Origin: Deltaproteobacteria bacterium
GTDB taxonomy: Bacteria > Desulfobacterota > Binatia > UTPRO1
Assembly (NCBI GenBank): GCA_029262315.1
Contig: JAJCZP010000071.1
Span: 1 to 64,000 of the forward strand
Direction: 5' to 3'
DNA: 64,000 nt
Of the stretch, positions 1-64,000 are shown piece by piece. A program made the translations under genes and the position numbers. Numbering within the stretch: the stretch's first letter is position 1; every line of letters starts with the position of its first letter. The notes beneath the pieces were generated by a model, which made no database searches, had not been told where the DNA came from, and was given only the letters and a program-made list of their open reading frames with translations.

Positions 1-246
1 CTGCAGGATGAGGGCGAGATTCAGATCTCGGTCGAGGGTCACACCGATTCCGTGGGCACCGAAGCCTACAATCAAGGCCTCTCGGAGCGTCGCGCCCATG
101 CGGTCGCCGACCATCTTGCCGGCGGCGGCATCGATCGAACCCGCATGACCGCACGCGGTTTCGGCGAGTCGAACCCGGTTGCCAGCAACATGAACCGCGA
201 CGGTCGCGCCCAGAACCGCCGCGTCGAGCTGAAGATCGTAGACTAG
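1..246 (+). CDS. OmpA C-terminal (peptidoglycan-binding) domain protein, 5' truncated by window edge
   Basis: Reading frame open from base 1: VEGHTDSVGTEAYNQGLSERRAHAVADHL...RMTARGFGESNPVASN...NRRVELKIVD, classic OmpA/MotB C-terminal motif. Confidence 0.9.
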   Translation: MQDEGEIQISVEGHTDSVGTEAYNQGLSERRAHAVADHLAGGGIDRTRMTARGFGESNPVASNMNRDGRAQNRRVELKIVD

Positions 247-329
247 TTTCACGTCGTGGCACGCGGGGGCTCGAACGCCCCCGCGTGCCCGCGATCTTCG
301 CACCCCGAACCGGCGACGCTTGACGCATC

Positions 330-2531
330 GTGCGAGCGGATGCCAAGTTCCGCCCCCACATGGCACGGCGCTGGCGATTCAAGGGCGACGGTCCGATCGA
401 GGTCATGCGCGACACCCACGGGGTGCCGCACGTGCGCGTAACGACCGAGGCCGATCTCTATCGAGGTCTCGGCAATTGCCACGCCGTCGACCGCGCCCTG
501 CCCATGCTGCTGCTGCGTATCCTCGGCACCGGCCGCGGCTCGGAGATCCTCGAGGCGAGCGACGACATGCTCGCGTCCGATCGTTTCTTTCGCCGCTGCA
601 ACCTCGCGGCCGACGTCGAGCAGGAGGTCGCCAAACTGGGGCCGGATGAACGCGTCCGGGCCGAGGCCTACTGCGAAGGCGTCAATCGCGCGCTCGCGGA
701 GCGCTCCCCGTGGGAACTGCGCCTGCTCGGATACATCCCCCGCCCCTGGACGCTCCACGACGTGGTGCTGATGTCGCGCCTGGCCGGCTTCATTGGCCTC
801 GCTCAGTCGCAGGGCGACAGCGAGCGCCTGTTTCTCGAGATGCTGCACGCTGACGTCCCGCGAACGCACCTCGCGGAGCTCTTCCCCGGACTGTTCGCAG
901 ACGCCGACCTCGACCTGTTGAAGCGCGTCACGCTCGGCGCCCGGCTCATACCCGAGAGTGTCCGCTGGAGCACGACACTGACGCGCATGGTCGCCTCCAA
1001 CAACTGGGCGGTTGCGCCCAAGAAGACCCGCGACGGCACCGCCATCGGCGCCTACGATCCGCACCTCGAAACCAATCGCCTGCCGCCGATCTGGTACGAG
1101 ATCGTCTTCGACCTTCCCGATCGCTGGTGCGTTGCCGCGACCATGCCCGGCATCCCCGGCCTCCTCTTCGGCCGCACCAACGATCTCTCATGGGGCGCGA
1201 CCTACACCTTCATGGACGCGATCGACTCATGGGTGGAGGACTGTCGCGACGGCCAGTATCGCCGTACCCACGACGGGACCGATCATTGGGAGCACTTCCA
1301 GACACGGACGGAGGTCATCACGCGCAAGCGGAAGCCCGAGACCACCGTCACCTTCTACGAGAACGAGCACGGCGTGCTGGAGGGTGACCCGCACGTGCCC
1401 GGCCACTATCTCACTACGTGCTGGGCAAGTGGCGCAGGCACCGGCGCCGCGTCCCTGCGCTCGTTGTTCGGCATACTGCACGCGCCGAACGTCACCGCCG
1501 GCATGGAACTCCTCGGGGGAGTCGAGACCGCGTGGAACTGGGTGCTCGCCGATCGCCAGGGGAACATCGGCTACCAGATGTCGGGCCGCATGCCGATCCG
1601 ACGCGACGGCTGGCGTGGCTTCGTTCCGCAACCGGGATGGGACGTCGCCAACGATTGGCGCGGCTTCGTCGCAGCGCGGGATCTCCCGCGAGAGTACAAC
1701 CCGGAGCGCGGCTTCGTCGCCACCGCGAACGAAGATCTGAATCACCTCGGCAGCGTGGATCCGATCAACATGCCGATGGGCCCCTACCGCGCCGACCGCA
1801 TCGCCGCACTACTCGCCGCGCGTGACGATTGGACCGTCGACGACTGTCGCGTCATGCAACTCGACGTCCACTCGCGCCACGCCGACGATTTTCTCGCCGT
1901 GCTCCTCCCGCTCCTTCCCGACACGCCGGAAGCCACGGCCCTCCGAACCTGGGACCGCGGTTACGATCTGGAGTCGCGCGCCGCCACCCTCTTCGAACGC
2001 TTCTACCGCGCGCTCCTGATCGACGTGTTCGGCGCCACCTGCGGACCCGACGTCATGGAGTTCATGATCAACGAAACCGGAATCCTCACCGACTTCTACT
2101 ACAACTTCGACCGTATCCTGCTCAGCGCCGAGAGCGTCTGGTACGGCCCCGAAGGACGCGACGCCACCTGGACACGCATCGCAGCCCAGGCACTCCCAGG
2201 CCCCGTCCGCCCATGGGGTGACGAACGCCAACTCGTCATGAAACATCTGCTGCTCGGCGGCCGCCTCCCCCGCTGGCTCGGCTTCGATCACGGCCCCATC
2301 CCGCTGCGCGGCAACCGTGCCACGATCCACCAGGGACAAATCTACCGTTCCGGCGGCCGCCAAACGAGCTTCGCCCCATCGCTCCGCATAGTCACCGACC
2401 TCGGCACCGACGAAGTCCACACCGCCATGGCCGGAGGCCCCTCCGACCGCCGCTTCTCCCGCTGGTACCGCACCGGCATCCCCGACTGGATAGCCGGCCG
2501 CCTAAAACCCCAACGCCCCAGCCCAAAATAA
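330..2531 (+). CDS. Penicillin acylase (penicillin amidase) family Ntn-hydrolase
   Basis: 733 aa; ASNNWAV autoprocessing motif with Ser codon at 996-998, followed by DPHLE, PGIPGLLFGRTNDLSWG. Confidence 0.9.
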   Translation: MRADAKFRPHMARRWRFKGDGPIEVMRDTHGVPHVRVTTEADLYRGLGNCHAVDRALPMLLLRILGTGRGSEILEASDDMLASDRFFRRCNLAADVEQEVAKLGPDERVRAEAYCEGVNRALAERSPWELRLLGYIPRPWTLHDVVLMSRLAGFIGLAQSQGDSERLFLEMLHADVPRTHLAELFPGLFADADLDLLKRVTLGARLIPESVRWSTTLTRMVASNNWAVAPKKTRDGTAIGAYDPHLETNRLPPIWYEIVFDLPDRWCVAATMPGIPGLLFGRTNDLSWGATYTFMDAIDSWVEDCRDGQYRRTHDGTDHWEHFQTRTEVITRKRKPETTVTFYENEHGVLEGDPHVPGHYLTTCWASGAGTGAASLRSLFGILHAPNVTAGMELLGGVETAWNWVLADRQGNIGYQMSGRMPIRRDGWRGFVPQPGWDVANDWRGFVAARDLPREYNPERGFVATANEDLNHLGSVDPINMPMGPYRADRIAALLAARDDWTVDDCRVMQLDVHSRHADDFLAVLLPLLPDTPEATALRTWDRGYDLESRAATLFERFYRALLIDVFGATCGPDVMEFMINETGILTDFYYNFDRILLSAESVWYGPEGRDATWTRIAAQALPGPVRPWGDERQLVMKHLLLGGRLPRWLGFDHGPIPLRGNRATIHQGQIYRSGGRQTSFAPSLRIVTDLGTDEVHTAMAGGPSDRRFSRWYRTGIPDWIAGRLKPQRPSPK

Positions 2532-2583
2532 AACAAGCCGTCCCCGCCCCGACGGTCGCACCCCCCCGACCGCCAGTCCGCTC

Positions 2584-3264
2584 CTAGAGGAAAGCCCGGT
2601 TCCCGAACCGATCAAGCGAAACAACTTCGCCGACCGGCCGTCGCGTCGTCGGACCGTACTTGCCGATTGGCCATCCCATCGGAATCACCGCGCACGGCGT
2701 CACGTTCCACGGCAAGCCGAGCGTCCACCGGGCGAGCAACTTACTCCAGAGTGGAAGCGTAATCAGGGCCGCGCCCAAGCCAGTGGCACGTGCCGCCAGC
2801 AAAAGATTTTGCACCGACGGGTATATCGAGCCGTACATGCTGCTCGCGGCAATCGACGGCCACGGCGGGATGAACTGCCGGAGACAGGCGACGACGACCA
2901 CTGGGATCTCCTCGAAATGATCCGCCTGCCACTGCACCGCGTCGAGGATGCGGAGCATCGGCGCGTTCCCTTGGCGCCCCATCATCCAACGACCGAGCGG
3001 ACCGTAGATGTTGAACGCGGAGCGGTTCAACTGGCCGAGCCGCGCCTTCACGGCCCGGTCTTTGACGACGATGAACTCCCAGTTCTGCGCGTTCGATCCA
3101 GTGGGCGCGCGCAGTGCTAGCTCGATGCATTTCAGGATGAGTGCGTCGTCGACGGGATCGGGCTTCAGCCGGCGGATCGCGCGCTGCGTCCGCATCGCCT
3201 GATCGAGGGGCATCGCGAACGGTGACGGAGTAAAGGTCTGGGGGGCGGATTCGGCCATGATCAT
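2584..3264 (-). CDS. Nitroreductase family protein
   Basis: RAIRRLKPDPVDDALILKCIELALRAPTGSNAQNWEFIVVKD typical nitroreductase N-terminus; start chosen at 3264/3258, overlapping the upstream gene stop. Confidence 0.85.
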   Translation of the reverse strand: MIMAESAPQTFTPSPFAMPLDQAMRTQRAIRRLKPDPVDDALILKCIELALRAPTGSNAQNWEFIVVKDRAVKARLGQLNRSAFNIYGPLGRWMMGRQGNAPMLRILDAVQWQADHFEEIPVVVVACLRQFIPPWPSIAASSMYGSIYPSVQNLLLAARATGLGAALITLPLWSKLLARWTLGLPWNVTPCAVIPMGWPIGKYGPTTRRPVGEVVSLDRFGNRAFL

Positions 3265-4244
3265 GTCCTCTTCAGGCGAGGCGCCACCTCGCGCATGAAA
3301 CGCTCGGGCTGCGATTCGCCGCTGCCGACGTCGGCCAGATCCTGAAACCACAGGATGATGAGCTCGGCGCCGTGGTCGATGTAGAACTGCAACTCCTCGG
3401 TCACCTGATCGGCCGTGCCGATGCAGCAACCCTTGAAGAATTTGTTGACGCGCTCGGGCTCGGAACCCGGCCAGTAGCGCGTGATGTAGGCCAGGCGCTC
3501 GTCATCGTTGGCGAAGATCGCACAGGTCCGTTCGGACGACACGCGCATCGTCGCCGGGTCACGTCCCACGTCCTTGCAGTGCTGATGCAGGATGCGCAGC
3601 TTGTCCTCGAACACGTCGGGGCCGCGATTGTGGTTCCACCCATCGGCGTACTGCGCGACCATCTTGAGCGCGACCTTCTCGCCCTGCGCGCCGATCCAGA
3701 TCGGTGGGTGCGGCGACTGCAGCGGCTTCGGCTCGTTGATCGCGTTCGTGACCGACCAATGCGTCCCCTCGACACTCGCCTTCTCCTCAGTGAACATCGC
3801 CTTCAGAATTCGCGCCGTGTCGGCCATTCGATCGAGGCGGCCGCGGATCTTCGGAAACTCGTAGCCGTACGCGGCGAACTCCTCATCCTTCCACCCGGCC
3901 CCGAGGCCGACATCGACGCGACCGCCACTGATCACATCGACGCAGCTCGCGATCTTCGCGAGGTAGGCCGGATTGCGGTAGAGCGAACAGGTGACGAGCT
4001 GTCCAAGTCGAATCGTCGACGTGGCCTCGGCGAGCGCCGCCATCGTCGTCCAGCATTCGAACGTCGGCTCGATCTCGGGGCGCGGCACGGTGTGGAAGTG
4101 ATCGTAGAGCCAGAGCGAGTCGTAGCCGATCGCCTCGAGCCGCTGCGCGACGCGCTTGGTGGTCGCCCACTGCTCGGCGCCGCCCTTGATGTGGCGCATT
4201 TCGAGCCGCCATCCTTGTGGTGCGAACGTGCCGATCTGAACCAT
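3261..4244 (-). CDS. LLM-class (F420/FMN) flavin-dependent oxidoreductase
   Basis: YDSLWLYDHFHTVP, RIRLGQLVTCSLYRNPAYLAKIASCVDVISGGRVDVGLGAGW; 4-nt overlap with downstream nitroreductase. Confidence 0.9.
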   Translation of the reverse strand: MVQIGTFAPQGWRLEMRHIKGGAEQWATTKRVAQRLEAIGYDSLWLYDHFHTVPRPEIEPTFECWTTMAALAEATSTIRLGQLVTCSLYRNPAYLAKIASCVDVISGGRVDVGLGAGWKDEEFAAYGYEFPKIRGRLDRMADTARILKAMFTEEKASVEGTHWSVTNAINEPKPLQSPHPPIWIGAQGEKVALKMVAQYADGWNHNRGPDVFEDKLRILHQHCKDVGRDPATMRVSSERTCAIFANDDERLAYITRYWPGSEPERVNKFFKGCCIGTADQVTEELQFYIDHGAELIILWFQDLADVGSGESQPERFMREVAPRLKRT

Positions 4245-4478
4245 GGGACCCCTCCGCTCCGAGAACCTGCGCGAGCGGCGGCCCTGGGTCAAGACACGCG
4301 CCCGTTGACCAGGGCCACACTCGGGTATAGTCGCGCGCCGATGGGTGGTGAGCGGATCAGGAGCGCCGGGGGACGGACGAGTCGGCCAGCCAGGCCTTGC
4401 GGCGTGCGAGCGGCACCGAGCCAGACGACCTGCGGCCGCCCGTATCCGAGCATCCGGACGTTGGTCCGGGGGCCCTGC

Positions 4479-6584
4479 ATGTTGGTCGCCCTGATGCTCG
4501 CCGCCCTCGTCGGCGGCTGCAACACATTCACCGTCGAGCTCTCGGTGCCAGAAACGCTTCTGCCGACGCACGAGCTTCGCGTTGGCGCGGCGCGCGAGGA
4601 GATCACGCCGGTGCCCGGGCTCCCGATGGGGGGGTACGGCTTCATCGGCCAGACCGCGCGCGGCTTCTGGACGCGTCTGTACGCGAACGCGCTGGTCATC
4701 GAAGACCCGGACGGGACACCGCTCGTGCTGGTCTCGTGCGATCTCTGGGCCCTGCCCGGCGGATTGGCCGACGAAGTGGCGGCCCGGGTACGCGCCGACT
4801 CGCGCGGCCTTGGCATCGGGCGCGAGCATCTGGTGATCGCGGCCACGCACACCCATCAAAGCCCGGGTGCGTACGCGAGCGCGCTCGCCTACAACGCGGT
4901 GGCCGGACCGGAGTCTGGTTTCGATCCCGCCCTCTTCGACTTCCTGGCGACGCGCATCAGTCGCGCCATCCTCCGCGCCGCCAACACACGCGCGCCCGCG
5001 ACGATGAGTTGGCGTGACGGGCACCTCGCCCGCCTGGTCCGCAATCGTTCGATGGGCGCCTTCAGCCGCAATCCCGCGAACGAGACCTCGGACTTCGTCG
5101 GCCCGGGGAATGCGGTGCCGTACTGCGATCTCCGTACACCGGTCGCCGACCGCAACGCCTGCCGCGCTGTCGACGCCACCGCGACAGTGATCCGCTTCGA
5201 GCGCGACGACACCATCATCGGGGCCGCGGTGTTCGTCGCGCTGCACCCGACCGCGGCGGGTCCCGGCGTCGCCGTCTACTCGAGCGACGTGTTCGGTATC
5301 GCCGGCATCCACGCGGCGCGCCAGCTACAGGCACTCGAGGGCGGCGCTCCTCCCGTGCTCGCGTTCTTCAATGGCGCCGAGGGCGATGTCAGTGCCGATT
5401 GGCGCCAGCAAGATGGTCCGCACGCGGTGGCACTCGGCCGCCAACTCGGTGCCGCGGTGACGGAACTCGCGGCGGGCGGCACACGCGAAGAGCACGTCGC
5501 CATCGACTACGCCTTCGAGCGCTTCGACCTCGCGGGAGCGTGTCGCACCGACGAGGACGGCACCGAACGCTGCGCGGCGTCACGTCCATCCGTTGGCCGG
5601 GCCACCCTCGCCGGAGCGAGCGACGGGCGGACCCATGCCTGGCCCTCGATCTTTCGCGCCGGTGTCACCCGCAAAGCACTTGGGCCGCAGGGCGTGAAAG
5701 TTCCGGCGATGGATCCAGGGTTTGGATGGTTCCGTCTGCCGCTCTCGTCGTTGATCCTCCTGCCCATCCGCGGCCCGAGCAATGCCGCGCTCGGCGTCTA
5801 CCGGCTCGGACCACTCGCGATCGCTACCCTCCCGGGCGAGTTCACGACCATGATGGGCCGGCGCATCGCGGTCGACGTCGCCCAGGCGCTGCCGTCGACA
5901 AAGCGCGTGCTCCTGGCCGGATTGGCGAACGCCTACCTGTCCTACTTCACCACGCCAGAGGAGTACGCGGGCCAGTTCTACGAGGGCGCTTCGACCCTCT
6001 ATGGCCCCGAGTCGGGACCGGTGATCGGGGCCGGGATCACCCGACTGGCCTCGATGGTCGAGCGTGGCAAACGCACGCGGCAGCCGCGCGTCGAAACCAT
6101 CGCCTACTCACCGGGTCCGGAACGCCAGTTCGGGCTCGAGGATGTCGAAGCGCCCCACGTCTCCGACGAAGGACTCGGACACCTGCTGCACGAGCCGCCC
6201 TACAAGCAGGGGCAGCCGTACCCGAGCACCTGCTGGACCGGGGCCGCTCCACGCTTTCCCGAGGTTCGGCTCCCAACGGTCGCGATCGAGATCGCGAGCG
6301 ACGACGACACGTGGAGCCCGCTCGCCGGCGCCGACAACTTCGGCACCGACATCATCACCGTCGCCAGCCCACGCGACGATGGCAACGCCGATTGGCGCGC
6401 CATCTGGATGCCGAACCCCTCCGTTCCGCTGAACGCCCGCGTGCGCTTCGTCGTGCAGCACGGCGAGCCCGCCAAGGGGGCAGGGGACATCGCGCAGGCG
6501 AAGGACGCCCAGCCGGCACCGATACGGAGCGAGCCGTTCACGCTCGACGGCCCCGACTTCGCGTCCTCGTGTCCCGCTCGCTGA
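4479..6584 (+). CDS. Neutral/alkaline ceramidase-like lipoprotein
   Basis: Lipobox-like MLVALMLAALVGGC; LRVGAAREEITPVPGLPMGGYG, VIAATHTHQSPGAY, FFNGAEGDVS, as in the neutral ceramidase family. Longer track ORF N-terminus is antisense to the LLM gene. Confidence 0.8.
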   Translation: MLVALMLAALVGGCNTFTVELSVPETLLPTHELRVGAAREEITPVPGLPMGGYGFIGQTARGFWTRLYANALVIEDPDGTPLVLVSCDLWALPGGLADEVAARVRADSRGLGIGREHLVIAATHTHQSPGAYASALAYNAVAGPESGFDPALFDFLATRISRAILRAANTRAPATMSWRDGHLARLVRNRSMGAFSRNPANETSDFVGPGNAVPYCDLRTPVADRNACRAVDATATVIRFERDDTIIGAAVFVALHPTAAGPGVAVYSSDVFGIAGIHAARQLQALEGGAPPVLAFFNGAEGDVSADWRQQDGPHAVALGRQLGAAVTELAAGGTREEHVAIDYAFERFDLAGACRTDEDGTERCAASRPSVGRATLAGASDGRTHAWPSIFRAGVTRKALGPQGVKVPAMDPGFGWFRLPLSSLILLPIRGPSNAALGVYRLGPLAIATLPGEFTTMMGRRIAVDVAQALPSTKRVLLAGLANAYLSYFTTPEEYAGQFYEGASTLYGPESGPVIGAGITRLASMVERGKRTRQPRVETIAYSPGPERQFGLEDVEAPHVSDEGLGHLLHEPPYKQGQPYPSTCWTGAAPRFPEVRLPTVAIEIASDDDTWSPLAGADNFGTDIITVASPRDDGNADWRAIWMPNPSVPLNARVRFVVQHGEPAKGAGDIAQAKDAQPAPIRSEPFTLDGPDFASSCPAR

Positions 6585-6688
6585 CGGCACCCGCGGTACT
6601 AACCCGCGGGGCGAGCGAAGTGGCCGGCAAACACCGCGCACGCGACGTCGCTTGACGCGCACAAGCACACGCGCCACCGTGCGCACGC

Positions 6689-6898
6689 ATGCGCGTCGAC
6701 ATTAGCTGCAAGAAGTGCGGCACCCGAAGCCGCCAGGATCTCGGCGACCCCGGCGAGACGTCCGTCGAAGAGTACCTACACCTGCTCACCGAGCGGCTGA
6801 CTCACAAACCGAGCTTCGAATGCTTCGGCGGCCACCTCGAGCTGGCGCCCCCGCTCCCGAACTTCTGGGTCATCCACTGGGACACGCTCGGCGACTGA
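6689..6898 (+). CDS. Small hypothetical protein with CxxC
   Basis: 69 aa ORF MRVDISCKKCGTRSRQDLGD...; no family recognised. Confidence 0.45.
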   Translation: MRVDISCKKCGTRSRQDLGDPGETSVEEYLHLLTERLTHKPSFECFGGHLELAPPLPNFWVIHWDTLGD

Positions 6899-6950
6899 GC
6901 GGCGCGGGCGCAGCCCTCGCTCCGAGACGGACCCTAGAACTTCGGGTTCC

Positions 6951-7718
6951 CTAGCCCGCCATCGTCAGGCCACCGGACACGCTGACGACCTGGCCGGTGA
7001 TGAAGCGCGCTTCCGCCGACGCGAGAAAGGCGACCGCGCCGGCAACGTCCTCGGGCTGGCCGAGGCGGCCGAACGGAATGGCCCGCTTCAGCCCGGCGAC
7101 GACCTTGGCGCCGTACTCGCTCTCGCCGACCGACGCCAGGAGCGTGGTGTCGGTCGGGCCGGGGCAGACGACGTTCACGGTGACGAGATCGCGGGCGAGC
7201 TCGCGCGCCAGCGACTTCGAGAAGCCGATGATCGCCGCTTTGCATCCCGCGTAGACCGCCTCGCCCGAGCTACCGACGCGGCCGGCATCGGAGCTGACGT
7301 TGATGATCCGTCCTCGGTCGCCAGCGGCACGCAGGTCTTCGAGCGCGGCATGGGTACACAGCAGCATGCCGCGATAGTTGATGGCGATCAGCTTGTCCCA
7401 GGTGGCGGCATCACTGTCCTTGAAGAACCCGAACACGTCCCACCCGGCATTGTTGACGAGAAGATTCGGCGGACCGAGCTGCTCCCGCAACGACGCGAAG
7501 GCAGCGCGCACCTCGTCCTCACTCGTGATGTCGGCTGGAGAAGCCACCGCGTGACCACCGGCTTCGCGAACGGCATCACACGTCGCGGCACTGCCGTCGG
7601 CATCGCGGTCGAGCACCCCGACGGCCCATCCGTCGGCGGCCAGGCGAAGCGCCAACGCTCTGCCAATACCGCCCGCGCCGCCGGTGACGACCGCGACCAT
7701 CGATGCTTGCTCGCTCAT
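6951..7718 (-). CDS. SDR family NAD(P)-dependent oxidoreductase
   Basis: VVTGGAGGIGRALA, NNAGWD, YxxxK (YAGCKAA). Confidence 0.92.
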   Translation of the reverse strand: MSEQASMVAVVTGGAGGIGRALALRLAADGWAVGVLDRDADGSAATCDAVREAGGHAVASPADITSEDEVRAAFASLREQLGPPNLLVNNAGWDVFGFFKDSDAATWDKLIAINYRGMLLCTHAALEDLRAAGDRGRIINVSSDAGRVGSSGEAVYAGCKAAIIGFSKSLARELARDLVTVNVVCPGPTDTTLLASVGESEYGAKVVAGLKRAIPFGRLGQPEDVAGAVAFLASAEARFITGQVVSVSGGLTMAG

Positions 7719-7742
7719 GAGATGTCTCTCTCCCGAGGAACG

Positions 7743-8717
7743 CTACCAGGCGTACGCTTCGGGCGCAGCACCGCCTGGGCCGGGCCAGATCTCGTCCAGG
7801 CGCGCCAGCGCGGCGGTGTCGAGCGCGACCTCGAACGCCTTTGGGCCGGCCTGCAGCTGTTCCATCGTACGCGGACCCAGAATCGGCGACGTGATCCCCG
7901 GCCGCTGCAGCAACCACGCCAGCGCTACGTCGGCGGGCGCATGGCCCAGTTCCGCGCAGAAGCTCTCCCAACGCTCGAGCTGCGGGCGGCGCTCGTCGAC
8001 CAAACGGCGGATGCGGGCCGACGCCACACGCCGGCCTTCGTTCAGCTTCTGCAACACCCCGCCGAGTAGTCCACCACTCAGCGGACTCCATGGCAGGATG
8101 CCGACGCCGAGCTCCTGACACGCCGGGACAACTTCGAGTTCGATCGTCCGCGAGTAGAGATTGTAGAAGCTCTGCTCCGAGACGATGCCGAGAAGGTGGC
8201 GCGCCTCGGCGACCGCGTTCGCGCGCGTGATGTGCCAAGCGGCGAAGTTGCTGCTGCCGACGTACAACACCTTGCCCTCCCGGACGAGCTGCTCCATGGC
8301 CTGCCAGATCTCGTCCCACGGCGTCGTCCGATCGATGTGGTGCATCTGGTAGAGATCGATGTGATCGGTCTGGAGCCGCCTCAGACTCTCCTCACACGCC
8401 CGCCGGATCTGATAGGCGGACAGACGCGAGTCGTTCGGCCCGTCGCCCATGGATCCGTACACCTTGGTGGCCAGCACGACGCGCTGGCGCGCGCCCTCGC
8501 GCTCGGCAAGCCAGCGACCGATGATCTGCTCGGTAATGCCCTCGCCCCGCGTCTGGCCGTACACGTTGGCGGTGTCGAAGAAGTTGATGCCGAGGTCGAG
8601 CGCCGTATCCATCATCGCGAAGCTCTCGGCCTCGGTGGCGTACGGGCCGAAGTTCATGGTGCCGAGGCAGAGACGACTGACATGCAAGCCGGTGCGACCG
8701 AGTCCGACGTAGTCCAT
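7743..8717 (-). CDS. Aldo/keto reductase
   Basis: MDYVGLGRTGLHVSRLCLGTMNFG, INFFDTANVYG, DLYQMHHIDRTTPWDEIW. Confidence 0.93.
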   Translation of the reverse strand: MDYVGLGRTGLHVSRLCLGTMNFGPYATEAESFAMMDTALDLGINFFDTANVYGQTRGEGITEQIIGRWLAEREGARQRVVLATKVYGSMGDGPNDSRLSAYQIRRACEESLRRLQTDHIDLYQMHHIDRTTPWDEIWQAMEQLVREGKVLYVGSSNFAAWHITRANAVAEARHLLGIVSEQSFYNLYSRTIELEVVPACQELGVGILPWSPLSGGLLGGVLQKLNEGRRVASARIRRLVDERRPQLERWESFCAELGHAPADVALAWLLQRPGITSPILGPRTMEQLQAGPKAFEVALDTAALARLDEIWPGPGGAAPEAYAW

Positions 8718-8865
8718 GGGCTCGGGATGTACGCCTGCCGCACCGGTACGGCAAGGCACCGACCGCTCGGTCCGCGCCGCCGGAGCGCACCGCCGGAGCG
8801 CACCTGCACCCCCCGGCCGGTTCGAGCATCGCGCGCCGCACCATATTCGCGCATAATGCTGGTTC

Positions 8866-9939
8866 GTGACCAGCGCGCCGATCCATGTGCCCGTTCCGAA
8901 GGTGCTGGCTGCAGGGTCCTTTCGCGCTCTCCGGCGCGAGCTCGCGCGGCACCCGACCGGTGCGCCCGTGATCCTCGACTGCCACGAATTCGAGAGCGCG
9001 GACGCCCTCGCCGTCGCGCGCCTGCTCCGAATCATCGCCGAAGGACGCGCGGCGGGACACGACGTACGCCTCGCCCATCTCGACGACGCGGCCCGGCGCG
9101 CCCTGGCCGACGTCGATCCCGCGATTCTCGAGCAGGACACCGTCCCCCGGCGCCACCCGCTCGAGGTCGTGGGCACACAGGCGATCGAGGCCGCCGCCAC
9201 CGCGGGGCAGGTCCGACGCCTCGCCGGTGCGACGGTTGCCGGGCTGACGCGGCCCTTCGGCGCCGAGGGCATCAAATGGGATCGTGCCCTCCGGCAGATG
9301 GCTTTGATCGGGGTCGAAGCGGTGCCGATCGTCGTCTTCATCTCGCTGCTGGTCGGCGTTGTCCTGGCGTTGAACGGCGCCACGCAGCTCCGCCAGTTCG
9401 GCGCGTCAATCTTCATCGCGAATCTCGTCGCCATCTCGACGACACGCGAGATGGGCCCCCTCCTCACCGCCGTCATCGTCTCGGGACGCACCGGATCGGC
9501 GATCGCCGCCGAGATCGGCAGCATGGTCATCTCGGAAGAGGTCGACGCCATGCACACGATGGCGTTGAACCCCGTACGTTTCCTGGTCGTCCCGAAGGTG
9601 CTGGCGCTGATTCTAATGATGCCGCTCCTGACGGTCATGAGTAACCTCGCGGGCATCACGGGCGGCTACGCCGTCGGCGTGCTCGGGCTCGACCTCGGGA
9701 GCGACGCCTACCTGTCGCAGACGGTGCAGTCGTTGTTCATGTCGGACGTCACGACCGGGCTCGTGAAGAGCGTCGTCTTTGGCGTCATCATCGGCCTCGT
9801 GGGCGCGCACCGTGGCTTCGCCGTGCGTGGGGGTCCCGAGGCGGTCGGCCGCGCCGCCACGTCCGCCGTGGTGACGTCGATCATCGCCTGCATCGTCGCC
9901 AATGCGGGCTTCACGGCGCTGTTCTACTACACGGAATGA
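8866..9939 (+). CDS. MlaE-family ABC permease with N-terminal STAS/MlaB-like domain
   Basis: GTG start; ~90 aa STAS-like region, then MALIGVEAVPIVVFISLLVGVVLALNGATQLRQFGA...EMGPLLTAVIVSGRTGSAIAAEIGSM. Confidence 0.9.
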   Translation: MTSAPIHVPVPKVLAAGSFRALRRELARHPTGAPVILDCHEFESADALAVARLLRIIAEGRAAGHDVRLAHLDDAARRALADVDPAILEQDTVPRRHPLEVVGTQAIEAAATAGQVRRLAGATVAGLTRPFGAEGIKWDRALRQMALIGVEAVPIVVFISLLVGVVLALNGATQLRQFGASIFIANLVAISTTREMGPLLTAVIVSGRTGSAIAAEIGSMVISEEVDAMHTMALNPVRFLVVPKVLALILMMPLLTVMSNLAGITGGYAVGVLGLDLGSDAYLSQTVQSLFMSDVTTGLVKSVVFGVIIGLVGAHRGFAVRGGPEAVGRAATSAVVTSIIACIVANAGFTALFYYTE

Positions 9940-10733
9940 GTACCGGCGCCACACCACCTCGGCTCGTCGTCGAGGATCTCGTCGCCGGCTACGGCGACAC
10001 TCCCGTCCTGAACGGGATTGGGCTCACCGTCGACGCGGGCGAGATCGTCGCGGTGCTCGGAGCCACCGGCTCGGGCAAGAGCACGCTCCTGCGCTGCATT
10101 GTCGCCCTGCTCCGTCCGGAGCAGGGGCGTGTCCTGATCGGCGGGCGCGACGTCCACGGCGGACGCGACGAGCGCGACGAGATCCTGCGCGGGGTCGGGC
10201 TGGCATTCCAGGACGCCGCCCTCCTGAACTCGATGACGACCGCCGAGAACGTCGCGCTGCCGATCATCGAACATTGGGGCGCCGACGAAGACACCGCGCT
10301 CATGCTCGCACGCATGCGCCTCGCACGGGTCGGGCTAGCGCGCGCTGGCGACAAAATGCCCTCCGAACTCTCCGGCGGCATGCGCAAGCGTGCCGGGATC
10401 GCGCGCGCCATCGCCCTCGACCCGGCCCTCCTGCTCCTCGATGAGCCGTCGGCCGGACTCGACCCGACGACGGCTCGTGCCATCGACGAGCTGATTCTCG
10501 ATCTCCGGGCACGCACCGACATGGCCATCGTCGCCGTCACCCACGAGATCGCCAGTATCGACACCATCGCCGACCGTGCGGTCATGCTGGCCGAAGGCCG
10601 GATGATCGCGTCCGGCACACTGGCCGAGGTACACGGTAGCACCGACCCTCGGGTCCAGGCATTCTTTGAGCGGAGACTCGTGGACGACGGGGCCAGCAGC
10701 GGCCTGGTTGGCGAGCTGGAGTGGAAGACGTGA
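9936..10733 (+). CDS. MlaF-like ABC transporter ATPase
   Basis: Walker A GATGSGKST, signature ELSGGMRKR, LLLLDEPSAGLDP; overlaps permease by 4 nt. Confidence 0.93.
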   Translation: MSTGATPPRLVVEDLVAGYGDTPVLNGIGLTVDAGEIVAVLGATGSGKSTLLRCIVALLRPEQGRVLIGGRDVHGGRDERDEILRGVGLAFQDAALLNSMTTAENVALPIIEHWGADEDTALMLARMRLARVGLARAGDKMPSELSGGMRKRAGIARAIALDPALLLLDEPSAGLDPTTARAIDELILDLRARTDMAIVAVTHEIASIDTIADRAVMLAEGRMIASGTLAEVHGSTDPRVQAFFERRLVDDGASSGLVGELEWKT

Positions 10734-11650
10734 AGCGGCGGCAGAGCGATCTCATCCGGGTCGGAGCGTTCGTGCTCATTGCGAGCGCCGTTTTGGGCGG
10801 CGCGCTCCTGTGGATCGCGGGCTCGCGCCTCCTCCGCCCGGTCGATACGTACACCATCGTTTTCACGGACTCGGTGAGCGGCCTGAACGTCGGCTCCAAC
10901 GTCGAGTACCAGGGTGTCGTCGTAGGACGGGTCCGCGACATCGGCCTGACCAAGCACATTCCACCCGAGGTGGCGGCGGTCATCGATCTCGAGCCCGACA
11001 CTCCGGTCCGCACCGATACCGAGGCCGCGCTCGTCGGCTCGTTCGTCACCGGCCTGCAGTACATTCAACTCTATGGCGGCAGCAGCGCGGGAACAATGCT
11101 CGCGTCCGGCGGCATCATCCGCGGCAACACCACGTCGCTCGACGCGTTCCGCGATCAGGCCACCGAGATCGCCAGTCTTGCCGTCACGATCATGAGCCGG
11201 CTCGAGAAGAACGTCTTCACCGAGGAGAACAGCGAATCGCTGACCGCCGTGCTGGGAGATCTCCGCATCGTCGCCTCCGGACTGAGCAATACGATGGAAG
11301 CCTTTCAGGCCGAGAAGGCCGGACGCGATCTGGCCCTGCTCGTCGCCAAGCTGAGCGAGGTCACGGACAACGTGAATGCCGTGCTGGTAGATTTCTACGC
11401 GCGCCGTGACGACGTGTACGGCGGCTTCAAGACGACACTCGCCAACGTGGACGCGGTCGTCATCGACGCACGCGCGCTGGTCCAGGCGACTACCAGTCAG
11501 GTTGGCGGCACGGGCGGCTCGGTCGGGAGCCTGCTGCGTGAGCTCACCGCGGTCACCAACCGACTGCAAGAGACCCTCGACGTGATCCGCAGCGATCCGT
11601 CCGTCCTCCTGTGGGGCCGTACCGTCCCCGAACGCGAGTTCAATCGATGA
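10721..11650 (+). CDS. MlaD/MCE-domain substrate-binding protein
   Basis: Membrane anchor then YTIVFTDSVSGLNVGSNVEYQGVVVGRVRDIGL (MCE motif). Confidence 0.9.
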   Translation: MEDVKRRQSDLIRVGAFVLIASAVLGGALLWIAGSRLLRPVDTYTIVFTDSVSGLNVGSNVEYQGVVVGRVRDIGLTKHIPPEVAAVIDLEPDTPVRTDTEAALVGSFVTGLQYIQLYGGSSAGTMLASGGIIRGNTTSLDAFRDQATEIASLAVTIMSRLEKNVFTEENSESLTAVLGDLRIVASGLSNTMEAFQAEKAGRDLALLVAKLSEVTDNVNAVLVDFYARRDDVYGGFKTTLANVDAVVIDARALVQATTSQVGGTGGSVGSLLRELTAVTNRLQETLDVIRSDPSVLLWGRTVPEREFNR

Positions 11651-12225
11651 TGATGCACGCCCTTCGCATCGTCGCTGTCACTCTTGCCGTCGGGCTCATG
11701 GCGACAGCATGCAGCAGCGTCCGCGGCACGCCGGAGATCCGCTACTACGTCCTCGCGGTGTCCACCACCAATTCCGTCCCCCTGCCAGGACCGGTCCGGA
11801 TCGACGCGTTCTCGATCGACGATCCGTACGCCACGCGCCAACTCGCCTACCGGACATCGCCCTATCGACTCGCGTACTACAACTACCATCGCTGGGCTGG
11901 GAGCCCGGAAGGCGTCGTCGCCGCGGCGGTCCGCGAATATCTGAAGCACGGTCGCAAGGACGTCGAGGGCGCGCCGTTCGAGGTCGGGGCGCGGGTTCGA
12001 CGCCTCGAAGAGGTCGACGCCGATGCGGGCTGGAGCGGCGCGCTCACGATCGATTTCAAGGTACATCGATCTGGCGTGCTCGTCCTCGAACATGCGTACA
12101 GCGAGACCGAGCCTGCCGACGACCGCAATCCAGAAGACGTCGTCGCCGCACTCAGCCGTGCGTTGAGCGCCATTCTCCACGCGCTCGCTGCTGATCTCGC
12201 GGAGCTCGAGTCGGACGCCCCATAG
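11647..12225 (+). CDS. ABC-type transport auxiliary lipoprotein (PqiC/ABC_trans_aux-like)
   Basis: Lipoprotein signal GLMATACSS; RYYVLAV; ATGA overlap with MCE gene. Confidence 0.75.
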   Translation: MMMHALRIVAVTLAVGLMATACSSVRGTPEIRYYVLAVSTTNSVPLPGPVRIDAFSIDDPYATRQLAYRTSPYRLAYYNYHRWAGSPEGVVAAAVREYLKHGRKDVEGAPFEVGARVRRLEEVDADAGWSGALTIDFKVHRSGVLVLEHAYSETEPADDRNPEDVVAALSRALSAILHALAADLAELESDAP

Positions 12226-12293
12226 CCCCGAACTTGCTCGGGGCGGCGATCGCTTCTTGTAACTCGACGATCGGAGTATAAGGATGCGTCCGC

Positions 12294-13532
12294 ATGACGG
12301 ATCCTACCGACGACAGCCCTCCACCTGAAGAGGATTTCGCCGCACTTTTGGCGGCGAGCGAAGCCGAGGCACCGGCCCAGCGGCGCCTTGCGGCCGGGGA
12401 TGTCGTGCGTGGCCGCATCGTCGTCATCGATAAGGACAACGCCTTCGTCGCTCTCGGCGCGAAGTCCGAGGGCGTGATCGACCTCAGCGAGTTTCGCGAC
12501 CCTGACACGGGCGAGCTGAAGATCGCCGTCGGCGATCAACTCGAGGCGACGGTCACCGACGATGGCAGCCGCTCCGGGTCCATCATCCTCAAGCGCACGC
12601 TGGGACGCGGCGCGCATCTCCCGGGCGAACTCGAGCAGGCCTATGAGCACGGTCTTCCCGTCGAAGGCTTGGTGTCGGGACAGAACAAGGGCGGATTCGA
12701 TGTGCAGATCGCGGGGCAGCGCGCCTTCTGCCCGGCCTCGCAGATCGACATGCGCCGCGGCGAGCCGACGAGCTACGTTGGTCAGCGCCTCCAGTTTCAA
12801 ATCACTAAGGTCGAGGGCGGCGGACGCAACATCGTCGTCTCGCGCCGGCAGCTCCTCGAAGCCGAAGCCGCCAAGCTCGCCGCTAGCACCTGGGAGCGAT
12901 TGCGGGTCGGCGAAGTGACCCGCGGTACCGTGAGCCAGCTCCGTGACTTCGGCGCCTTCGTCGATCTCGGAGGCGTCGAAGGACTCATCCACATCAGCGA
13001 ACTCGGCCACGGCCGCTCGCAGCACCCGTCCGACATCGTGCAGATCGGACAGGAGGTCGAAGCCCAGGTCGTGAAACTCGATCCGCCGGGCGAGGGGCAA
13101 CGCGGCAAGATCGGGCTCTCGCTCCGCGCGCTGATCCCAGATCCCTGGACGACCGCGGCTGCGGAATACCCGGCCGGAACGACGGTCCGCGGCACGGTGC
13201 GGAAGATCGAATCCTTCGGGGCCTTCGTCGAAATCGCGCCGGGGATCGATGGGCTCGTCCACGTCTCCCGGATGGCAGTCGGTCAGCGTGTACAACACCC
13301 GAAGAACGTCGTCAGTGTCGGCGACGACATCGAGGTCACGGTCCTCTCGGTCGACACCGAAAAGCGCCGTATCGCCCTCTCCATGATCGAGGCCGCCCAG
13401 CGCGAGCAGGCCTCCGCCGACGCTGCCGAACGCCAGGAAACCCGATCCGCCATCGCGAAATCCAGCGACACGCGCGGTCTCGGCACCTTCGGCGACCTCC
13501 TCGCCGCCTCCCGCGACAAGCCGAAACGCTAA
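12294..13532 (+). CDS. S1 RNA-binding domain protein (ribosomal protein S1-like, four S1 repeats)
   Basis: Four repeats, e.g. GEVTRGTVSQLRDFGAFVDLGGVEGLIHISELG and GTTVRGTVRKIESFGAFVEIAPGIDGLVHVSRM. Confidence 0.9.
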   Translation: MTDPTDDSPPPEEDFAALLAASEAEAPAQRRLAAGDVVRGRIVVIDKDNAFVALGAKSEGVIDLSEFRDPDTGELKIAVGDQLEATVTDDGSRSGSIILKRTLGRGAHLPGELEQAYEHGLPVEGLVSGQNKGGFDVQIAGQRAFCPASQIDMRRGEPTSYVGQRLQFQITKVEGGGRNIVVSRRQLLEAEAAKLAASTWERLRVGEVTRGTVSQLRDFGAFVDLGGVEGLIHISELGHGRSQHPSDIVQIGQEVEAQVVKLDPPGEGQRGKIGLSLRALIPDPWTTAAAEYPAGTTVRGTVRKIESFGAFVEIAPGIDGLVHVSRMAVGQRVQHPKNVVSVGDDIEVTVLSVDTEKRRIALSMIEAAQREQASADAAERQETRSAIAKSSDTRGLGTFGDLLAASRDKPKR

Positions 13533-13577
13533 CGACCTCGCGAGCCGTTCATGCTCGCGCGCTCGCCCGCGGACTTG

Positions 13578-14663
13578 TCACGCTTGCTGCAGTGCGCGCA
13601 CGAGCCACTCGACGCGATCGTTTCCCCAGAAGCGTTGGTCTTCCCAGATGAAGAAGGGAAAGCCGAAGACGCCGTCGGCCTCGGCTTCGGCGTTGCTCTG
13701 CTCGATGGCCCGTTCGTGGTCGGCCTCGCCGAGTGCCATCAGAAAGGTCTCGCGATCGAGCCCCGCCTCGACGGCGACATCGGCCAGGGTGTTATCGTCC
13801 GCGATGTCGCGTCCCATGAGCCACCGCGCCCGGTACACACCGTCGTGATAGGCACGTTCGGCACCGAGCGCACGGGCGGCGAAAAAGCCGAGGCAGGCGC
13901 GCTTCGAGTCGGCGAATGGTCCGGGATTCAGCGCCAGGCCATAGGCATCGGCGAAGCGTGCGACGTCTTCGAAGAGGTATTTGAAACGTGGCGTGGTGAA
14001 ATCCGGGGCACCGCCGCCCGTGCGCGGTGAGTAGACGGGCTTGTACTCCAGCGCCGCATCGACGGACGCAAGTTCCCGTGCGAGTCGCTGACTTGCGAGA
14101 AAGGCGTACGGGCTGTTGTAGGCGAAGTAGAATTTGATCTTTCGACCCATAGTGTCCTCCAACGGTAGTGTTCCCTGTGCGGCCTCGCGCTCGTCGACTG
14201 CAAGCGCGAAACCACGGAGATATCCGACGTACGGCTCGGGAAGTGCGTACTCGCGCGCGCCGGCGAGCAAGAGCCCCATGTATCGCGCCGACGGTCGACG
14301 GCCATCTCGGCTCCGCCCGGAGCAGTAGGTAAAGGCGGAGACGCGCGCGCCTTCGGCGGTAACGACCTCGATCGACACGCGCTCGTACGCGCCGCCCGGC
14401 ACGCCCTCGGTGCGATCGAGACGATCGAATTCGCTAGCCGTGAGCTGATAGAGCACGCCCCAGACATGCGCCGTGGGATCCACGACGACGTTGGCAACGC
14501 CGCGCTCGCCGTCCCCGATGGCGAGATCGAAGGCGAGGCGATAGCCGCCGAGTCGTCCCGTCTGCACCGCCAGCGGTTGCATCTGGCGGAGTCCGAGGAA
14601 GGTCTTGCGGCACATGTTGCTGCCGTAGCCAAAGTACCAGAGCGGCTGAGCATCGTTCGGCAT
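13578..14663 (-). CDS. Fusion: gamma-glutamylcyclotransferase-like domain + DsbA-family 2-hydroxychromene-2-carboxylate isomerase-like domain
   Basis: N-term WYFGYGSNM (GGCT fold); C-term GRKIKFYFAYNSPYAFLASQRL...FGFPFFIWEDQRFWGNDR (DsbA/kappa-GST). Internal GGAGGACACT-ATG at 14150. Confidence 0.85.
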   Translation of the reverse strand: MPNDAQPLWYFGYGSNMCRKTFLGLRQMQPLAVQTGRLGGYRLAFDLAIGDGERGVANVVVDPTAHVWGVLYQLTASEFDRLDRTEGVPGGAYERVSIEVVTAEGARVSAFTYCSGRSRDGRRPSARYMGLLLAGAREYALPEPYVGYLRGFALAVDEREAAQGTLPLEDTMGRKIKFYFAYNSPYAFLASQRLARELASVDAALEYKPVYSPRTGGGAPDFTTPRFKYLFEDVARFADAYGLALNPGPFADSKRACLGFFAARALGAERAYHDGVYRARWLMGRDIADDNTLADVAVEAGLDRETFLMALGEADHERAIEQSNAEAEADGVFGFPFFIWEDQRFWGNDRVEWLVRALQQA

Positions 14664-14699
14664 GCGCTGGCATGGTCCTTCCTCGGACGCCGAGTTCAG

Positions 14700-15347
14700 T
14701 CAAAGGCGCGCCGCGCGGTGTGCGATTGCCCGCAGCATCTCGCGACGAATCCATCCGCTCGCCGGCTTGATGAGACCCCAGTAGAGCGTAAACCTCCGGC
14801 GGGCCGCGTCGTCGACACATGCGACCCGCGTCTCGGTCACGAGCAGCGAGCGCCGCGGACCGAGCGGTTGCACGCGGAGCCCCATCACAGCCTTGCACGC
14901 ACCGGGCACCGCATACGCCCGGAGGGCCGCCAGGTCGGGCACGACATCGAGGGCCGACGGTTCGTACACGCTCCAGAACCGCCCGGCGACTCCAAAGACG
15001 ATCTCGCTTCCCGGACGCTCGGCCATCCTGCGGAATCCATCGCTCTCGAGCGCTTCCCGAAAGCTTTTCGTGCCGTCTCCTGGCGTGAACCCGCGCAGCC
15101 GGAAGAGGAGTCGCGTGACCCAGCTGCTATCCACGGTCGGCTTGTACTGTTCGATGGCCTGGACGACCCGCGCCGCTGGAGCGCCAATCGCTACCTCGTG
15201 TCGACTCTGGAAATCGTACACGGGCATCACGTCATCGAGCGCACTCGGGAGCTCGATGTCCGCGGAGTCCGCGGAAACACGAGTGGCGGAGTCCACGGAA
15301 GCGCGGGTGCCGGCGGACGTCAGGTCCGATCCCGTGGAGGTACTCAC
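14700..15347 (-). CDS. Hypothetical protein, possibly SRPBCC-like
   Basis: GTG start at 15347 preceded by GGGGAGG and overlapping upstream stop (GTGA). Confidence 0.55.
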   Translation of the reverse strand: MSTSTGSDLTSAGTRASVDSATRVSADSADIELPSALDDVMPVYDFQSRHEVAIGAPAARVVQAIEQYKPTVDSSWVTRLLFRLRGFTPGDGTKSFREALESDGFRRMAERPGSEIVFGVAGRFWSVYEPSALDVVPDLAALRAYAVPGACKAVMGLRVQPLGPRRSLLVTETRVACVDDAARRRFTLYWGLIKPASGWIRREMLRAIAHRAARL

Positions 15348-16153
15348 GCCGCACCTCCCCTGGCGGGCGCCGACCGCGCGATGCCCGCGGCGTGCCGGCG
15401 CTTGCGGCGCCAGCTCTGCAATGTCGCGAGCAACGCCCCTCCAAGAAGCGCCCCGATCACCCAGGCTCCTCCATGCGCAAACATCTCCGCGTGCACGAGA
15501 CGGAGCGCGACGGTTGCGACGAGACCCCACAGGAACATCGGCACCGCGAAATCTCCAGCGGCGAGCCGCTGCCGGCCAGACAACAGCGCGGCAAACGGCA
15601 CCAGCGAGGTCGAGGCGAGATAGGCCCGATACGGCTCGCCGCGACGGGCAAGGAGCTTCTGGTCTTGATGGCGCGCACCCACGATGGCCAGTACCGCGAA
15701 ACCTCCCATGAAGATCGCCCCAACCAGCTTGGTCGCGAGCAGCAGGTGCGCCAGTGCGAGTAGGGCCGTCCCGACGAAGAACGAATGACGGGTGACCTTC
15801 TCAATGCCGCGCGGGCTTCTGATCGGCTGATCGAAGAGCGCCATCGGTGTGCGCGGATAGACCCCGAGTCCGGCGCCCGCGAGCACGACACCGCAGGTGA
15901 TGACCGCCATGAGGAGCCACCGCGCCGGCTCGCTTGCCCCGAGCGCCAGCCCGGCAGGGCCCTCGAAACGGTGCGCAGCGTAGTACGCCACCAGGATCGC
16001 GAATGTCACCGACGCCACGACGGAGTAGAGGACGAAAAACCCGTGTGCGCCGAGCCGATCCACGAGCACGCCGCGCACCTGCCGCGTGGCCAGCCCAACG
16101 TGCGTCCCGAAGAACATCAACCAGAGAAACGTAACGACGAGTGGAGCCTCCAT
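15344..16153 (-). CDS. NnrU-like integral membrane protein
   Basis: Multi-TM, MFFGTHVGLATRQVRGVLVDRLGAHGFFVLYSVVA, RHSFFVGTALLALAHLL. Confidence 0.7.
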   Translation of the reverse strand: MEAPLVVTFLWLMFFGTHVGLATRQVRGVLVDRLGAHGFFVLYSVVASVTFAILVAYYAAHRFEGPAGLALGASEPARWLLMAVITCGVVLAGAGLGVYPRTPMALFDQPIRSPRGIEKVTRHSFFVGTALLALAHLLLATKLVGAIFMGGFAVLAIVGARHQDQKLLARRGEPYRAYLASTSLVPFAALLSGRQRLAAGDFAVPMFLWGLVATVALRLVHAEMFAHGGAWVIGALLGGALLATLQSWRRKRRHAAGIARSAPARGGAA

Positions 16154-16178
16154 TGAGACACTCCCTTCCGCGTACCGT

Positions 16179-16730
16179 TCAACGCCGCTGCCGCCCCCGC
16201 GCCGCCCCGAGTGGTACGACATTCTGTAAGGTTTCCGCATCGACCGGCTTGCCTTGGGTGAAGGAGCCGATGACACCGTCGACCGCGATGAAATAGAGCT
16301 TGAGGACACCGACGCGCGTCGTGATGAACGCCGCCGCCTCGCTGCCAGGCGCGTCGCGTCGGCCGCCATCTTCGGTGGCGGCGCGCTCGGTCTCGGCGAT
16401 CGTAGCGAGCACCTGCCGTACGGTCCACCGGAACCGGCGCTCCATGATCTCCGTCATCACGCGCCAGAAGTTGGTGGCCGCCGCGTAGTGGTCCTTCCTG
16501 GAACCGGGCACGCTCACGCGCCTGACCAGATGCCACTCGACCAGGCCGCGAATGTTTACCGAGACGTTGCTCTTGCTCTGTTGCAGCTCACTCGCAATCT
16601 CCTCGAGCGGGAGCGGGTCCGAGTGCAGATAAAGCAGTGCGAAGATGCGGCCCTGTATCTGGCCGAGGACGCCAGAGGTTGCCGCCGCGGTGCCGATGCC
16701 ATCGACGAAGATCGCTGTCGTTCGGTCCAT
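16179..16730 (-). CDS. GbsR/MarR-type transcriptional regulator
   Basis: GRIFALLYLHSDPLPLEEIASELQQSKSNVSVNIRGLVEWHLVRRVSVPGSRKDHYAA winged-helix. Confidence 0.85.
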   Translation of the reverse strand: MDRTTAIFVDGIGTAAATSGVLGQIQGRIFALLYLHSDPLPLEEIASELQQSKSNVSVNIRGLVEWHLVRRVSVPGSRKDHYAAATNFWRVMTEIMERRFRWTVRQVLATIAETERAATEDGGRRDAPGSEAAAFITTRVGVLKLYFIAVDGVIGSFTQGKPVDAETLQNVVPLGAARGRQRR

Positions 16731-16827
16731 GCCTTCTCCTTTACGATCTCTACGTTCTGTGTGTTTAGTTTATTCTGCATGTTCAGTCAATCCCGTGATC
16801 TCTGAATCTACGAGAGGAACTCCCCTC

Positions 16828-17742
16828 ATGCGTTGCGCGGATATCCGGGTTAGAAGAGCGCCGATGACGCCGATCGTGGTCCTGGCCCTCTGGCTCGGGT
16901 TCGGACTCGCCAACGCGCAGGCCGCCGACGTCCGCCCCTGCGAGTGCGAGAACTTTCCCGCGGAGGTGGCCCGCGCGCAGGAGATCTTCGAGAGTCGCGG
17001 CGTGGGTGCCACCCTCCCGCTCACCGAGGCGGCGCGCCGGCAGTTCGCTGTCCGCGTAGACCAGGCGTATGTCCTCGCTGCCTGCCTGGTCGCGTGCCAC
17101 GGGGCGCCCGAGCACGAGCGCAACCATGCGCGTCGGATCCTGGCCGCGACGGCGTACAAGAGCCGAGACATCGGGATCGCCGAAGCGGAGGTGAAGCGGC
17201 GGCTCGGACAGGCCGAGCACGAAATGGAACAGTGCCTCGCACTCGAGCCGCACGACCCGGAGTGCATCACATGGCACGCCAGCACGCGCGGGCGCCTGGC
17301 CGAATACTCGTGGAGTCCCCTTCTCATCACTCTACCGCACTCGCTCCTCGACGAGTTCCGCGCCGCACGTGCGGATCTCGCGCCGGGACTCGATCTTCGC
17401 GATGGCGCCGCCACGCGCGGCGAGGCGTCGATCCTCCTCAAAGCGCCCTCGCTCCTCGGCGGAGATCGTGCCGCGGCGCGCGCGCTCATGGAGGCTGCGT
17501 CCGCCGTCCCGCGCTTCCCCTGCTCGATTACGAACCGGGTCCTTCTTGCCGAGACACGCACTTTGACGGGCGAGGTCAACCGCGGCTTGGCCGAACTCCG
17601 CGCGACGGTGGCCGACGGGTTGCCGAACTGTGCCCGGCAGCGATACGAGAACCTGTCGGCCCTGGAGGACGCACAGCGGTGCCTGCTGCGCGTCGAGGCC
17701 GATCCGACCCTCGCCATGACGTGGCCACATGAGTGTGAATGA
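16828..17742 (+). CDS. Secreted hypothetical protein (TRAP TatT-like/TPR-like)
   Basis: Signal-like [22 protein letters not shown]; Cys-containing helical repeats. Confidence 0.5.
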
Positions 17743-18238
17743 CGAACACGAACGAGAGGAAAGGACGACCAACGTGACGCACGTGGAGATCTTCACCGAC
17801 GGAGCATGCCTCGGAAACCCCGGCCCTGGCGGCTGGGCTGCCATCGTGGTCGAGGGCGACCGACGCCGCGAGATCACCGGCTACGAAGCAGCCACCACCA
17901 ACAACCGCATGGAGATGCAGGCGGCGCTCGAGGGGCTACGCGCGCTCGCCGAAGGCGCCCGGGTCGATCTCTTCACCGACTCGCAGTACCTGAGCAAGGG
18001 CATGAAGGAATGGTTGCCCAAGTGGAAGCGCAACAACTGGCGGACGGCGGCCAAGCAACCCGTGAAGAACGTGGATCTCTGGGAGCAACTCGATGGCGTA
18101 GCCGCGGCGCATGACGTCCGCTGGCACTGGATTCGGGGTCACGATGGCCATGTCGAGAACGAACGCTGCGATACGCTCGCCAACGACGCCATCCGTGAGC
18201 GGGGCCCCGTGAGCGGCACGAGCAAGGAGCGCGCATGA
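17729..18238 (+). CDS. rnhA: Ribonuclease HI
   Basis: [77 protein letters not shown]. Confidence 0.97.
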
Positions 18239-18888
18239 CACTTTCCCTCGATCTCTACTGGTCGTTTCGCAGCCCGTATTCCTATCTCGCCACGCCGCGC
18301 ATCGTCGCCCTCGCCGCTACCTACGATGTGGATATCCACGTGCGGCCGGTCATGCCGCTGGCAGTTCGCGATCCCAACTTCTTCGACAAGGTCAATCCAC
18401 TGTGGCCGCCGTACCTGCTGCGCGATACCTGGCGCATCGCCGAGAAGGAAGGCATCGACTACGGCTGGCCACGACCGGATCCCATCGTCCAGGACTTCGC
18501 CACCCGCACCATTGCGCCTGAGCAGCCCTACATCTGGCGTCTCGTACGTCTGGGCGCGGCCGCGGCGCTCGCTGGCCGGGGCCTCCCGTTCATCAGTGAG
18601 GTGTCGCAGGTCATCTTCAACGGCAAGATCGACGGGTGGGATCAGGGCACCCACCTCGCCGACGCGACCACGCGGGCGGGCCTCGACCTGGCGACGCTCG
18701 ATCGCGACATCACGACCGACCCGGCACGCTACGACGCCATCGTCGAAGAAAACCAACACGCCCTCGAAGCCGCGGGCCACTGGGGCGTGCCGACGATCGT
18801 CTTCGACGGCGAGCCGTTCTTCGGCCAGGACCGCCTCGACCTCCTCGTCTGGCGTCTGCAACAGCACGGCCTGGCCCGCCGGACGTGA
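18235..18888 (+). CDS. 2-hydroxychromene-2-carboxylate isomerase/DsbA-family (kappa GST-like) protein
   Basis: [22 protein letters not shown] ... [23 protein letters not shown]. Confidence 0.88.
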
Positions 18889-18937
18889 CATCTGACCGTC
18901 CGGACGCTATTGACGGCCGTCCACTCGGGAGACACCT

Positions 18938-19804
18938 GTGAGCACGCCTTCATCCCATCCACCCATCACCGTCATCGGCTACGGCTCGTTGATGAGCGGC
19001 CTCGGCCTGGCGCGCTTCGGCACCCTGGCCGTGACCGGGATCGGACGCGTGCGCCTGCACGGCTGCACGCGCGGCTTCGGCAAGTTTTCGATGTACGGCG
19101 ATCGCTTCGCCATGATCGTCGAGGCCACGGCGCCCACCGCGCCGCTCCGTGCCGAGACGATCGCGGCATCCAACGAGGACCACACTGGCGTCGAGGCACT
19201 CGCGCTCACGGTCGCGCTCCCGGAGTTCATCGCCATTGCGGCCCGCGAAGGCTACGCCTCGGACGCCTGCTGGGCGCTCGCGCGCCAAGCCGAAGGTGCC
19301 GGCCGTGACCTCGCGCAGCACCTGTGGGCGCTCCTCGAACAGGCGGCCTTCGATCAGGTTGCCTACCGGCGCGTGCTGTTCGCCGCCACCGGGTACACCT
19401 CACCGCACTACATCCCACACCCGGTCGCCACGGACGGCGCACCGGCCATCGCCTTTCTCGCTCCGGGCACCGAAGGCAGTGGCGCGGATCATGTCGTACC
19501 AATCCGCGTGCAGAGCACCGTGACACGCGTCCTGTCCCTCCCGGAAGTGTGGCGGATCAAACCGAACGCCGATCAGCTCGACTACATCACCATGTGCCTA
19601 CTCGGCGAAGTTCACGGCGTCAGCCTCGCCGACGTGTATGGCAATCTGGCGGACAACCTTCCGCTGCTGAACCGCGTGCGCGAACGCGTCGTCGAGGAAG
19701 CGCCGACGGAGCCAGAGCGCTTCCGTGCGATGCTGAAACTCAGTGCGGAGACCTACGCCGCCCAGTTGCCGCCGCGCACTCGACGCTCGCTGGTGTTGGC
19801 CTGA
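18938..19804 (+). CDS. Gamma-glutamylcyclotransferase-like protein
   Basis: GYGSLMSGLGL N-terminal motif, GCTRGFGKFS; otherwise divergent. Confidence 0.6.
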   Translation: MSTPSSHPPITVIGYGSLMSGLGLARFGTLAVTGIGRVRLHGCTRGFGKFSMYGDRFAMIVEATAPTAPLRAETIAASNEDHTGVEALALTVALPEFIAIAAREGYASDACWALARQAEGAGRDLAQHLWALLEQAAFDQVAYRRVLFAATGYTSPHYIPHPVATDGAPAIAFLAPGTEGSGADHVVPIRVQSTVTRVLSLPEVWRIKPNADQLDYITMCLLGEVHGVSLADVYGNLADNLPLLNRVRERVVEEAPTEPERFRAMLKLSAETYAAQLPPRTRRSLVLA

Positions 19805-20643
19805 GCATCCGGCTGGCCAACGGCGACGGCCGCGCGTTGCTCGTCCGCGAAGATCGCACGCTCGACGTTGCGCGCGTCTCCGATGGCCGGTTCTCGGCCG
19901 ACCCCATGGCCGTCCTCGGCGCCTGGGATAGCTTCGTGGAGTGGGCCGCGGGTCAACCGGCCACAGCCTTCGAGAACAGCCTCGACGAGACACGATTGGG
20001 ACCACCCAGCCCACGTCCCACCAAGATCTTCGGCATCGGCCTCAACTATCGGGCGCACGCGGCCGAGGCGAAGCTCGATCTGCCAAAATCGCCGCTCGTT
20101 TTCACGAAGTTTCCGAACTGCCTGGTCGGCCCGCGGCATGACGTCAGCCTCTCGTCGAAGCACGTCGACTGGGAAGTCGAGCTCGTCGTGGTCATCGGGC
20201 GGCGCGGACGACACGTCCGCGAAGCGGAGGCCTTTCGCTACGTGGCAGGCTACTGCGTCGGTCAGGACATCTCGGACCGGCGCGTGCAGTTCAGCGACAA
20301 ACCGCCGCAATTCTCGCTCGGGAAATCGTACGATACCTACGGTCCGATCGGGCCGACCATCGTCGCACTCGAGGCACCCATCGACCCCGACGATCTCGCC
20401 ATCACCTGCGATGTCGCCGGCGAACGCATGCAAGACGCGCGCACCAGCGACATGATCTTTCCGATCGCCCCCCTCGTGTCGTACCTGTCGAGCGTCTGCA
20501 CGCTCGAGCCCGGCGATCTCATCTTCACCGGCACGCCCGCTGGCGTCGGCTCCACCCGCGACCCCCGGCGCTATCTCAGCCCCGGCGAGGAGATCGTCAG
20601 CACGATCGAGCACCTCGGCACCCTCCGCAACGCCTGCGTGTGA
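19801..20643 (+). CDS. Fumarylacetoacetate hydrolase family protein
   Basis: IFGIGLNYRAHAAEA, VDWEVELVVVIG, GYCVGQDISDR, FTGTPAGVG; start codon uncertain (overlaps previous stop). Confidence 0.9.
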   Translation: MSIRLANGDGRALLVREDRTLDVARVSDGRFSADPMAVLGAWDSFVEWAAGQPATAFENSLDETRLGPPSPRPTKIFGIGLNYRAHAAEAKLDLPKSPLVFTKFPNCLVGPRHDVSLSSKHVDWEVELVVVIGRRGRHVREAEAFRYVAGYCVGQDISDRRVQFSDKPPQFSLGKSYDTYGPIGPTIVALEAPIDPDDLAITCDVAGERMQDARTSDMIFPIAPLVSYLSSVCTLEPGDLIFTGTPAGVGSTRDPRRYLSPGEEIVSTIEHLGTLRNACV

Positions 20644-20712
20644 GCCCCGCACCACACGAGACAGACGACTCGGCGGCCGTATTGTGAAGCCGCGACCGCC
20701 CTCCTATGGTGA

Positions 20713-22125
20713 GTGGTCGTGAGCCGACGGACCGGAAGCGCTGATCTGCCGCTACATGGGGGCCGCGTACCACAATGGCTGGCCACGCGAATGGCCGCGC
20801 TCGGGCGGATCGTCGTGGAGGCCATCGTTCACGAGTACGGCCGGGACGAGCTGCTCCGGCGCCTCGCGCACCCGTTCTGGTTTCAGAGTTTCGGTGCCGT
20901 CATGGGGATGGATTGGCACTCTTCGGGCATCACGACCAGCGTCGTCGGCGCGCTCAAGCGCGGCCTGGCGCCGATCGAAACGGAGATCGGACTGACGATC
21001 TGTGGCGGCCGCGGCCGGCACTCGCGGCGCACACCGAGCGAGCTGGTGGCGGTCGGCGAACGGACGGGGCTCGATGGCGACGCGCTTGCCACGGCAAGTC
21101 GACTGGTGGCGAAAGTCGACAGTGCCGCGGTCCAGGACCGGTTCGAGCTCTACCTGCACAGCTTCATCATCGCGGACGACGGACACTGGGTCGTCGTGCA
21201 GCAGGGCATGAACGCCGATCGTCGCCAAGCGCGACGCTACCACTGGCTGTCCGAACAGCTGGAGAGCTTCGTCGATGAACCGCATGCGGGCATCGACGGT
21301 CCACATCAGGGCGAGATCGTGAACCTCACCGATCGCCGTGCCGCGCGGGCTCGCGCGGCGGAGGTCGAGCTCGCGTGCGGCGATCCGGAACGCGTCCTCG
21401 GGTGGCTACGCCGCGATCTGCCGCTCGCGTTCGCGCCCACACACCCGTCCGTGTTAAGCGCGCTCCCGGATCGGGCCCCCGCGCCCACGCCGCACCTACA
21501 GATGCCGGCACACCACGACGTGCGCCGACACGATGTCGTCCTCCGACGCATGCATACCGCACTGGCCGCCGCGGCGGACCGCGGGCCGCGTGATTTCGCC
21601 GAACTCCTGCTCGTACCCGGCATCGGCGCGCGCACCGTCGAAGCCCTGGCGTTGGTGGCAGAGGTCGTGCACGGCGCGCCCTGCCGCTTCAGCGATCCGG
21701 CGCGCTTCTCGCTGGCGCACGGCGGGAAGGATGGCCATCCATTCCCCGTGCCGCTCGCCGTGTACGACGAGACCATCCGTGTGCTGCGCGGTGCCGTGAC
21801 TCGTGCCAAACTCGGCCGCGAGGAGAGCTTGGGGGCGATCCGCCGATTGGACCGCCAAGCGCGCTTGCTCGAAGGCGTCGCCGATGGAGCGCCCTTCGAG
21901 ACGCTCCTCGCCCGTGAACGATCGCGTTCGGCCGACTACGGCGGTCGCACCGTGTTTGGCCCGGCGCGTCCGACCACCAGGCCGCGGGACATGGCCGCGC
22001 CAGCCGCGACTCGGCAACAACGCGGCCGCGACACCCCTCCGACCGACAAGGCGCGTCCCACACCGACGCCGGCGGCCTCCCGGTCACGGCGCGCGCGACG
22101 CCCAACGCAACTCGAGCTCTTCTGA
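20713..22125 (+). CDS. DUF763 family protein with HhH-like segment and C-terminal QLELF
   Basis: RTGSADLPLHGGRVPQWLATRM, PGIGARTVEALALVAEVVHGAPCRFSDPARFSLAHGGKDGHPFPV; terminal QLELF at 22108-22122. Confidence 0.85.
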   Translation: MVVSRRTGSADLPLHGGRVPQWLATRMAALGRIVVEAIVHEYGRDELLRRLAHPFWFQSFGAVMGMDWHSSGITTSVVGALKRGLAPIETEIGLTICGGRGRHSRRTPSELVAVGERTGLDGDALATASRLVAKVDSAAVQDRFELYLHSFIIADDGHWVVVQQGMNADRRQARRYHWLSEQLESFVDEPHAGIDGPHQGEIVNLTDRRAARARAAEVELACGDPERVLGWLRRDLPLAFAPTHPSVLSALPDRAPAPTPHLQMPAHHDVRRHDVVLRRMHTALAAAADRGPRDFAELLLVPGIGARTVEALALVAEVVHGAPCRFSDPARFSLAHGGKDGHPFPVPLAVYDETIRVLRGAVTRAKLGREESLGAIRRLDRQARLLEGVADGAPFETLLARERSRSADYGGRTVFGPARPTTRPRDMAAPAATRQQRGRDTPPTDKARPTPTPAASRSRRARRPTQLELF

Positions 22126-22131
22126 TCACGC

Positions 22132-23295
22132 GTGCGACGCGTCCTCCTCATCCAGCCCTCGCTGCAACCACCTGGTGGGGGCAATGCTGTCGCCGCTTGG
22201 ATGGTGCAGGCCCTTCGCGGCCACGCCGATGTCTCGATCCTGGCCTGGACGGGCATCGACACAGCTCCGATCAATCGCTTCTTCGGTACGACGCTCAGCC
22301 CGCGCGACTTCACACTCCACGTCATCTCTCCGACGACCCGCCGGCTGATCGACGCCGCCCCGACTCCGCATGCGATGTTGCAGATGCACGCGCTGCTGCG
22401 CCGCGCCCGCCAACTCCATCGCATGGCACCGTACGATCTCATGCTCACCGCCAACAACGAGGCGGATTTTGGCGAGCGCGGCATCCAGTACGTGCACTAC
22501 CCGTGGGCCGCACTGCCGCGGCCGACTACCGATCTCCGGTGGTTTCACCACATCCCGGGATTCCTTCGCGCCTACTGGGCCCTCTGCGGCCTACTCTCCG
22601 AGTTCTCCTGGCCGCGCATGCGACGCAACATGACGCTCGTGAACTCGCAGTTCATCGCCGAGAAGACCCGGGCCGTGCACGGCATCGACCCGATCGTTTT
22701 GCACCCCCCCGTACCAGGAGACTTCCTCGAGGTGCCGTGGAGCGCGCGCCAGAACGGTTTCGTGTGCGTCGGCCGCCTGTCCCACGAGAAAGAGCAACTC
22801 AAGGTCATCCGCATCATCGATGGTCTGCGGGCGCGGAACCACGATCTGCACCTGCATCTCGTCGGCTCCGCGAATGATCCGCCGTTCGTTGCCGAACTCC
22901 GCGCGCAGATCCGCACCCGCAGCGAGTTCGTCACTCTGCACGAGGACATTTCTCGCGCCGAGCTGGTGACGCTCTTGACGCACAATCGCTACGGCATCCA
23001 CGGCATGGTTGGCGAGCACTTCGGGATCGCGGTCGCCGAACTACAGCGCGCCGGTTGCGTCACGTTCGTTCCAGACATCGGCGGGCCTCGCGAGATTGTT
23101 GGCGATGACCCCAGACTCCTCTACGGGTCCGAGCAGGACGCCATTGTGCGCATCGACCGAGTCCTCCGCGACCCTGATGCCCAGCATGCGCTAGCAGCAC
23201 GTGTCCGCGAGCGGCGCGATCTTTTCAGCGAAGAGCGCTTCGTCGACGGGTTTCTGACGCTCGTAGCGACGTTTCCGACACGCGCCGTGGCCTGA
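22132..23295 (+). CDS. GT4 glycosyltransferase, ALG11-like
   Basis: GTG start; IQYVHYPW, VNSQFIAEKTRAVHG...VLHPPVPGDFLEVP, VGRLSHEKEQ, YGIHGMVGEHFGIAVAELQRAGCVTFVPDIGGPREIV. Confidence 0.75.
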   Translation: MRRVLLIQPSLQPPGGGNAVAAWMVQALRGHADVSILAWTGIDTAPINRFFGTTLSPRDFTLHVISPTTRRLIDAAPTPHAMLQMHALLRRARQLHRMAPYDLMLTANNEADFGERGIQYVHYPWAALPRPTTDLRWFHHIPGFLRAYWALCGLLSEFSWPRMRRNMTLVNSQFIAEKTRAVHGIDPIVLHPPVPGDFLEVPWSARQNGFVCVGRLSHEKEQLKVIRIIDGLRARNHDLHLHLVGSANDPPFVAELRAQIRTRSEFVTLHEDISRAELVTLLTHNRYGIHGMVGEHFGIAVAELQRAGCVTFVPDIGGPREIVGDDPRLLYGSEQDAIVRIDRVLRDPDAQHALAARVRERRDLFSEERFVDGFLTLVATFPTRAVA

Positions 23296-23335
23296 GCGCC
23301 CGCGACAACACAGCCTCTCGACTCGTGGGGACGCC

Positions 23336-25162
23336 TCAGGCCTTGTCGGGCTGCGTCGCGATGGTCCGGAACACGAGATTGCGATCGACCAAATCGTCGT
23401 AGGAACCCACGTCGTCGACGCGACCGTCTTTGAGAAAGATCAGGCGGTCGCACGCACGGACCGTCGTCAACCGGTGCGCGACGATGATCCGAGTCACGCT
23501 CCCTGGAAGAGTGGCGAGCGCGCGCACGAGCTCGGCCTCGGTGCGGTTGTCGAGCGCCGACGTGGCTTCGTCGAAGATGAGCACATCGGGCGTGGCGTAC
23601 AACGCGCGCGCAATCCCGACACGCTGCCGCTCGCCGCCGGAGAGACGAACACCGTGCTCACCGACGCGCGTCCGCAGGCCGTCGGGAAGCCCGGCCACGA
23701 ACTCGTCGAGCTGCGCGACGCGAAGCGCCGTGGCCAAGCGGGCCGGATCGATCTGATCGTCGCCGACCCCAAGGGCGATGTTCCGCGCCAGGGTGTCGTC
23801 GACAAGGACGACCGCCTGCGGCACGTAGCCGATGCGCCGATGCCAGGCACGCCGCACTTCACCTCCGGATGCGAGATCACAGCCGTCGACGGTCACCCGT
23901 CCGACGGTCGGTGTGAGGACGCCAAGTACCAGATCGGCGAGGGTGCTCTTCCCGGCCCCGGTGAACCCAACCACACCGATCGATTCGCCACATCGAATGG
24001 TGAGATCGACATCACTGAGAATCGGCGCCTCACTGCCGTAGCCGAAGGTCACTCCCTCGAGCGCCAGACGATCGGCGAACGGGAGCACCGGCCCGTCGGC
24101 GTCGAGTGAGTCGTCGCCAAGCGCCTCGACCTCGCGCACATCCTTGGAGAGCTGTGCGACCGCGGCCCCCGCACCCCGAATCTCTCCGATATAGAGCATG
24201 AGCCGGTTGGCGGACGGAATGATGCGAAATCCGGCGTAGGCGTAAAGACCGAGCAGCGGAAGCGCCTCTGGACCGGTGCGTCCCAACAGCACGACGACCG
24301 CGATCAGCACGAACGCGCCGCCAACGAAGAGCGTCTCTACCAGCAACCGCGGCATCGCCCCGAGCGTCGTGTGCAGATGCTGCACGCGCACGAGGCCCCG
24401 TTGCGCCCGGCCGAACCCGTCCGAGAAGTAGCGCTCGCGACCGAGGACCTTGATCTCCTTCACCGCGCCGAATGTCTGATGCAGGCTCTGCAGAATCTCA
24501 CCGACCAACGCCTCTGCGCGACGACCCCAGCGAGCCACCATCCGCCGCGACAAGCGAAGAAACACGGCCGCGGCACTTCCGAGCAAGAGACCTATGGCGA
24601 GGGTCGCCATTGGCGCGACCGCCAACAGGACCCCCCCGATTGCCGCCATCACCATGATCTCGAACACCAACGCGACCGTCGGGGCCATGGCGTTCCTGAA
24701 CACGACGGCGGACGAATGCGCGACGTTCCGAATCAACTCGGCGGAGTTCCGTTGCAAGTGGAAGGCATACGGTGCGCGGAGATAGATCGTCAGAAGCCGA
24801 CACGCGAGATTCGCCGTCTCCTGAGCGACCAGACCACTATTGGCGTAGGTCTGCAGCATCTGCAGCACGTTCTTCACGAGGTAGAACGTGACGAGGAGGA
24901 GCGTGAAGGCCAGCACGATCCCGCGCTCGCTTTGCCACGGCAGCCACGCATAGATGGTCGCGGCGACGGGCAACGTCGCCGCGCGAGCCGGCTCGCCGAC
25001 AATCTGGATCAGTCCGAAGAGCGCGGCGGCGCTCGCAGCCTCGGCGCCCGCTGTCAGCACGGCCAGCGGAATCAACGCCGCCCAGCGTGCACGCGGCACG
25101 CTGCTGAGCGCGAACGTCCGGCGAACCGTTTCGCGCACCGTGGGAGGCGCCGGACGGCTCAC
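23336..25162 (-). CDS. ABC transporter (fused TMD-NBD), PglK/MsbA-like putative lipid-linked oligosaccharide flippase
   Basis: GAVKEIKVLGRERYF, Walker A GFTGAGKST, IGYVPQAVVLVDDTLARNIALG, LSGGERQRVGIARAL. Confidence 0.85.
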   Translation of the reverse strand: MSRPAPPTVRETVRRTFALSSVPRARWAALIPLAVLTAGAEAASAAALFGLIQIVGEPARAATLPVAATIYAWLPWQSERGIVLAFTLLLVTFYLVKNVLQMLQTYANSGLVAQETANLACRLLTIYLRAPYAFHLQRNSAELIRNVAHSSAVVFRNAMAPTVALVFEIMVMAAIGGVLLAVAPMATLAIGLLLGSAAAVFLRLSRRMVARWGRRAEALVGEILQSLHQTFGAVKEIKVLGRERYFSDGFGRAQRGLVRVQHLHTTLGAMPRLLVETLFVGGAFVLIAVVVLLGRTGPEALPLLGLYAYAGFRIIPSANRLMLYIGEIRGAGAAVAQLSKDVREVEALGDDSLDADGPVLPFADRLALEGVTFGYGSEAPILSDVDLTIRCGESIGVVGFTGAGKSTLADLVLGVLTPTVGRVTVDGCDLASGGEVRRAWHRRIGYVPQAVVLVDDTLARNIALGVGDDQIDPARLATALRVAQLDEFVAGLPDGLRTRVGEHGVRLSGGERQRVGIARALYATPDVLIFDEATSALDNRTEAELVRALATLPGSVTRIIVAHRLTTVRACDRLIFLKDGRVDDVGSYDDLVDRNLVFRTIATQPDKA

Positions 25163-26352
25163 GCTCTCCGCCTGCCCGCGCCCACGACCTCACGCACGAG
25201 GGCCTCGAAACGCTCGCCGAATCTCGCCCGCGTGAACCCCGCCTCGACGCGAGCGCGCCCCGCGACTCCCATGGTACGCGCCAACGCGGGCTCGGCGACG
25301 AAACGCGCCAACGCGCCGGCAAACGCAGCCGCCTCGGGGGGACACAGAAACCCCGTCTCACCATCGATGACCGTCTCGGCCGGGCCGCCCCGATTCACGG
25401 CAACGACCGGCTTTCGCGCGACCATGGCCTCGAGCGGCACCAGGCCGAAGTGCTCATCCTCCGGCGTGTACACGACGCAGAGCGCACGCGAAAGGAGCCC
25501 CTGCAGATCGCGGTCGGACGGTGAACGCACGAGCGTCATACGATCCTCGACGCCCAACTCACCCGCCAATGCAAGCAAGCCATCAACGACCGCGCGATCC
25601 TCCCGCAGACGCTGGTCGTACCCCCCGGCAAGCACCAGCCGGAGCGACCCGAAAACCTCAGGAGCAAGCGTCCGCCGCAAGACGGCGAACGCCTCGATCG
25701 CAAGCCGGAGATTCTTTGCCGGATCGAAGCGGCTCACGCTCAGAATGAACGGCACATCATCTAGACTCGGCAACTGCGGCGGCACCGTCAGGGCGATGCC
25801 GGGATAGACGACGTCGGGCGTCCGGTCCGCGAGGCGGGGAAACGCATCGCGGAACCGCAGCGCGGTGAATCGACTGTTGACGAACACCCGATCCGCGAGC
25901 CCAGTGCCGTACTGCTCGAGTCGATCGATTGGGGCGCGATACAACTGGTAGAGGCGGTTCCGACGTGGCACCAGCAACTGGTCGGGGAAGTGACAATAGA
26001 AAACGATCGGGGCCCGCGTCATGGCCCGCACGATCGGGATGACGTGCGCCACGAGATCACACACCACCACGTCGTGCGGCTCGGCGCGAAGGGCGGTGGC
26101 GGCAAGGTAGGCCATCCGCACGATCGCGCTCGGCGCGCGGAGCCGCTGGCCCACATGGAGCGGCAACAAGCCGCCGCGCACGCGCACGTCGAGCGTTCCG
26201 TCGATCGTCGGCGCGAAAGCCCGTGCGCGATCGTGATGCGACGTGAAGATCATCACCTCGTGGCCGCGCGCTTGCATCTCGACCGCAGCGTCGACGATGA
26301 GTCGCTCGGCGCCGCCGAGGCCAAGGTCGGGATGAAGGAAAATGACCCTCAT
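25159..26352 (-). CDS. GT4 mannosyltransferase, ALG2-like
   Basis: RVIFLHPDLGLGGAERLIVDAAVEMQARGHEV, VVVCDLVAHVIPI, FYCHFPDQLLVPRRNRLYQLYRAPIDRLEQYGTGLADRVFVNSRFTA, LAGGYDQR, VVYTPEDEHFGLVPLEAM. Confidence 0.88.
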   Translation of the reverse strand: MRVIFLHPDLGLGGAERLIVDAAVEMQARGHEVMIFTSHHDRARAFAPTIDGTLDVRVRGGLLPLHVGQRLRAPSAIVRMAYLAATALRAEPHDVVVCDLVAHVIPIVRAMTRAPIVFYCHFPDQLLVPRRNRLYQLYRAPIDRLEQYGTGLADRVFVNSRFTALRFRDAFPRLADRTPDVVYPGIALTVPPQLPSLDDVPFILSVSRFDPAKNLRLAIEAFAVLRRTLAPEVFGSLRLVLAGGYDQRLREDRAVVDGLLALAGELGVEDRMTLVRSPSDRDLQGLLSRALCVVYTPEDEHFGLVPLEAMVARKPVVAVNRGGPAETVIDGETGFLCPPEAAAFAGALARFVAEPALARTMGVAGRARVEAGFTRARFGERFEALVREVVGAGRRRA

Positions 26353-27641
26353 TGCCCCTCTGACGGCAGCAGGAGCGGCCGGGCACTCTCGGCCCAAGCG
26401 TCGTTCCAGCGAGTCTTTTCGCGTGCCGCCACGGCGGCACGGAGGCGTTCGAGCTCGGTCGTCGTGGCCGGAAACTCACCGAAGAGTCGCTCGAGGTGGG
26501 TCGCCAGCTCGCCCGCGCTCGTGAACAGCACGCCGGTCGTGCCATCCTCGATCTGCTCGCGTAGACACGGGGCGTAGTCGAGCGCGCATACCGGCACGCC
26601 CGCGCCGAACATATCGGCCACCTTCATTGGCAAATCGAGGCCCGATGCCGAGCGGTGCACCGACAGACCGAGGTCGGCGGCGCCGAGCAGCCGTGGATAG
26701 TCCGCGGCATCGAGCCAGAGCACGCGGATCGCGACCATCGACAGCGTGAGTGCCGCAATGCTTCGCAGATGATGATCGCGGAGCGGCCCATCGCCGGTCA
26801 GTGCGACGACGACGCGCGGCACGGGCGCCCCACCGGCGCCCGAAGACGCGAGAAGCCGCCGATCGAGATCGACGAGCGCGGCAAGGAGCAAGTCGATGTC
26901 CTCATCGACGGTCCAACTACTGGGACTCACGATCAATGCGGGCCGATCTGGGCCACGAACGGCCAGTCGTGGATCGAGGTCCGTTCCCAGCCGGCGAAAC
27001 AGCCCCTCCCGCACATCCGCTGGCGTAGGAACGAAGAAGTCCGCCGGTCGATCATAGAGGACCGTCGCATCGCCAATACTCCAGCGCTCGGCGAGCGCGG
27101 CTCGCATGGCACGCGAGACACAGAGGTGGGCATCCGCCCGACGCCCGAGGGCGCGTTCGTAGGCACGGGCCACACGGACGATCGGATGATCGTGGCCAAG
27201 CGTGAGCCCCAACATCGCATGGCCGAAATTGTGCCAGTCGATGACCAGCCGGGCGGCTCGCGTGCGACACACGACGAGCGCCACGAACAGCACCGGAATC
27301 GCCGGGGGATTCTGCACCAGGACCACCGACGGCCGCGGCACGCGGACGAGCAACATCCAGGCAAGCTCGAGCGTCTGACGCAAACCACGCCAGAGGGCGT
27401 AGACGAGAAAGGCCAGCCGTGGCAAGCGAGCCCCGGCGCCCGTCCTCGGCGCCCACAACCGATGCACGTGTACCCGTGGATGCTCGCTCACCGCACGGGG
27501 GAGCGCGTGTGTCACGTACCCCACGAGGTCGACCTCGGCGCCGGTGTCTCCGAGCGACCGTGCGTGGTAGAGCATCCGCGGGCTGCGCCCGAGATCCCCG
27601 AGAACGACGACGGTGATCCGCGTGCGTGCGTCCGACGACAT
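26349..27641 (-). CDS. ALG1-like beta-1,4-mannosyltransferase (GT33-like)
   Basis: VVVLGDLGRSPRMLYHARSL, VQNPPAIPVL, LVIDWHNFGHAMLGLTLG, HLCVSRAMRAALAERWSIGDATVLYDRPADFF, SPSSWTVDEDIDLLLAAL, WLDAADYPRLLGAADLGLSVHRSASGLDLPMKVADMFGAGVPVCAL. Confidence 0.92.
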   Translation of the reverse strand: MSSDARTRITVVVLGDLGRSPRMLYHARSLGDTGAEVDLVGYVTHALPRAVSEHPRVHVHRLWAPRTGAGARLPRLAFLVYALWRGLRQTLELAWMLLVRVPRPSVVLVQNPPAIPVLFVALVVCRTRAARLVIDWHNFGHAMLGLTLGHDHPIVRVARAYERALGRRADAHLCVSRAMRAALAERWSIGDATVLYDRPADFFVPTPADVREGLFRRLGTDLDPRLAVRGPDRPALIVSPSSWTVDEDIDLLLAALVDLDRRLLASSGAGGAPVPRVVVALTGDGPLRDHHLRSIAALTLSMVAIRVLWLDAADYPRLLGAADLGLSVHRSASGLDLPMKVADMFGAGVPVCALDYAPCLREQIEDGTTGVLFTSAGELATHLERLFGEFPATTTELERLRAAVAAREKTRWNDAWAESARPLLLPSEGQ

Positions 27642-27664
27642 CAGCCGACCATGAGACCAGACGC

Positions 27665-28756
27665 GTGACCCGTCGTATAGCCATTGCCGCTGGCGGTACC
27701 GCCGGCCACGTGCATCCGGCATTGGCGGTGGCCGACGCGTATCGCGCACACGATCCCGACGTGGAGATCATTTTCCTCGGAACCGCGGATGGGATCGAGA
27801 CACGCCTCGTCCCGCGCCGCGGATACCCACTGAGATCGATTCCCGGCGCGCCTCTGCTTGGCGTGGGCTTGGCGGGCAAAGCGCGTGCGCTCGCGGCACT
27901 GATCCAGGGCGTTGCCGCGGCCCGCGGCATTCTCCGAACAGCCCGAACGGAGTTGGTGGTTGGATTCGGAGGCTACGCAGGCGCCGGAGCCATCCTCGCC
28001 GCCCGTTCGCTCGGCCTCGCAACCGCCATCCACGAAGCCAATGCCGTCGCCGGCGTCGCGAATCGGATGCTCGGCCGCTTCGCCGATCGCGTGCTGTTGG
28101 GTTTCCCGTCGGCCGCGGCCGACTTCCGCCCCGAGCAGACACTCATCACCGGTTTTCCGATCGCCGACACGATCACCGCCGCCACCCGCGATCGGAACGC
28201 ACGCCCGGAGCCGAACACACTCCACATCCTGGTCACCGGCGGTTCGGGGGGCTCGGCCTTCCTGAATAGGCATGCACCAGTGCTGCTGGCACGCGTTGCC
28301 AGTGGAGGTCTCACACTCGCGATCCAGCATCAATCTGGCACGAACGATCTCGCCGCCGTTCGGGCGGCGTACGCCGCCGCTGGGCTCGAGGCGGCAGTGA
28401 GCGCATATCTCGATGACATGGCAGCAGCCTATCAGGAGGCGGACTTCGCCATCACTTGCGCCGGCGCCGGCACCCTCGCCGAGCTCGCGGCCCGGGGCAT
28501 ACCGGCCTTGCTCGCTCCGCTCGCCAGCGCCGCGCTCGACCACCAACGCGCGAACGCCCGCGCCTACGCCGCCATGACGGATAGTCGCTGTGCGCCCGAA
28601 GACGCCTGGAACGTCGACGAGCTCGCGACCTACCTGATCGATCTGGCGCAATCGCCCGGCGCGCTCGCCGCGGCCGGCGCTCGGGTGCGCGCGGCGGCCC
28701 GCACTGACGCCGCGCACACGGTGGTCGAAGCGCTCGAAGCTTTGCTCGGCGCGTAG
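27665..28756 (+). CDS. MurG-like GT28 glycosyltransferase (ALG13/14-type fold)
   Basis: IAIAAGGTAGHVHPALAVADAY, VVGFGGYAGAGAILAARSLGLATAIHEANAVAGVANRML, ITCAGAGTLAELAARGIPALLAPLASAALDHQRANA; GTG start. Confidence 0.88.
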   Translation: MTRRIAIAAGGTAGHVHPALAVADAYRAHDPDVEIIFLGTADGIETRLVPRRGYPLRSIPGAPLLGVGLAGKARALAALIQGVAAARGILRTARTELVVGFGGYAGAGAILAARSLGLATAIHEANAVAGVANRMLGRFADRVLLGFPSAAADFRPEQTLITGFPIADTITAATRDRNARPEPNTLHILVTGGSGGSAFLNRHAPVLLARVASGGLTLAIQHQSGTNDLAAVRAAYAAAGLEAAVSAYLDDMAAAYQEADFAITCAGAGTLAELAARGIPALLAPLASAALDHQRANARAYAAMTDSRCAPEDAWNVDELATYLIDLAQSPGALAAAGARVRAAARTDAAHTVVEALEALLGA

Positions 28757-28761
28757 TCGAC

Positions 28762-31380
28762 TCACGAGCGACCGTCCCAGTCGATCTGCCAGGTCACGAC
28801 CCGCGTACCGCCGACGCCGTGTCGTTCATCCACCTTCCGGAGATGGCGCGCGTAGCGCCCGTCGAGAAAAAGAAGGTGTACGAAGGTCGAACGAATGAGA
28901 TCGTGCGGTCCCACGAGCACGCGCTGATTGAGCTCATCGATCAGCACCGCGACCTCCGCGGGGGGCTCGCCCGCGACGGGCGTCTCGATGCGATCGTCCG
29001 CGGTGGCCTGCACGACCAGGGTCGGCGTCGCGACGAGTTCGCGTCCCGGGTACTTCGGGCGCTCCAATCTCAATCGCACCGAGCTCGGGTCTCCGGGGAC
29101 GAGCGCGACGTTGCGGAGCCAACTCGCCGTACGCCCACGACGCCGCTGAACCGGGCACTGCCAGGCGCCGTCGGCAGCGTCGGCACAGTCGATCCAGTCA
29201 TGGACCAGGAGATCACGACGCCAGGCGGGAAGGGCGGACGTCCCCGACAGCGTGGGCTCCCAACGCGCCAGATCTTTCCAGCTCTTCAACGTGATCTGCT
29301 GGCTGCTGAGCACGAGAAGCGCCGGAGGTGGCGCGCAATGGCTGGCCGCAAGGACGTCGCGCTGTGCCGCGAGCGGGAGCGCGCCTCCCTCGAGCAGCGC
29401 GACCGCACCCGCGCGATCGTGGACCGCGAGCGCCAGCACCAGGTCGTATGCATCTCTCGGCGCCATCCCAGATGCGACCAGGCGCGGGTAGGCACTCTCC
29501 CGCCCCTCGGGCTCGGGCGCCGCCGCCGAGCCGCAGCTCAGCATGCGGAGCAGGCCGAGCGTCTCGCGCTCGTCGGCCGCCATCAAACTCCGCCCGGTCC
29601 AGTAGGGAATACGGGTGCGAAGCGAGCCGCCGTCGGCAGTCACCCGCCGCTCGGCGACGTACTTGGCCCAGTACCCATGGTCCCACCAGAGGTGAAGCAC
29701 CGTCTCGGGTGCGGACTGCGCCCGAATGCTCGTGAGCGTGTCCCACCACGCATCGTCGATCCGCGGACGATAGTGCGATGCCAACGCGTGCGTCAGCTGC
29801 AACGTCGGCAAGAGCAGTGCCACCGCGGCGACCGCCGCCGCCGGACGAGCAGAGCGCCCCACCACTCCCGGCAGCAACGCCAACCCACGCTGCAGGCGGC
29901 CGATCGCATGCCCGAACGCGAGGCCGAAGGGGGCCACCAACAAGAGCACGAAACGCGCACCGATCGACGCCTGCACGGCGCCGACCAGAAACCACACCGT
30001 CGCGACCATCGCCGCGCCGCCGTCGTACGAGGAATCGACCTCGCGATCATCGATCAGTACACGCACGATGGCTGCAACGAGCGCCGGCACGACCAGGAGC
30101 TGGGCGGTGCCGACGCGAGTGAGCTCCGCACCGAAGAGCAGCCGGACGACGATGCCTGTACTCGCGGCGGCCGCCGCCATGTGCCACCAGCGCCAGCCGC
30201 GCCATGGTAGCAGCAGCACGCCGAAGCCGAGCCACCCGACCGTGCGTGCGACCTCCCCGCCGAGCCCACTCCCAATCTCGGCGCGCCTGGGTTCGTAGAG
30301 CTCGGCCACGCCTTCGAACACACTCGGCCACGGCAGCCGGTTCGACACCGCGTCCGCACTCGACGCCGCGATCGCCAAGGCCGGTCCGAGCCTGCGCAGC
30401 ATCTCAACGGGAACCGCGAAATACTCGTGATCGGTACCCGCGATACTCGTGGTCACGAAACAGGCCACGTAGTAGACGACCGTCATCGCGGCGGGACCCC
30501 GCATCGCCTCCGATGCCCGCCGCGGCGCCGGCGTTCCATCGGAACGCACGAATGGGTGCAGGCCAACCACGAAGACGTGGGCGATCAGGGCGGCCAGGAC
30601 GACGCCGTAGGTCAACGGCCAGCCGCTCCACGTACCGGCGTGCAGCCCGACGAAGCCGGCAGCAACGACGCTCCAGGCGCAGGCGCGAGCCAGTGTCGTC
30701 GCGGTCAGCGCCCGGACGATCGCCCACACCAGACACAGGGGCAACACGACATTCCAGACGTCGTTGTCGCTACCGGCGCTCCGGGTCAGGAAAAACGGAT
30801 TCCACGCGATGGCCGCACTGGTCGCAAGACCAGCCAGGTCCCCGCCAAGGCGGCGACCTATGCCGAACGCAGGAAAAATGACGAGCACACCGAGCATCAC
30901 CGGTACGAGATAGGCCGTCGCCGGCAATGGGTAGTCAGGGCGGACGGCGGTAATCACCCGGTGCAGTCCGACCATCGCCACGATGTGCATCGAGCGGCCG
31001 TACCGCATCGCCCGACCGACGGGCGCGTGCGTCAGCGTATCGCGACAGACGCCGTCGACGACCTGGTCACAGGTCGTGCCGTGGCGGAGATAGTTTCGCG
31101 CGGCGCGGAGCCAGACGTAGCTATCGTAGTCGCCGAGGTAGACGTGCGCCCGCCCGCCGGCGTCGTCGTAGCGCAAGAGCGCCTGCGTCTCCGTATCGAG
31201 TCCGGGGAGCGCGAGCGGCAGCAGACGCAGCCAAAGCGTGATGGCTCCGATCGCCAGCAGCAGCGCCCATCGAACCGGGCGCGCCAACACGCCACTGTGC
31301 CCCGCGGACGCCGGCCCCGCGCCGTCGGGCGGCACTGGTGCGCGGCCGTCGGGCTTCGTTGGTGCGCGGCCGGCGTGCAC
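28762..31380 (-). CDS. STT3/PglB/AglB-like oligosaccharyltransferase
   Basis: Multi-TM N-terminal half; GDYDSYVWLRAARNYLRHG, AGSDNDVWN, SVFEGVAELYEP (TIxE/SVSE-like loop), LHLWWDHGYWAKYVAERRV (WWDxG); start approximate (GTG). Confidence 0.88.
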   Translation of the reverse strand: MHAGRAPTKPDGRAPVPPDGAGPASAGHSGVLARPVRWALLLAIGAITLWLRLLPLALPGLDTETQALLRYDDAGGRAHVYLGDYDSYVWLRAARNYLRHGTTCDQVVDGVCRDTLTHAPVGRAMRYGRSMHIVAMVGLHRVITAVRPDYPLPATAYLVPVMLGVLVIFPAFGIGRRLGGDLAGLATSAAIAWNPFFLTRSAGSDNDVWNVVLPLCLVWAIVRALTATTLARACAWSVVAAGFVGLHAGTWSGWPLTYGVVLAALIAHVFVVGLHPFVRSDGTPAPRRASEAMRGPAAMTVVYYVACFVTTSIAGTDHEYFAVPVEMLRRLGPALAIAASSADAVSNRLPWPSVFEGVAELYEPRRAEIGSGLGGEVARTVGWLGFGVLLLPWRGWRWWHMAAAAASTGIVVRLLFGAELTRVGTAQLLVVPALVAAIVRVLIDDREVDSSYDGGAAMVATVWFLVGAVQASIGARFVLLLVAPFGLAFGHAIGRLQRGLALLPGVVGRSARPAAAVAAVALLLPTLQLTHALASHYRPRIDDAWWDTLTSIRAQSAPETVLHLWWDHGYWAKYVAERRVTADGGSLRTRIPYWTGRSLMAADERETLGLLRMLSCGSAAAPEPEGRESAYPRLVASGMAPRDAYDLVLALAVHDRAGAVALLEGGALPLAAQRDVLAASHCAPPPALLVLSSQQITLKSWKDLARWEPTLSGTSALPAWRRDLLVHDWIDCADAADGAWQCPVQRRRGRTASWLRNVALVPGDPSSVRLRLERPKYPGRELVATPTLVVQATADDRIETPVAGEPPAEVAVLIDELNQRVLVGPHDLIRSTFVHLLFLDGRYARHLRKVDERHGVGGTRVVTWQIDWDGRS

Positions 31381-31394
31381 CCAGTGATCCTCAA

Positions 31395-32450
31395 TCAGGC
31401 GGCGAAGCCGTAAAGCTCGGCGTACTCCGGGTCTTTCTCGGCGAGAAGCTTCGCGAGATTGACCATGACCTGACACTGCTTCCACGTCGCGTCGTCCTGC
31501 ATCTTGCCGTCGAGCATCAGCACGCCGGCGCCATCGGGCATCGCCTCGAGGACACGCTTGGCAAACGCGACTTCGTCCGGTGGTGGGCTGAAGACACGCT
31601 TGGCAATCCCGATCTGACTCGGATGAAGCGACCACGCCCCAACGCACCCGAGGAGGAACGCGGCGCGGAACTGATCCTCGCACCCGACCGCATCGGAGAT
31701 GTCACCGAATGGACCGTAGAACGGCAGCGCCCCAGTCGCAGCGCAGGCATCGACCATGCGCGCGATCGAGTAGTGCCACGGATCCTGCTGTGCGGTAATG
31801 CGCGGCGCGTCCTTGTTGTCCGGGTCGGGATCGGTGCGAACGAGATACGCCGGATGGCCACCGCCAACACGCGTCGTCTTCATGCGCCGCGACGCGGCGA
31901 GATCGGCCGGCCCAAAGCTCGTGCCCTGGATACGTGGGCTCGCCGCACAAATTTCTTCAATGTTCGTGACACCAAGCGCGGTCTCGAAGATGGCGTGGAT
32001 GAGGATGGGCCGCTGGATCTTGTGCTTGGCCTCGAGTTGCGCCAGCAGCCGATCGACGTAGTGGATGTCCCACGCGCCTTCGACCTTCGGCACCATGACG
32101 ACATCGAGACGGTTGCCGATCGCCTCGACCAGCTGCGTGATGTCGTCGAGAAACCACGGGCTGTCGAGACTGTTGACGCGCGACCAGAGAGGCGTGTCGC
32201 CGATATCGACTTCGCGTCCGATCTTGATCAGGCCTTCGCGCGACGCGATCTTCTTGTCGACCGGCACCGCGTCTTCCAGATTTCCGAGAAGGATGTCGAC
32301 CTTCGTTGCGATGTCGGGCAGCTTCGCGATCATCTTGGGATTGCTGGCGTCGAAGAAGTGCACCATGCGCGACGGCTTGACGGGAATCTCCGGCAGGGGA
32401 TCGGGCGCGCCAATGGCGAGCGGCTTGAAGAAATCTCGTGGGTTACGCAT
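31395..32450 (-). CDS. HpcH/HpaI aldolase/citrate lyase beta family (malyl-CoA/beta-methylmalyl-CoA lyase-like)
   Basis: [82 protein letters not shown]. Confidence 0.88.
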
Positions 32451-32522
32451 GGGCCCTGTATCTAGCGGGTTATGGCGCGACGTGCCAGGCGGGGATTCGA
32501 GGCCTAGAAGCCAGGGGGCCGA

Positions 32523-32963
32523 TCAGTCGGTCGTGGTCGCGAGCCCCGGCGCCACGCTGCCCATGCCCGCGGCCTCCGCCAGAGTCATCGTTGGCGACAA
32601 TCGCGCCAGGAGCGGGACCCGATCGCCGTAGGCACGGCCCGCAAGGACACGATCTCCGCGAAGCACGATACGGTAAATCGTCCCCCACTCGAGCCGCTCG
32701 CCCCCGATCACGCCGCGATTCGCCGCCTCGACGAACACCGCCTCGCCGTCCGTTGCCCACCGCACAATGTCGAAGTGAAACTCCTGAATCGTCGCCAAGA
32801 AGAGCGTCATGTAGTCGCGCACCTTGTCGCGATGGAGCGGCGCCTCCATGCCGGGATGCAGCACGGTGCCGTCCGCCGGGTCGAAGAGACCTTCGTAGAG
32901 CGCAGGGTCGGGAGTGGCGCCAAAGGCAGCGAAGCGTTCGAGAAATCGTTCGACGTCGGTCAT
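32523..32963 (-). CDS. SnoaL/NTF2-like domain protein
   Basis: MTDVERFLERFAAFGATPDPALYEGLFDPADGTVLHPGM...; NTF2-like length and pattern. Confidence 0.7.
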   Translation of the reverse strand: MTDVERFLERFAAFGATPDPALYEGLFDPADGTVLHPGMEAPLHRDKVRDYMTLFLATIQEFHFDIVRWATDGEAVFVEAANRGVIGGERLEWGTIYRIVLRGDRVLAGRAYGDRVPLLARLSPTMTLAEAAGMGSVAPGLATTTD

Positions 32964-33111
32964 GCGAACCTCCAGCCCGCAGGCATGCCGCCCTGGGGCG
33001 CATTCGTTCACCGACGCTTACCGGGCGCCCCGTGCAGACGGAAGCCGTGTCCGATTCGGCGACGATCTCCAGCCACGGGGCTAGATGCCGGCCGCCTTCG
33101 CGACGTCGAAC

Positions 33112-34575
33112 TCAGGGAAACGTGACGGTACGCTCGACGGTCTCGCCGGCGACGATCGTCACCTCGAGTGTCTCCTCCGGAGCGCCGTCCAGCTTCACGG
33201 CCGCAACCCGGACTGAGTAGGTACCGGGGATCAACTCGAATGCCTTCGGATTGGTCGTATCGGCGGTGTACGTCCGTCCACCGGCGATCTGCTTGCCGGT
33301 GTCTGGCTGCCGAATGGCGACGACCGCGTCGACGAGCGTGGCGCCCTGCACCGCGCCGACTTTCAGCGTCCCGCTCACATAGTCGTGCGTGAGATCGGTG
33401 CGCTGGCCGCCCGCGACGACCACACCTGAAAACTCCGCGATCGGCCCGCTCTTGATCTCGACCGAGCCGACCTGCACGTCGTAGCTGCCCGCCGTCAACT
33501 CGAGGACCCGAGGATTGCTCGTCGACGCGCGGTAGGTGCGCCCCCCGGCCACCCGCTCTTTGGTTCCAGCTCGATAGACGTTCACCGTCGCATCGGACAG
33601 CGCACCGTTGCGGGTGACACCCACCGCCAACATCCCCGCACTGAAGTCGGCCACCAACTCCGTGATCTTGCCGTCGCTCACCTCGACCGCGGCGAAACGC
33701 TGCTCGGCCTCGCCTTTCAGGCGTACGGCCTTGATCGAGACGTCGTACGTACCGACCGCGAGCGGAAAGATGCGCGGATTCGTCTCACTCGCGGTGTACG
33801 TGCGGCCGTGCGCGACGCGTTCGCTGGCGCCCGCCGGTGTCACGACGACCAGAGCATCGATCAGCGCTTCCGCCGCAGTGGCTCTGACCGACAGACGCGC
33901 CGGCGTCTCCTCGGCGGTCGGCGCCTCGATGGCGTCGTCGAGCGCACCCGCAAGCTCCTCGGCATTGCGGGCGTCGAAGTAGAGCCCGCCTGCCGCCTGA
34001 GCGGCGCATTCCAGCTGCGACACGTCGGCATCGCCCATATCGAAGCCAACGACGTGCATGACGAACTCGACCCCGGCCGTTTTGGCAGCTCGGACCGCCG
34101 CGCAGGGATCGCCGCCACAGGTTTCGATCCCGTCACTGACCAGGATGACCGTCGACACACGATCGCGCGTCTTCAACGCATCGATGGCCTGCTGCACGGC
34201 CTTCGTTGTCGGGGTCTTTCCTTTCGCGTTCAGGGTATCGATCTTGGTCCCGAGCGCGGACGCGTCGAGCGGCCCGATCGGGACGATACTCTCGATGTCG
34301 TCGCAGTCGCCCTCGCGGCGGTGTCCGTACGCGATCAGGCCGACCTCGGTGCCCGCGGGAATCTTCCCCGCCAGATCCTTCATGACCCGGCGCGCAATCA
34401 CGATCTTGGCCTCGCCAGCCACCTGGCCCCACATCGAGCCCGACGCATCGAGCACGAGAATGAGGTCGGAGGTCGTATCTGCCGCCGACACGGACGCGAC
34501 CCCCACCAACAACGCCGCCAGGAACCCCAGTCCGGCCCCTACCGGCTTCACTCTGCTCTGCATCGTCGTCCGCAT
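33112..34575 (-). CDS. Secreted von Willebrand factor A domain protein with three C-terminal tandem repeats
   Basis: Signal peptide; DLILVLDASGSMWGQ (MIDAS); three GRTYxAxxxNPRxxxLxxGxYDVxV repeats. Confidence 0.92.
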   Translation of the reverse strand: MRTTMQSRVKPVGAGLGFLAALLVGVASVSAADTTSDLILVLDASGSMWGQVAGEAKIVIARRVMKDLAGKIPAGTEVGLIAYGHRREGDCDDIESIVPIGPLDASALGTKIDTLNAKGKTPTTKAVQQAIDALKTRDRVSTVILVSDGIETCGGDPCAAVRAAKTAGVEFVMHVVGFDMGDADVSQLECAAQAAGGLYFDARNAEELAGALDDAIEAPTAEETPARLSVRATAAEALIDALVVVTPAGASERVAHGRTYTASETNPRIFPLAVGTYDVSIKAVRLKGEAEQRFAAVEVSDGKITELVADFSAGMLAVGVTRNGALSDATVNVYRAGTKERVAGGRTYRASTSNPRVLELTAGSYDVQVGSVEIKSGPIAEFSGVVVAGGQRTDLTHDYVSGTLKVGAVQGATLVDAVVAIRQPDTGKQIAGGRTYTADTTNPKAFELIPGTYSVRVAAVKLDGAPEETLEVTIVAGETVERTVTFP

Positions 34576-34679
34576 CGGACCTCCTCCTCAATGGCGACGA
34601 GGCATCGCCTGGTGACGCCACCGATGTAAACGTGTCGCGGATCGGAGTCGAGCCGGGACCCGAGCCGGGACCCGAGCCG

Positions 34680-36002
34680 TCACGCCACCGCGAACAACCG
34701 CCACTCGCCAGGGATGCCCTTCAAAACGTGCGTGCCACGCTCTGCGAAGGTAAGGCCGGAGCCAGCAACGAGATCTTTCACCGTGCTCGAGACCAGGACT
34801 TCGCTCGGCTCCGCCTGGGCCATGACCCTCGCACCGGTATGCACCGCGATGCCGGCGATCTTGTCCTCGACGCGCTCGCACTCGCCGGTGTGCACCCCAG
34901 CGCGAATCTCCAGCCCGAGATCCTGCACCGCATCGCGAACGCTGGCGGCACATTTGACCGCCCGAGCGGGCCCGTCGAACGTGGCAAGGAACCCATCACC
35001 AGCCGTGTCCTGCTTGATGCCACGATGACGCTGAATCTGCTCGCGCACGACCCCGTGATGCCGCCCGAGCAGATCGCTCCATGCGCGGTCGCCCAGGGAA
35101 ACCGCGCGCTCCGTCGAACCCACGATGTCGGTGAACAGGACCGTTGCCAGCACGCGCTCGGTCTCGACGACAGCGCGCGAGCCCGTGAGAAACTCCTGCA
35201 CTTCGCCCACGAGACGCTCGACATCCCCCTGCCACGGCAGGTGCTCGTTGCCGGGCAATTCGACGTACCGAGCATCCGGTACGTGCGTTCCGAGCCAGCG
35301 ACCGCCCACGATCGACACCAACGCGTCGTCTGTCCTGTGCATGATCAGGGTCGGCACGTGCAGGGCGCTCGCGACCGCCCGCACGTCGATATCGTATATC
35401 CAACTCAACTGCCGCTGTGCGGCACGAGGACTCAACGCGGCACGCTCGAAGCGACCCGTGAACTCGGCCGCTGCCGGAACATCGGCGAGGGACGGTGAGA
35501 TGTACCGAACCGTCGTGCCATCGCCCCACGCCTCCTCCGCGGCGTAGCGCATGTGGTCGAGCCCGGGCGTCATCTTGGCATCGGCGGGATAGGCATCGTC
35601 GTTGGCCGTCGCGAACGTCGAGCACAAGACGAGAGCCTGCACGCGCTCGGGATAGGTCGCGGCACACAGCACGGACAGTGGCCCACCTTCCGACACCCCG
35701 AATATCACGGGGCGGGCGGAGCCAACGGCATCCATCACGGCTCTGAGGTCATCCATGCGCTCTTCGAGCGTGGAGTCGCCGACGTCGCGATCGGAGAGGC
35801 CACCTCCTCGTTTGTCGAAGAGGATGACCCGGCCGAACGACGCCAGGCGCCGGACCCAATCCTCGAAGCCCAACATCTCCCACTGAAGGTCGAGATGCGA
35901 GATGAATCCCGGCACGACCAGGATGTCGAGGGGACCGTCGCCCACGACCTGATAGGCGATGTCGATGTCGCCACTCTTGGCGTAGTTCGTCTTCGGACGC
36001 AC
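34680..36002 (-). CDS. Alpha/beta hydrolase - class III adenylate/guanylate cyclase fusion
   Basis: VSEGGPLS nucleophile elbow; cyclase LATVLFTDIVGSTERA, KQDTAGDGFLATFDGPARA. Confidence 0.92.
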   Translation of the reverse strand: MRPKTNYAKSGDIDIAYQVVGDGPLDILVVPGFISHLDLQWEMLGFEDWVRRLASFGRVILFDKRGGGLSDRDVGDSTLEERMDDLRAVMDAVGSARPVIFGVSEGGPLSVLCAATYPERVQALVLCSTFATANDDAYPADAKMTPGLDHMRYAAEEAWGDGTTVRYISPSLADVPAAAEFTGRFERAALSPRAAQRQLSWIYDIDVRAVASALHVPTLIMHRTDDALVSIVGGRWLGTHVPDARYVELPGNEHLPWQGDVERLVGEVQEFLTGSRAVVETERVLATVLFTDIVGSTERAVSLGDRAWSDLLGRHHGVVREQIQRHRGIKQDTAGDGFLATFDGPARAVKCAASVRDAVQDLGLEIRAGVHTGECERVEDKIAGIAVHTGARVMAQAEPSEVLVSSTVKDLVAGSGLTFAERGTHVLKGIPGEWRLFAVA

Positions 36003-36033
36003 GGGCTGGCTCTAACGCAACACACACGCGCAA

Positions 36034-36654
36034 TCAAAGATTGTCGCGGTAGTCCTCCTCGAGCATGTCGTCGATCGTCTTCTCGAGATCCGCCCCGCCG
36101 CCGAGCTTCGGTGCCATCAACTTGCCAAACGATACCTTGATCCGCTCCGACCACGTGTCGGGCTGCCAGAGCTTGGAGCGCTTGAAGGCTTTGGCGCAAT
36201 GGAAGAAGCACGTCTCGACGCGCACCCGGATGGCGAGCAGTGCCGGCTTACCACGCGCCGCCAACCGATCGAGCACAGCAGGATCGCGGGTCAGCTCCGC
36301 CGAGCCCTGCACCCGGAACGTTTCTTCGGTCCCGGGCACGACGAAAATCATCGCGACCCGCGGATTCGCCAGCAGATTCTTGAGACTCATGATCAGCTTG
36401 TTCCCGGGACGCTCGGGGATGAGAAGTGTGCCGTCAGGCTCGACAGCAACGAAACCCGGACCGTCGCCCTTTGGCGAGACGTCGGGCATGCCGTCAGCAC
36501 TCGTCGTCGCCAGCAGCAACATCGGCGAGCGCGCGATGAAGGCACGCGCCGTATCGTCGAGCTCCTGAAACAGCTTCGCCCGGACGACCGGTAACTCCTC
36601 GCCGATGATCGCGCGGACGTCAGCTTCGGTCGAGAGCGTGTGTGGATCGGGCAT
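36034..36654 (-). CDS. Pyridoxamine 5'-phosphate oxidase-like FMN-binding family protein
   Basis: RSPMLLLATTSADGMPDVSPKGDGPGFVAV, GNKLIMSLKNLLANPRVAMIF; GGAGG before ATG. Confidence 0.9.
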   Translation of the reverse strand: MPDPHTLSTEADVRAIIGEELPVVRAKLFQELDDTARAFIARSPMLLLATTSADGMPDVSPKGDGPGFVAVEPDGTLLIPERPGNKLIMSLKNLLANPRVAMIFVVPGTEETFRVQGSAELTRDPAVLDRLAARGKPALLAIRVRVETCFFHCAKAFKRSKLWQPDTWSERIKVSFGKLMAPKLGGGADLEKTIDDMLEEDYRDNL

Positions 36655-36771
36655 CGGAACCTCCTTGATGAACATGCGGCCACGCATCCGGTGAAGAATC
36701 GAGCGACCAGGTCAGACCGTACCACAACACGCTCACGCATTCCTCACGCGTGCGTGGCGCGCGGCCACGTA

Positions 36772-37245
36772 TCACGTCCACACCCTCTGCTCGCGCTCGT
36801 GGCGCGCCACGATAACCTCCAGCAGCTCTTCGTCGGTAGGCTGCCCCTCGAAACAGCGAACGTCCGGCGGAATCGACACCCACGCGAGTTTGCTGCGCGT
36901 CCAGATGTGCGCGTCCGGCACCAGATCCGCATGATCGTCGAGTGCGCCGGGACGGAGCACCCGGAACTGCGGCACACGCACCGGCTCGCCCCAAAGGCGG
37001 GTCACGCACCCCGCGCAGAAGCGCCCGCGCCATTGCCGCCCGTCCGGCCAATCGCGCGCGAACAGCTTCGGATCACCCTGCAGGATCTCGAGCCCCTCAG
37101 CCTCGACGATCATCGACATCCCGAACGCGGTCCCCAGGTGTCGCTGACAATCCGTGCAATGGCAGACGTAGAGAGCCAGTGGACGCCGCGTCAACCGGTA
37201 GCGAACCGCGCCACAGATACATCCGCCCTCGGCTGGCACCTGCAT
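36772..37245 (-). CDS. GFA/CENP-V family zinc protein
   Basis: GGCICGAVRYRL, CHCTDCQRHLGTAFGMS, RFCAGCVTRLW. Confidence 0.92.
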   Translation of the reverse strand: MQVPAEGGCICGAVRYRLTRRPLALYVCHCTDCQRHLGTAFGMSMIVEAEGLEILQGDPKLFARDWPDGRQWRGRFCAGCVTRLWGEPVRVPQFRVLRPGALDDHADLVPDAHIWTRSKLAWVSIPPDVRCFEGQPTDEELLEVIVARHEREQRVWT

Positions 37246-37461
37246 GGCAGGACCGTACCGCCGGCCTCCTGCGCTGTCGACCACACCCTCGTCCCAACGC
37301 GAACCGCCGATCCACCCCAACCTGAGGGCGAAGGAACTGGGAGTCGCGGCCCGCGCCACGATTGACGAGCGGCGCGTCGGACACGTACAGGAACCGCGTG
37401 CAGAGCGCAGAGACTCTGGGACACCAGGAGACGCAGTTAGTGAACTCGGCAGGAGCGGCTG

Positions 37462-37986
37462 ATGGATCTTGAGGGACTCGGGAACCTCGGGGATTTCATC
37501 CGTGGGATCGCGGTTGTCGTCACCCTCGTCTACCTCGCAGCGCAGATCCGCCAGAATACCCGCCAGGTACAACAGAGCGTCGAGCTGGCGCGCGCGCAGG
37601 CGATCAAAGGCGCCTACTCCATCGAAGCGACGCTGCTCACGATCGCGTCGGATGCCGAGGTCGCGCGGATCTTCCGCTCAGGCCTCGCCGACTACCGGAG
37701 CGTATCCGGCGATGAGCGTCTTCGGTTCACAATGCTCATGGCGTCCCTGACGGCGGGAATATCGAGCAACGTGGTCGAGCAGATGGCCCTCGGCATCTAC
37801 AAGGACCCGAGGATCAGCGACCAGGTCGTCACGCTGAGCAAATTCCTCGGCCTTCCCGGAGGGTGCGAATGGTGGAAGCGCAACGGGGCTGAGCATTCGC
37901 CGGTGTTTCAGGAAATCATCAACAGAGAAATCATCGACAAACTCCCGAGCCCAGAGATCGCCACACACGACGGGAGGACGCAATGA
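37462..37986 (+). CDS. Hypothetical membrane-anchored protein
   Basis: 174 aa; N-terminal TM IRGIAVVVTLVYLAAQIRQNTRQVQQS. Confidence 0.6.
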   Translation: MDLEGLGNLGDFIRGIAVVVTLVYLAAQIRQNTRQVQQSVELARAQAIKGAYSIEATLLTIASDAEVARIFRSGLADYRSVSGDERLRFTMLMASLTAGISSNVVEQMALGIYKDPRISDQVVTLSKFLGLPGGCEWWKRNGAEHSPVFQEIINREIIDKLPSPEIATHDGRTQ

Positions 37987-38204
37987 ACTGGGAAGCCGTT
38001 GGCGCGATCGCGGAGCTGTTGGGAGGCATCGGCGTCATCGTATCGCTGTTCTATCTGGCGATGCAGATTCAGCAGAACACGCGCTCCGTGCGCGCGGCGA
38101 GCTACCAATCCGTGACAAGCAGCCTGTCGCAGCTGTCGGGGTCCATCGGGCGGAACGCCGAGGCGTCGACACCTCTCGATCCCGAGCAGAACCTTCCGAG
38201 GTAG
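37983..38204 (+). CDS. Short paralog of upstream protein, apparently C-terminally truncated
   Basis: GGIGVIVSLFYLAMQIQQNTRSVRAASYQ parallels the previous ORF; 4-nt overlap; ends at 73 aa. Confidence 0.5.
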   Translation: MNWEAVGAIAELLGGIGVIVSLFYLAMQIQQNTRSVRAASYQSVTSSLSQLSGSIGRNAEASTPLDPEQNLPR

Positions 38205-38213
38205 GTACTGCCC

Positions 38214-39158
38214 ATGATTGAGACGAAGCTCACGGCATTGCTCGGCGTTGGCGGCCCGATCCAGCTCGCCGGCATGCCGGGCGTAGGCACGCCCGCGCTC
38301 GTCGCCGCGGTCGCGGCGGCGGGGGGCATTGGGATGATTCCCGCACCCATGCTGCCAGCCGACGCATTGGCGGGGGTACTCGACGATGTCGCGACGCGCA
38401 CGACGGGCGTGTTCGGCGTGAACTTCCTGATGCCGTTCCTGGATCGCACATGCGTCGAGGTCGCAGCCCGGAAAGCACGGCTGGTAGAGTTCTTCTACGA
38501 TGACCCGGATCCGGAGCTCGTGCGGCTCGTGCATTCGCACGACGCTCTCGTGAGCTGGCAGGTCGGCTCGCGTGGCGAGGCGATCGCCGCTGAGCGCGCG
38601 GGCTGCGACGTCATCGTCGCGCAGGGCACCGAGGCCGGCGGACACGTCCGCGGACAAACAGGCCTCGCGCCGCTGCTGGCGGAAGTACGGGGCGCGGTCG
38701 GCGTCCCGGTGATCGCGGCGGGTGGGATTGCCACCGCGCGCGATGTCGCTGCCGTGCTGACAAACGGCGCTGCGGGCGCGCGCATCGGGACGCGTTTCGT
38801 CGCTTCGGCCGAGTCCGGGGCACACCCCGCGTGGGTGCAAGCGCTGCTCGCCGCATCCGCCGCTGACACCTGCCTCACGGAAACGTTCTCGTCGATGTGG
38901 CCGAACGCGCCCCACCGCGTCCTGCGCTCGGCTGTCACCGCCGCGAATGCCGCGTCGGAGAACGTCGTCGGGGAGATGCAACTCGGAGGGCAGGCCGTCC
39001 CTGTGGAGCGCTTCTCCGCGATCTGCCCGAGCGGGAGCACCACGGGCCGAATCGAGGCGATGGCACTCTACGCCGGCACATCCGTAGCCAACGTGGATCG
39101 GGTACAGCCAGCGGCGGAGATAGTCGCCGAACTGGTATCGGGTACCGCATACCCTTGA
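38214..39158 (+). CDS. Nitronate monooxygenase/2-nitropropane dioxygenase family
   Basis: PIQLAGMPGVGTPALVAAVAAAGGIGM, DVIVAQGTEAGGH, VPVIAAGGIATARDVAAVLTNGAAGARIGTRF. Confidence 0.93.
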   Translation: MIETKLTALLGVGGPIQLAGMPGVGTPALVAAVAAAGGIGMIPAPMLPADALAGVLDDVATRTTGVFGVNFLMPFLDRTCVEVAARKARLVEFFYDDPDPELVRLVHSHDALVSWQVGSRGEAIAAERAGCDVIVAQGTEAGGHVRGQTGLAPLLAEVRGAVGVPVIAAGGIATARDVAAVLTNGAAGARIGTRFVASAESGAHPAWVQALLAASAADTCLTETFSSMWPNAPHRVLRSAVTAANAASENVVGEMQLGGQAVPVERFSAICPSGSTTGRIEAMALYAGTSVANVDRVQPAAEIVAELVSGTAYP

Positions 39159-39165
39159 CCCGGGA

Positions 39166-39615
39166 ATGGACTCCGAGGAGACGATGCTGAGAGCAACGGT
39201 GCAGCAAGAGGTAGAAGCGCTCCACACCTTCTTCGTGGGATGGTTCTCCGGTGCGCTGCCGGAGAGCCAGTTCGAGTCAGGATTTCTCAGCCGCTTCGAT
39301 CCGGGCTTCCTCTTGATTCCGCCGGCGGGCACGCTGCTCACCCTCGACGAGCTCGCTTCCGGCGTGCGTCGGGCGCATGCCACCACCCCCGAGTTCCGGA
39401 CCGCGATCCGGAACGTCACGGTACGGCGAATGCTGGATGGACATACCCTCGCCACCTATGAAGAGTGGCAACGGAATGCCTTGGCCTCCAAGCCACCGGA
39501 GAACGCGCGCCTCGCCACGGTGCTGTTCGAGAATACCGAGCCGCTGCGGTGGCTTCATATCCACGAAACCTGGATGCCGGCATCGGTCGCCGCGAAAGGA
39601 CCCTACGATTTCTAG
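39166..39615 (+). CDS. Hypothetical NTF2/DUF4440-like protein
   Basis: 149 aa ORF with NTF2-like pattern. Confidence 0.5.
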   Translation: MDSEETMLRATVQQEVEALHTFFVGWFSGALPESQFESGFLSRFDPGFLLIPPAGTLLTLDELASGVRRAHATTPEFRTAIRNVTVRRMLDGHTLATYEEWQRNALASKPPENARLATVLFENTEPLRWLHIHETWMPASVAAKGPYDF

Positions 39616-39624
39616 CGACCTTCT

Positions 39625-40053
39625 TTGGAAACGACTGCGACTCTCAAGGAGAAACCGTTGAACAAGCTCGGACCTCTGATGATCGCCACGGGTATCGGCC
39701 ACGCACTGGTTGGCATCGTCGTGTTCAACGACGCGTTCATGGCGATCTTCCGGGAGGGATTCATCAATACCGTCCAGCCTCCCGGCTACGATGGGCCCCC
39801 GGCTTTCGACAGAATCGCGGTCTTCTGGTTTCTGTTCCTCAGTCCCGTTCTTTCCATGCTCGGTCAGATCGTGAGCCGGGCGATCACCAGCGGCGCCGTG
39901 GATGTCCTGAGGGTTATCGGATGGAATCTCATCGTCATGGGGACGATCGGTGCGGTAGTATTCCCCATCTCTGGCAATTGGATCTTGATCGCGCTCGGAG
40001 CCCTCACACTCGGCGCCGCGTCCCGCGTCGAAGCGCGCTCGCTACCAGCCTGA
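39625..40053 (+). CDS. Small multi-TM protein (DUF6463-like)
   Basis: GPLMIATGIGHALVGIVVFNDAF, WFLFLSPVLSMLG, about four hydrophobic helices. Confidence 0.6.
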   Translation: METTATLKEKPLNKLGPLMIATGIGHALVGIVVFNDAFMAIFREGFINTVQPPGYDGPPAFDRIAVFWFLFLSPVLSMLGQIVSRAITSGAVDVLRVIGWNLIVMGTIGAVVFPISGNWILIALGALTLGAASRVEARSLPA

Positions 40054-40141
40054 CATACGCTGGTGCCAATGCTGCAGGCCCGATATTGGGAGGGGCGACC
40101 GGCCGAGGTTCCAGGATGCGCACACGCACAAGCGACCCAAG

Positions 40142-41146
40142 ATGACCGCGGCATCGGTATCGATTCGCCCGCTCGTCGCGGCGGACGCCGCGCGTCTGAC
40201 TGAATGCTTCGAGCGCTGCTACGGAGACACGTACGTCACCGGCACGTTCTACGATCCGTCCGCGATCGAAGCGCGCATCAACGCGGGGGAACTTCGTTCA
40301 GTCGTTGCGGTCGATGCATCGGGGGCAATCGTCGGACACATGGGGCTGAGCCTCCGCCGCGTAGGCGCGCTCACCGCCGACGCCGGCAACACCATCGTCG
40401 ATCCCCGTTTTCGGAACCAGCGCCTGGCCGCCCGGCTGGGCGCCGGACTCCTGGACGTGAGTCGCGACATCGGTCTCGTCGGCTTTCATCACTACGCGAC
40501 GACGGCACACCCGATCATGCAGAAGCTGGCAGCGCACGGCGGCGGAATCGAGACCGGCATCATGCTCGACTACGTACCGGCGGGCACACACTACCGCGAT
40601 CTCGCCGAGACGGCGGAGACCGGCCGCGCAGCCGCGATCATCATCTATCAACCGATTGCGGCGGCGCCGCGTCGCCACGTGGTACTTCCAGAGCCCTACG
40701 GGGAAGCACTGCATGCGATCTACGATCGGGCACGCTTGGAACGAACGCCGCTCGAGCCCAGAGCGTCGCTACCGCCAGGGAACACGCACGTCGATATCAT
40801 GGCGGACACCAATCGCGGCCTGCTTCGCCTCTCGGTCACCCAGCCGAGTGCCGACCTCGCCGCGCAGATCACCGCGGCCGTCCGAACGAACGCGCACCAC
40901 ATCCTGCAGATCGATCTCGCTCTGGCCGATCAGAGCTGTGCGGCCGCCGTCGTTTCACTCCGCGCGCTCGGATGCTTCTTCTGCGCCGTACTCCCTGAGT
41001 ACGATGAGGGCGATACGCTACGACTGCAGCGCCTACCCGACGCGACCGGCAGTCGCCGCTATCCGGATCTCGTCACCGAAGAAGCGCGCCAGCTGCTGAC
41101 GACGATCGCCGACGATCGCACCGACGTGGCTCCGCCGCCGACGTGA
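40142..41146 (+). CDS. GNAT-family acetyltransferase-like protein
   Basis: VSIRPLVAADAARLTECFERCYGDTY, VVAVDASGAIVGHMGLSLR. Confidence 0.75.
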   Translation: MTAASVSIRPLVAADAARLTECFERCYGDTYVTGTFYDPSAIEARINAGELRSVVAVDASGAIVGHMGLSLRRVGALTADAGNTIVDPRFRNQRLAARLGAGLLDVSRDIGLVGFHHYATTAHPIMQKLAAHGGGIETGIMLDYVPAGTHYRDLAETAETGRAAAIIIYQPIAAAPRRHVVLPEPYGEALHAIYDRARLERTPLEPRASLPPGNTHVDIMADTNRGLLRLSVTQPSADLAAQITAAVRTNAHHILQIDLALADQSCAAAVVSLRALGCFFCAVLPEYDEGDTLRLQRLPDATGSRRYPDLVTEEARQLLTTIADDRTDVAPPPT

Positions 41147-41215
41147 GCCTCCGCATGCCGCCTTCGCCCGCAGCGCCCGGGACCTGGCCTCCAACTGCTT
41201 GCCACGACCCGGCAA

Positions 41216-41242
41216 CGTTATTACAGTAATTACATGGTAACG
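41216..41242. promoter_or_regulatory. AT-rich pseudo-palindrome, putative MazE operator
   Basis: CGTTATTACAGTAATTACATGGTAACG with perfect GTAATTAC core at 41226-41233 abutting the ATG. Confidence 0.5.
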
Positions 41243-41569
41243 CGGAGGCTGAAGGTCGCGCGCATCGGCAATTCGCGCGGGGTACGACTCCCGGCCGCAT
41301 CGCTCCGGCGCTATCACATTGGCGAATCCGTAGAGATGGAGGAGCTGACCGAAGGAATCCTCCTTCGGCCGAGCGGCCCCGTCGTGGAGAAGTTGTCTTG
41401 GGACCAGACTGCGAGCGAGATGGCAGCACGCACCGAAGACTGGGGTCCCTGGGACGACGCGCTCGCCGACGGACTGGAAAGCATCCCCTGGGAAGATGAC
41501 GCGAAGACCCGCGTCGCCGAGCGGGCAACCACGTCCCGAAAGAAGCCATCCTCCCGGAAGTCCCGATGA
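41234..41569 (+). CDS. AbrB/MazE-family antitoxin
   Basis: VARIGNSRGVRLPAASLRRYHIGESVEMEEL swapped-hairpin AbrB motif. Confidence 0.88.
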   Translation: MVTRRLKVARIGNSRGVRLPAASLRRYHIGESVEMEELTEGILLRPSGPVVEKLSWDQTASEMAARTEDWGPWDDALADGLESIPWEDDAKTRVAERATTSRKKPSSRKSR

Positions 41570-41886
41570 AGCGCTACGAGATGCGCTGGACGGCGCTCGA
41601 CCCAACGACCGGTGCCGAAATGGCAAAGAGACGTCCGGCGGTCATCGTGAGCCTCGACGTCCTGAACCGGACCCTGCGGACGGTCACGGTTTGCCCGCTC
41701 ACCACAGAGCTGCACCCGACGTGGCGCTCGCGACTGCAGGTTCGATGTGCCGGCCGGCGGGCGGAGATCGCCGTCGATCAGATCCGCACGGTGAGTAAGA
41801 GCCGGCTTGGGAACAAGCTCGGCGCACTCAACAAGAACGATGCGGCCATTCTCCGCCGGATCATCACGGAGATGTACGGGGAATAG
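41566..41886 (+). CDS. MazF/PemK-family toxin
   Basis: KRRPAVIVSLDVLNRTLRTVTVCPLTT, EIAVDQIRTVSKSRL; overlaps antitoxin by 4 nt. Confidence 0.9.
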   Translation: MKRYEMRWTALDPTTGAEMAKRRPAVIVSLDVLNRTLRTVTVCPLTTELHPTWRSRLQVRCAGRRAEIAVDQIRTVSKSRLGNKLGALNKNDAAILRRIITEMYGE

Positions 41887-41903
41887 CGGAAGGCGGGTAG
41901 CCG

Positions 41904-42128
41904 CTACTCGTACAGCTTGACGACGCGCACTTTGCCGGTGGGCGCCGCCTGCACGCAGAGGTCGCAGAGCACGCACTCATCGAGATTCGGACGCACGATC
42001 TCGAGCGAGCCGTCGTCCTTCTGGGCGAAGATGTCGACGGCGCAGACTTCGACGAGCTTCTTCACGAGCTCTTTGTCTTTCGCCACGGCATCGTCGACTT
42101 CGACCTGGATGAACATTCCGTCGGCCAT
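41904..42128 (-). CDS. Small mono-cluster ferredoxin-like protein
   Basis: LVEVCAVDIF...LDECVLCDLCVQAAPTG: CxxCxxC plus remote Cys. Confidence 0.75.
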   Translation of the reverse strand: MADGMFIQVEVDDAVAKDKELVKKLVEVCAVDIFAQKDDGSLEIVRPNLDECVLCDLCVQAAPTGKVRVVKLYE

Positions 42129-42129
42129 G

Positions 42130-43038
42130 TCAGTGCCCCGCCTTCTCGAGCCGCTCTTTCACCAACGCCGGGATGTCCTCGATGCGCTCGGCAACGGAGA
42201 TGCCCGCGGCCTTCATCCGCTCGATCTTATCGGCGGTGGTATCGGCCTTGCCCTCGACGATAGTGCCCGCGTGCCCGAAGCGCATGCCGGGCATCTCGTC
42301 CATGAAGCGGCCCGCCATGAAGGCGACCACCGGAAGGCGAGACTTGTTGACGGTGATCCAGTCGGCGAGCTCGGCTTCCATGCGGCCGCCGGGCTCGGAG
42401 TAGATCGCGATCGCCTTCGTCTCGGGATCGGCCTCGAAGAGTGGCATCAGCTCGGCGTAGGTCGCGCCGATGATGGCATCGCCACCGATCGAGACCGCCG
42501 TCGACTGGCCGAGGCCTGCCGCGGTAAGCGTGTTGGCGATTTCGGTAGTCATGCCGCCGGAGCGGGACAACACACCGATCGGTCCCTTCTTGAAGGCGCG
42601 GCGAACGTTAACCGCCGGGCCACCCAAGCCGCCGCACTTTGCCTCATCGGGCGAGAGGACGCCGAGACAGTTCGGCCCGATGATCCGCGCGCCGCGGAGC
42701 GACGCCAGCTCGACCATCTCGGCCACTTCACGGCGCGGAATCCGCTCGGTCACGATGACGATGAGCTTGATGCCGGCTTCAATGGCCTCAAAGACGGCGT
42801 CGCGAGTGAAGCGCGGCGGCACCGTCACGATCGAAGCGTCGACGTGATGCTTGTCGGTAATGTCGCGCACGCAATCGGACACCGGCACGCCATACACATC
42901 GCGCCCGGCCCGGCCCGGGGTCACACCACCGATGATCTTGGTGCCGTAGTCGAGCCCCTCACGGGTCAGGTTCACGGCCTCGCGACCAGTGATGCCCTGG
43001 ATGATCACCGTAGTATCTTTATTGATGAGGATCGACAC
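42130..43038 (-). CDS. Succinate/malate-CoA ligase alpha subunit-like
   Basis: VIIQGITGREA, GGVTPGRAGRDVYGVPV, GPNCLGVLSP, FGHAG phosphohistidine. Confidence 0.9.
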   Translation of the reverse strand: MSILINKDTTVIIQGITGREAVNLTREGLDYGTKIIGGVTPGRAGRDVYGVPVSDCVRDITDKHHVDASIVTVPPRFTRDAVFEAIEAGIKLIVIVTERIPRREVAEMVELASLRGARIIGPNCLGVLSPDEAKCGGLGGPAVNVRRAFKKGPIGVLSRSGGMTTEIANTLTAAGLGQSTAVSIGGDAIIGATYAELMPLFEADPETKAIAIYSEPGGRMEAELADWITVNKSRLPVVAFMAGRFMDEMPGMRFGHAGTIVEGKADTTADKIERMKAAGISVAERIEDIPALVKERLEKAGH

Positions 43039-43044
43039 GCGCTC

Positions 43045-44247
43045 TCACTTGCTCATCTTCGCGACGGCACGGCCCGCTGCCTCGTACATCGAAACCGAGC
43101 GGTCGCAGTACTCGACACCGTACTTCTCGAGAATTTTGAAGCCGTCGTCCTCCCACGCACCGGGGATGCGGAAGATGGCGATGGTCTCGCCAGGATCACG
43201 ACCGGACTCGACGCAGCCCTTGATGACGCCGCGCGCCACGATATCGACGCGGGTGTTCGAGACGACGTTCATCATGACGGCGATCTTCTTCACGCCGGGC
43301 TTGGACAGGATGAGCTTGGTGAGCCCGCACGCCTTTTGCACGCTCGGGTTGCCGCCGATCTCGCAGTAGTTCGCCGGCTTGCCGCCGTGATTGCGCACGG
43401 CATCGAAGAGCGTCAGCGAGCCACCACCGGCGCCGATGACCAAGCCCAGGTCTCCGTCGAACTCCTTGACGTTCCCCGCCACGCCGCGGTGATCGGTCGC
43501 GTCGACCGCAGCGCCTTTGATCTCGAACTCGGTCGGGGGCCGCGCCTCACGCGTTTCGTCCTTGCCGATGCCGAGGTCGTCCAGCAGCTTGGCATGTCGA
43601 TCCCGCGCCTCGGCCTCCATGTCGACGTGACCGTCGAGCACGAGGAAACGTCCGTCTTCCAATCGCGCCAGCGGATTGATCTCGGCCAACGTGAGGTCAT
43701 AGCGAAGGAAGGCCTCGGCCAGCGCCGCAACGATCGGCGTCAGCCGATTCAACTCGCTACCGCTGACACCGGTCGCGGAGATCGCTTCCTTGGCGCGAAA
43801 CGGGTTGAACGGCACGATCGTCGAGAAGTGCACACGCCCGACATGCTCGGGATGCTTCTCGGCGACCTCCTCGATGTCGATGCCACCCATGTCGCTGAAG
43901 ATGATGACGGGCGCCTTCGCACGGCCGTCCCACGTGACCGCCGCGAAGTACTCCTGCGCCACAGGCCCGCGCTCCTCGACGAGCACACCACGTGGCGTGT
44001 GGCCGTTGATCTCGAGCGCCAGAACTTCCTTGGCCGCCTGCTCGGCGCCAGCTGGATCATCCGGAAACTTCACGCCGCCGGCCTTCATGCGGCCACCGCT
44101 CAGCACCTGCGACTTCAACACCAGCGGGCCGCCGATCTCTTCGGCGATCGTCTTCGCTTCAGCCGGCGTCTTCGCAACCCGCCCTTTCAGGAGCGGCATG
44201 CGGAGCTGGCGGAAGAGTTGCTTGGCCTCGTACTCGTAGAATCGCAT
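43045..44247 (-). CDS. Succinate/malate-CoA ligase beta subunit-like
   Basis: YEYEAKQLFRQLRMPLLKGRVAKTPAEA, ATP-grasp, LAEINPLARLEDG, GNPSVQKACG. Confidence 0.88.
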   Translation of the reverse strand: MRFYEYEAKQLFRQLRMPLLKGRVAKTPAEAKTIAEEIGGPLVLKSQVLSGGRMKAGGVKFPDDPAGAEQAAKEVLALEINGHTPRGVLVEERGPVAQEYFAAVTWDGRAKAPVIIFSDMGGIDIEEVAEKHPEHVGRVHFSTIVPFNPFRAKEAISATGVSGSELNRLTPIVAALAEAFLRYDLTLAEINPLARLEDGRFLVLDGHVDMEAEARDRHAKLLDDLGIGKDETREARPPTEFEIKGAAVDATDHRGVAGNVKEFDGDLGLVIGAGGGSLTLFDAVRNHGGKPANYCEIGGNPSVQKACGLTKLILSKPGVKKIAVMMNVVSNTRVDIVARGVIKGCVESGRDPGETIAIFRIPGAWEDDGFKILEKYGVEYCDRSVSMYEAAGRAVAKMSK

Positions 44248-44404
44248 CTGGAGGAGTTCCGGTGAGTCGCCGTGATCTATACGGCAGCTGCGAGGCGGTC
44301 AAGTTTCCATTGAGATAGCCCCCGTGCGCGCGGCGCTCCGCGCCGTGCTCCGATGGGCGTCGTGAACCGCGGCAAAGCCACGGTTACTCCCCGATCTTGG
44401 CAGG

Positions 44405-44902
44405 TTAGTCGCCCAGGGACGGGGGGGTCGGGTCGGAGGGGCGTTGCTGGGCGGTGAATCCTGAGAGGCAGCTTGGGGGATGCCTGCTGCCTTCGAAATG
44501 CTCGAGGCAGCGATTCATTTGGCGTTCGGCGTCGCCGATGAGGAGTTGCGCCGGGCCGACGTTGATCGTGAGCGGCGCATCCTTCTCGCCCCAGCTGTAG
44601 GAAAACCCCGCCTTATCCTGGTCGCGCACGTTGCCCGACACCCGGGTGTACAGACCGACGCCGCGCTGACATGCGCCGCCGAGCGCCGAGTTCTCGAAAC
44701 CCTTAGTGCACTCCGTCATGGCCTTCTGGATCTCGTCCGGCGTCCGGGTAGCCAGCGCCACGCCACGCTGACACGCGTTGCCGGACGCGGTGCCTGCGCC
44801 GTACTCCATCTGGCACTGGAGCCTGGCATCGACGAGGGCATCGGCGAACGCGGAAGGCGTCGCCGCGAGAAGCGCTAGCACCACGAGTCCAAGCACCACC
44901 AT
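44405..44902 (-). CDS. Secreted small Cys-containing hypothetical protein with internal repeat
   Basis: Signal MVVLGLVVLALLAATPSAFA; repeats GNACQRGVALATRTPDE / GGACQRGVGLYTRVSGN. Confidence 0.5.
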   Translation of the reverse strand: MVVLGLVVLALLAATPSAFADALVDARLQCQMEYGAGTASGNACQRGVALATRTPDEIQKAMTECTKGFENSALGGACQRGVGLYTRVSGNVRDQDKAGFSYSWGEKDAPLTINVGPAQLLIGDAERQMNRCLEHFEGSRHPPSCLSGFTAQQRPSDPTPPSLGD

Positions 44903-45029
44903 GGGCTCAAGTCCTATCAGCGCCGGCCTCCCCGACAAAGGGACCCGGTCAACAAAGGACGGGAATCGCCTTCGCAGCCTTTTTTCGTCGCGGCCCACGC
45001 GCTACGACCAACCACCGGAACGGACACGT

Positions 45030-46562
45030 ATGAGCTGGAAACCAGAGATCGAAGGAATCGCGGCGCGACGGCGCCTGGCGAAGGACCTCGGCGGCGAGGA
45101 AGCCATCGCGCGCCAGCACGAGCGAGGACGCCTCACTGTGCGCGAGAGGATCGCCGGCCTGGTCGATGCGAACTCGTTCGACGAAGTCGGGCCGATCGCG
45201 GGACACGCCGAAACCGACCCTGACGGCGTCTTGCAGGCCTTCATTCCGGCCAACTACGTGCTCGGCCTCGCCAAAGTAAACGATCGGCCGTGCGTGGTCG
45301 GGGGCGAAGACTTCACCCAGAGCGGGGGCTCGCCCTCTCCGGCAGGGCTCAGGAAGAGTGTCTACGCCGAGGATCTGGCGCTCCGGCATCGCGTGCCCTT
45401 GGTGCGATTCCTCGAAGGCGCCGGCGGCAGCGTCAAGAACGCGGGACGCGGCAACGCCAAAGCCGTTGGCGAACCCGTCTACGCGCCGCATCGCTTCATC
45501 TCGATCGCCCGCGTCCTGGACACGGTACCGGTCGTGTCGGCCGCGGTGGGCTCGGTTGCGGGACTCCCCGCCGCCCGACTCGCGGGATCGCACTTCTCGA
45601 TCATGACCAAGACCTCGCAGGTGCTGATCGCAGGACCGGCACTGGTCGAACGCGCGCTGGGCGAGGTCACGACCAAAGAACAGCTCGGCGGCCCGGACGT
45701 GCACCTGCGGAGCGGCGTGGTCGACAACCTGGCGGAGGACGAAACCGAAGTCTTCGCCCTGATGCGCCGATTCCTGTCGTACCTCCCGGCGAGCGTGTTC
45801 GATCTCCCGCCTCGGATCCCGTGCGACGACGACCCGAACCGACGCGAGGAGGCGCTGCTGTCGATCATCCCGCGCAACCGCCGCCGGGTGTACGACGTCC
45901 GCCAGCTCGTGACCGCCGTCGTCGATCGGGACTCGTTCTTCGAGATGACACCGCTGTTCGGCAGCTCGCAGGTCACCGGACTCGCGCGGCTCGACGGAAC
46001 GCCAGTAGGCGTTCTCGCCAACGATCCCTACTTCGTCGGTGGGGCGATGACCGCCGCGGGCGCGCAGAAGGTGCGCCGCTTCATCACCCTGTGCGAAACG
46101 TTCCATCTCCCTATCGTGAGCTTCGTCGACGAGCCGGGGTTCATGATCGGCTCGGAGGCCGAGGCCGCTGCCACGATTCGCCATGGCGTCGAGACGATCG
46201 CGGCTACCGTCCGCTCCACCGTTCCGTGGGCTTCGGTCATTGTGCGGAAAGCATTCGGTGTCGCCGCAGCCGCACATTTCGGCCCCGGAGGGACGGTCTA
46301 CATGTGGCCCTCGGCCGAACGCGGCGCGTTGCCGCTCGAGGGTGGCGTGGCGGTCGCGTTCCGACGCGAGATCGCCGCGGCCCCTGATCCAGAAAAGCGC
46401 CGCGCCGAACTCGAGGCGCAATTCGCCAAGGGACGCAGTCCGTTTCCGGCGGCCGAGGGCTTCGGGGCGCACGATCTCCTCGATCCGCGCGAGACGCGAC
46501 CCGCACTCTGCCGGTGGCTAGCGTGGACGCGTCCGCTGCTGCGGGGCCGACCCCTACCCTAA
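45030..46562 (+). CDS. Biotin-dependent acyl-CoA carboxylase carboxyltransferase (beta subunit) family
   Basis: RLTVRERIAGLVDANSFDEVG, VVGGEDFTQSGGS, FVDEPGFMIGSEAE, KAFGVAAAAHFGPGG. Confidence 0.92.
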   Translation: MSWKPEIEGIAARRRLAKDLGGEEAIARQHERGRLTVRERIAGLVDANSFDEVGPIAGHAETDPDGVLQAFIPANYVLGLAKVNDRPCVVGGEDFTQSGGSPSPAGLRKSVYAEDLALRHRVPLVRFLEGAGGSVKNAGRGNAKAVGEPVYAPHRFISIARVLDTVPVVSAAVGSVAGLPAARLAGSHFSIMTKTSQVLIAGPALVERALGEVTTKEQLGGPDVHLRSGVVDNLAEDETEVFALMRRFLSYLPASVFDLPPRIPCDDDPNRREEALLSIIPRNRRRVYDVRQLVTAVVDRDSFFEMTPLFGSSQVTGLARLDGTPVGVLANDPYFVGGAMTAAGAQKVRRFITLCETFHLPIVSFVDEPGFMIGSEAEAAATIRHGVETIAATVRSTVPWASVIVRKAFGVAAAAHFGPGGTVYMWPSAERGALPLEGGVAVAFRREIAAAPDPEKRRAELEAQFAKGRSPFPAAEGFGAHDLLDPRETRPALCRWLAWTRPLLRGRPLP

Positions 46563-46660
46563 GTCGCCCGGCTCTTTGGCAACGACTGCACGAGGTCGCG
46601 CGGCATCCGCGTACACGTTTTGCGACGCGCGATCCGACGCGAGTCGTGGTAAGAAGAGCC

Positions 46661-47386
46661 ATGGTCTCGAACGCCAGGAGGATCGTGTTCGCGGCGCTGC
46701 TCGTGCTCACGATCGGCCTGACCGTCGCACGCGCCGCACCCGATACCGAGGCACCCGTCACCCGGTCGTTCCAGACGGCCGACGGGACCGAGTACACCTA
46801 CCTGCTGGTCGGCCCCACGAAGGTCGAGGAAGACAAGACCTATCCGGTGCTCGTTGCGCTACCACCGGGCAATCAGAAGCGGGCCATGGCCGACTGGATG
46901 CTCCGCACCTACTGGACCCCCGAGGCACGGCGTCGGGGGTGGATCGTCGTCACTCCCGTCCGCTCCGGAGCCGACCTCATCTTCGAACACAATCGCGGCC
47001 ACTTCGTGGAACTCGTGCAACATCTTGCCAAAACGTTTCGCATCGAGGGCGCGAAGGTCCATCTGGCGGGGGTGAGCAACGGCGGCATGAGCTCCTTTCG
47101 GGCGGCGACAGCGCACCCCGAGTTGGTCCATTCGGTACTGACGCTCCCCGGCTTCCCCCCTTCGGAGAGCGACTTCGGTCGTCTCGATCGGCTGAAGAAG
47201 ATTCCGGTGACGATGTATGTGGGGGCGGGCGACAAAGACTGGGTGCCGCAGATGGAACGGACACGCGACGATCTCGCTAAAGCGGGCGGCAAGGTCACGT
47301 TGACGGTCATGCCTGGGGAGGGGCACGTCCTGCGCAGTCTCGGCGGCGGCCACACCCTCTTCGACGTCCTCGATCGCACCCGCTAG
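46661..47386 (+). CDS. Secreted alpha/beta hydrolase (PHB depolymerase/esterase-like)
   Basis: Signal peptide; VHLAGVSNGGMSSF nucleophile elbow; GDKDWVPQ; MPGEGHVL. Confidence 0.85.
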   Translation: MVSNARRIVFAALLVLTIGLTVARAAPDTEAPVTRSFQTADGTEYTYLLVGPTKVEEDKTYPVLVALPPGNQKRAMADWMLRTYWTPEARRRGWIVVTPVRSGADLIFEHNRGHFVELVQHLAKTFRIEGAKVHLAGVSNGGMSSFRAATAHPELVHSVLTLPGFPPSESDFGRLDRLKKIPVTMYVGAGDKDWVPQMERTRDDLAKAGGKVTLTVMPGEGHVLRSLGGGHTLFDVLDRTR

Positions 47387-47389
47387 GCG

Positions 47390-48010
47390 CTACTGCCGAA
47401 CCGCCACACCGAGAATCATCGGGAAGAGCGGCGGATGTACCGGCGCGCCGGGTGTAATCAGACGTTCGATCGCCTCCAGCGCGAACCCGGCGTCGACAAT
47501 CGTGCGCTCCGTCTCCCGATTCATGTTGCAGCCGCAACCGAGAACACGCTGGAGGGGGTTCAGCCACTCCTGCAGCCGCCGGTACCAGGGGTCATCCGCC
47601 GCCACGTGCTCGAAGAAATGGTAGCGCCCCCCCGGCCTGAGCACCCGACGCATCTCGGCGAGCACCTGCGCGGGATCGTCGACTGAACAAAGCGTCAATG
47701 TCACCACGATCTCGTCGAACGACGCATCGTCGAACGGCAAACGCTCGCCAGCCAGGGGCACGAGCTTCGTCGGGAACGACACCGCAGCGAGACGGTCGGC
47801 GGCGAGACGGTTCATCCCAGCGGAGGGCTCGACCGCCGTCAGCGACCGGACGGCGGGCCCGTAGTACGGCAACGACTTTCCCGTGCCGAGCCCGATTTCG
47901 AGAACATCGCCCACGGCTTGCCGTACACAACGCTCGCGCAGTTCGTACATCTCAGGGCCTTCGATCTTTTCGATCAGCCAGGGAAAGACGACGTCGGCGT
48001 AGAGACTCAC
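47390..48010 (-). CDS. Class I SAM-dependent methyltransferase
   Basis: GDVLEIGLGTGKSLPYY, AVEPSAGM, LPFDDASFDEIVVTLTLCSVDDP, VLRPGGRYHFFEH. Confidence 0.92.
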   Translation of the reverse strand: MSLYADVVFPWLIEKIEGPEMYELRERCVRQAVGDVLEIGLGTGKSLPYYGPAVRSLTAVEPSAGMNRLAADRLAAVSFPTKLVPLAGERLPFDDASFDEIVVTLTLCSVDDPAQVLAEMRRVLRPGGRYHFFEHVAADDPWYRRLQEWLNPLQRVLGCGCNMNRETERTIVDAGFALEAIERLITPGAPVHPPLFPMILGVAVRQ

Positions 48011-48023
48011 ATGCTCCTCCGTT

Positions 48024-48767
48024 CTAGGCTGCGCGGCGCTGCGCCAATCGCACCGTGCGAACGACACCTACCCATTCCCGCTTCACGATGCCCTCGCTCG
48101 CCCCCCATCCCGCCAACAATCCGGTCGCGAGTTCCAGAACGAGCCCGCGCGGCTCGAATGCCGCAAGCCCGAGTCGGCCAAACTTTCGCATGAGGATCTC
48201 GCCGTGCACCGCCGCCCACAACACGACGGTCCGACGTTCGGCATCCCCGGGACGCAGCAGCCGGTGACGCGACGCTTCGCCGAGAAAACGGGCAACGTGC
48301 TCGACGACGACACGGAGCCGCGGCACTACCGCACGCGCATTCCGGGTTGCCGTGATCTCACGTGGATCGCCGATCGCCGTCGCGAGCAGACGGAACTGCT
48401 CCGGATGGCGATCCGCCATCGACTCGTACGTGGCCATCGCGGCCAGCACCTGCACGAGCCCTCGCAGGCCGGGCTCGGCCCCGCGTCGTGTAAGGCGTCG
48501 CGCCACGGCGGCTTCGGCGCGCTCGAGATCGACGCGCAGGGTCTCGACGACATCGCCGAGCACCGCAACCACAAGAGCGTCTTTGGACGGAAAGTATCGG
48601 TACAGCGCCCCAACAGTGTAGCCCAGCTCGGCCGCGAGGCGATGCATGGTCAGCGCCTCGAAGCCCTCGGCTGCGAGCACCCGGCGCGACGTCTCGAGAA
48701 TACTGAGTGTCGTCGCGTGGCGGCGGCGGGCTCGCGTCGTCGCGAGCGGTCGTGGCCCGTCAGTCAT
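48024..48767 (-). CDS. TetR/AcrR-family transcriptional regulator
   Basis: ILETSRRVLAAEGFEALTMHRLAAELGYTVGALYRYFPSKDALV. Confidence 0.93.
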   Translation of the reverse strand: MTDGPRPLATTRARRRHATTLSILETSRRVLAAEGFEALTMHRLAAELGYTVGALYRYFPSKDALVVAVLGDVVETLRVDLERAEAAVARRLTRRGAEPGLRGLVQVLAAMATYESMADRHPEQFRLLATAIGDPREITATRNARAVVPRLRVVVEHVARFLGEASRHRLLRPGDAERRTVVLWAAVHGEILMRKFGRLGLAAFEPRGLVLELATGLLAGWGASEGIVKREWVGVVRTVRLAQRRAA

Positions 48768-48782
48768 GTTCACTAAGTGAAC
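48768..48782. promoter_or_regulatory. Perfect 15-bp palindrome, putative TetR operator
   Basis: GTTCACTAAGTGAAC directly upstream of TetR ATG; extra TTCACT half-site at 48787-48792. Confidence 0.65.
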
Positions 48783-48849
48783 GCTATTCACTTCCAAGTC
48801 AAGAGGATCCGACCCCCACCCGCAATTCGAACTCCCCACGCGAGGATGT

Positions 48850-50460
48850 ATGATGTGCGGCCTCACGATGAGCGCCGCGCAGTACATACTTGCTATCGAT
48901 CTCGGCACCACGGGACCGAAGGTCGCGCTCGTCGCCGAGGACGGCCGCCTCGTGGCGCGTGCGGTCCGCCCCGTACGCACGCAGGTCATCCCGCCGAACG
49001 GCGCCGAGCAAGACCCGGAAGAGATCTGGCGCAGCGTCCTTGACGCGGCAAAGGAGGTGCTGCATTCGAGCGACGTCGCCCGCGACGCGGTACGCGGCAT
49101 CGTCTGCGACAGCCACTACTTCTCGCTCATCCCCGTCGACGCCGACGGCAATGCCACTATGAACTGCATTCTCTGGATGGATCAGCGCGGCGCGCCGTAC
49201 TCGACGGCGATCTACGGCCGCGAGCCAGAGTCCTTAGGTCGGTGGATCGAGGTCCATGGCCTGCCGGCCATTCCCACGGGCAACGACTCGCTTGCACACC
49301 TCCTGTTCGTGCAGAACGAGCGACCGGACGTCTACGCGCGCACCCATGCCTTCCTCGAGCCGATGGACTTTGTGAACGCCAAGCTCACTGGCATCGTGGC
49401 CGCGAACGCCTGTACCATCTATCCGTTGCTGCTCACCGACAATCGCCACCTCGACGATGTCCGCTATGACGACGAACTGGTCCGCATGACGGGCGTCGAT
49501 GCCGAGAAGCTGCCACCACTCCTCCCGACAAACCGTCCGATCGGCACACTGCGCGGGGCGATCGCGACCGAGCTGGGTCTGTCGAGCGCCACCGAGGTAT
49601 TTGCCGGCATGAACGACACCCAGTCGGTGGCGGTCGGTGCCGGTACGTTTCAGCCGGGGCAGGGCGGCATCAACATCGGCACGACGACCCAGGTGTTGGC
49701 CCACCTCGACGGCATGCGGAGCGATCTCGAGCGCTCGATCTTGAACATGCCGAGCGCACTGCCGGGCCGCTACATGGCGCTTGCGGAGAACGGCCTCGGC
49801 GGAAAGCTCCTCGAGCACTTCGTCTCGAACGTCGTGTATCCGAAGGACGCCTTCGCGGACCATTCCACCGAGGACGCGTACGCGCAGCTCGAACAGGTCG
49901 TCGCCGCCGAGCCGGCCGGGAGTGGTGGGCTCCTCTTCCTCCCCTGGCTCACCGGCGTGATAGCGCCCATCACCGACCCGCTCGCGCGCGGGGCGTTCCT
50001 GAACATCTCGCTCAGTACGACCCGAACGCGGATGATGCGCGCGATCGTCGAGGGCATCAGCTTCAACATGCGATGGCTGCTCCCCGCCGTCGAAGCGGTG
50101 CACGGACACGAGTTCAAGGAGCTCCGATTCTCCGGTGGCGGCGCGATGTCGGACGAATGGTCGCAGCTCATGGCCGACGTCATGGCCCGCCCGGTCCTTC
50201 AGGTCGACGATGCACGCTACCTGAATGCCAAAGGGGCCGCGTTCGTCGCATTCCTGCACGCGGGGCTCACAGACCTCGATCAGATCGACCGCTTCTGTCC
50301 GACCAAACGACGCTACGAGCCACGCCCGGCGGAACAGGACATCTACGCCAGGCTCTTCGAGCAATTCGTGCGGGCCTACGAGCAGAACCGGCCAATCTTC
50401 GAGAGCCTGAACACCGAGCCTGCCGTCGCGGACGGCGCGGCCTCGGCGGAGAACTCATGA
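48850..50460 (+). CDS. FGGY-family carbohydrate kinase (xylulokinase-like)
   Basis: YILAIDLGTTGPKVALV, EQDPEEIW, AGMNDTQSVAVGAG, LRFSGGGAMSDEWSQLMADV. Confidence 0.92.
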   Translation: MMCGLTMSAAQYILAIDLGTTGPKVALVAEDGRLVARAVRPVRTQVIPPNGAEQDPEEIWRSVLDAAKEVLHSSDVARDAVRGIVCDSHYFSLIPVDADGNATMNCILWMDQRGAPYSTAIYGREPESLGRWIEVHGLPAIPTGNDSLAHLLFVQNERPDVYARTHAFLEPMDFVNAKLTGIVAANACTIYPLLLTDNRHLDDVRYDDELVRMTGVDAEKLPPLLPTNRPIGTLRGAIATELGLSSATEVFAGMNDTQSVAVGAGTFQPGQGGINIGTTTQVLAHLDGMRSDLERSILNMPSALPGRYMALAENGLGGKLLEHFVSNVVYPKDAFADHSTEDAYAQLEQVVAAEPAGSGGLLFLPWLTGVIAPITDPLARGAFLNISLSTTRTRMMRAIVEGISFNMRWLLPAVEAVHGHEFKELRFSGGGAMSDEWSQLMADVMARPVLQVDDARYLNAKGAAFVAFLHAGLTDLDQIDRFCPTKRRYEPRPAEQDIYARLFEQFVRAYEQNRPIFESLNTEPAVADGAASAENS

Positions 50461-51254
50461 ATCCGGACGAGCTGCAGCAGCACCTCGACGCGGCCGTAGC
50501 ACTTGCCGAGCACGCCGGACCAATCGCGTCTGGATATTTCCGCCAACGGCTCGATGTCCAGGACAAATCGCGCGGCGTGCACTTCGATCCGGTCACGGTC
50601 GCCGACCGCGAAGTCGAGCGCTTCCTCAGGGCGGAGCTGCAGTCGCGCTTTCCCGGCTACGGAGTGCTGGGCGAGGAGGACGGCGGCGAGAACACCGAGG
50701 CCGAACGCTGCTGGGTCATCGATCCCATCGACGGCACGCGCGCGTTCATCACCGGCATGCCGGCATGGGGCATCCTGCTCGGCCTGACGGAGCGCGGCAC
50801 ACCGCGCGTCGGCGTCATGCATCAACCCTACATTGGCGAAACCTTCTCGGGCGCGTCGGGCCTCGGCGCGCGGCTCCGCCATGGCGGCACCGAAACCACG
50901 CTCGCAACGCGGAGAGACGTCGCGCTCGCAAGCGCGATCCTCTACTGCACCCACCCCGACGTGTTCATCCTGCAGGACGACCGCACCGCGTTCGAGCGCG
51001 TGGCAGGCGCATGCCGAATGACCCGCTTCGGAGGCGATTGCTACGCCTACTGTCTCCTGGCTCTCGGCCAGGTGGATCTCGTCGTCGAATCGTCGCTGCA
51101 ATCGTACGACATCGCCCCGCTCATCCCCATCATTGAGGCCGCCGGGGGTGTCGTCACCGACGGCCGTGGCGGCTCGGCGGCTCAGGGTGGCTTCGTGGTG
51201 GCCGCTGGGAGCCCCGCGCTCCATGCGGAAGCCCTCGCCACCATCGCGCTCTAG
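50457..51254 (+). CDS. Inositol monophosphatase/HisN-type phosphatase family
   Basis: DPVTVADREVERFLR, GEEDG, WVIDPIDGTRAFITGMPAWG, SYDIAPLIPIIEAAGG; ATGA overlap with kinase. Confidence 0.92.
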   Translation: MNPDELQQHLDAAVALAEHAGPIASGYFRQRLDVQDKSRGVHFDPVTVADREVERFLRAELQSRFPGYGVLGEEDGGENTEAERCWVIDPIDGTRAFITGMPAWGILLGLTERGTPRVGVMHQPYIGETFSGASGLGARLRHGGTETTLATRRDVALASAILYCTHPDVFILQDDRTAFERVAGACRMTRFGGDCYAYCLLALGQVDLVVESSLQSYDIAPLIPIIEAAGGVVTDGRGGSAAQGGFVVAAGSPALHAEALATIAL

Positions 51255-51279
51255 CGCCAGAGTCAGAAAGGAACATCTC

Positions 51280-52704
51280 ATGGCCGACGAAGACAGCAGT
51301 CCGATCAGCGGGCTCTATCCGTACGCCGAGCGTTTTGGCGTCATCGATCGTCTCCCCGAGAAGGGTCGGGCGCGCGACGAAATCCTGGCCGAGCTGCGGA
51401 CGATGGCAACCGAAGAAGACGGCTTCTGGCAGACCGGCCAGTGCTCGGGAACGATGTATTGTGGCGATACGTCGCACTACGCCTTCCTGAACGAGGCGTT
51501 CAATCTGTACTCACACGTCAACGCGCTCCAGCGCGACATCTGTCCGAGCGCGACACGCTTCGAGGGCGAGATCACGGCCATGGCGCTTGACCTCATGCAC
51601 GCCGACGCCGTCAAAGAACATCATCCCGGTGAAAGCCCGCGCGGCTCGGTGACGTCGGGAGGCACCGACAGCATCATCACCGCGGTCCTCATGTACCGCG
51701 ACAAGGCCCGTGCCGACAAGAACATCACGGCCCCGGAAATGATCCTACCGAAGACGGCGCATCCGGCATTCGAGAAGGGCGCGCACTTGTTCGGGTTGAA
51801 GGTCGTGCACGCGCCCGTGCACGAGGACACGACGCTGGTCGATATGGACTTCGTCCGCGCCAACATCAACGAGAATACGGTGATGCTCGTCGGCTCGGCG
51901 GGGAACTATCCGTATGGGACCATCGATCCCATCGACGAGCTCTCCGCGTTGGCGCTGGAGCACGACATCGGCCTGCATGTCGACGGCTGTCTCGGCGGCT
52001 TCATCCTCCCCTGGGGCGAGCAGCTCGGCTACGATATCCCGCCCTTCGATTTCCGGCTCCCCGGCGTCACGACGATCTCGGCCGATACGCACAAGTATGG
52101 TTTCGGCCTCAAGGGCACGTCGGTGTTGATGTATCGCGACAAGTCGTTCCGCGATCACGTCTACTTCATGACGCCGGAGTGGCCTGGCGGAAAGTACAAC
52201 TCACCGGGTATCGCCGGCAGCCGCTCGGGCGGCCTGCTCGCTGCCGCCTGGGCGTCGATGGTGAGCCTCGGGCGCGAAGGATACCTGCGCTACGCGAAAG
52301 CGATCTTCGAGACCGCGTTCGCCATGCAGAAGATCGTGCGCGCACACGAGGAGCTCCACATGATGGGCAATCCGACGTTCTGCTTCTCATTCACGTCCGA
52401 TCGTTTCGACATCTACCACCTGAACGACTTCATGCACGGGCGCGGCTGGCGCTTCAACGGCCAACAATACCCGAACGCCATCCATATGTGCGTGACGCGT
52501 CCACAGACGCAGCCGGGCGTCGTCGAGAAGTTCGCGACCGACCTCGAGGCCGCGATCGCCTACGCCCTCGACCCACCGATCGAGCAGCCGAAGTCGGGCG
52601 CGATCTACGGCGGTGTCCCGAAGGACGTCCCGGGCGTCGACGAGTTGGTGAAGAACATCCTCGTCGACTACCTCGACCGCTGCAGCGACGTGCCCGCGCG
52701 CTAG
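51280..52704 (+). CDS. PLP-dependent decarboxylase, sphingosine-1-phosphate lyase-like
   Basis: SGTMYCG, SVTSGGTDSIITAVLMYRDKAR, HVDGCLGGF, ISADTHKYGF (PLP Lys), GSRSGGLLAAAWASM. Confidence 0.9.
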   Translation: MADEDSSPISGLYPYAERFGVIDRLPEKGRARDEILAELRTMATEEDGFWQTGQCSGTMYCGDTSHYAFLNEAFNLYSHVNALQRDICPSATRFEGEITAMALDLMHADAVKEHHPGESPRGSVTSGGTDSIITAVLMYRDKARADKNITAPEMILPKTAHPAFEKGAHLFGLKVVHAPVHEDTTLVDMDFVRANINENTVMLVGSAGNYPYGTIDPIDELSALALEHDIGLHVDGCLGGFILPWGEQLGYDIPPFDFRLPGVTTISADTHKYGFGLKGTSVLMYRDKSFRDHVYFMTPEWPGGKYNSPGIAGSRSGGLLAAAWASMVSLGREGYLRYAKAIFETAFAMQKIVRAHEELHMMGNPTFCFSFTSDRFDIYHLNDFMHGRGWRFNGQQYPNAIHMCVTRPQTQPGVVEKFATDLEAAIAYALDPPIEQPKSGAIYGGVPKDVPGVDELVKNILVDYLDRCSDVPAR

Positions 52705-53387
52705 GCCGCTGAGGCGGGAACCGGCGGCGGCCGATGCACCGTCAGCTCGTAGAAATAAGCAGCGACCAAATAGTAGTGGTTGAGCTCGGTGAACTCGGAG
52801 ATGTTCTTGGAGATCGAGCCCACCTGCAGGGTGGTGTCCTGGATCCACGTCGCCGTGTTGGTGAGCACACCGGTGACGATCAGCGTGAGAATGCAAATCC
52901 GATCGGGGGCGAGCTGACGAAGCCACGGCTGGCGCACGCGGGGGGCCACCAGGGGCAACACGGCGAAGTAGAGAACCATCACGATGTCGGAGAGCTGCTT
53001 CAACCGCTTGGTCGACCGCAGGTTGTGGAGGTTGCGCATCTGCTCGTAGTCGGGCCTCCTGTCGTGCATGACGTCCAAGAGGTGCAGTCCGTAGTCGACC
53101 TCCTCGAGGAGCATGAGAATCGTGCCCGCGAGGGCGATCCCCAGGACTCGTTGTTCCAGCCTACTCGTTCGGTTGCGCAGCCCGCGGACGAGAATGACGA
53201 TGAGGACGAGGAGAATCAGGTGCTGCAGGCTCTCCAGGAGACCGAACTCACGATTGTAGGCCGGACTGACAAGTGATTGCAGTACCTGAACTCCCGAGAA
53301 ATAGCAGGCCATCAGTGCGATCGTTACGGTTGCCGGGACAAGAACGTAGAGGATCGCTTTGTGCCGTCGGGAGAGGGGCTCGATCAT
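52701..53387 (-). CDS. Integral membrane protein with conserved acidic/His residues, unknown function
   Basis: About six TM segments; MLLEEVDYGLHLLD, RNLHNLRSTKRLKQLSD, SEFTELNHYYLVAAYFYE. Confidence 0.65.
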   Translation of the reverse strand: MIEPLSRRHKAILYVLVPATVTIALMACYFSGVQVLQSLVSPAYNREFGLLESLQHLILLVLIVILVRGLRNRTSRLEQRVLGIALAGTILMLLEEVDYGLHLLDVMHDRRPDYEQMRNLHNLRSTKRLKQLSDIVMVLYFAVLPLVAPRVRQPWLRQLAPDRICILTLIVTGVLTNTATWIQDTTLQVGSISKNISEFTELNHYYLVAAYFYELTVHRPPPVPASAA

Positions 53388-53442
53388 CGCGCGCGCTGTA
53401 TCGCATGCTGATCGCGAATTTTGAAACACACGGGATCGCGCC

Positions 53443-54021
53443 ATGACGCTGCGACGAGTCTGGACGGGCGGTCTCGCCCTCGTTGCGGTCGCGGTCCTCG
53501 TCGCCTGGGGCGGAAGCCACTATCGCCTCTTTCGCCCTCCGTACCACGGCCTCGGCAAAGAGATCGCATGGCTCGTCGGCGAGCCGGAGGCGGCGTACAA
53601 CTTCGACACCGTCGGGCCCGGTCACATCCTCCGCTCCAGCCTGCCCGATGCGCGCTTCGTCCAGCACCTCCGGGACGAGTACGGCCTGCAACGCATCATC
53701 AGCCTCATCGGAGAGACCGAGGCACACGCAACCGCACGGGCGCTCGGCATCGAGGTCACGACGTACGAGTGGTCCGCGGACCACCTACCGCCGCAGAACG
53801 AGCTCCAGGCGGTACTCGAACTCCTCGACGAAACGGCGCCGGTCCTCGTCCACTGCAAAGGCGGGCTCGATCGCACCGGCTATACGATGGCCTTCTATCG
53901 CGTCACGCGTGAGGGCTGGACGCTCGAAGACGCGCGTCGTGAGATGACCAGCTACTGGCACGTGCCGGAGCGCCATCCTGGCGTCCATGCGGGACTCCGC
54001 GATGCCTTAGGCGCACGATGA
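53443..54021 (+). CDS. Membrane-anchored protein tyrosine/dual-specificity phosphatase
   Basis: N-terminal TM; VLVHCKGGLDRTGYTMAFYRV (HCx5R). Confidence 0.88.
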   Translation: MTLRRVWTGGLALVAVAVLVAWGGSHYRLFRPPYHGLGKEIAWLVGEPEAAYNFDTVGPGHILRSSLPDARFVQHLRDEYGLQRIISLIGETEAHATARALGIEVTTYEWSADHLPPQNELQAVLELLDETAPVLVHCKGGLDRTGYTMAFYRVTREGWTLEDARREMTSYWHVPERHPGVHAGLRDALGAR

Positions 54022-54047
54022 CGATGGCCCATGGCCCCCTCGATCGG

Positions 54048-55412
54048 CTACGGGTCGCAGGTCCGCGACGTCTCGTCGCACGAGCCACTGCAGCACTGCA
54101 CGGACAACAAACACGAGTTGCCCGCAGCAAGGCACTCGCATGTTCCGGACGCGCCGCAGTCCAAGGAGCAGCATCGTAACGAGTCGGTACACGCCGCGCC
54201 GTTCGCGAGACACGGAGCGCAGGTGCCACCCGCGCCACACGAGTCGGAGCAGCACTCCGTGTCGCTGGCACACGTTCCGCCTTCGGGCAGGCAGCAGGCG
54301 AGGCCGATGGCATCCGGTTTGCCGCACGTCGCGCCGGGGCAACACGAGAGCAGACCCGTGTTGAAAATCGAAAGGAAGCATCCGGCGCCGGCCGGTACAC
54401 AGCAGCTCTCGTCGGGAAGGCATTGTGCACCCGGGCCGCAGCTGAAGGGCGGGGCGCAGGTGTTCGGGATGCACACGCCGCCGCAAGGTCCAACTGCTGG
54501 AATGAAGATCGAGGGCTGGCAGCAGCCGCCCGAGTGAAAAGGACACGCATCGCTGCAGCAGGTGCACTCGTTCGGCGCGCCGGACACTACGCATTGGTCG
54601 AGACCCAGCGGCTGGCTGCTACACGAGTTCGGGCCGTCGCACTCTTCCGACCCGTTGACGATACCGTCGCCGCATCCAACGGGACACGGACCTGGACAAC
54701 ACGTGCACTCGTTCACTGCCCCTGGCGCGGCGCACTCGTCGCCACCGACCGCACACGTGCCCGGGCCGTCGCACTCCTCCGGTCCGGTAATGATGCCGTC
54801 CCCGCACACAGGTGTACTTGCGAGACCACGAAGCGTCGCCGTCTGGCAGTCGACGGCGGGCGGCGCCTTGCGCGCTTTGAACAGTCCCGCTTCGTCACGT
54901 TGAATCGTCGGCGTGTTGAACAGCGCGCAGTTGCGGAGCGAGCCGGTCGTGATGCGGACGCCCACCGATAGCTGCGGCGCTGCCAACGCGAGCCCGGTTC
55001 GCGTGGCGACGATCTTGACGAGTCGGCCCTCTTTCAGCAGGGCGACTCGGACTTCTGAAATGCCGTCCGGTGCTTCCCGGTTCACGAACTTGTAACGGTC
55101 GGCCTTGCTGATCTTGGTCGTCCACCCAGGCTTCCCGAGTCCGGACGGCATGATGAACACGGCCGTCGACTCGCCGTTGCCCGGCAAGAGTTCGAGCAAC
55201 ATGCCACTGGTACTCGGGTCGTCCGCGCCGCCGATTGTCGGGAAGAGCAAGGTCGGGTCCTTCAACAGAACAACCACCTTCTCTTTGCCAGACGACGTAC
55301 GCTTGATGATGATCTTCTGACCGACGACCGCTCGATCGAGCGCCCACGCGTCGCCCAACGCGAGCGTCAGGATCGCCACGACGGCGAGGAACATGCGGGC
55401 GAGGCCGGTCAC
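54048..55412 (-). CDS. Secreted Cys-rich repeat protein with CGDGI..EECDG repeats and tandem cystine-knot-like repeats
   Basis: Signal peptide; CGDGIITGPEECDGP and CGDGIVNGSEECDGP; C-x6-C-x5-CC-x3-C-x5/6-C repeated three times at the C-terminus. Confidence 0.85.
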   Translation of the reverse strand: MTGLARMFLAVVAILTLALGDAWALDRAVVGQKIIIKRTSSGKEKVVVLLKDPTLLFPTIGGADDPSTSGMLLELLPGNGESTAVFIMPSGLGKPGWTTKISKADRYKFVNREAPDGISEVRVALLKEGRLVKIVATRTGLALAAPQLSVGVRITTGSLRNCALFNTPTIQRDEAGLFKARKAPPAVDCQTATLRGLASTPVCGDGIITGPEECDGPGTCAVGGDECAAPGAVNECTCCPGPCPVGCGDGIVNGSEECDGPNSCSSQPLGLDQCVVSGAPNECTCCSDACPFHSGGCCQPSIFIPAVGPCGGVCIPNTCAPPFSCGPGAQCLPDESCCVPAGAGCFLSIFNTGLLSCCPGATCGKPDAIGLACCLPEGGTCASDTECCSDSCGAGGTCAPCLANGAACTDSLRCCSLDCGASGTCECLAAGNSCLLSVQCCSGSCDETSRTCDP

Positions 55413-55588
55413 GACCGGAATCGTCCCACGGAAGGAGAACTGGCGTCAACGACTTTCTGAGAATTCTGGCCTTCGTCCACGACGGTATCCCCTGCGCGAT
55501 CGGAAGGAACCGTCTCAGTGCGACACACTACTGAATCACCCGTTCGACTCGGCGTGCCACCGAGCCCCGGGGATGCCCCCAGACGCGA

Positions 55589-56569
55589 CTAGGACCGGAC
55601 GATCAGGACGACCTTGCCGAAGTTCTCATTGGCGCCCACGTAGGCGTGCGCGGCATCGGCTTCGCTGAGCGGGAAGGTCCGATCGACGACAGCCCGGATC
55701 ACGCCCGACTCGATCAGCGGTAGCACACGTTCCTTGAATGCACGGGTGATGGCGAGCTTCTCGTCGAGCGAGCGACTGCGAAGCGTCGAGCCGATCACAC
55801 GCAGGCGCTTCTGCACCATCGCGGCAAGATTGATCTCGGCGCTGAGGCCACCCATCAAGCCGATCAGCACCAGGCGGCCCTTGGGGCGAAGGATCTTCAT
55901 GTGGCTGGCGAGATACGAGCCACCGATGCAGTCGAGCGCGACATCGATCCCCTGCTTGTCGGTGAGTGCCGTGATCCGCTCCGCGAAATCCTCGTTCTTG
56001 TAGTTGATGCCGACGTGCGCCCCGAGCGCGAGACAGCGCGCGATCTTGTCGTCGGTGCCGGCCGTAACGTAGACCTCGGCGCCCGCCTCGCGCGCGAGCT
56101 GGATCGCGGCCGTGCCGACCCCACTGCCACCGGCATGAATGAGCACACGTTCGCCGGCCACGAGACCCCCCTCGAGGAAGAGATTCAGGAAGGCCGTGTA
56201 GAACACCTCGGGAATCGCCGCCGCCTGCACGAAGTCGAGCGCGTCGGGAATGCGGAGCAACATGCCGGCGGGGACCGCGACGGCCTCGGCGTAGCCACCG
56301 CTCCCGAGCAGAGCGCAGACACGATCACCGACGCGCCATTCGGTCACCGCACTCCCGACCGCGGCAACCGCCCCCGCAACCTCGAGTCCGAGCACACCGG
56401 ACTCGCCGGGCGGCGGCGGATACAGCCCGCGGCGCTGCAAGAGATCGGCGCGGTTCACGGCCGTGGCGTGTGCGGTGACCAGCACCTGGTCGGAAGCGAG
56501 CGTCGGCTCGGGCATGTCGACCGTCGCGAGCGTCCGCGCGTCGTCGTCCTGAACGAGAATGGCCTTCAT
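55589..56569 (-). CDS. NAD(P)H-quinone oxidoreductase (zeta-crystallin/PIG3-like MDR)
   Basis: NRADLLQRRGLYPPPPGESGVLGLEVAGAV, VLIHAGGSGVGTAAIQLAREAGAEVYVTAG. Confidence 0.93.
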   Translation of the reverse strand: MKAILVQDDDARTLATVDMPEPTLASDQVLVTAHATAVNRADLLQRRGLYPPPPGESGVLGLEVAGAVAAVGSAVTEWRVGDRVCALLGSGGYAEAVAVPAGMLLRIPDALDFVQAAAIPEVFYTAFLNLFLEGGLVAGERVLIHAGGSGVGTAAIQLAREAGAEVYVTAGTDDKIARCLALGAHVGINYKNEDFAERITALTDKQGIDVALDCIGGSYLASHMKILRPKGRLVLIGLMGGLSAEINLAAMVQKRLRVIGSTLRSRSLDEKLAITRAFKERVLPLIESGVIRAVVDRTFPLSEADAAHAYVGANENFGKVVLIVRS

Positions 56570-56640
56570 GAGGTCGGCGCTACCATGGCGTTTCGGGAGA
56601 GACAATCGCGCTCGCCGCGCGATGGCGATATGAGACGTCG

Positions 56641-57876
56641 ATGCGCGCTGCTGGCATCTTGTCCCTGTACTGGTTCGTGGTGCTCGGCGCGCTCGGCGTC
56701 TGGTTCCCGTTCTACAGCCTGTATCTGAGCGAGAACGCCGGCCTCACCGGCTCGCAGGTCGGCATGGTCATGGCGATGCTGCCACTGGTCGGCATGGTGG
56801 CGCAGCCACTCTGGGGGCAGATTGCCGACCGGACCGGCGCGCGTGCCCGCGTCATGTCGCTGCTGACGCTCGGCGCCGCCGCCGGCTACGCCGCCCTCTG
56901 GTTCAGCAATGGGTTTCACCAACTCTTGATCGGGACCGCCGTCCTCGCCGTGTTCTCGACGTCAGTCCTGCCGATCAGCGTCTCGGTGAGCCTCGCCGCG
57001 CTCCGCGATGTCGGACCGCATGCGTTCGGCATCGCCCGCGCGTGCGGCACCGTGGGCTTTCTCGTTGCGGTCATCGCATTCCCGAAGTTCCTCGACTGGC
57101 TACAGGCGAACGGCGCCCCCGCCGCCATCCCGGGCGGTCCGTCGGAGCCCGGGCTCGCCCTCATCCTGCCGGCCACAGCGGTGGTCGTCCTGCTGGCCTC
57201 GCTGATCTCCCTTGCCGTCCCGCGCGAGGGTAAGGGAGGGGCGCGCGCCTCCAAAGGGGACTGGCGCGTCTTGCTCCGACATCCGCCCTACGTCCGCCTG
57301 CTGCTGTTCACGTTCGGAGGCTATCTCTTTCTGCAGGGCCCGATGACGTTGTTCCCGATCTTCGTCCGCTCACTCGGCGGCGGCATCGAGACCGTCAGCC
57401 AGATGTGGGTCCTCATGCTCGTCCTCGAGATCCCGCTCGTCGCCCTCTCGGGCGCCGGCCTCGATCGCGTCGGACCGAAGGGTTTGATTCTGATCGGCGT
57501 TGGCGCCGGCGCGGTTCGCTGGCTCGTCTGCGCCGTGTCCTCGAACCTGGCCCTCATCTACGCGGTGCAGGTTCTGCACGGCGTCACCGTCATGGGTCTC
57601 ATCATCGGCGCACCGCTCTACGTCGATGCGGTGGTTCCACCGCATCTGCGTTCGACCGGCCAGGGTATCCTCGCCATGGTCGGCATCAGCACCGCGGGCA
57701 TTCTCTCGAACCTCACCGTCGGATGGCTGTTCGAGCACGTCGGAGCGTCAGCACCCGCGCTCTTCGCCGGCTGCGGCTCGGCCGCACTCGCGCTCGCGAT
57801 TCCCTGGGCGTTGCCGGAGGCGACGCATGTGCAGCACGAAATCGTTGAGGAGGAGATCGGTCGAGCACTGCCGTAG
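56641..57876 (+). CDS. MFS transporter
   Basis: About 12 TM; SLYWFVVLGALGVWFPFYSLYLSENAGLTGSQVGMVMAMLPLVGMVAQPLWGQIADRTGAR. Confidence 0.9.
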   Translation: MRAAGILSLYWFVVLGALGVWFPFYSLYLSENAGLTGSQVGMVMAMLPLVGMVAQPLWGQIADRTGARARVMSLLTLGAAAGYAALWFSNGFHQLLIGTAVLAVFSTSVLPISVSVSLAALRDVGPHAFGIARACGTVGFLVAVIAFPKFLDWLQANGAPAAIPGGPSEPGLALILPATAVVVLLASLISLAVPREGKGGARASKGDWRVLLRHPPYVRLLLFTFGGYLFLQGPMTLFPIFVRSLGGGIETVSQMWVLMLVLEIPLVALSGAGLDRVGPKGLILIGVGAGAVRWLVCAVSSNLALIYAVQVLHGVTVMGLIIGAPLYVDAVVPPHLRSTGQGILAMVGISTAGILSNLTVGWLFEHVGASAPALFAGCGSAALALAIPWALPEATHVQHEIVEEEIGRALP

Positions 57877-57895
57877 GGTCACACGGCGCGAACGA

Positions 57896-59476
57896 CTAGA
57901 ACTTCGCCGACGGGATGCAGAGCTCGAACTCGGTCTTGGTATCGATGCGACCGCTGTCGAACTGATTCGCGATGAATACACCCGTGCGCTTCTCGTGCTT
58001 CGGCTGCTTGGGATCGATCTTCACGCCCTTGTCGCCGACGGTGAGAATCCCGCACCCGTCCTGGGCAATCTCCTTCTTGGCGAGTCGGGCCTTGTAGCAG
58101 ACGAGATGTGAGCCGGGCTGGTCGATCGCGGCTGGTGTGATCGGCTTCGGCGTGCCCTTGTCCGGGCCGCTCAGCACGAACGGGGTCCCGGCCTTCTCGG
58201 TCGGGTTACAGAGCTTGGTGATACCCTTCAGATCGTAGCGGCGCGTCTGGAACTGGTCGGCGACCTCGACCTGCATGCCCTTCGGAAACTTCGGAAGCTT
58301 CGTTCCATCGAACCTCTTCCGTTGCAGCTTGGCCTTATAGCAAAGGAAGTGGTCGACTGTATGGCTCCCGGGGTCGGGCACGATCGCCGGAACGCTCAAG
58401 TCCTTCCCGGTCGGGACGAGCAGACTGATGGGACGCTTAGCCTCGAGGAGGAGGTCGTTGCACTGGTTGACGATCCGGATGCCCGTCCGCGCGCTGAACT
58501 TCGGAGCGCCCTTTGCCGCCTTGATTTGATATTCGGTCAGATGGACCAGCGGATCGACGATGCCCTCACCGTTTTTGTTGCCCGGGACGCCCAGAGTGAG
58601 CGGCTTCTTGACGTCGTAGTCCGCGAAGCGGAACTGATCGGTGAGCGTGACGGGGCCAAACTTCGCGGGCCGCGGCTGTCCCTTGGTCGGCTTGGTCTTG
58701 TAGGTCACGAAGTGATCGAGATCGGGGCTCATCACACGACACGACGCGAGGTTTCCGAAGAGGCCCCCGGTGCTAAAATTCGGGCCCAACACAGGGATCC
58801 GGACCGCGATCTGACACGTGTCCGGTCCGCTGCTCTCTGCCACAGTGTCGGCTGCGCCACTGACGCTTACGGTGCGGTCGACCCTGAAGAGGTCGTCGAC
58901 GAGGCTGCCCCCCGGACAGTCGACGATCGTTGCGGTCGCTGGCGATGGCACCGGCCAGTCGATGTTGAGCACAATCTCGGCGAACGCGCTCGGGCGGTCC
59001 GTATTCACGAGCAGCGAGAAGCTGGTGACGAACTCCACAATCACGGTCACGGCCGCGGGCGACGTATTGGCGAAGACGATGGCGCCGTTGAACGCATCTT
59101 CGAGGGCGTAGCGTAGGCCGCCCGGGTCGGCCTCGCAGGCGAGGTCGACAGCGAGGTCGATGACCGAGTCGAGGCCATCGTTGGTCGCCGTCGACGTTCC
59201 ACCGAAGGTCACGTTGCCCGGCTCCGCCTCCTCGAGGATCAGCTGCGTGACCGACGGCGGCGGGTCTTGAACGGTGAGCGAGAACCCCGCCGGGAAGGCG
59301 CCGAGACTCTGTCCGGCATCATTGCGTATGTCGACGATCCGAAACGACGCGGAGCTCGATGCCGAGGCCAGGGCGGAGACACCGGCGTCGCTGGTCGCTG
59401 GCAGGGCGAGCAGGAGAAGCAGCACGAGGAGCGGTAGCCTACGGTCGAGGGAGTGCATGTGCACGATTCTAGTCAA
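57896..59476 (-). CDS. Secreted protein with repeated 'YKxK...DQF...KP..LC.P..K' modules (DUF7450-like)
   Basis: Signal peptide; FVTYKTKPTKG..FGPVTLTDQFRFADYDVKKPLTLGVPGNK and FLCYKAKLQRKRF..VEVADQFQTRRYDLKGITKLCNPTEK repeats. Confidence 0.7.
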   Translation of the reverse strand: MTRIVHMHSLDRRLPLLVLLLLLALPATSDAGVSALASASSSASFRIVDIRNDAGQSLGAFPAGFSLTVQDPPPSVTQLILEEAEPGNVTFGGTSTATNDGLDSVIDLAVDLACEADPGGLRYALEDAFNGAIVFANTSPAAVTVIVEFVTSFSLLVNTDRPSAFAEIVLNIDWPVPSPATATIVDCPGGSLVDDLFRVDRTVSVSGAADTVAESSGPDTCQIAVRIPVLGPNFSTGGLFGNLASCRVMSPDLDHFVTYKTKPTKGQPRPAKFGPVTLTDQFRFADYDVKKPLTLGVPGNKNGEGIVDPLVHLTEYQIKAAKGAPKFSARTGIRIVNQCNDLLLEAKRPISLLVPTGKDLSVPAIVPDPGSHTVDHFLCYKAKLQRKRFDGTKLPKFPKGMQVEVADQFQTRRYDLKGITKLCNPTEKAGTPFVLSGPDKGTPKPITPAAIDQPGSHLVCYKARLAKKEIAQDGCGILTVGDKGVKIDPKQPKHEKRTGVFIANQFDSGRIDTKTEFELCIPSAKF

Positions 59477-59566
59477 AGAACCTCCCCGCGGGAAACTCGA
59501 TTCGTCGGGCTCGCGTCCCCCGCGGGTGAGATCTCACGCAAACCTCACCCGCAGGCGGCACCAGAA

Positions 59567-60625
59567 TCAGGTGTAATGACTCCGCCGTTTCACCGCGACT
59601 TCGCGCTCGAGGTAGAAGATTTCGATCTTCTTTGTCTCGCCGTCCTTCCGGACGAACTTGTGGCCGCGAAGGATCGTGTCGAGGACGCCGAGGTCGGGGC
59701 GACCGTCGAAGTCGCGCGTGGCGGTGATCTCGGTGGAGGCGAAGACGGTGTCACCGGCGAAGATTGGGGCGGTGTGGCGTCCGGTGACGTAGCGAATGTC
59801 GGCCAGCGCGTTGTCGCCGACGTCGGCCGACGAGATGCCGAGGCAGAGGTTGAACGGGATGCCACCGAACACGATCAGCTTGCCACCGACGAAACGATCG
59901 GGATTCTCCTCGACCATCCACTGATTGCAGTGCACCTGCGACGTATTGTCGAGGATGCCGGTGAGCATGATGTGGTCGGTCGTGACGACGCGCGCGCGTG
60001 TGTGCTCGAGCGTGTCGCCGGCCGTGAAATCCTCGAAGTAGGTGTCGGGGCTGCTGAAGTGCGCTAGCTCCGCGTACTTCGCCTTCGGATCGTGCGCTGG
60101 AATCTCGAGCGACACCGGAATGTCCTTCGGCTCGAACTGCGCATCGGACACCTTGGCATTCTCGTCGCGCTTCCAGACTTGCACCTTGCGCTGGAAGGTG
60201 AGGACGACCTCGCCACGTTGATTGCGGCCGGTGGTCTGGACGTGCACGACGCCGAGGGTCGGATTCTTGGACGAGGGACGGACGCCGAGCACGAGCGTCT
60301 CGGCCTCGAGCGTATCGCCGACGCATACGGGCGCCCCGAAGCGCATGTCGATGTATTCGAGATTGGCGCGGGCGTTCTCCGATACGTCCTCGACGCTCTG
60401 GCTGAACACGACGAGCATGACGAGCCCCGGGTTCACCACCAAGCCCGGATAGCCGTAGGCCTGCGCGTACGGAAGATTCTTGCTCAAGGGGTTCGCCGTC
60501 ATCGAGAAATCGGTGAACAGGGCGAACAACCCTTCGGTGATGGTCTTACCGAGCTTGTGCCTGTAGACGGCGCCGGGCTCGAAATCTTCTAGAAAGTGTC
60601 CGTGATGCTTACGGATAATGGCCAT
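59567..60625 (-). CDS. Tandem MaoC-domain hydratase, mesaconyl-CoA (beta-methylmalyl-CoA) hydratase-like
   Basis: GHFLEDFEPGAVYRHKLGKTITEG, NLEYIDMRFGAPVCVGDTLEAET, second half HCNQWMVEENPDRFVGGKLIVFGGIPFNLC. Confidence 0.82.
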   Translation of the reverse strand: MAIIRKHHGHFLEDFEPGAVYRHKLGKTITEGLFALFTDFSMTANPLSKNLPYAQAYGYPGLVVNPGLVMLVVFSQSVEDVSENARANLEYIDMRFGAPVCVGDTLEAETLVLGVRPSSKNPTLGVVHVQTTGRNQRGEVVLTFQRKVQVWKRDENAKVSDAQFEPKDIPVSLEIPAHDPKAKYAELAHFSSPDTYFEDFTAGDTLEHTRARVVTTDHIMLTGILDNTSQVHCNQWMVEENPDRFVGGKLIVFGGIPFNLCLGISSADVGDNALADIRYVTGRHTAPIFAGDTVFASTEITATRDFDGRPDLGVLDTILRGHKFVRKDGETKKIEIFYLEREVAVKRRSHYT

Positions 60626-60776
60626 GGGGCGCCAGGATTAACACGCTCGCCCCGACCGTCAACATCGCCGGCGCGGCGTGCCACACGGACAGGGCCCAGT
60701 GGCGTTTCGGACTGCGGAACCCACGATCCAACCGGACCATGCGCGCTCGCCGGTTAGACGTGAGCGGGCGACCCCG

Positions 60777-61250
60777 TCAGCCGGTCGGACAGTGACTGAT
60801 GCCGCGCTTGGCGAAGTACTGCTGATGGTAGTCCTCGGCACGGCAGAACGGCGCCGCGGCAGTGATCTCGGTGACGATCGGCCGTGTGAAGCGGCTGCTC
60901 TCGGCCGCACGACTCTTCGACGCCTCGGCCTGCTCCCGCTGCTCATCTGAGTGAAAGAAGATCGCCGAGCGGTACTGCGTGCCGACATCGGGCCCCTGAC
61001 GGTTCATCGTCGTCGGATCGTGGTTCGCCCACAACACGTCGAGGAGCGCCTCGTAGGACACGCGCGCGGGATCGAACTCGACCTGCACGACCTCGGCGTG
61101 ACCCGTCCGGCCCGTACAGACGTCCTCGTAGGTCGGATTCTCGGTCGTTCCACCCGCATAGCCGACGGCCGTCCCTGTCACGCCCTCGACGTGTCGAAAC
61201 GCCTCCTCGATACCCCAGAAGCACCCTGCGCCAAACGTTGCAACGGCCAT
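60777..61250 (-). CDS. msrA: Peptide-methionine (S)-S-oxide reductase
   Basis: [65 protein letters not shown]. Confidence 0.97.
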
Positions 61251-61529
61251 GCCTGCGGCCCTCCTTCTCTCTTCAGCAGTAGCATGCCAGCGGACTGGAG
61301 TTACAGGCCCTGCAACGTACGGCGCTGCGTGCCCGACGAAGATTCCACGTGGGGCCGCTCGGAGCACTATCCACCCCGGGTCTAGCAACGAATTCGGGCA
61401 CGCTCGGTCGCTCGCGACGCTACGTGACGCATGCTATTCCACCCGCACCGCAACACGGGTCCTGAACCACAGCATTCCGAGATCTGGAAGACGAAACACG
61501 GCGTTGCACGCCGCACAACGGAGGGAAGC

Positions 61530-63827
61530 ATGCGCTACTCGCACGTCGTTTCATTGATCGCACTCAGCGGCCTGATCGCTGGCTGCGTCGCCACTGGCCA
61601 TCGCGGCACGCAGAGCGCCGAGTTCAAGGGCAAGATCGGCCGCACCTACGAGGAGAGCGAAGAGTGGTGGGCCAAGCGCACACGTCCCCCCGAAGGCGCA
61701 CCCAACGTCATCATCTTTCTCCTCGACGACACAGGCTTCGCCCAGATCGGCTCCTTCGGCGGCCTGGTCGAGACCCCCAACATCGACAAGCTCGCCGATG
61801 GTGGGCTCCGCTACAACAACTTCCACACGACGGCACTGTGCTCGCCGTCGCGCGCGAGCCTGATGGCCGGCCGCAACCCGCACGCGATCGGTCTCGGCAG
61901 CCACGCGCTGACGGCGATGGGCTTCCCCGGCTACAACGCGATCGTGCCGCCGTCGGCGAAGTCGGTGGCGAACTATCTCGAGGACGCCGGCTACATCAAC
62001 TACGCGCTCGGGAAGTGGGACCACACACCGCTCTACGAGGTCTCGCAGATCGGCCCGTTCGATCGTTGGCCGAGCGACGAAGGCTTCGCTCACGCCTACA
62101 CCTTCATGGCCGCGGACGTGCATGAGTTCATTCCGGTGATGTGGGACGACCATCATCCCGAGCCGTACCGGAAGACCGAGCATCTGGACAAAGACCTCGC
62201 CGACCGTGCGAATGCCTACATCACCGGCCACAAGTCGCTCGATCCCGAGCTGCCCTTCATGATGCTTTGGGCGTCGGGCTCGATGCACTCGCCGCATCAC
62301 GCACCCGACTCGTACCTGAACAAGTACAAGGGCAAGTTCGACATGGGCTGGGACGAGGCGCGGGAGCAGATTCTGGCCAATCAGAAGAAGCTCGGCATCG
62401 TGCCCGCGGACACCAAGCTGACCGACCGCATCGACGAAATCCCCGCCTGGGATTCCCTCTCCGCGGATGAGAAGAAGCTCTACATCCGACAGATGGAAGT
62501 GTTCGCGGCGCAACTCGAACACGTCGACCACCAGATTGGTCGCGTCGTCGAGACCCTCGAGCGCATCGGCGAACTCGACAACACGCTGATCTTCGTCACC
62601 TCCGACAACGGCGCCAGCGGCGAAGGCGGGCTCGCCGGCACATTCAACGAGACCTACGTGCTGAACGGCATGCAGACGCCCTTCGATGCTAACATGCGGC
62701 ATCTCGAGCGCTGGGGACAGTGGGACACGTACCCACACTACCACGCCGGCTGGGCCATGGCCGGGAACACCCCCTTCAAGTACTTCAAGCAGTCGGAGCA
62801 CCGAGGCGGGCAGGCCGATGCGTTGGTCGTCCACTGGCCGAACGGCATCGAAGCCGAGGGCGAGATCCGTGGCCAGTACCATCACATCACCGACATCGCA
62901 CCGACGATTCTGGCCGCCACAGGCGTCGAGGTTCCGGAGGAGCACCACGGCATCCCGCAACAGCCGCTGACCGGCATTCCGATGAACTACTCGTTCGACG
63001 CCGCCGATGCTCCGAACGCCAAGAAACGCCAGTACTACGAAATGTTCGGCAACCGCGCGATCTGGGTCGACGGTTGGAAGGCGGTCACGTTGCACGCCAA
63101 CCGCATGCCCTGGGACATCAACGTCCGTGGCGATTTCGAGAAAGACGTGTGGGAACTCTACCACGTGTCCGAGGACTTCTCGGAAAGTACCGACCTGGCC
63201 GCCGAGAACCCCGAGAAGCTCGAAGAGTTGAAGGCGATCTTCGAAGAGGAAGCCTGGGCGAACAACGTCTACCCGCTGTACGACGACATGATTCAGCGGA
63301 TGGCCAACATCAACAACATCCTGTTCGGCGATCAGAAGGAGTTCACGTACTACGCCCCAGGCGCAGTGCGCATCGCGGAGAAGGCCTCCGCCCCCGTCAA
63401 GAACCGGTCGCACACCATCGAGACGACCATCGACCTCCAGGGTGACGAGCAGGGTGTCATTCTAGCGTGCGGTGGCATGACCGGCGGGTACTCGATGTAC
63501 ATCAAGGGCGGCCGGGCGCACTTCGACTACAACTTCCTCGACGGCGTGCACTACCATCTCACGTCGCCGCGTCTCCCCAAGGGGAAGACGGACCTGAAGT
63601 TCAACTTCATCAAGACGAAGGAGTTCGGCGGCACCGGTGAGCTGTACGTCAACGGCAAGAAGGTCGACGACGCGGAGTTTCCGCAGATGCACATCAGCAC
63701 CTACTCGCTAGCCGAGACCTTCGACGTCGGCAGGGACACCGGCACGCAGGTCGACCCGAACTACGAGGGCAGCCCCTTCCCCTTCGACGGTGAGATCGAT
63801 CGGGTGGTCATCACCCTGAGGGACTAG
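61530..63827 (+). CDS. Arylsulfatase (lipoprotein), FGly-type
   Basis: Lipobox LIALSGLIAGC; NVIIFLLDDTGFAQIGSFGG, TTALCSPSRASLMAGR (FGly Cys codon 61839-61841); GGAGGGAAGC-ATG. Confidence 0.95.
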   Translation: MRYSHVVSLIALSGLIAGCVATGHRGTQSAEFKGKIGRTYEESEEWWAKRTRPPEGAPNVIIFLLDDTGFAQIGSFGGLVETPNIDKLADGGLRYNNFHTTALCSPSRASLMAGRNPHAIGLGSHALTAMGFPGYNAIVPPSAKSVANYLEDAGYINYALGKWDHTPLYEVSQIGPFDRWPSDEGFAHAYTFMAADVHEFIPVMWDDHHPEPYRKTEHLDKDLADRANAYITGHKSLDPELPFMMLWASGSMHSPHHAPDSYLNKYKGKFDMGWDEAREQILANQKKLGIVPADTKLTDRIDEIPAWDSLSADEKKLYIRQMEVFAAQLEHVDHQIGRVVETLERIGELDNTLIFVTSDNGASGEGGLAGTFNETYVLNGMQTPFDANMRHLERWGQWDTYPHYHAGWAMAGNTPFKYFKQSEHRGGQADALVVHWPNGIEAEGEIRGQYHHITDIAPTILAATGVEVPEEHHGIPQQPLTGIPMNYSFDAADAPNAKKRQYYEMFGNRAIWVDGWKAVTLHANRMPWDINVRGDFEKDVWELYHVSEDFSESTDLAAENPEKLEELKAIFEEEAWANNVYPLYDDMIQRMANINNILFGDQKEFTYYAPGAVRIAEKASAPVKNRSHTIETTIDLQGDEQGVILACGGMTGGYSMYIKGGRAHFDYNFLDGVHYHLTSPRLPKGKTDLKFNFIKTKEFGGTGELYVNGKKVDDAEFPQMHISTYSLAETFDVGRDTGTQVDPNYEGSPFPFDGEIDRVVITLRD

Positions 63828-63835
63828 TCCGCACG

Positions 63836-63876
63836 CGCGGTCTCGGCGGCAGTTGGCATGAGCCGCCGAGACCGCG
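63836..63876 (+). terminator. Perfect 15-bp-stem hairpin downstream of arylsulfatase (no clear U-tract)
   Basis: CGCGGTCTCGGCGGC - 11 nt loop - GCCGCCGAGACCGCG. Confidence 0.55.
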
Positions 63877-63918
63877 TATGCACATGAGCCCCAACCCGCA
63901 TTCAAGGAGGTTCCCACC

Positions 63919-64000
63919 GTGGCAGGACCCGAATTCGAGATCACCGCTGAGATGAAGCAAGCGATCGGCGTCGCAAGCCCGCCGTGGACCTACGAGGTCA
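63919..64000 (+). CDS. Truncated CDS start, possibly MaoC/FAS1-like dehydratase N-terminus
   Basis: AAGGAGG then GTG: MAGPEFEITAEMKQAIGVASPPWTYEV; runs off window. Confidence 0.5.
   Translation, partial: MAGPEFEITAEMKQAIGVASPPWTYEV

Follow-up and report, generated by a model that had tools for sequence, protein, structure and literature searches.

The cytosolic half of the eukaryotic ER pathway for lipid-linked oligosaccharides (LLOs) comprises Alg7, Alg13/14, Alg1, Alg2 and Alg11, with STT3 as the terminal oligosaccharyltransferase (OST). The Campylobacter jejuni pgl system employs the single-subunit OST PglB and the ABC flippase PglK, encoded in one cluster, and is not known to contain ALG1 or ALG2. 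Archaeal N-glycosylation involves AglB, an OST of the same superfamily, and in Crenarchaea the chitobiose step is catalyzed by the MurG-fold enzyme Agl24 (PMC8993221). Lombard 2016 (PMC4973528) was unable to establish which prokaryotic proteins are nearest to Alg1 and suggested that the enzyme may be a eukaryotic innovation. No bacterial ALG1 relative was described in the literature that we searched, subscription papers and preprints lying outside the search.

We analyzed a stretch of 64,000 nucleotides, hereafter the window, which sits on contig C71 of the 5.9-Mb genome of a Deltaproteobacteria bacterium of the class Binatia and encodes an STT3-type OST of 872 aa (28762..31380, minus strand). 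Along the minus strand, this gene is followed by a convergent MurG paralogue of the HEAN type (27665..28756, plus strand), proposed from TIGR01133, its motif and a tree to be the chitobiose-forming GlcNAc transferase; an ALG1/GT33 homologue (26349..27641, minus strand), a proposed β-1,4-mannosyltransferase by homology to human and yeast ALG1 and a GT-B model; and an ALG2 homologue (GT4, EX7E; 25159..26352, minus strand), a proposed α-1,3/1,6-mannosyltransferase by identity to human ALG2, family profile and Pfam GT4. The next genes encode a PglK/MsbA-like ABC transporter (23336..25138, minus strand), a proposed LLO flippase for which PglK is the best NCBIfam family, and, convergently, an ALG11-like GT4 (EX7E; 22132..23295, plus strand), a proposed further mannosyltransferase by family profile; both assignments also draw on conservation of the module. 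The ALG1 and MurG paralogue genes are divergent with starts 24 bp apart, and the ALG2 and ALG1 genes overlap by 4 bp. Elsewhere in the window (41234-41886, plus strand) lie two small adjoining genes; judged by eye, they look like an AbrB/MazE antitoxin and a MazF/PemK toxin, which would be a commonplace pair.

On the evidence of homology, fold, catalytic-residue conservation, gene order and co-occurrence, all of which were observed, we consider it probable that this cluster serves N-glycosylation in the bacterium, and that its lipid-linked core, Man(3-5)GlcNAc2-like and of the eukaryotic type, is made by homologues of the cytosolic enzymes of eukaryotes. The system looks like a novel form of bacterial N-glycosylation whose assembly line is homologous to the eukaryotic one. 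In the proposed pathway, a GlcNAc-1-P transferase encoded elsewhere in the genome would form polyprenyl-PP-GlcNAc, the MurG paralogue (MurG2) would add the second GlcNAc, the ALG1 homologue would add the first β-mannose, and the ALG2 homologue and the ALG11-like enzyme would add further mannoses from GDP-mannose. The glycolipid would be flipped by the PglK-like ABC protein, and STT3 would move the glycan onto Asn of exported proteins. The enzyme activities, sugars, linkages, N-linkage and acceptor proteins are those predicted by the established functions of the families.

The locus shares with the eukaryotic ER pathway its full-length ALG1 and ALG2 homologues, a protein resembling ALG11, an enzyme of MurG fold that would add the second GlcNAc, a terminal STT3 and, in relatives, a GlcNAc-1-P transferase. 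However, the bacterial genes are clustered, a single-chain MurG-derived enzyme replaces Alg13/Alg14, the flippase is a PglK-like ABC protein and not Rft1, the OST is single-subunit, and the N-terminal membrane anchor of human ALG1 is missing from the bacterial protein. As in the pgl system, one cluster encodes both a single-subunit OST and an ABC flippase, each of a related family, but the window OST is only ~11–12% identical to PglB in structure alignment and has no conserved MI motif. Archaea possess an OST of the same superfamily but yielded no ALG1 homologue in our motif scan, and MurG2 is clearly related to MurG, whereas Agl24 shares ~16% identity with the bacterial and eukaryotic enzymes (PMC8993221).

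The STT3 reading frame is a real gene: it scores as coding and has a GTG start with a GAGGA ribosome-binding site ahead. Its in-frame extension reaches 31683, and gene scoring puts the start at 31380 or slightly downstream. The protein matches Pfam STT3 with 80.2 bits, above the curated cut-off of 24.5, and STT3-PglB_core with 24.0 bits against a cut-off of 23, and a profile built from 17 relatives matches PDB chains of PglB, AglB and eukaryotic STT3. The comparison of an AlphaFold model with PglB and AglB, suggested in a preliminary description of the gene, found the STT3 fold: the model (pLDDT 81.8, pTM 0.84, from 17 sequences) displays a GT-C multi-spanning fold and a C-terminal soluble domain, as in PglB, and the first 19 Foldseek matches in the PDB are all OSTs, with PglB on top (6gxc, E 4e-17, TM-score 0.69 by target length), followed by AglB and then human and yeast STT3. 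Across 17 homologues D86 (GDYDSY), R200, D205/D207 (SDND), E360 and the WWD of WWDHG (565-569) are invariant or nearly so, and G569 is conserved too. Fold and conservation together suggest that the acidic residues are grouped at the active site. These results support the assignment of 28762-31380 as an STT3/PglB/AglB-type (GT66) OST, which probably attaches sugar chains to proteins. Taken alone, the enzyme is a further member of an established family; it is the surrounding system that looks new.

The STT3 assignment had been made in the preliminary description, every cited peptide of which is present in the window protein. The glutamate of external loop EL5 was misplaced there, in 'SVFE', which is not conserved; the invariant, TVxE-like residue is E360 in 'GVAEL'. 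Nor is the C-terminal region unusually large, as had been claimed, because 872 aa with a C-terminal part of ~330 residues is ordinary in comparison with AglB (~870 aa). The same description correctly saw no clear DK or MI motif near 'SQQITLKSW', and overlooked the eukaryote-like LLO assembly cluster. In their C-terminal domain the 17 homologues conserve neither the DK (DxxKxxx(M/I)) nor the MI (MxxI) motif; W..LGxWD is common there instead, as S-x(n)-W..LGxWD. In the model 'SQQITLKSW' lies at a strand (687-692) followed by a broken helix (693-705), and by analogy it may occupy the place of the MI/DK motif of PglB/AglB. DK/MI motifs differ between OST subfamilies, and for this reason we do not take their absence as excluding an OST.

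The human ALG1, ALG2 and ALG11 and yeast ALG1 sequences used for comparison were only partly verified: human ALG1 agrees with published patient variants at S258, A360 and Q50 (PMC7616334). The bacterial ALG1 profile matches, among these four, only human and yeast ALG1 (401 and 333 bits). Seven more human ALG1 positions probably match variants as well, and verification otherwise covered human ALG2 at V68 only. In BLAST, window ALG1 and human ALG1 can be aligned from end to end (38%, E 2e-96), beginning at human residue 31, as can window ALG1 and yeast ALG1 (34%). In a joint alignment with the same comparison sequences, identity to human ALG1 is 39% for the window protein, 45% for a homologue from locus L025 and 37% for yeast ALG1, and 39 positions are invariant over 18 bacterial and the two eukaryotic ALG1 sequences. 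The ALG1 model has a confident GT-B fold (pLDDT 89.6), and a sequence search of the PDB with window ALG1 retrieved no relative at E below 0.1. Window ALG2 is 45% identical to human ALG2 over 403 columns, with 314 bits for the latter versus 77 for its best PDB match by sequence, and it matches Pfam GT4 with EHFGLVPLE as its EX7E. The bacterial ALG2 profile scores human ALG2 at 456 bits and human ALG11 at 106. By sequence, no other GT4 tested comes anywhere near as close to ALG1 or ALG2 as the respective eukaryotic namesake.

The ALG11 assignment is weak. The ALG11-like family profile scores human ALG11 at 102 bits versus 53 for human ALG2, over the C-terminal half only; the window protein by itself matches human ALG11 weakly (30%, E 4e-10) and does not match Pfam ALG11_N. 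None of the ALG1, ALG2 and ALG11-like profiles matched in a reversed-sequence control. EX7E is a motif of retaining GT4 enzymes; both the ALG2 and the ALG11-like protein carry it and ALG1 does not, the pattern expected for these families, and the absence of the motif from ALG1 fits an inverting enzyme.

The module MurG scores 250.0 bits with TIGR01133, just under the equivalog cut-off of 250.25, and the cell-wall MurG of the same genome is a separate gene on contig C100. Where the motif is readable, module MurGs carry HEAN (one HECN) instead of HEQN, and all except the L055 MurG form a branch separate from the cell-wall type (84/98). We propose that the paralogue is distinct from cell-wall MurG and would be suited to chitobiose synthesis. 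The ABC transporter reaches 255.6 bits with the PglK equivalog NF050066, versus a cut-off of 1000, which is still its top NCBIfam family. A GlcNAc-1-P transferase lies in the cluster in relatives and outside it here, where the candidate is a PF00953 enzyme on C256, other than the MraY-like one adjoining MurG. A GDP-mannose pyrophosphorylase-like gene on C94 scores under its family cut-off.

Among 148 Binatia genomes, 15 contain ALG1, 26 contain STT3 and 13 contain both. STT3 is present in 13/15 ALG1-bearing and 13/133 ALG1-less genomes (Fisher p=6e-10, a value that overstates independence because the genomes are related). The two genes share a contig, at most ~8 kb apart, in 10 of the 13 genomes with both. 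A wider motif scan, with two motifs, of 84,980 bacterial and archaeal species (one genome per species) revealed 35 ALG1 loci, all bacterial, in Binatia and 'Deltaproteobacteria', Acidobacteria, Rokubacteria, Myxococcota, a Phycisphaeraceae, a Gemmatimonadaceae and a Bacteroidetes bin. An STT3 match occurs anywhere in 20 of the 31 genomes behind these loci, some of which are the same Binatia genomes under other handles. No archaeal homologue was found among the 84,980 species; since [RK]L[IV][VI]DWHN occurs in human and yeast ALG1, an archaeal gene bearing the motif would show up, and more divergent genes would escape. No ALG1 homologues were found in viral contigs.

In the 40 ALG1 loci examined (38 distinct), many of them interrupted by contig ends, the partners are an ALG11-like protein (21), a flippase (21), MurG2 (20), a GlcNAc-1-P transferase (17) and ALG2 (10). 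Beyond Binatia, the module is found again in Acidobacteria, Rokubacteria and Myxococcota. STT3 lies within ~10 kb of ALG1 at 13 distinct loci, 8 identified with the family profile and 5 with Pfam, the latter in Rokubacteria, Myxococcota and Acidobacteria. Several clusters contain no ALG2, which is truncated in genome G003, and four-gene Acidobacteria clusters (flippase, ALG11-like, GPT, ALG1) have STT3 in the genome and none nearby. Another Acidobacteria group (L028, L029, L030, L031, L048 and L054) forms a well-supported clade of lone ALG1 genes with no module, in mostly STT3-less genomes, and the ALG1 family is thus not bound to N-glycosylation everywhere. At L037, L041, L050 and L051 (Rokubacteria, Acidobacteria), the STT3 adjoining ALG1 has an AglB-type core (PF22627), whereas that of the window is of the PglB-core type; one and the same set of assembly genes accompanies different OSTs.

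It is unlikely, though a reading to be taken seriously, that the OST is real and performs PglB-like N-glycosylation while the neighboring transferases have changed donors or acceptors and build an unrelated bacterial oligosaccharide. Homology leaves donor or linkage unfixed in GT4 and GT28 enzymes, the relationship of the ALG11-like protein to its namesake is distant, and known bacterial OSTs use diverse glycans (PMC4894442). However, ALG1 is conserved end to end with its 39 invariant positions and ALG2 at 45%, and with a chitobiose-type MurG in one module such retention would be hard to attribute to chance. That the cluster product is a surface polysaccharide or glycolipid, with STT3 acting on a target other than Asn or being a mere neighbor, we regard as improbable: the retained metal-site acids and sequon-reading WWDxG, the strong association of ALG1 with STT3 both within the class and along contigs, and conserved partners that include no ligase or polymerase all speak against it, whereas the STT3-free surroundings of some ALG1 clusters, the genomes that have no STT3 and the sequon counts would suit it.

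The secreted-proteome search proposed in the preliminary description gave no enrichment: N-X-S/T sites occur at 0.96 of expectation in 111 predicted secreted proteins and at 1.09 in cytosolic ones, the genome being compared with an STT3-less relative. This result neither supports nor excludes N-glycosylation. Together with it, we count against the eukaryote-type pathway the off-cluster GlcNAc-1-P transferase, the sub-cut-off GDP-mannose gene, the ALG2-less clusters, the lone ALG1 clade, the weak ALG11 assignment and the only partly verified comparison sequences. Metagenome-assembled genomes can carry contaminants, and we give almost no credence to a eukaryotic or artefactual source of the ALG genes, which are intron-free, share the G+C of the window and lie mid-contig amid bacterial genes; the recurrence of the same module in many independent bacterial assemblies led us to reject it.

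With an ALG1 family now seen in bacteria, in a cluster linked to an OST, the origin of Alg1 becomes directly testable. In an unrooted LG tree, human and yeast ALG1 group with L025 (94/86) and with L025, L052 and L027 (93/93), and an unrooted LG+C20 tree recovers the latter grouping (75/79); all three loci are from bacteria bearing the STT3-linked module. These positions, and the lack of an archaeal homologue in the motif scan, make it quite possible, if tentative, that eukaryotes acquired ALG1, and perhaps ALG2, from module-bearing bacteria, so that the eukaryotic N-glycan core pathway would be partly bacterial. No usable outgroup was found, none of the GT4 enzymes tried being close enough; the ALG1 tree is therefore unrooted, and the reverse transfer, from eukaryotes to bacteria, may have occurred. 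If the cluster makes GlcNAc2-mannose LLOs, it would provide the eukaryotic N-glycan core from a natural source in bacteria, together with an OST transferring it, of use in making glycoproteins in bacteria, and bacterial N-glycosylation would be widened well past the Campylobacter type.

Additional STT3 genes were observed. L027 harbors tandem STT3 genes (3207-5990 and 6062-8851, both plus strand) inside one ALG1 module, as if two OSTs of different acceptors used one common glycan. The genome of the window encodes two more STT3 paralogues, each at a contig end. A single second gene split over C56 and C58 was rejected: the overlapping parts share 77% identity at the DNA level and 76% at the protein level, and the pieces thus represent two separate paralogues. 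Divergent from the paralogue at L020 (G000:C58; 2-1030, minus strand) is a gene (1150-2343, plus strand) whose product, 397 aa long and predicted to be secreted, contains 7 N-X-S/T sites and may be a dedicated acceptor.
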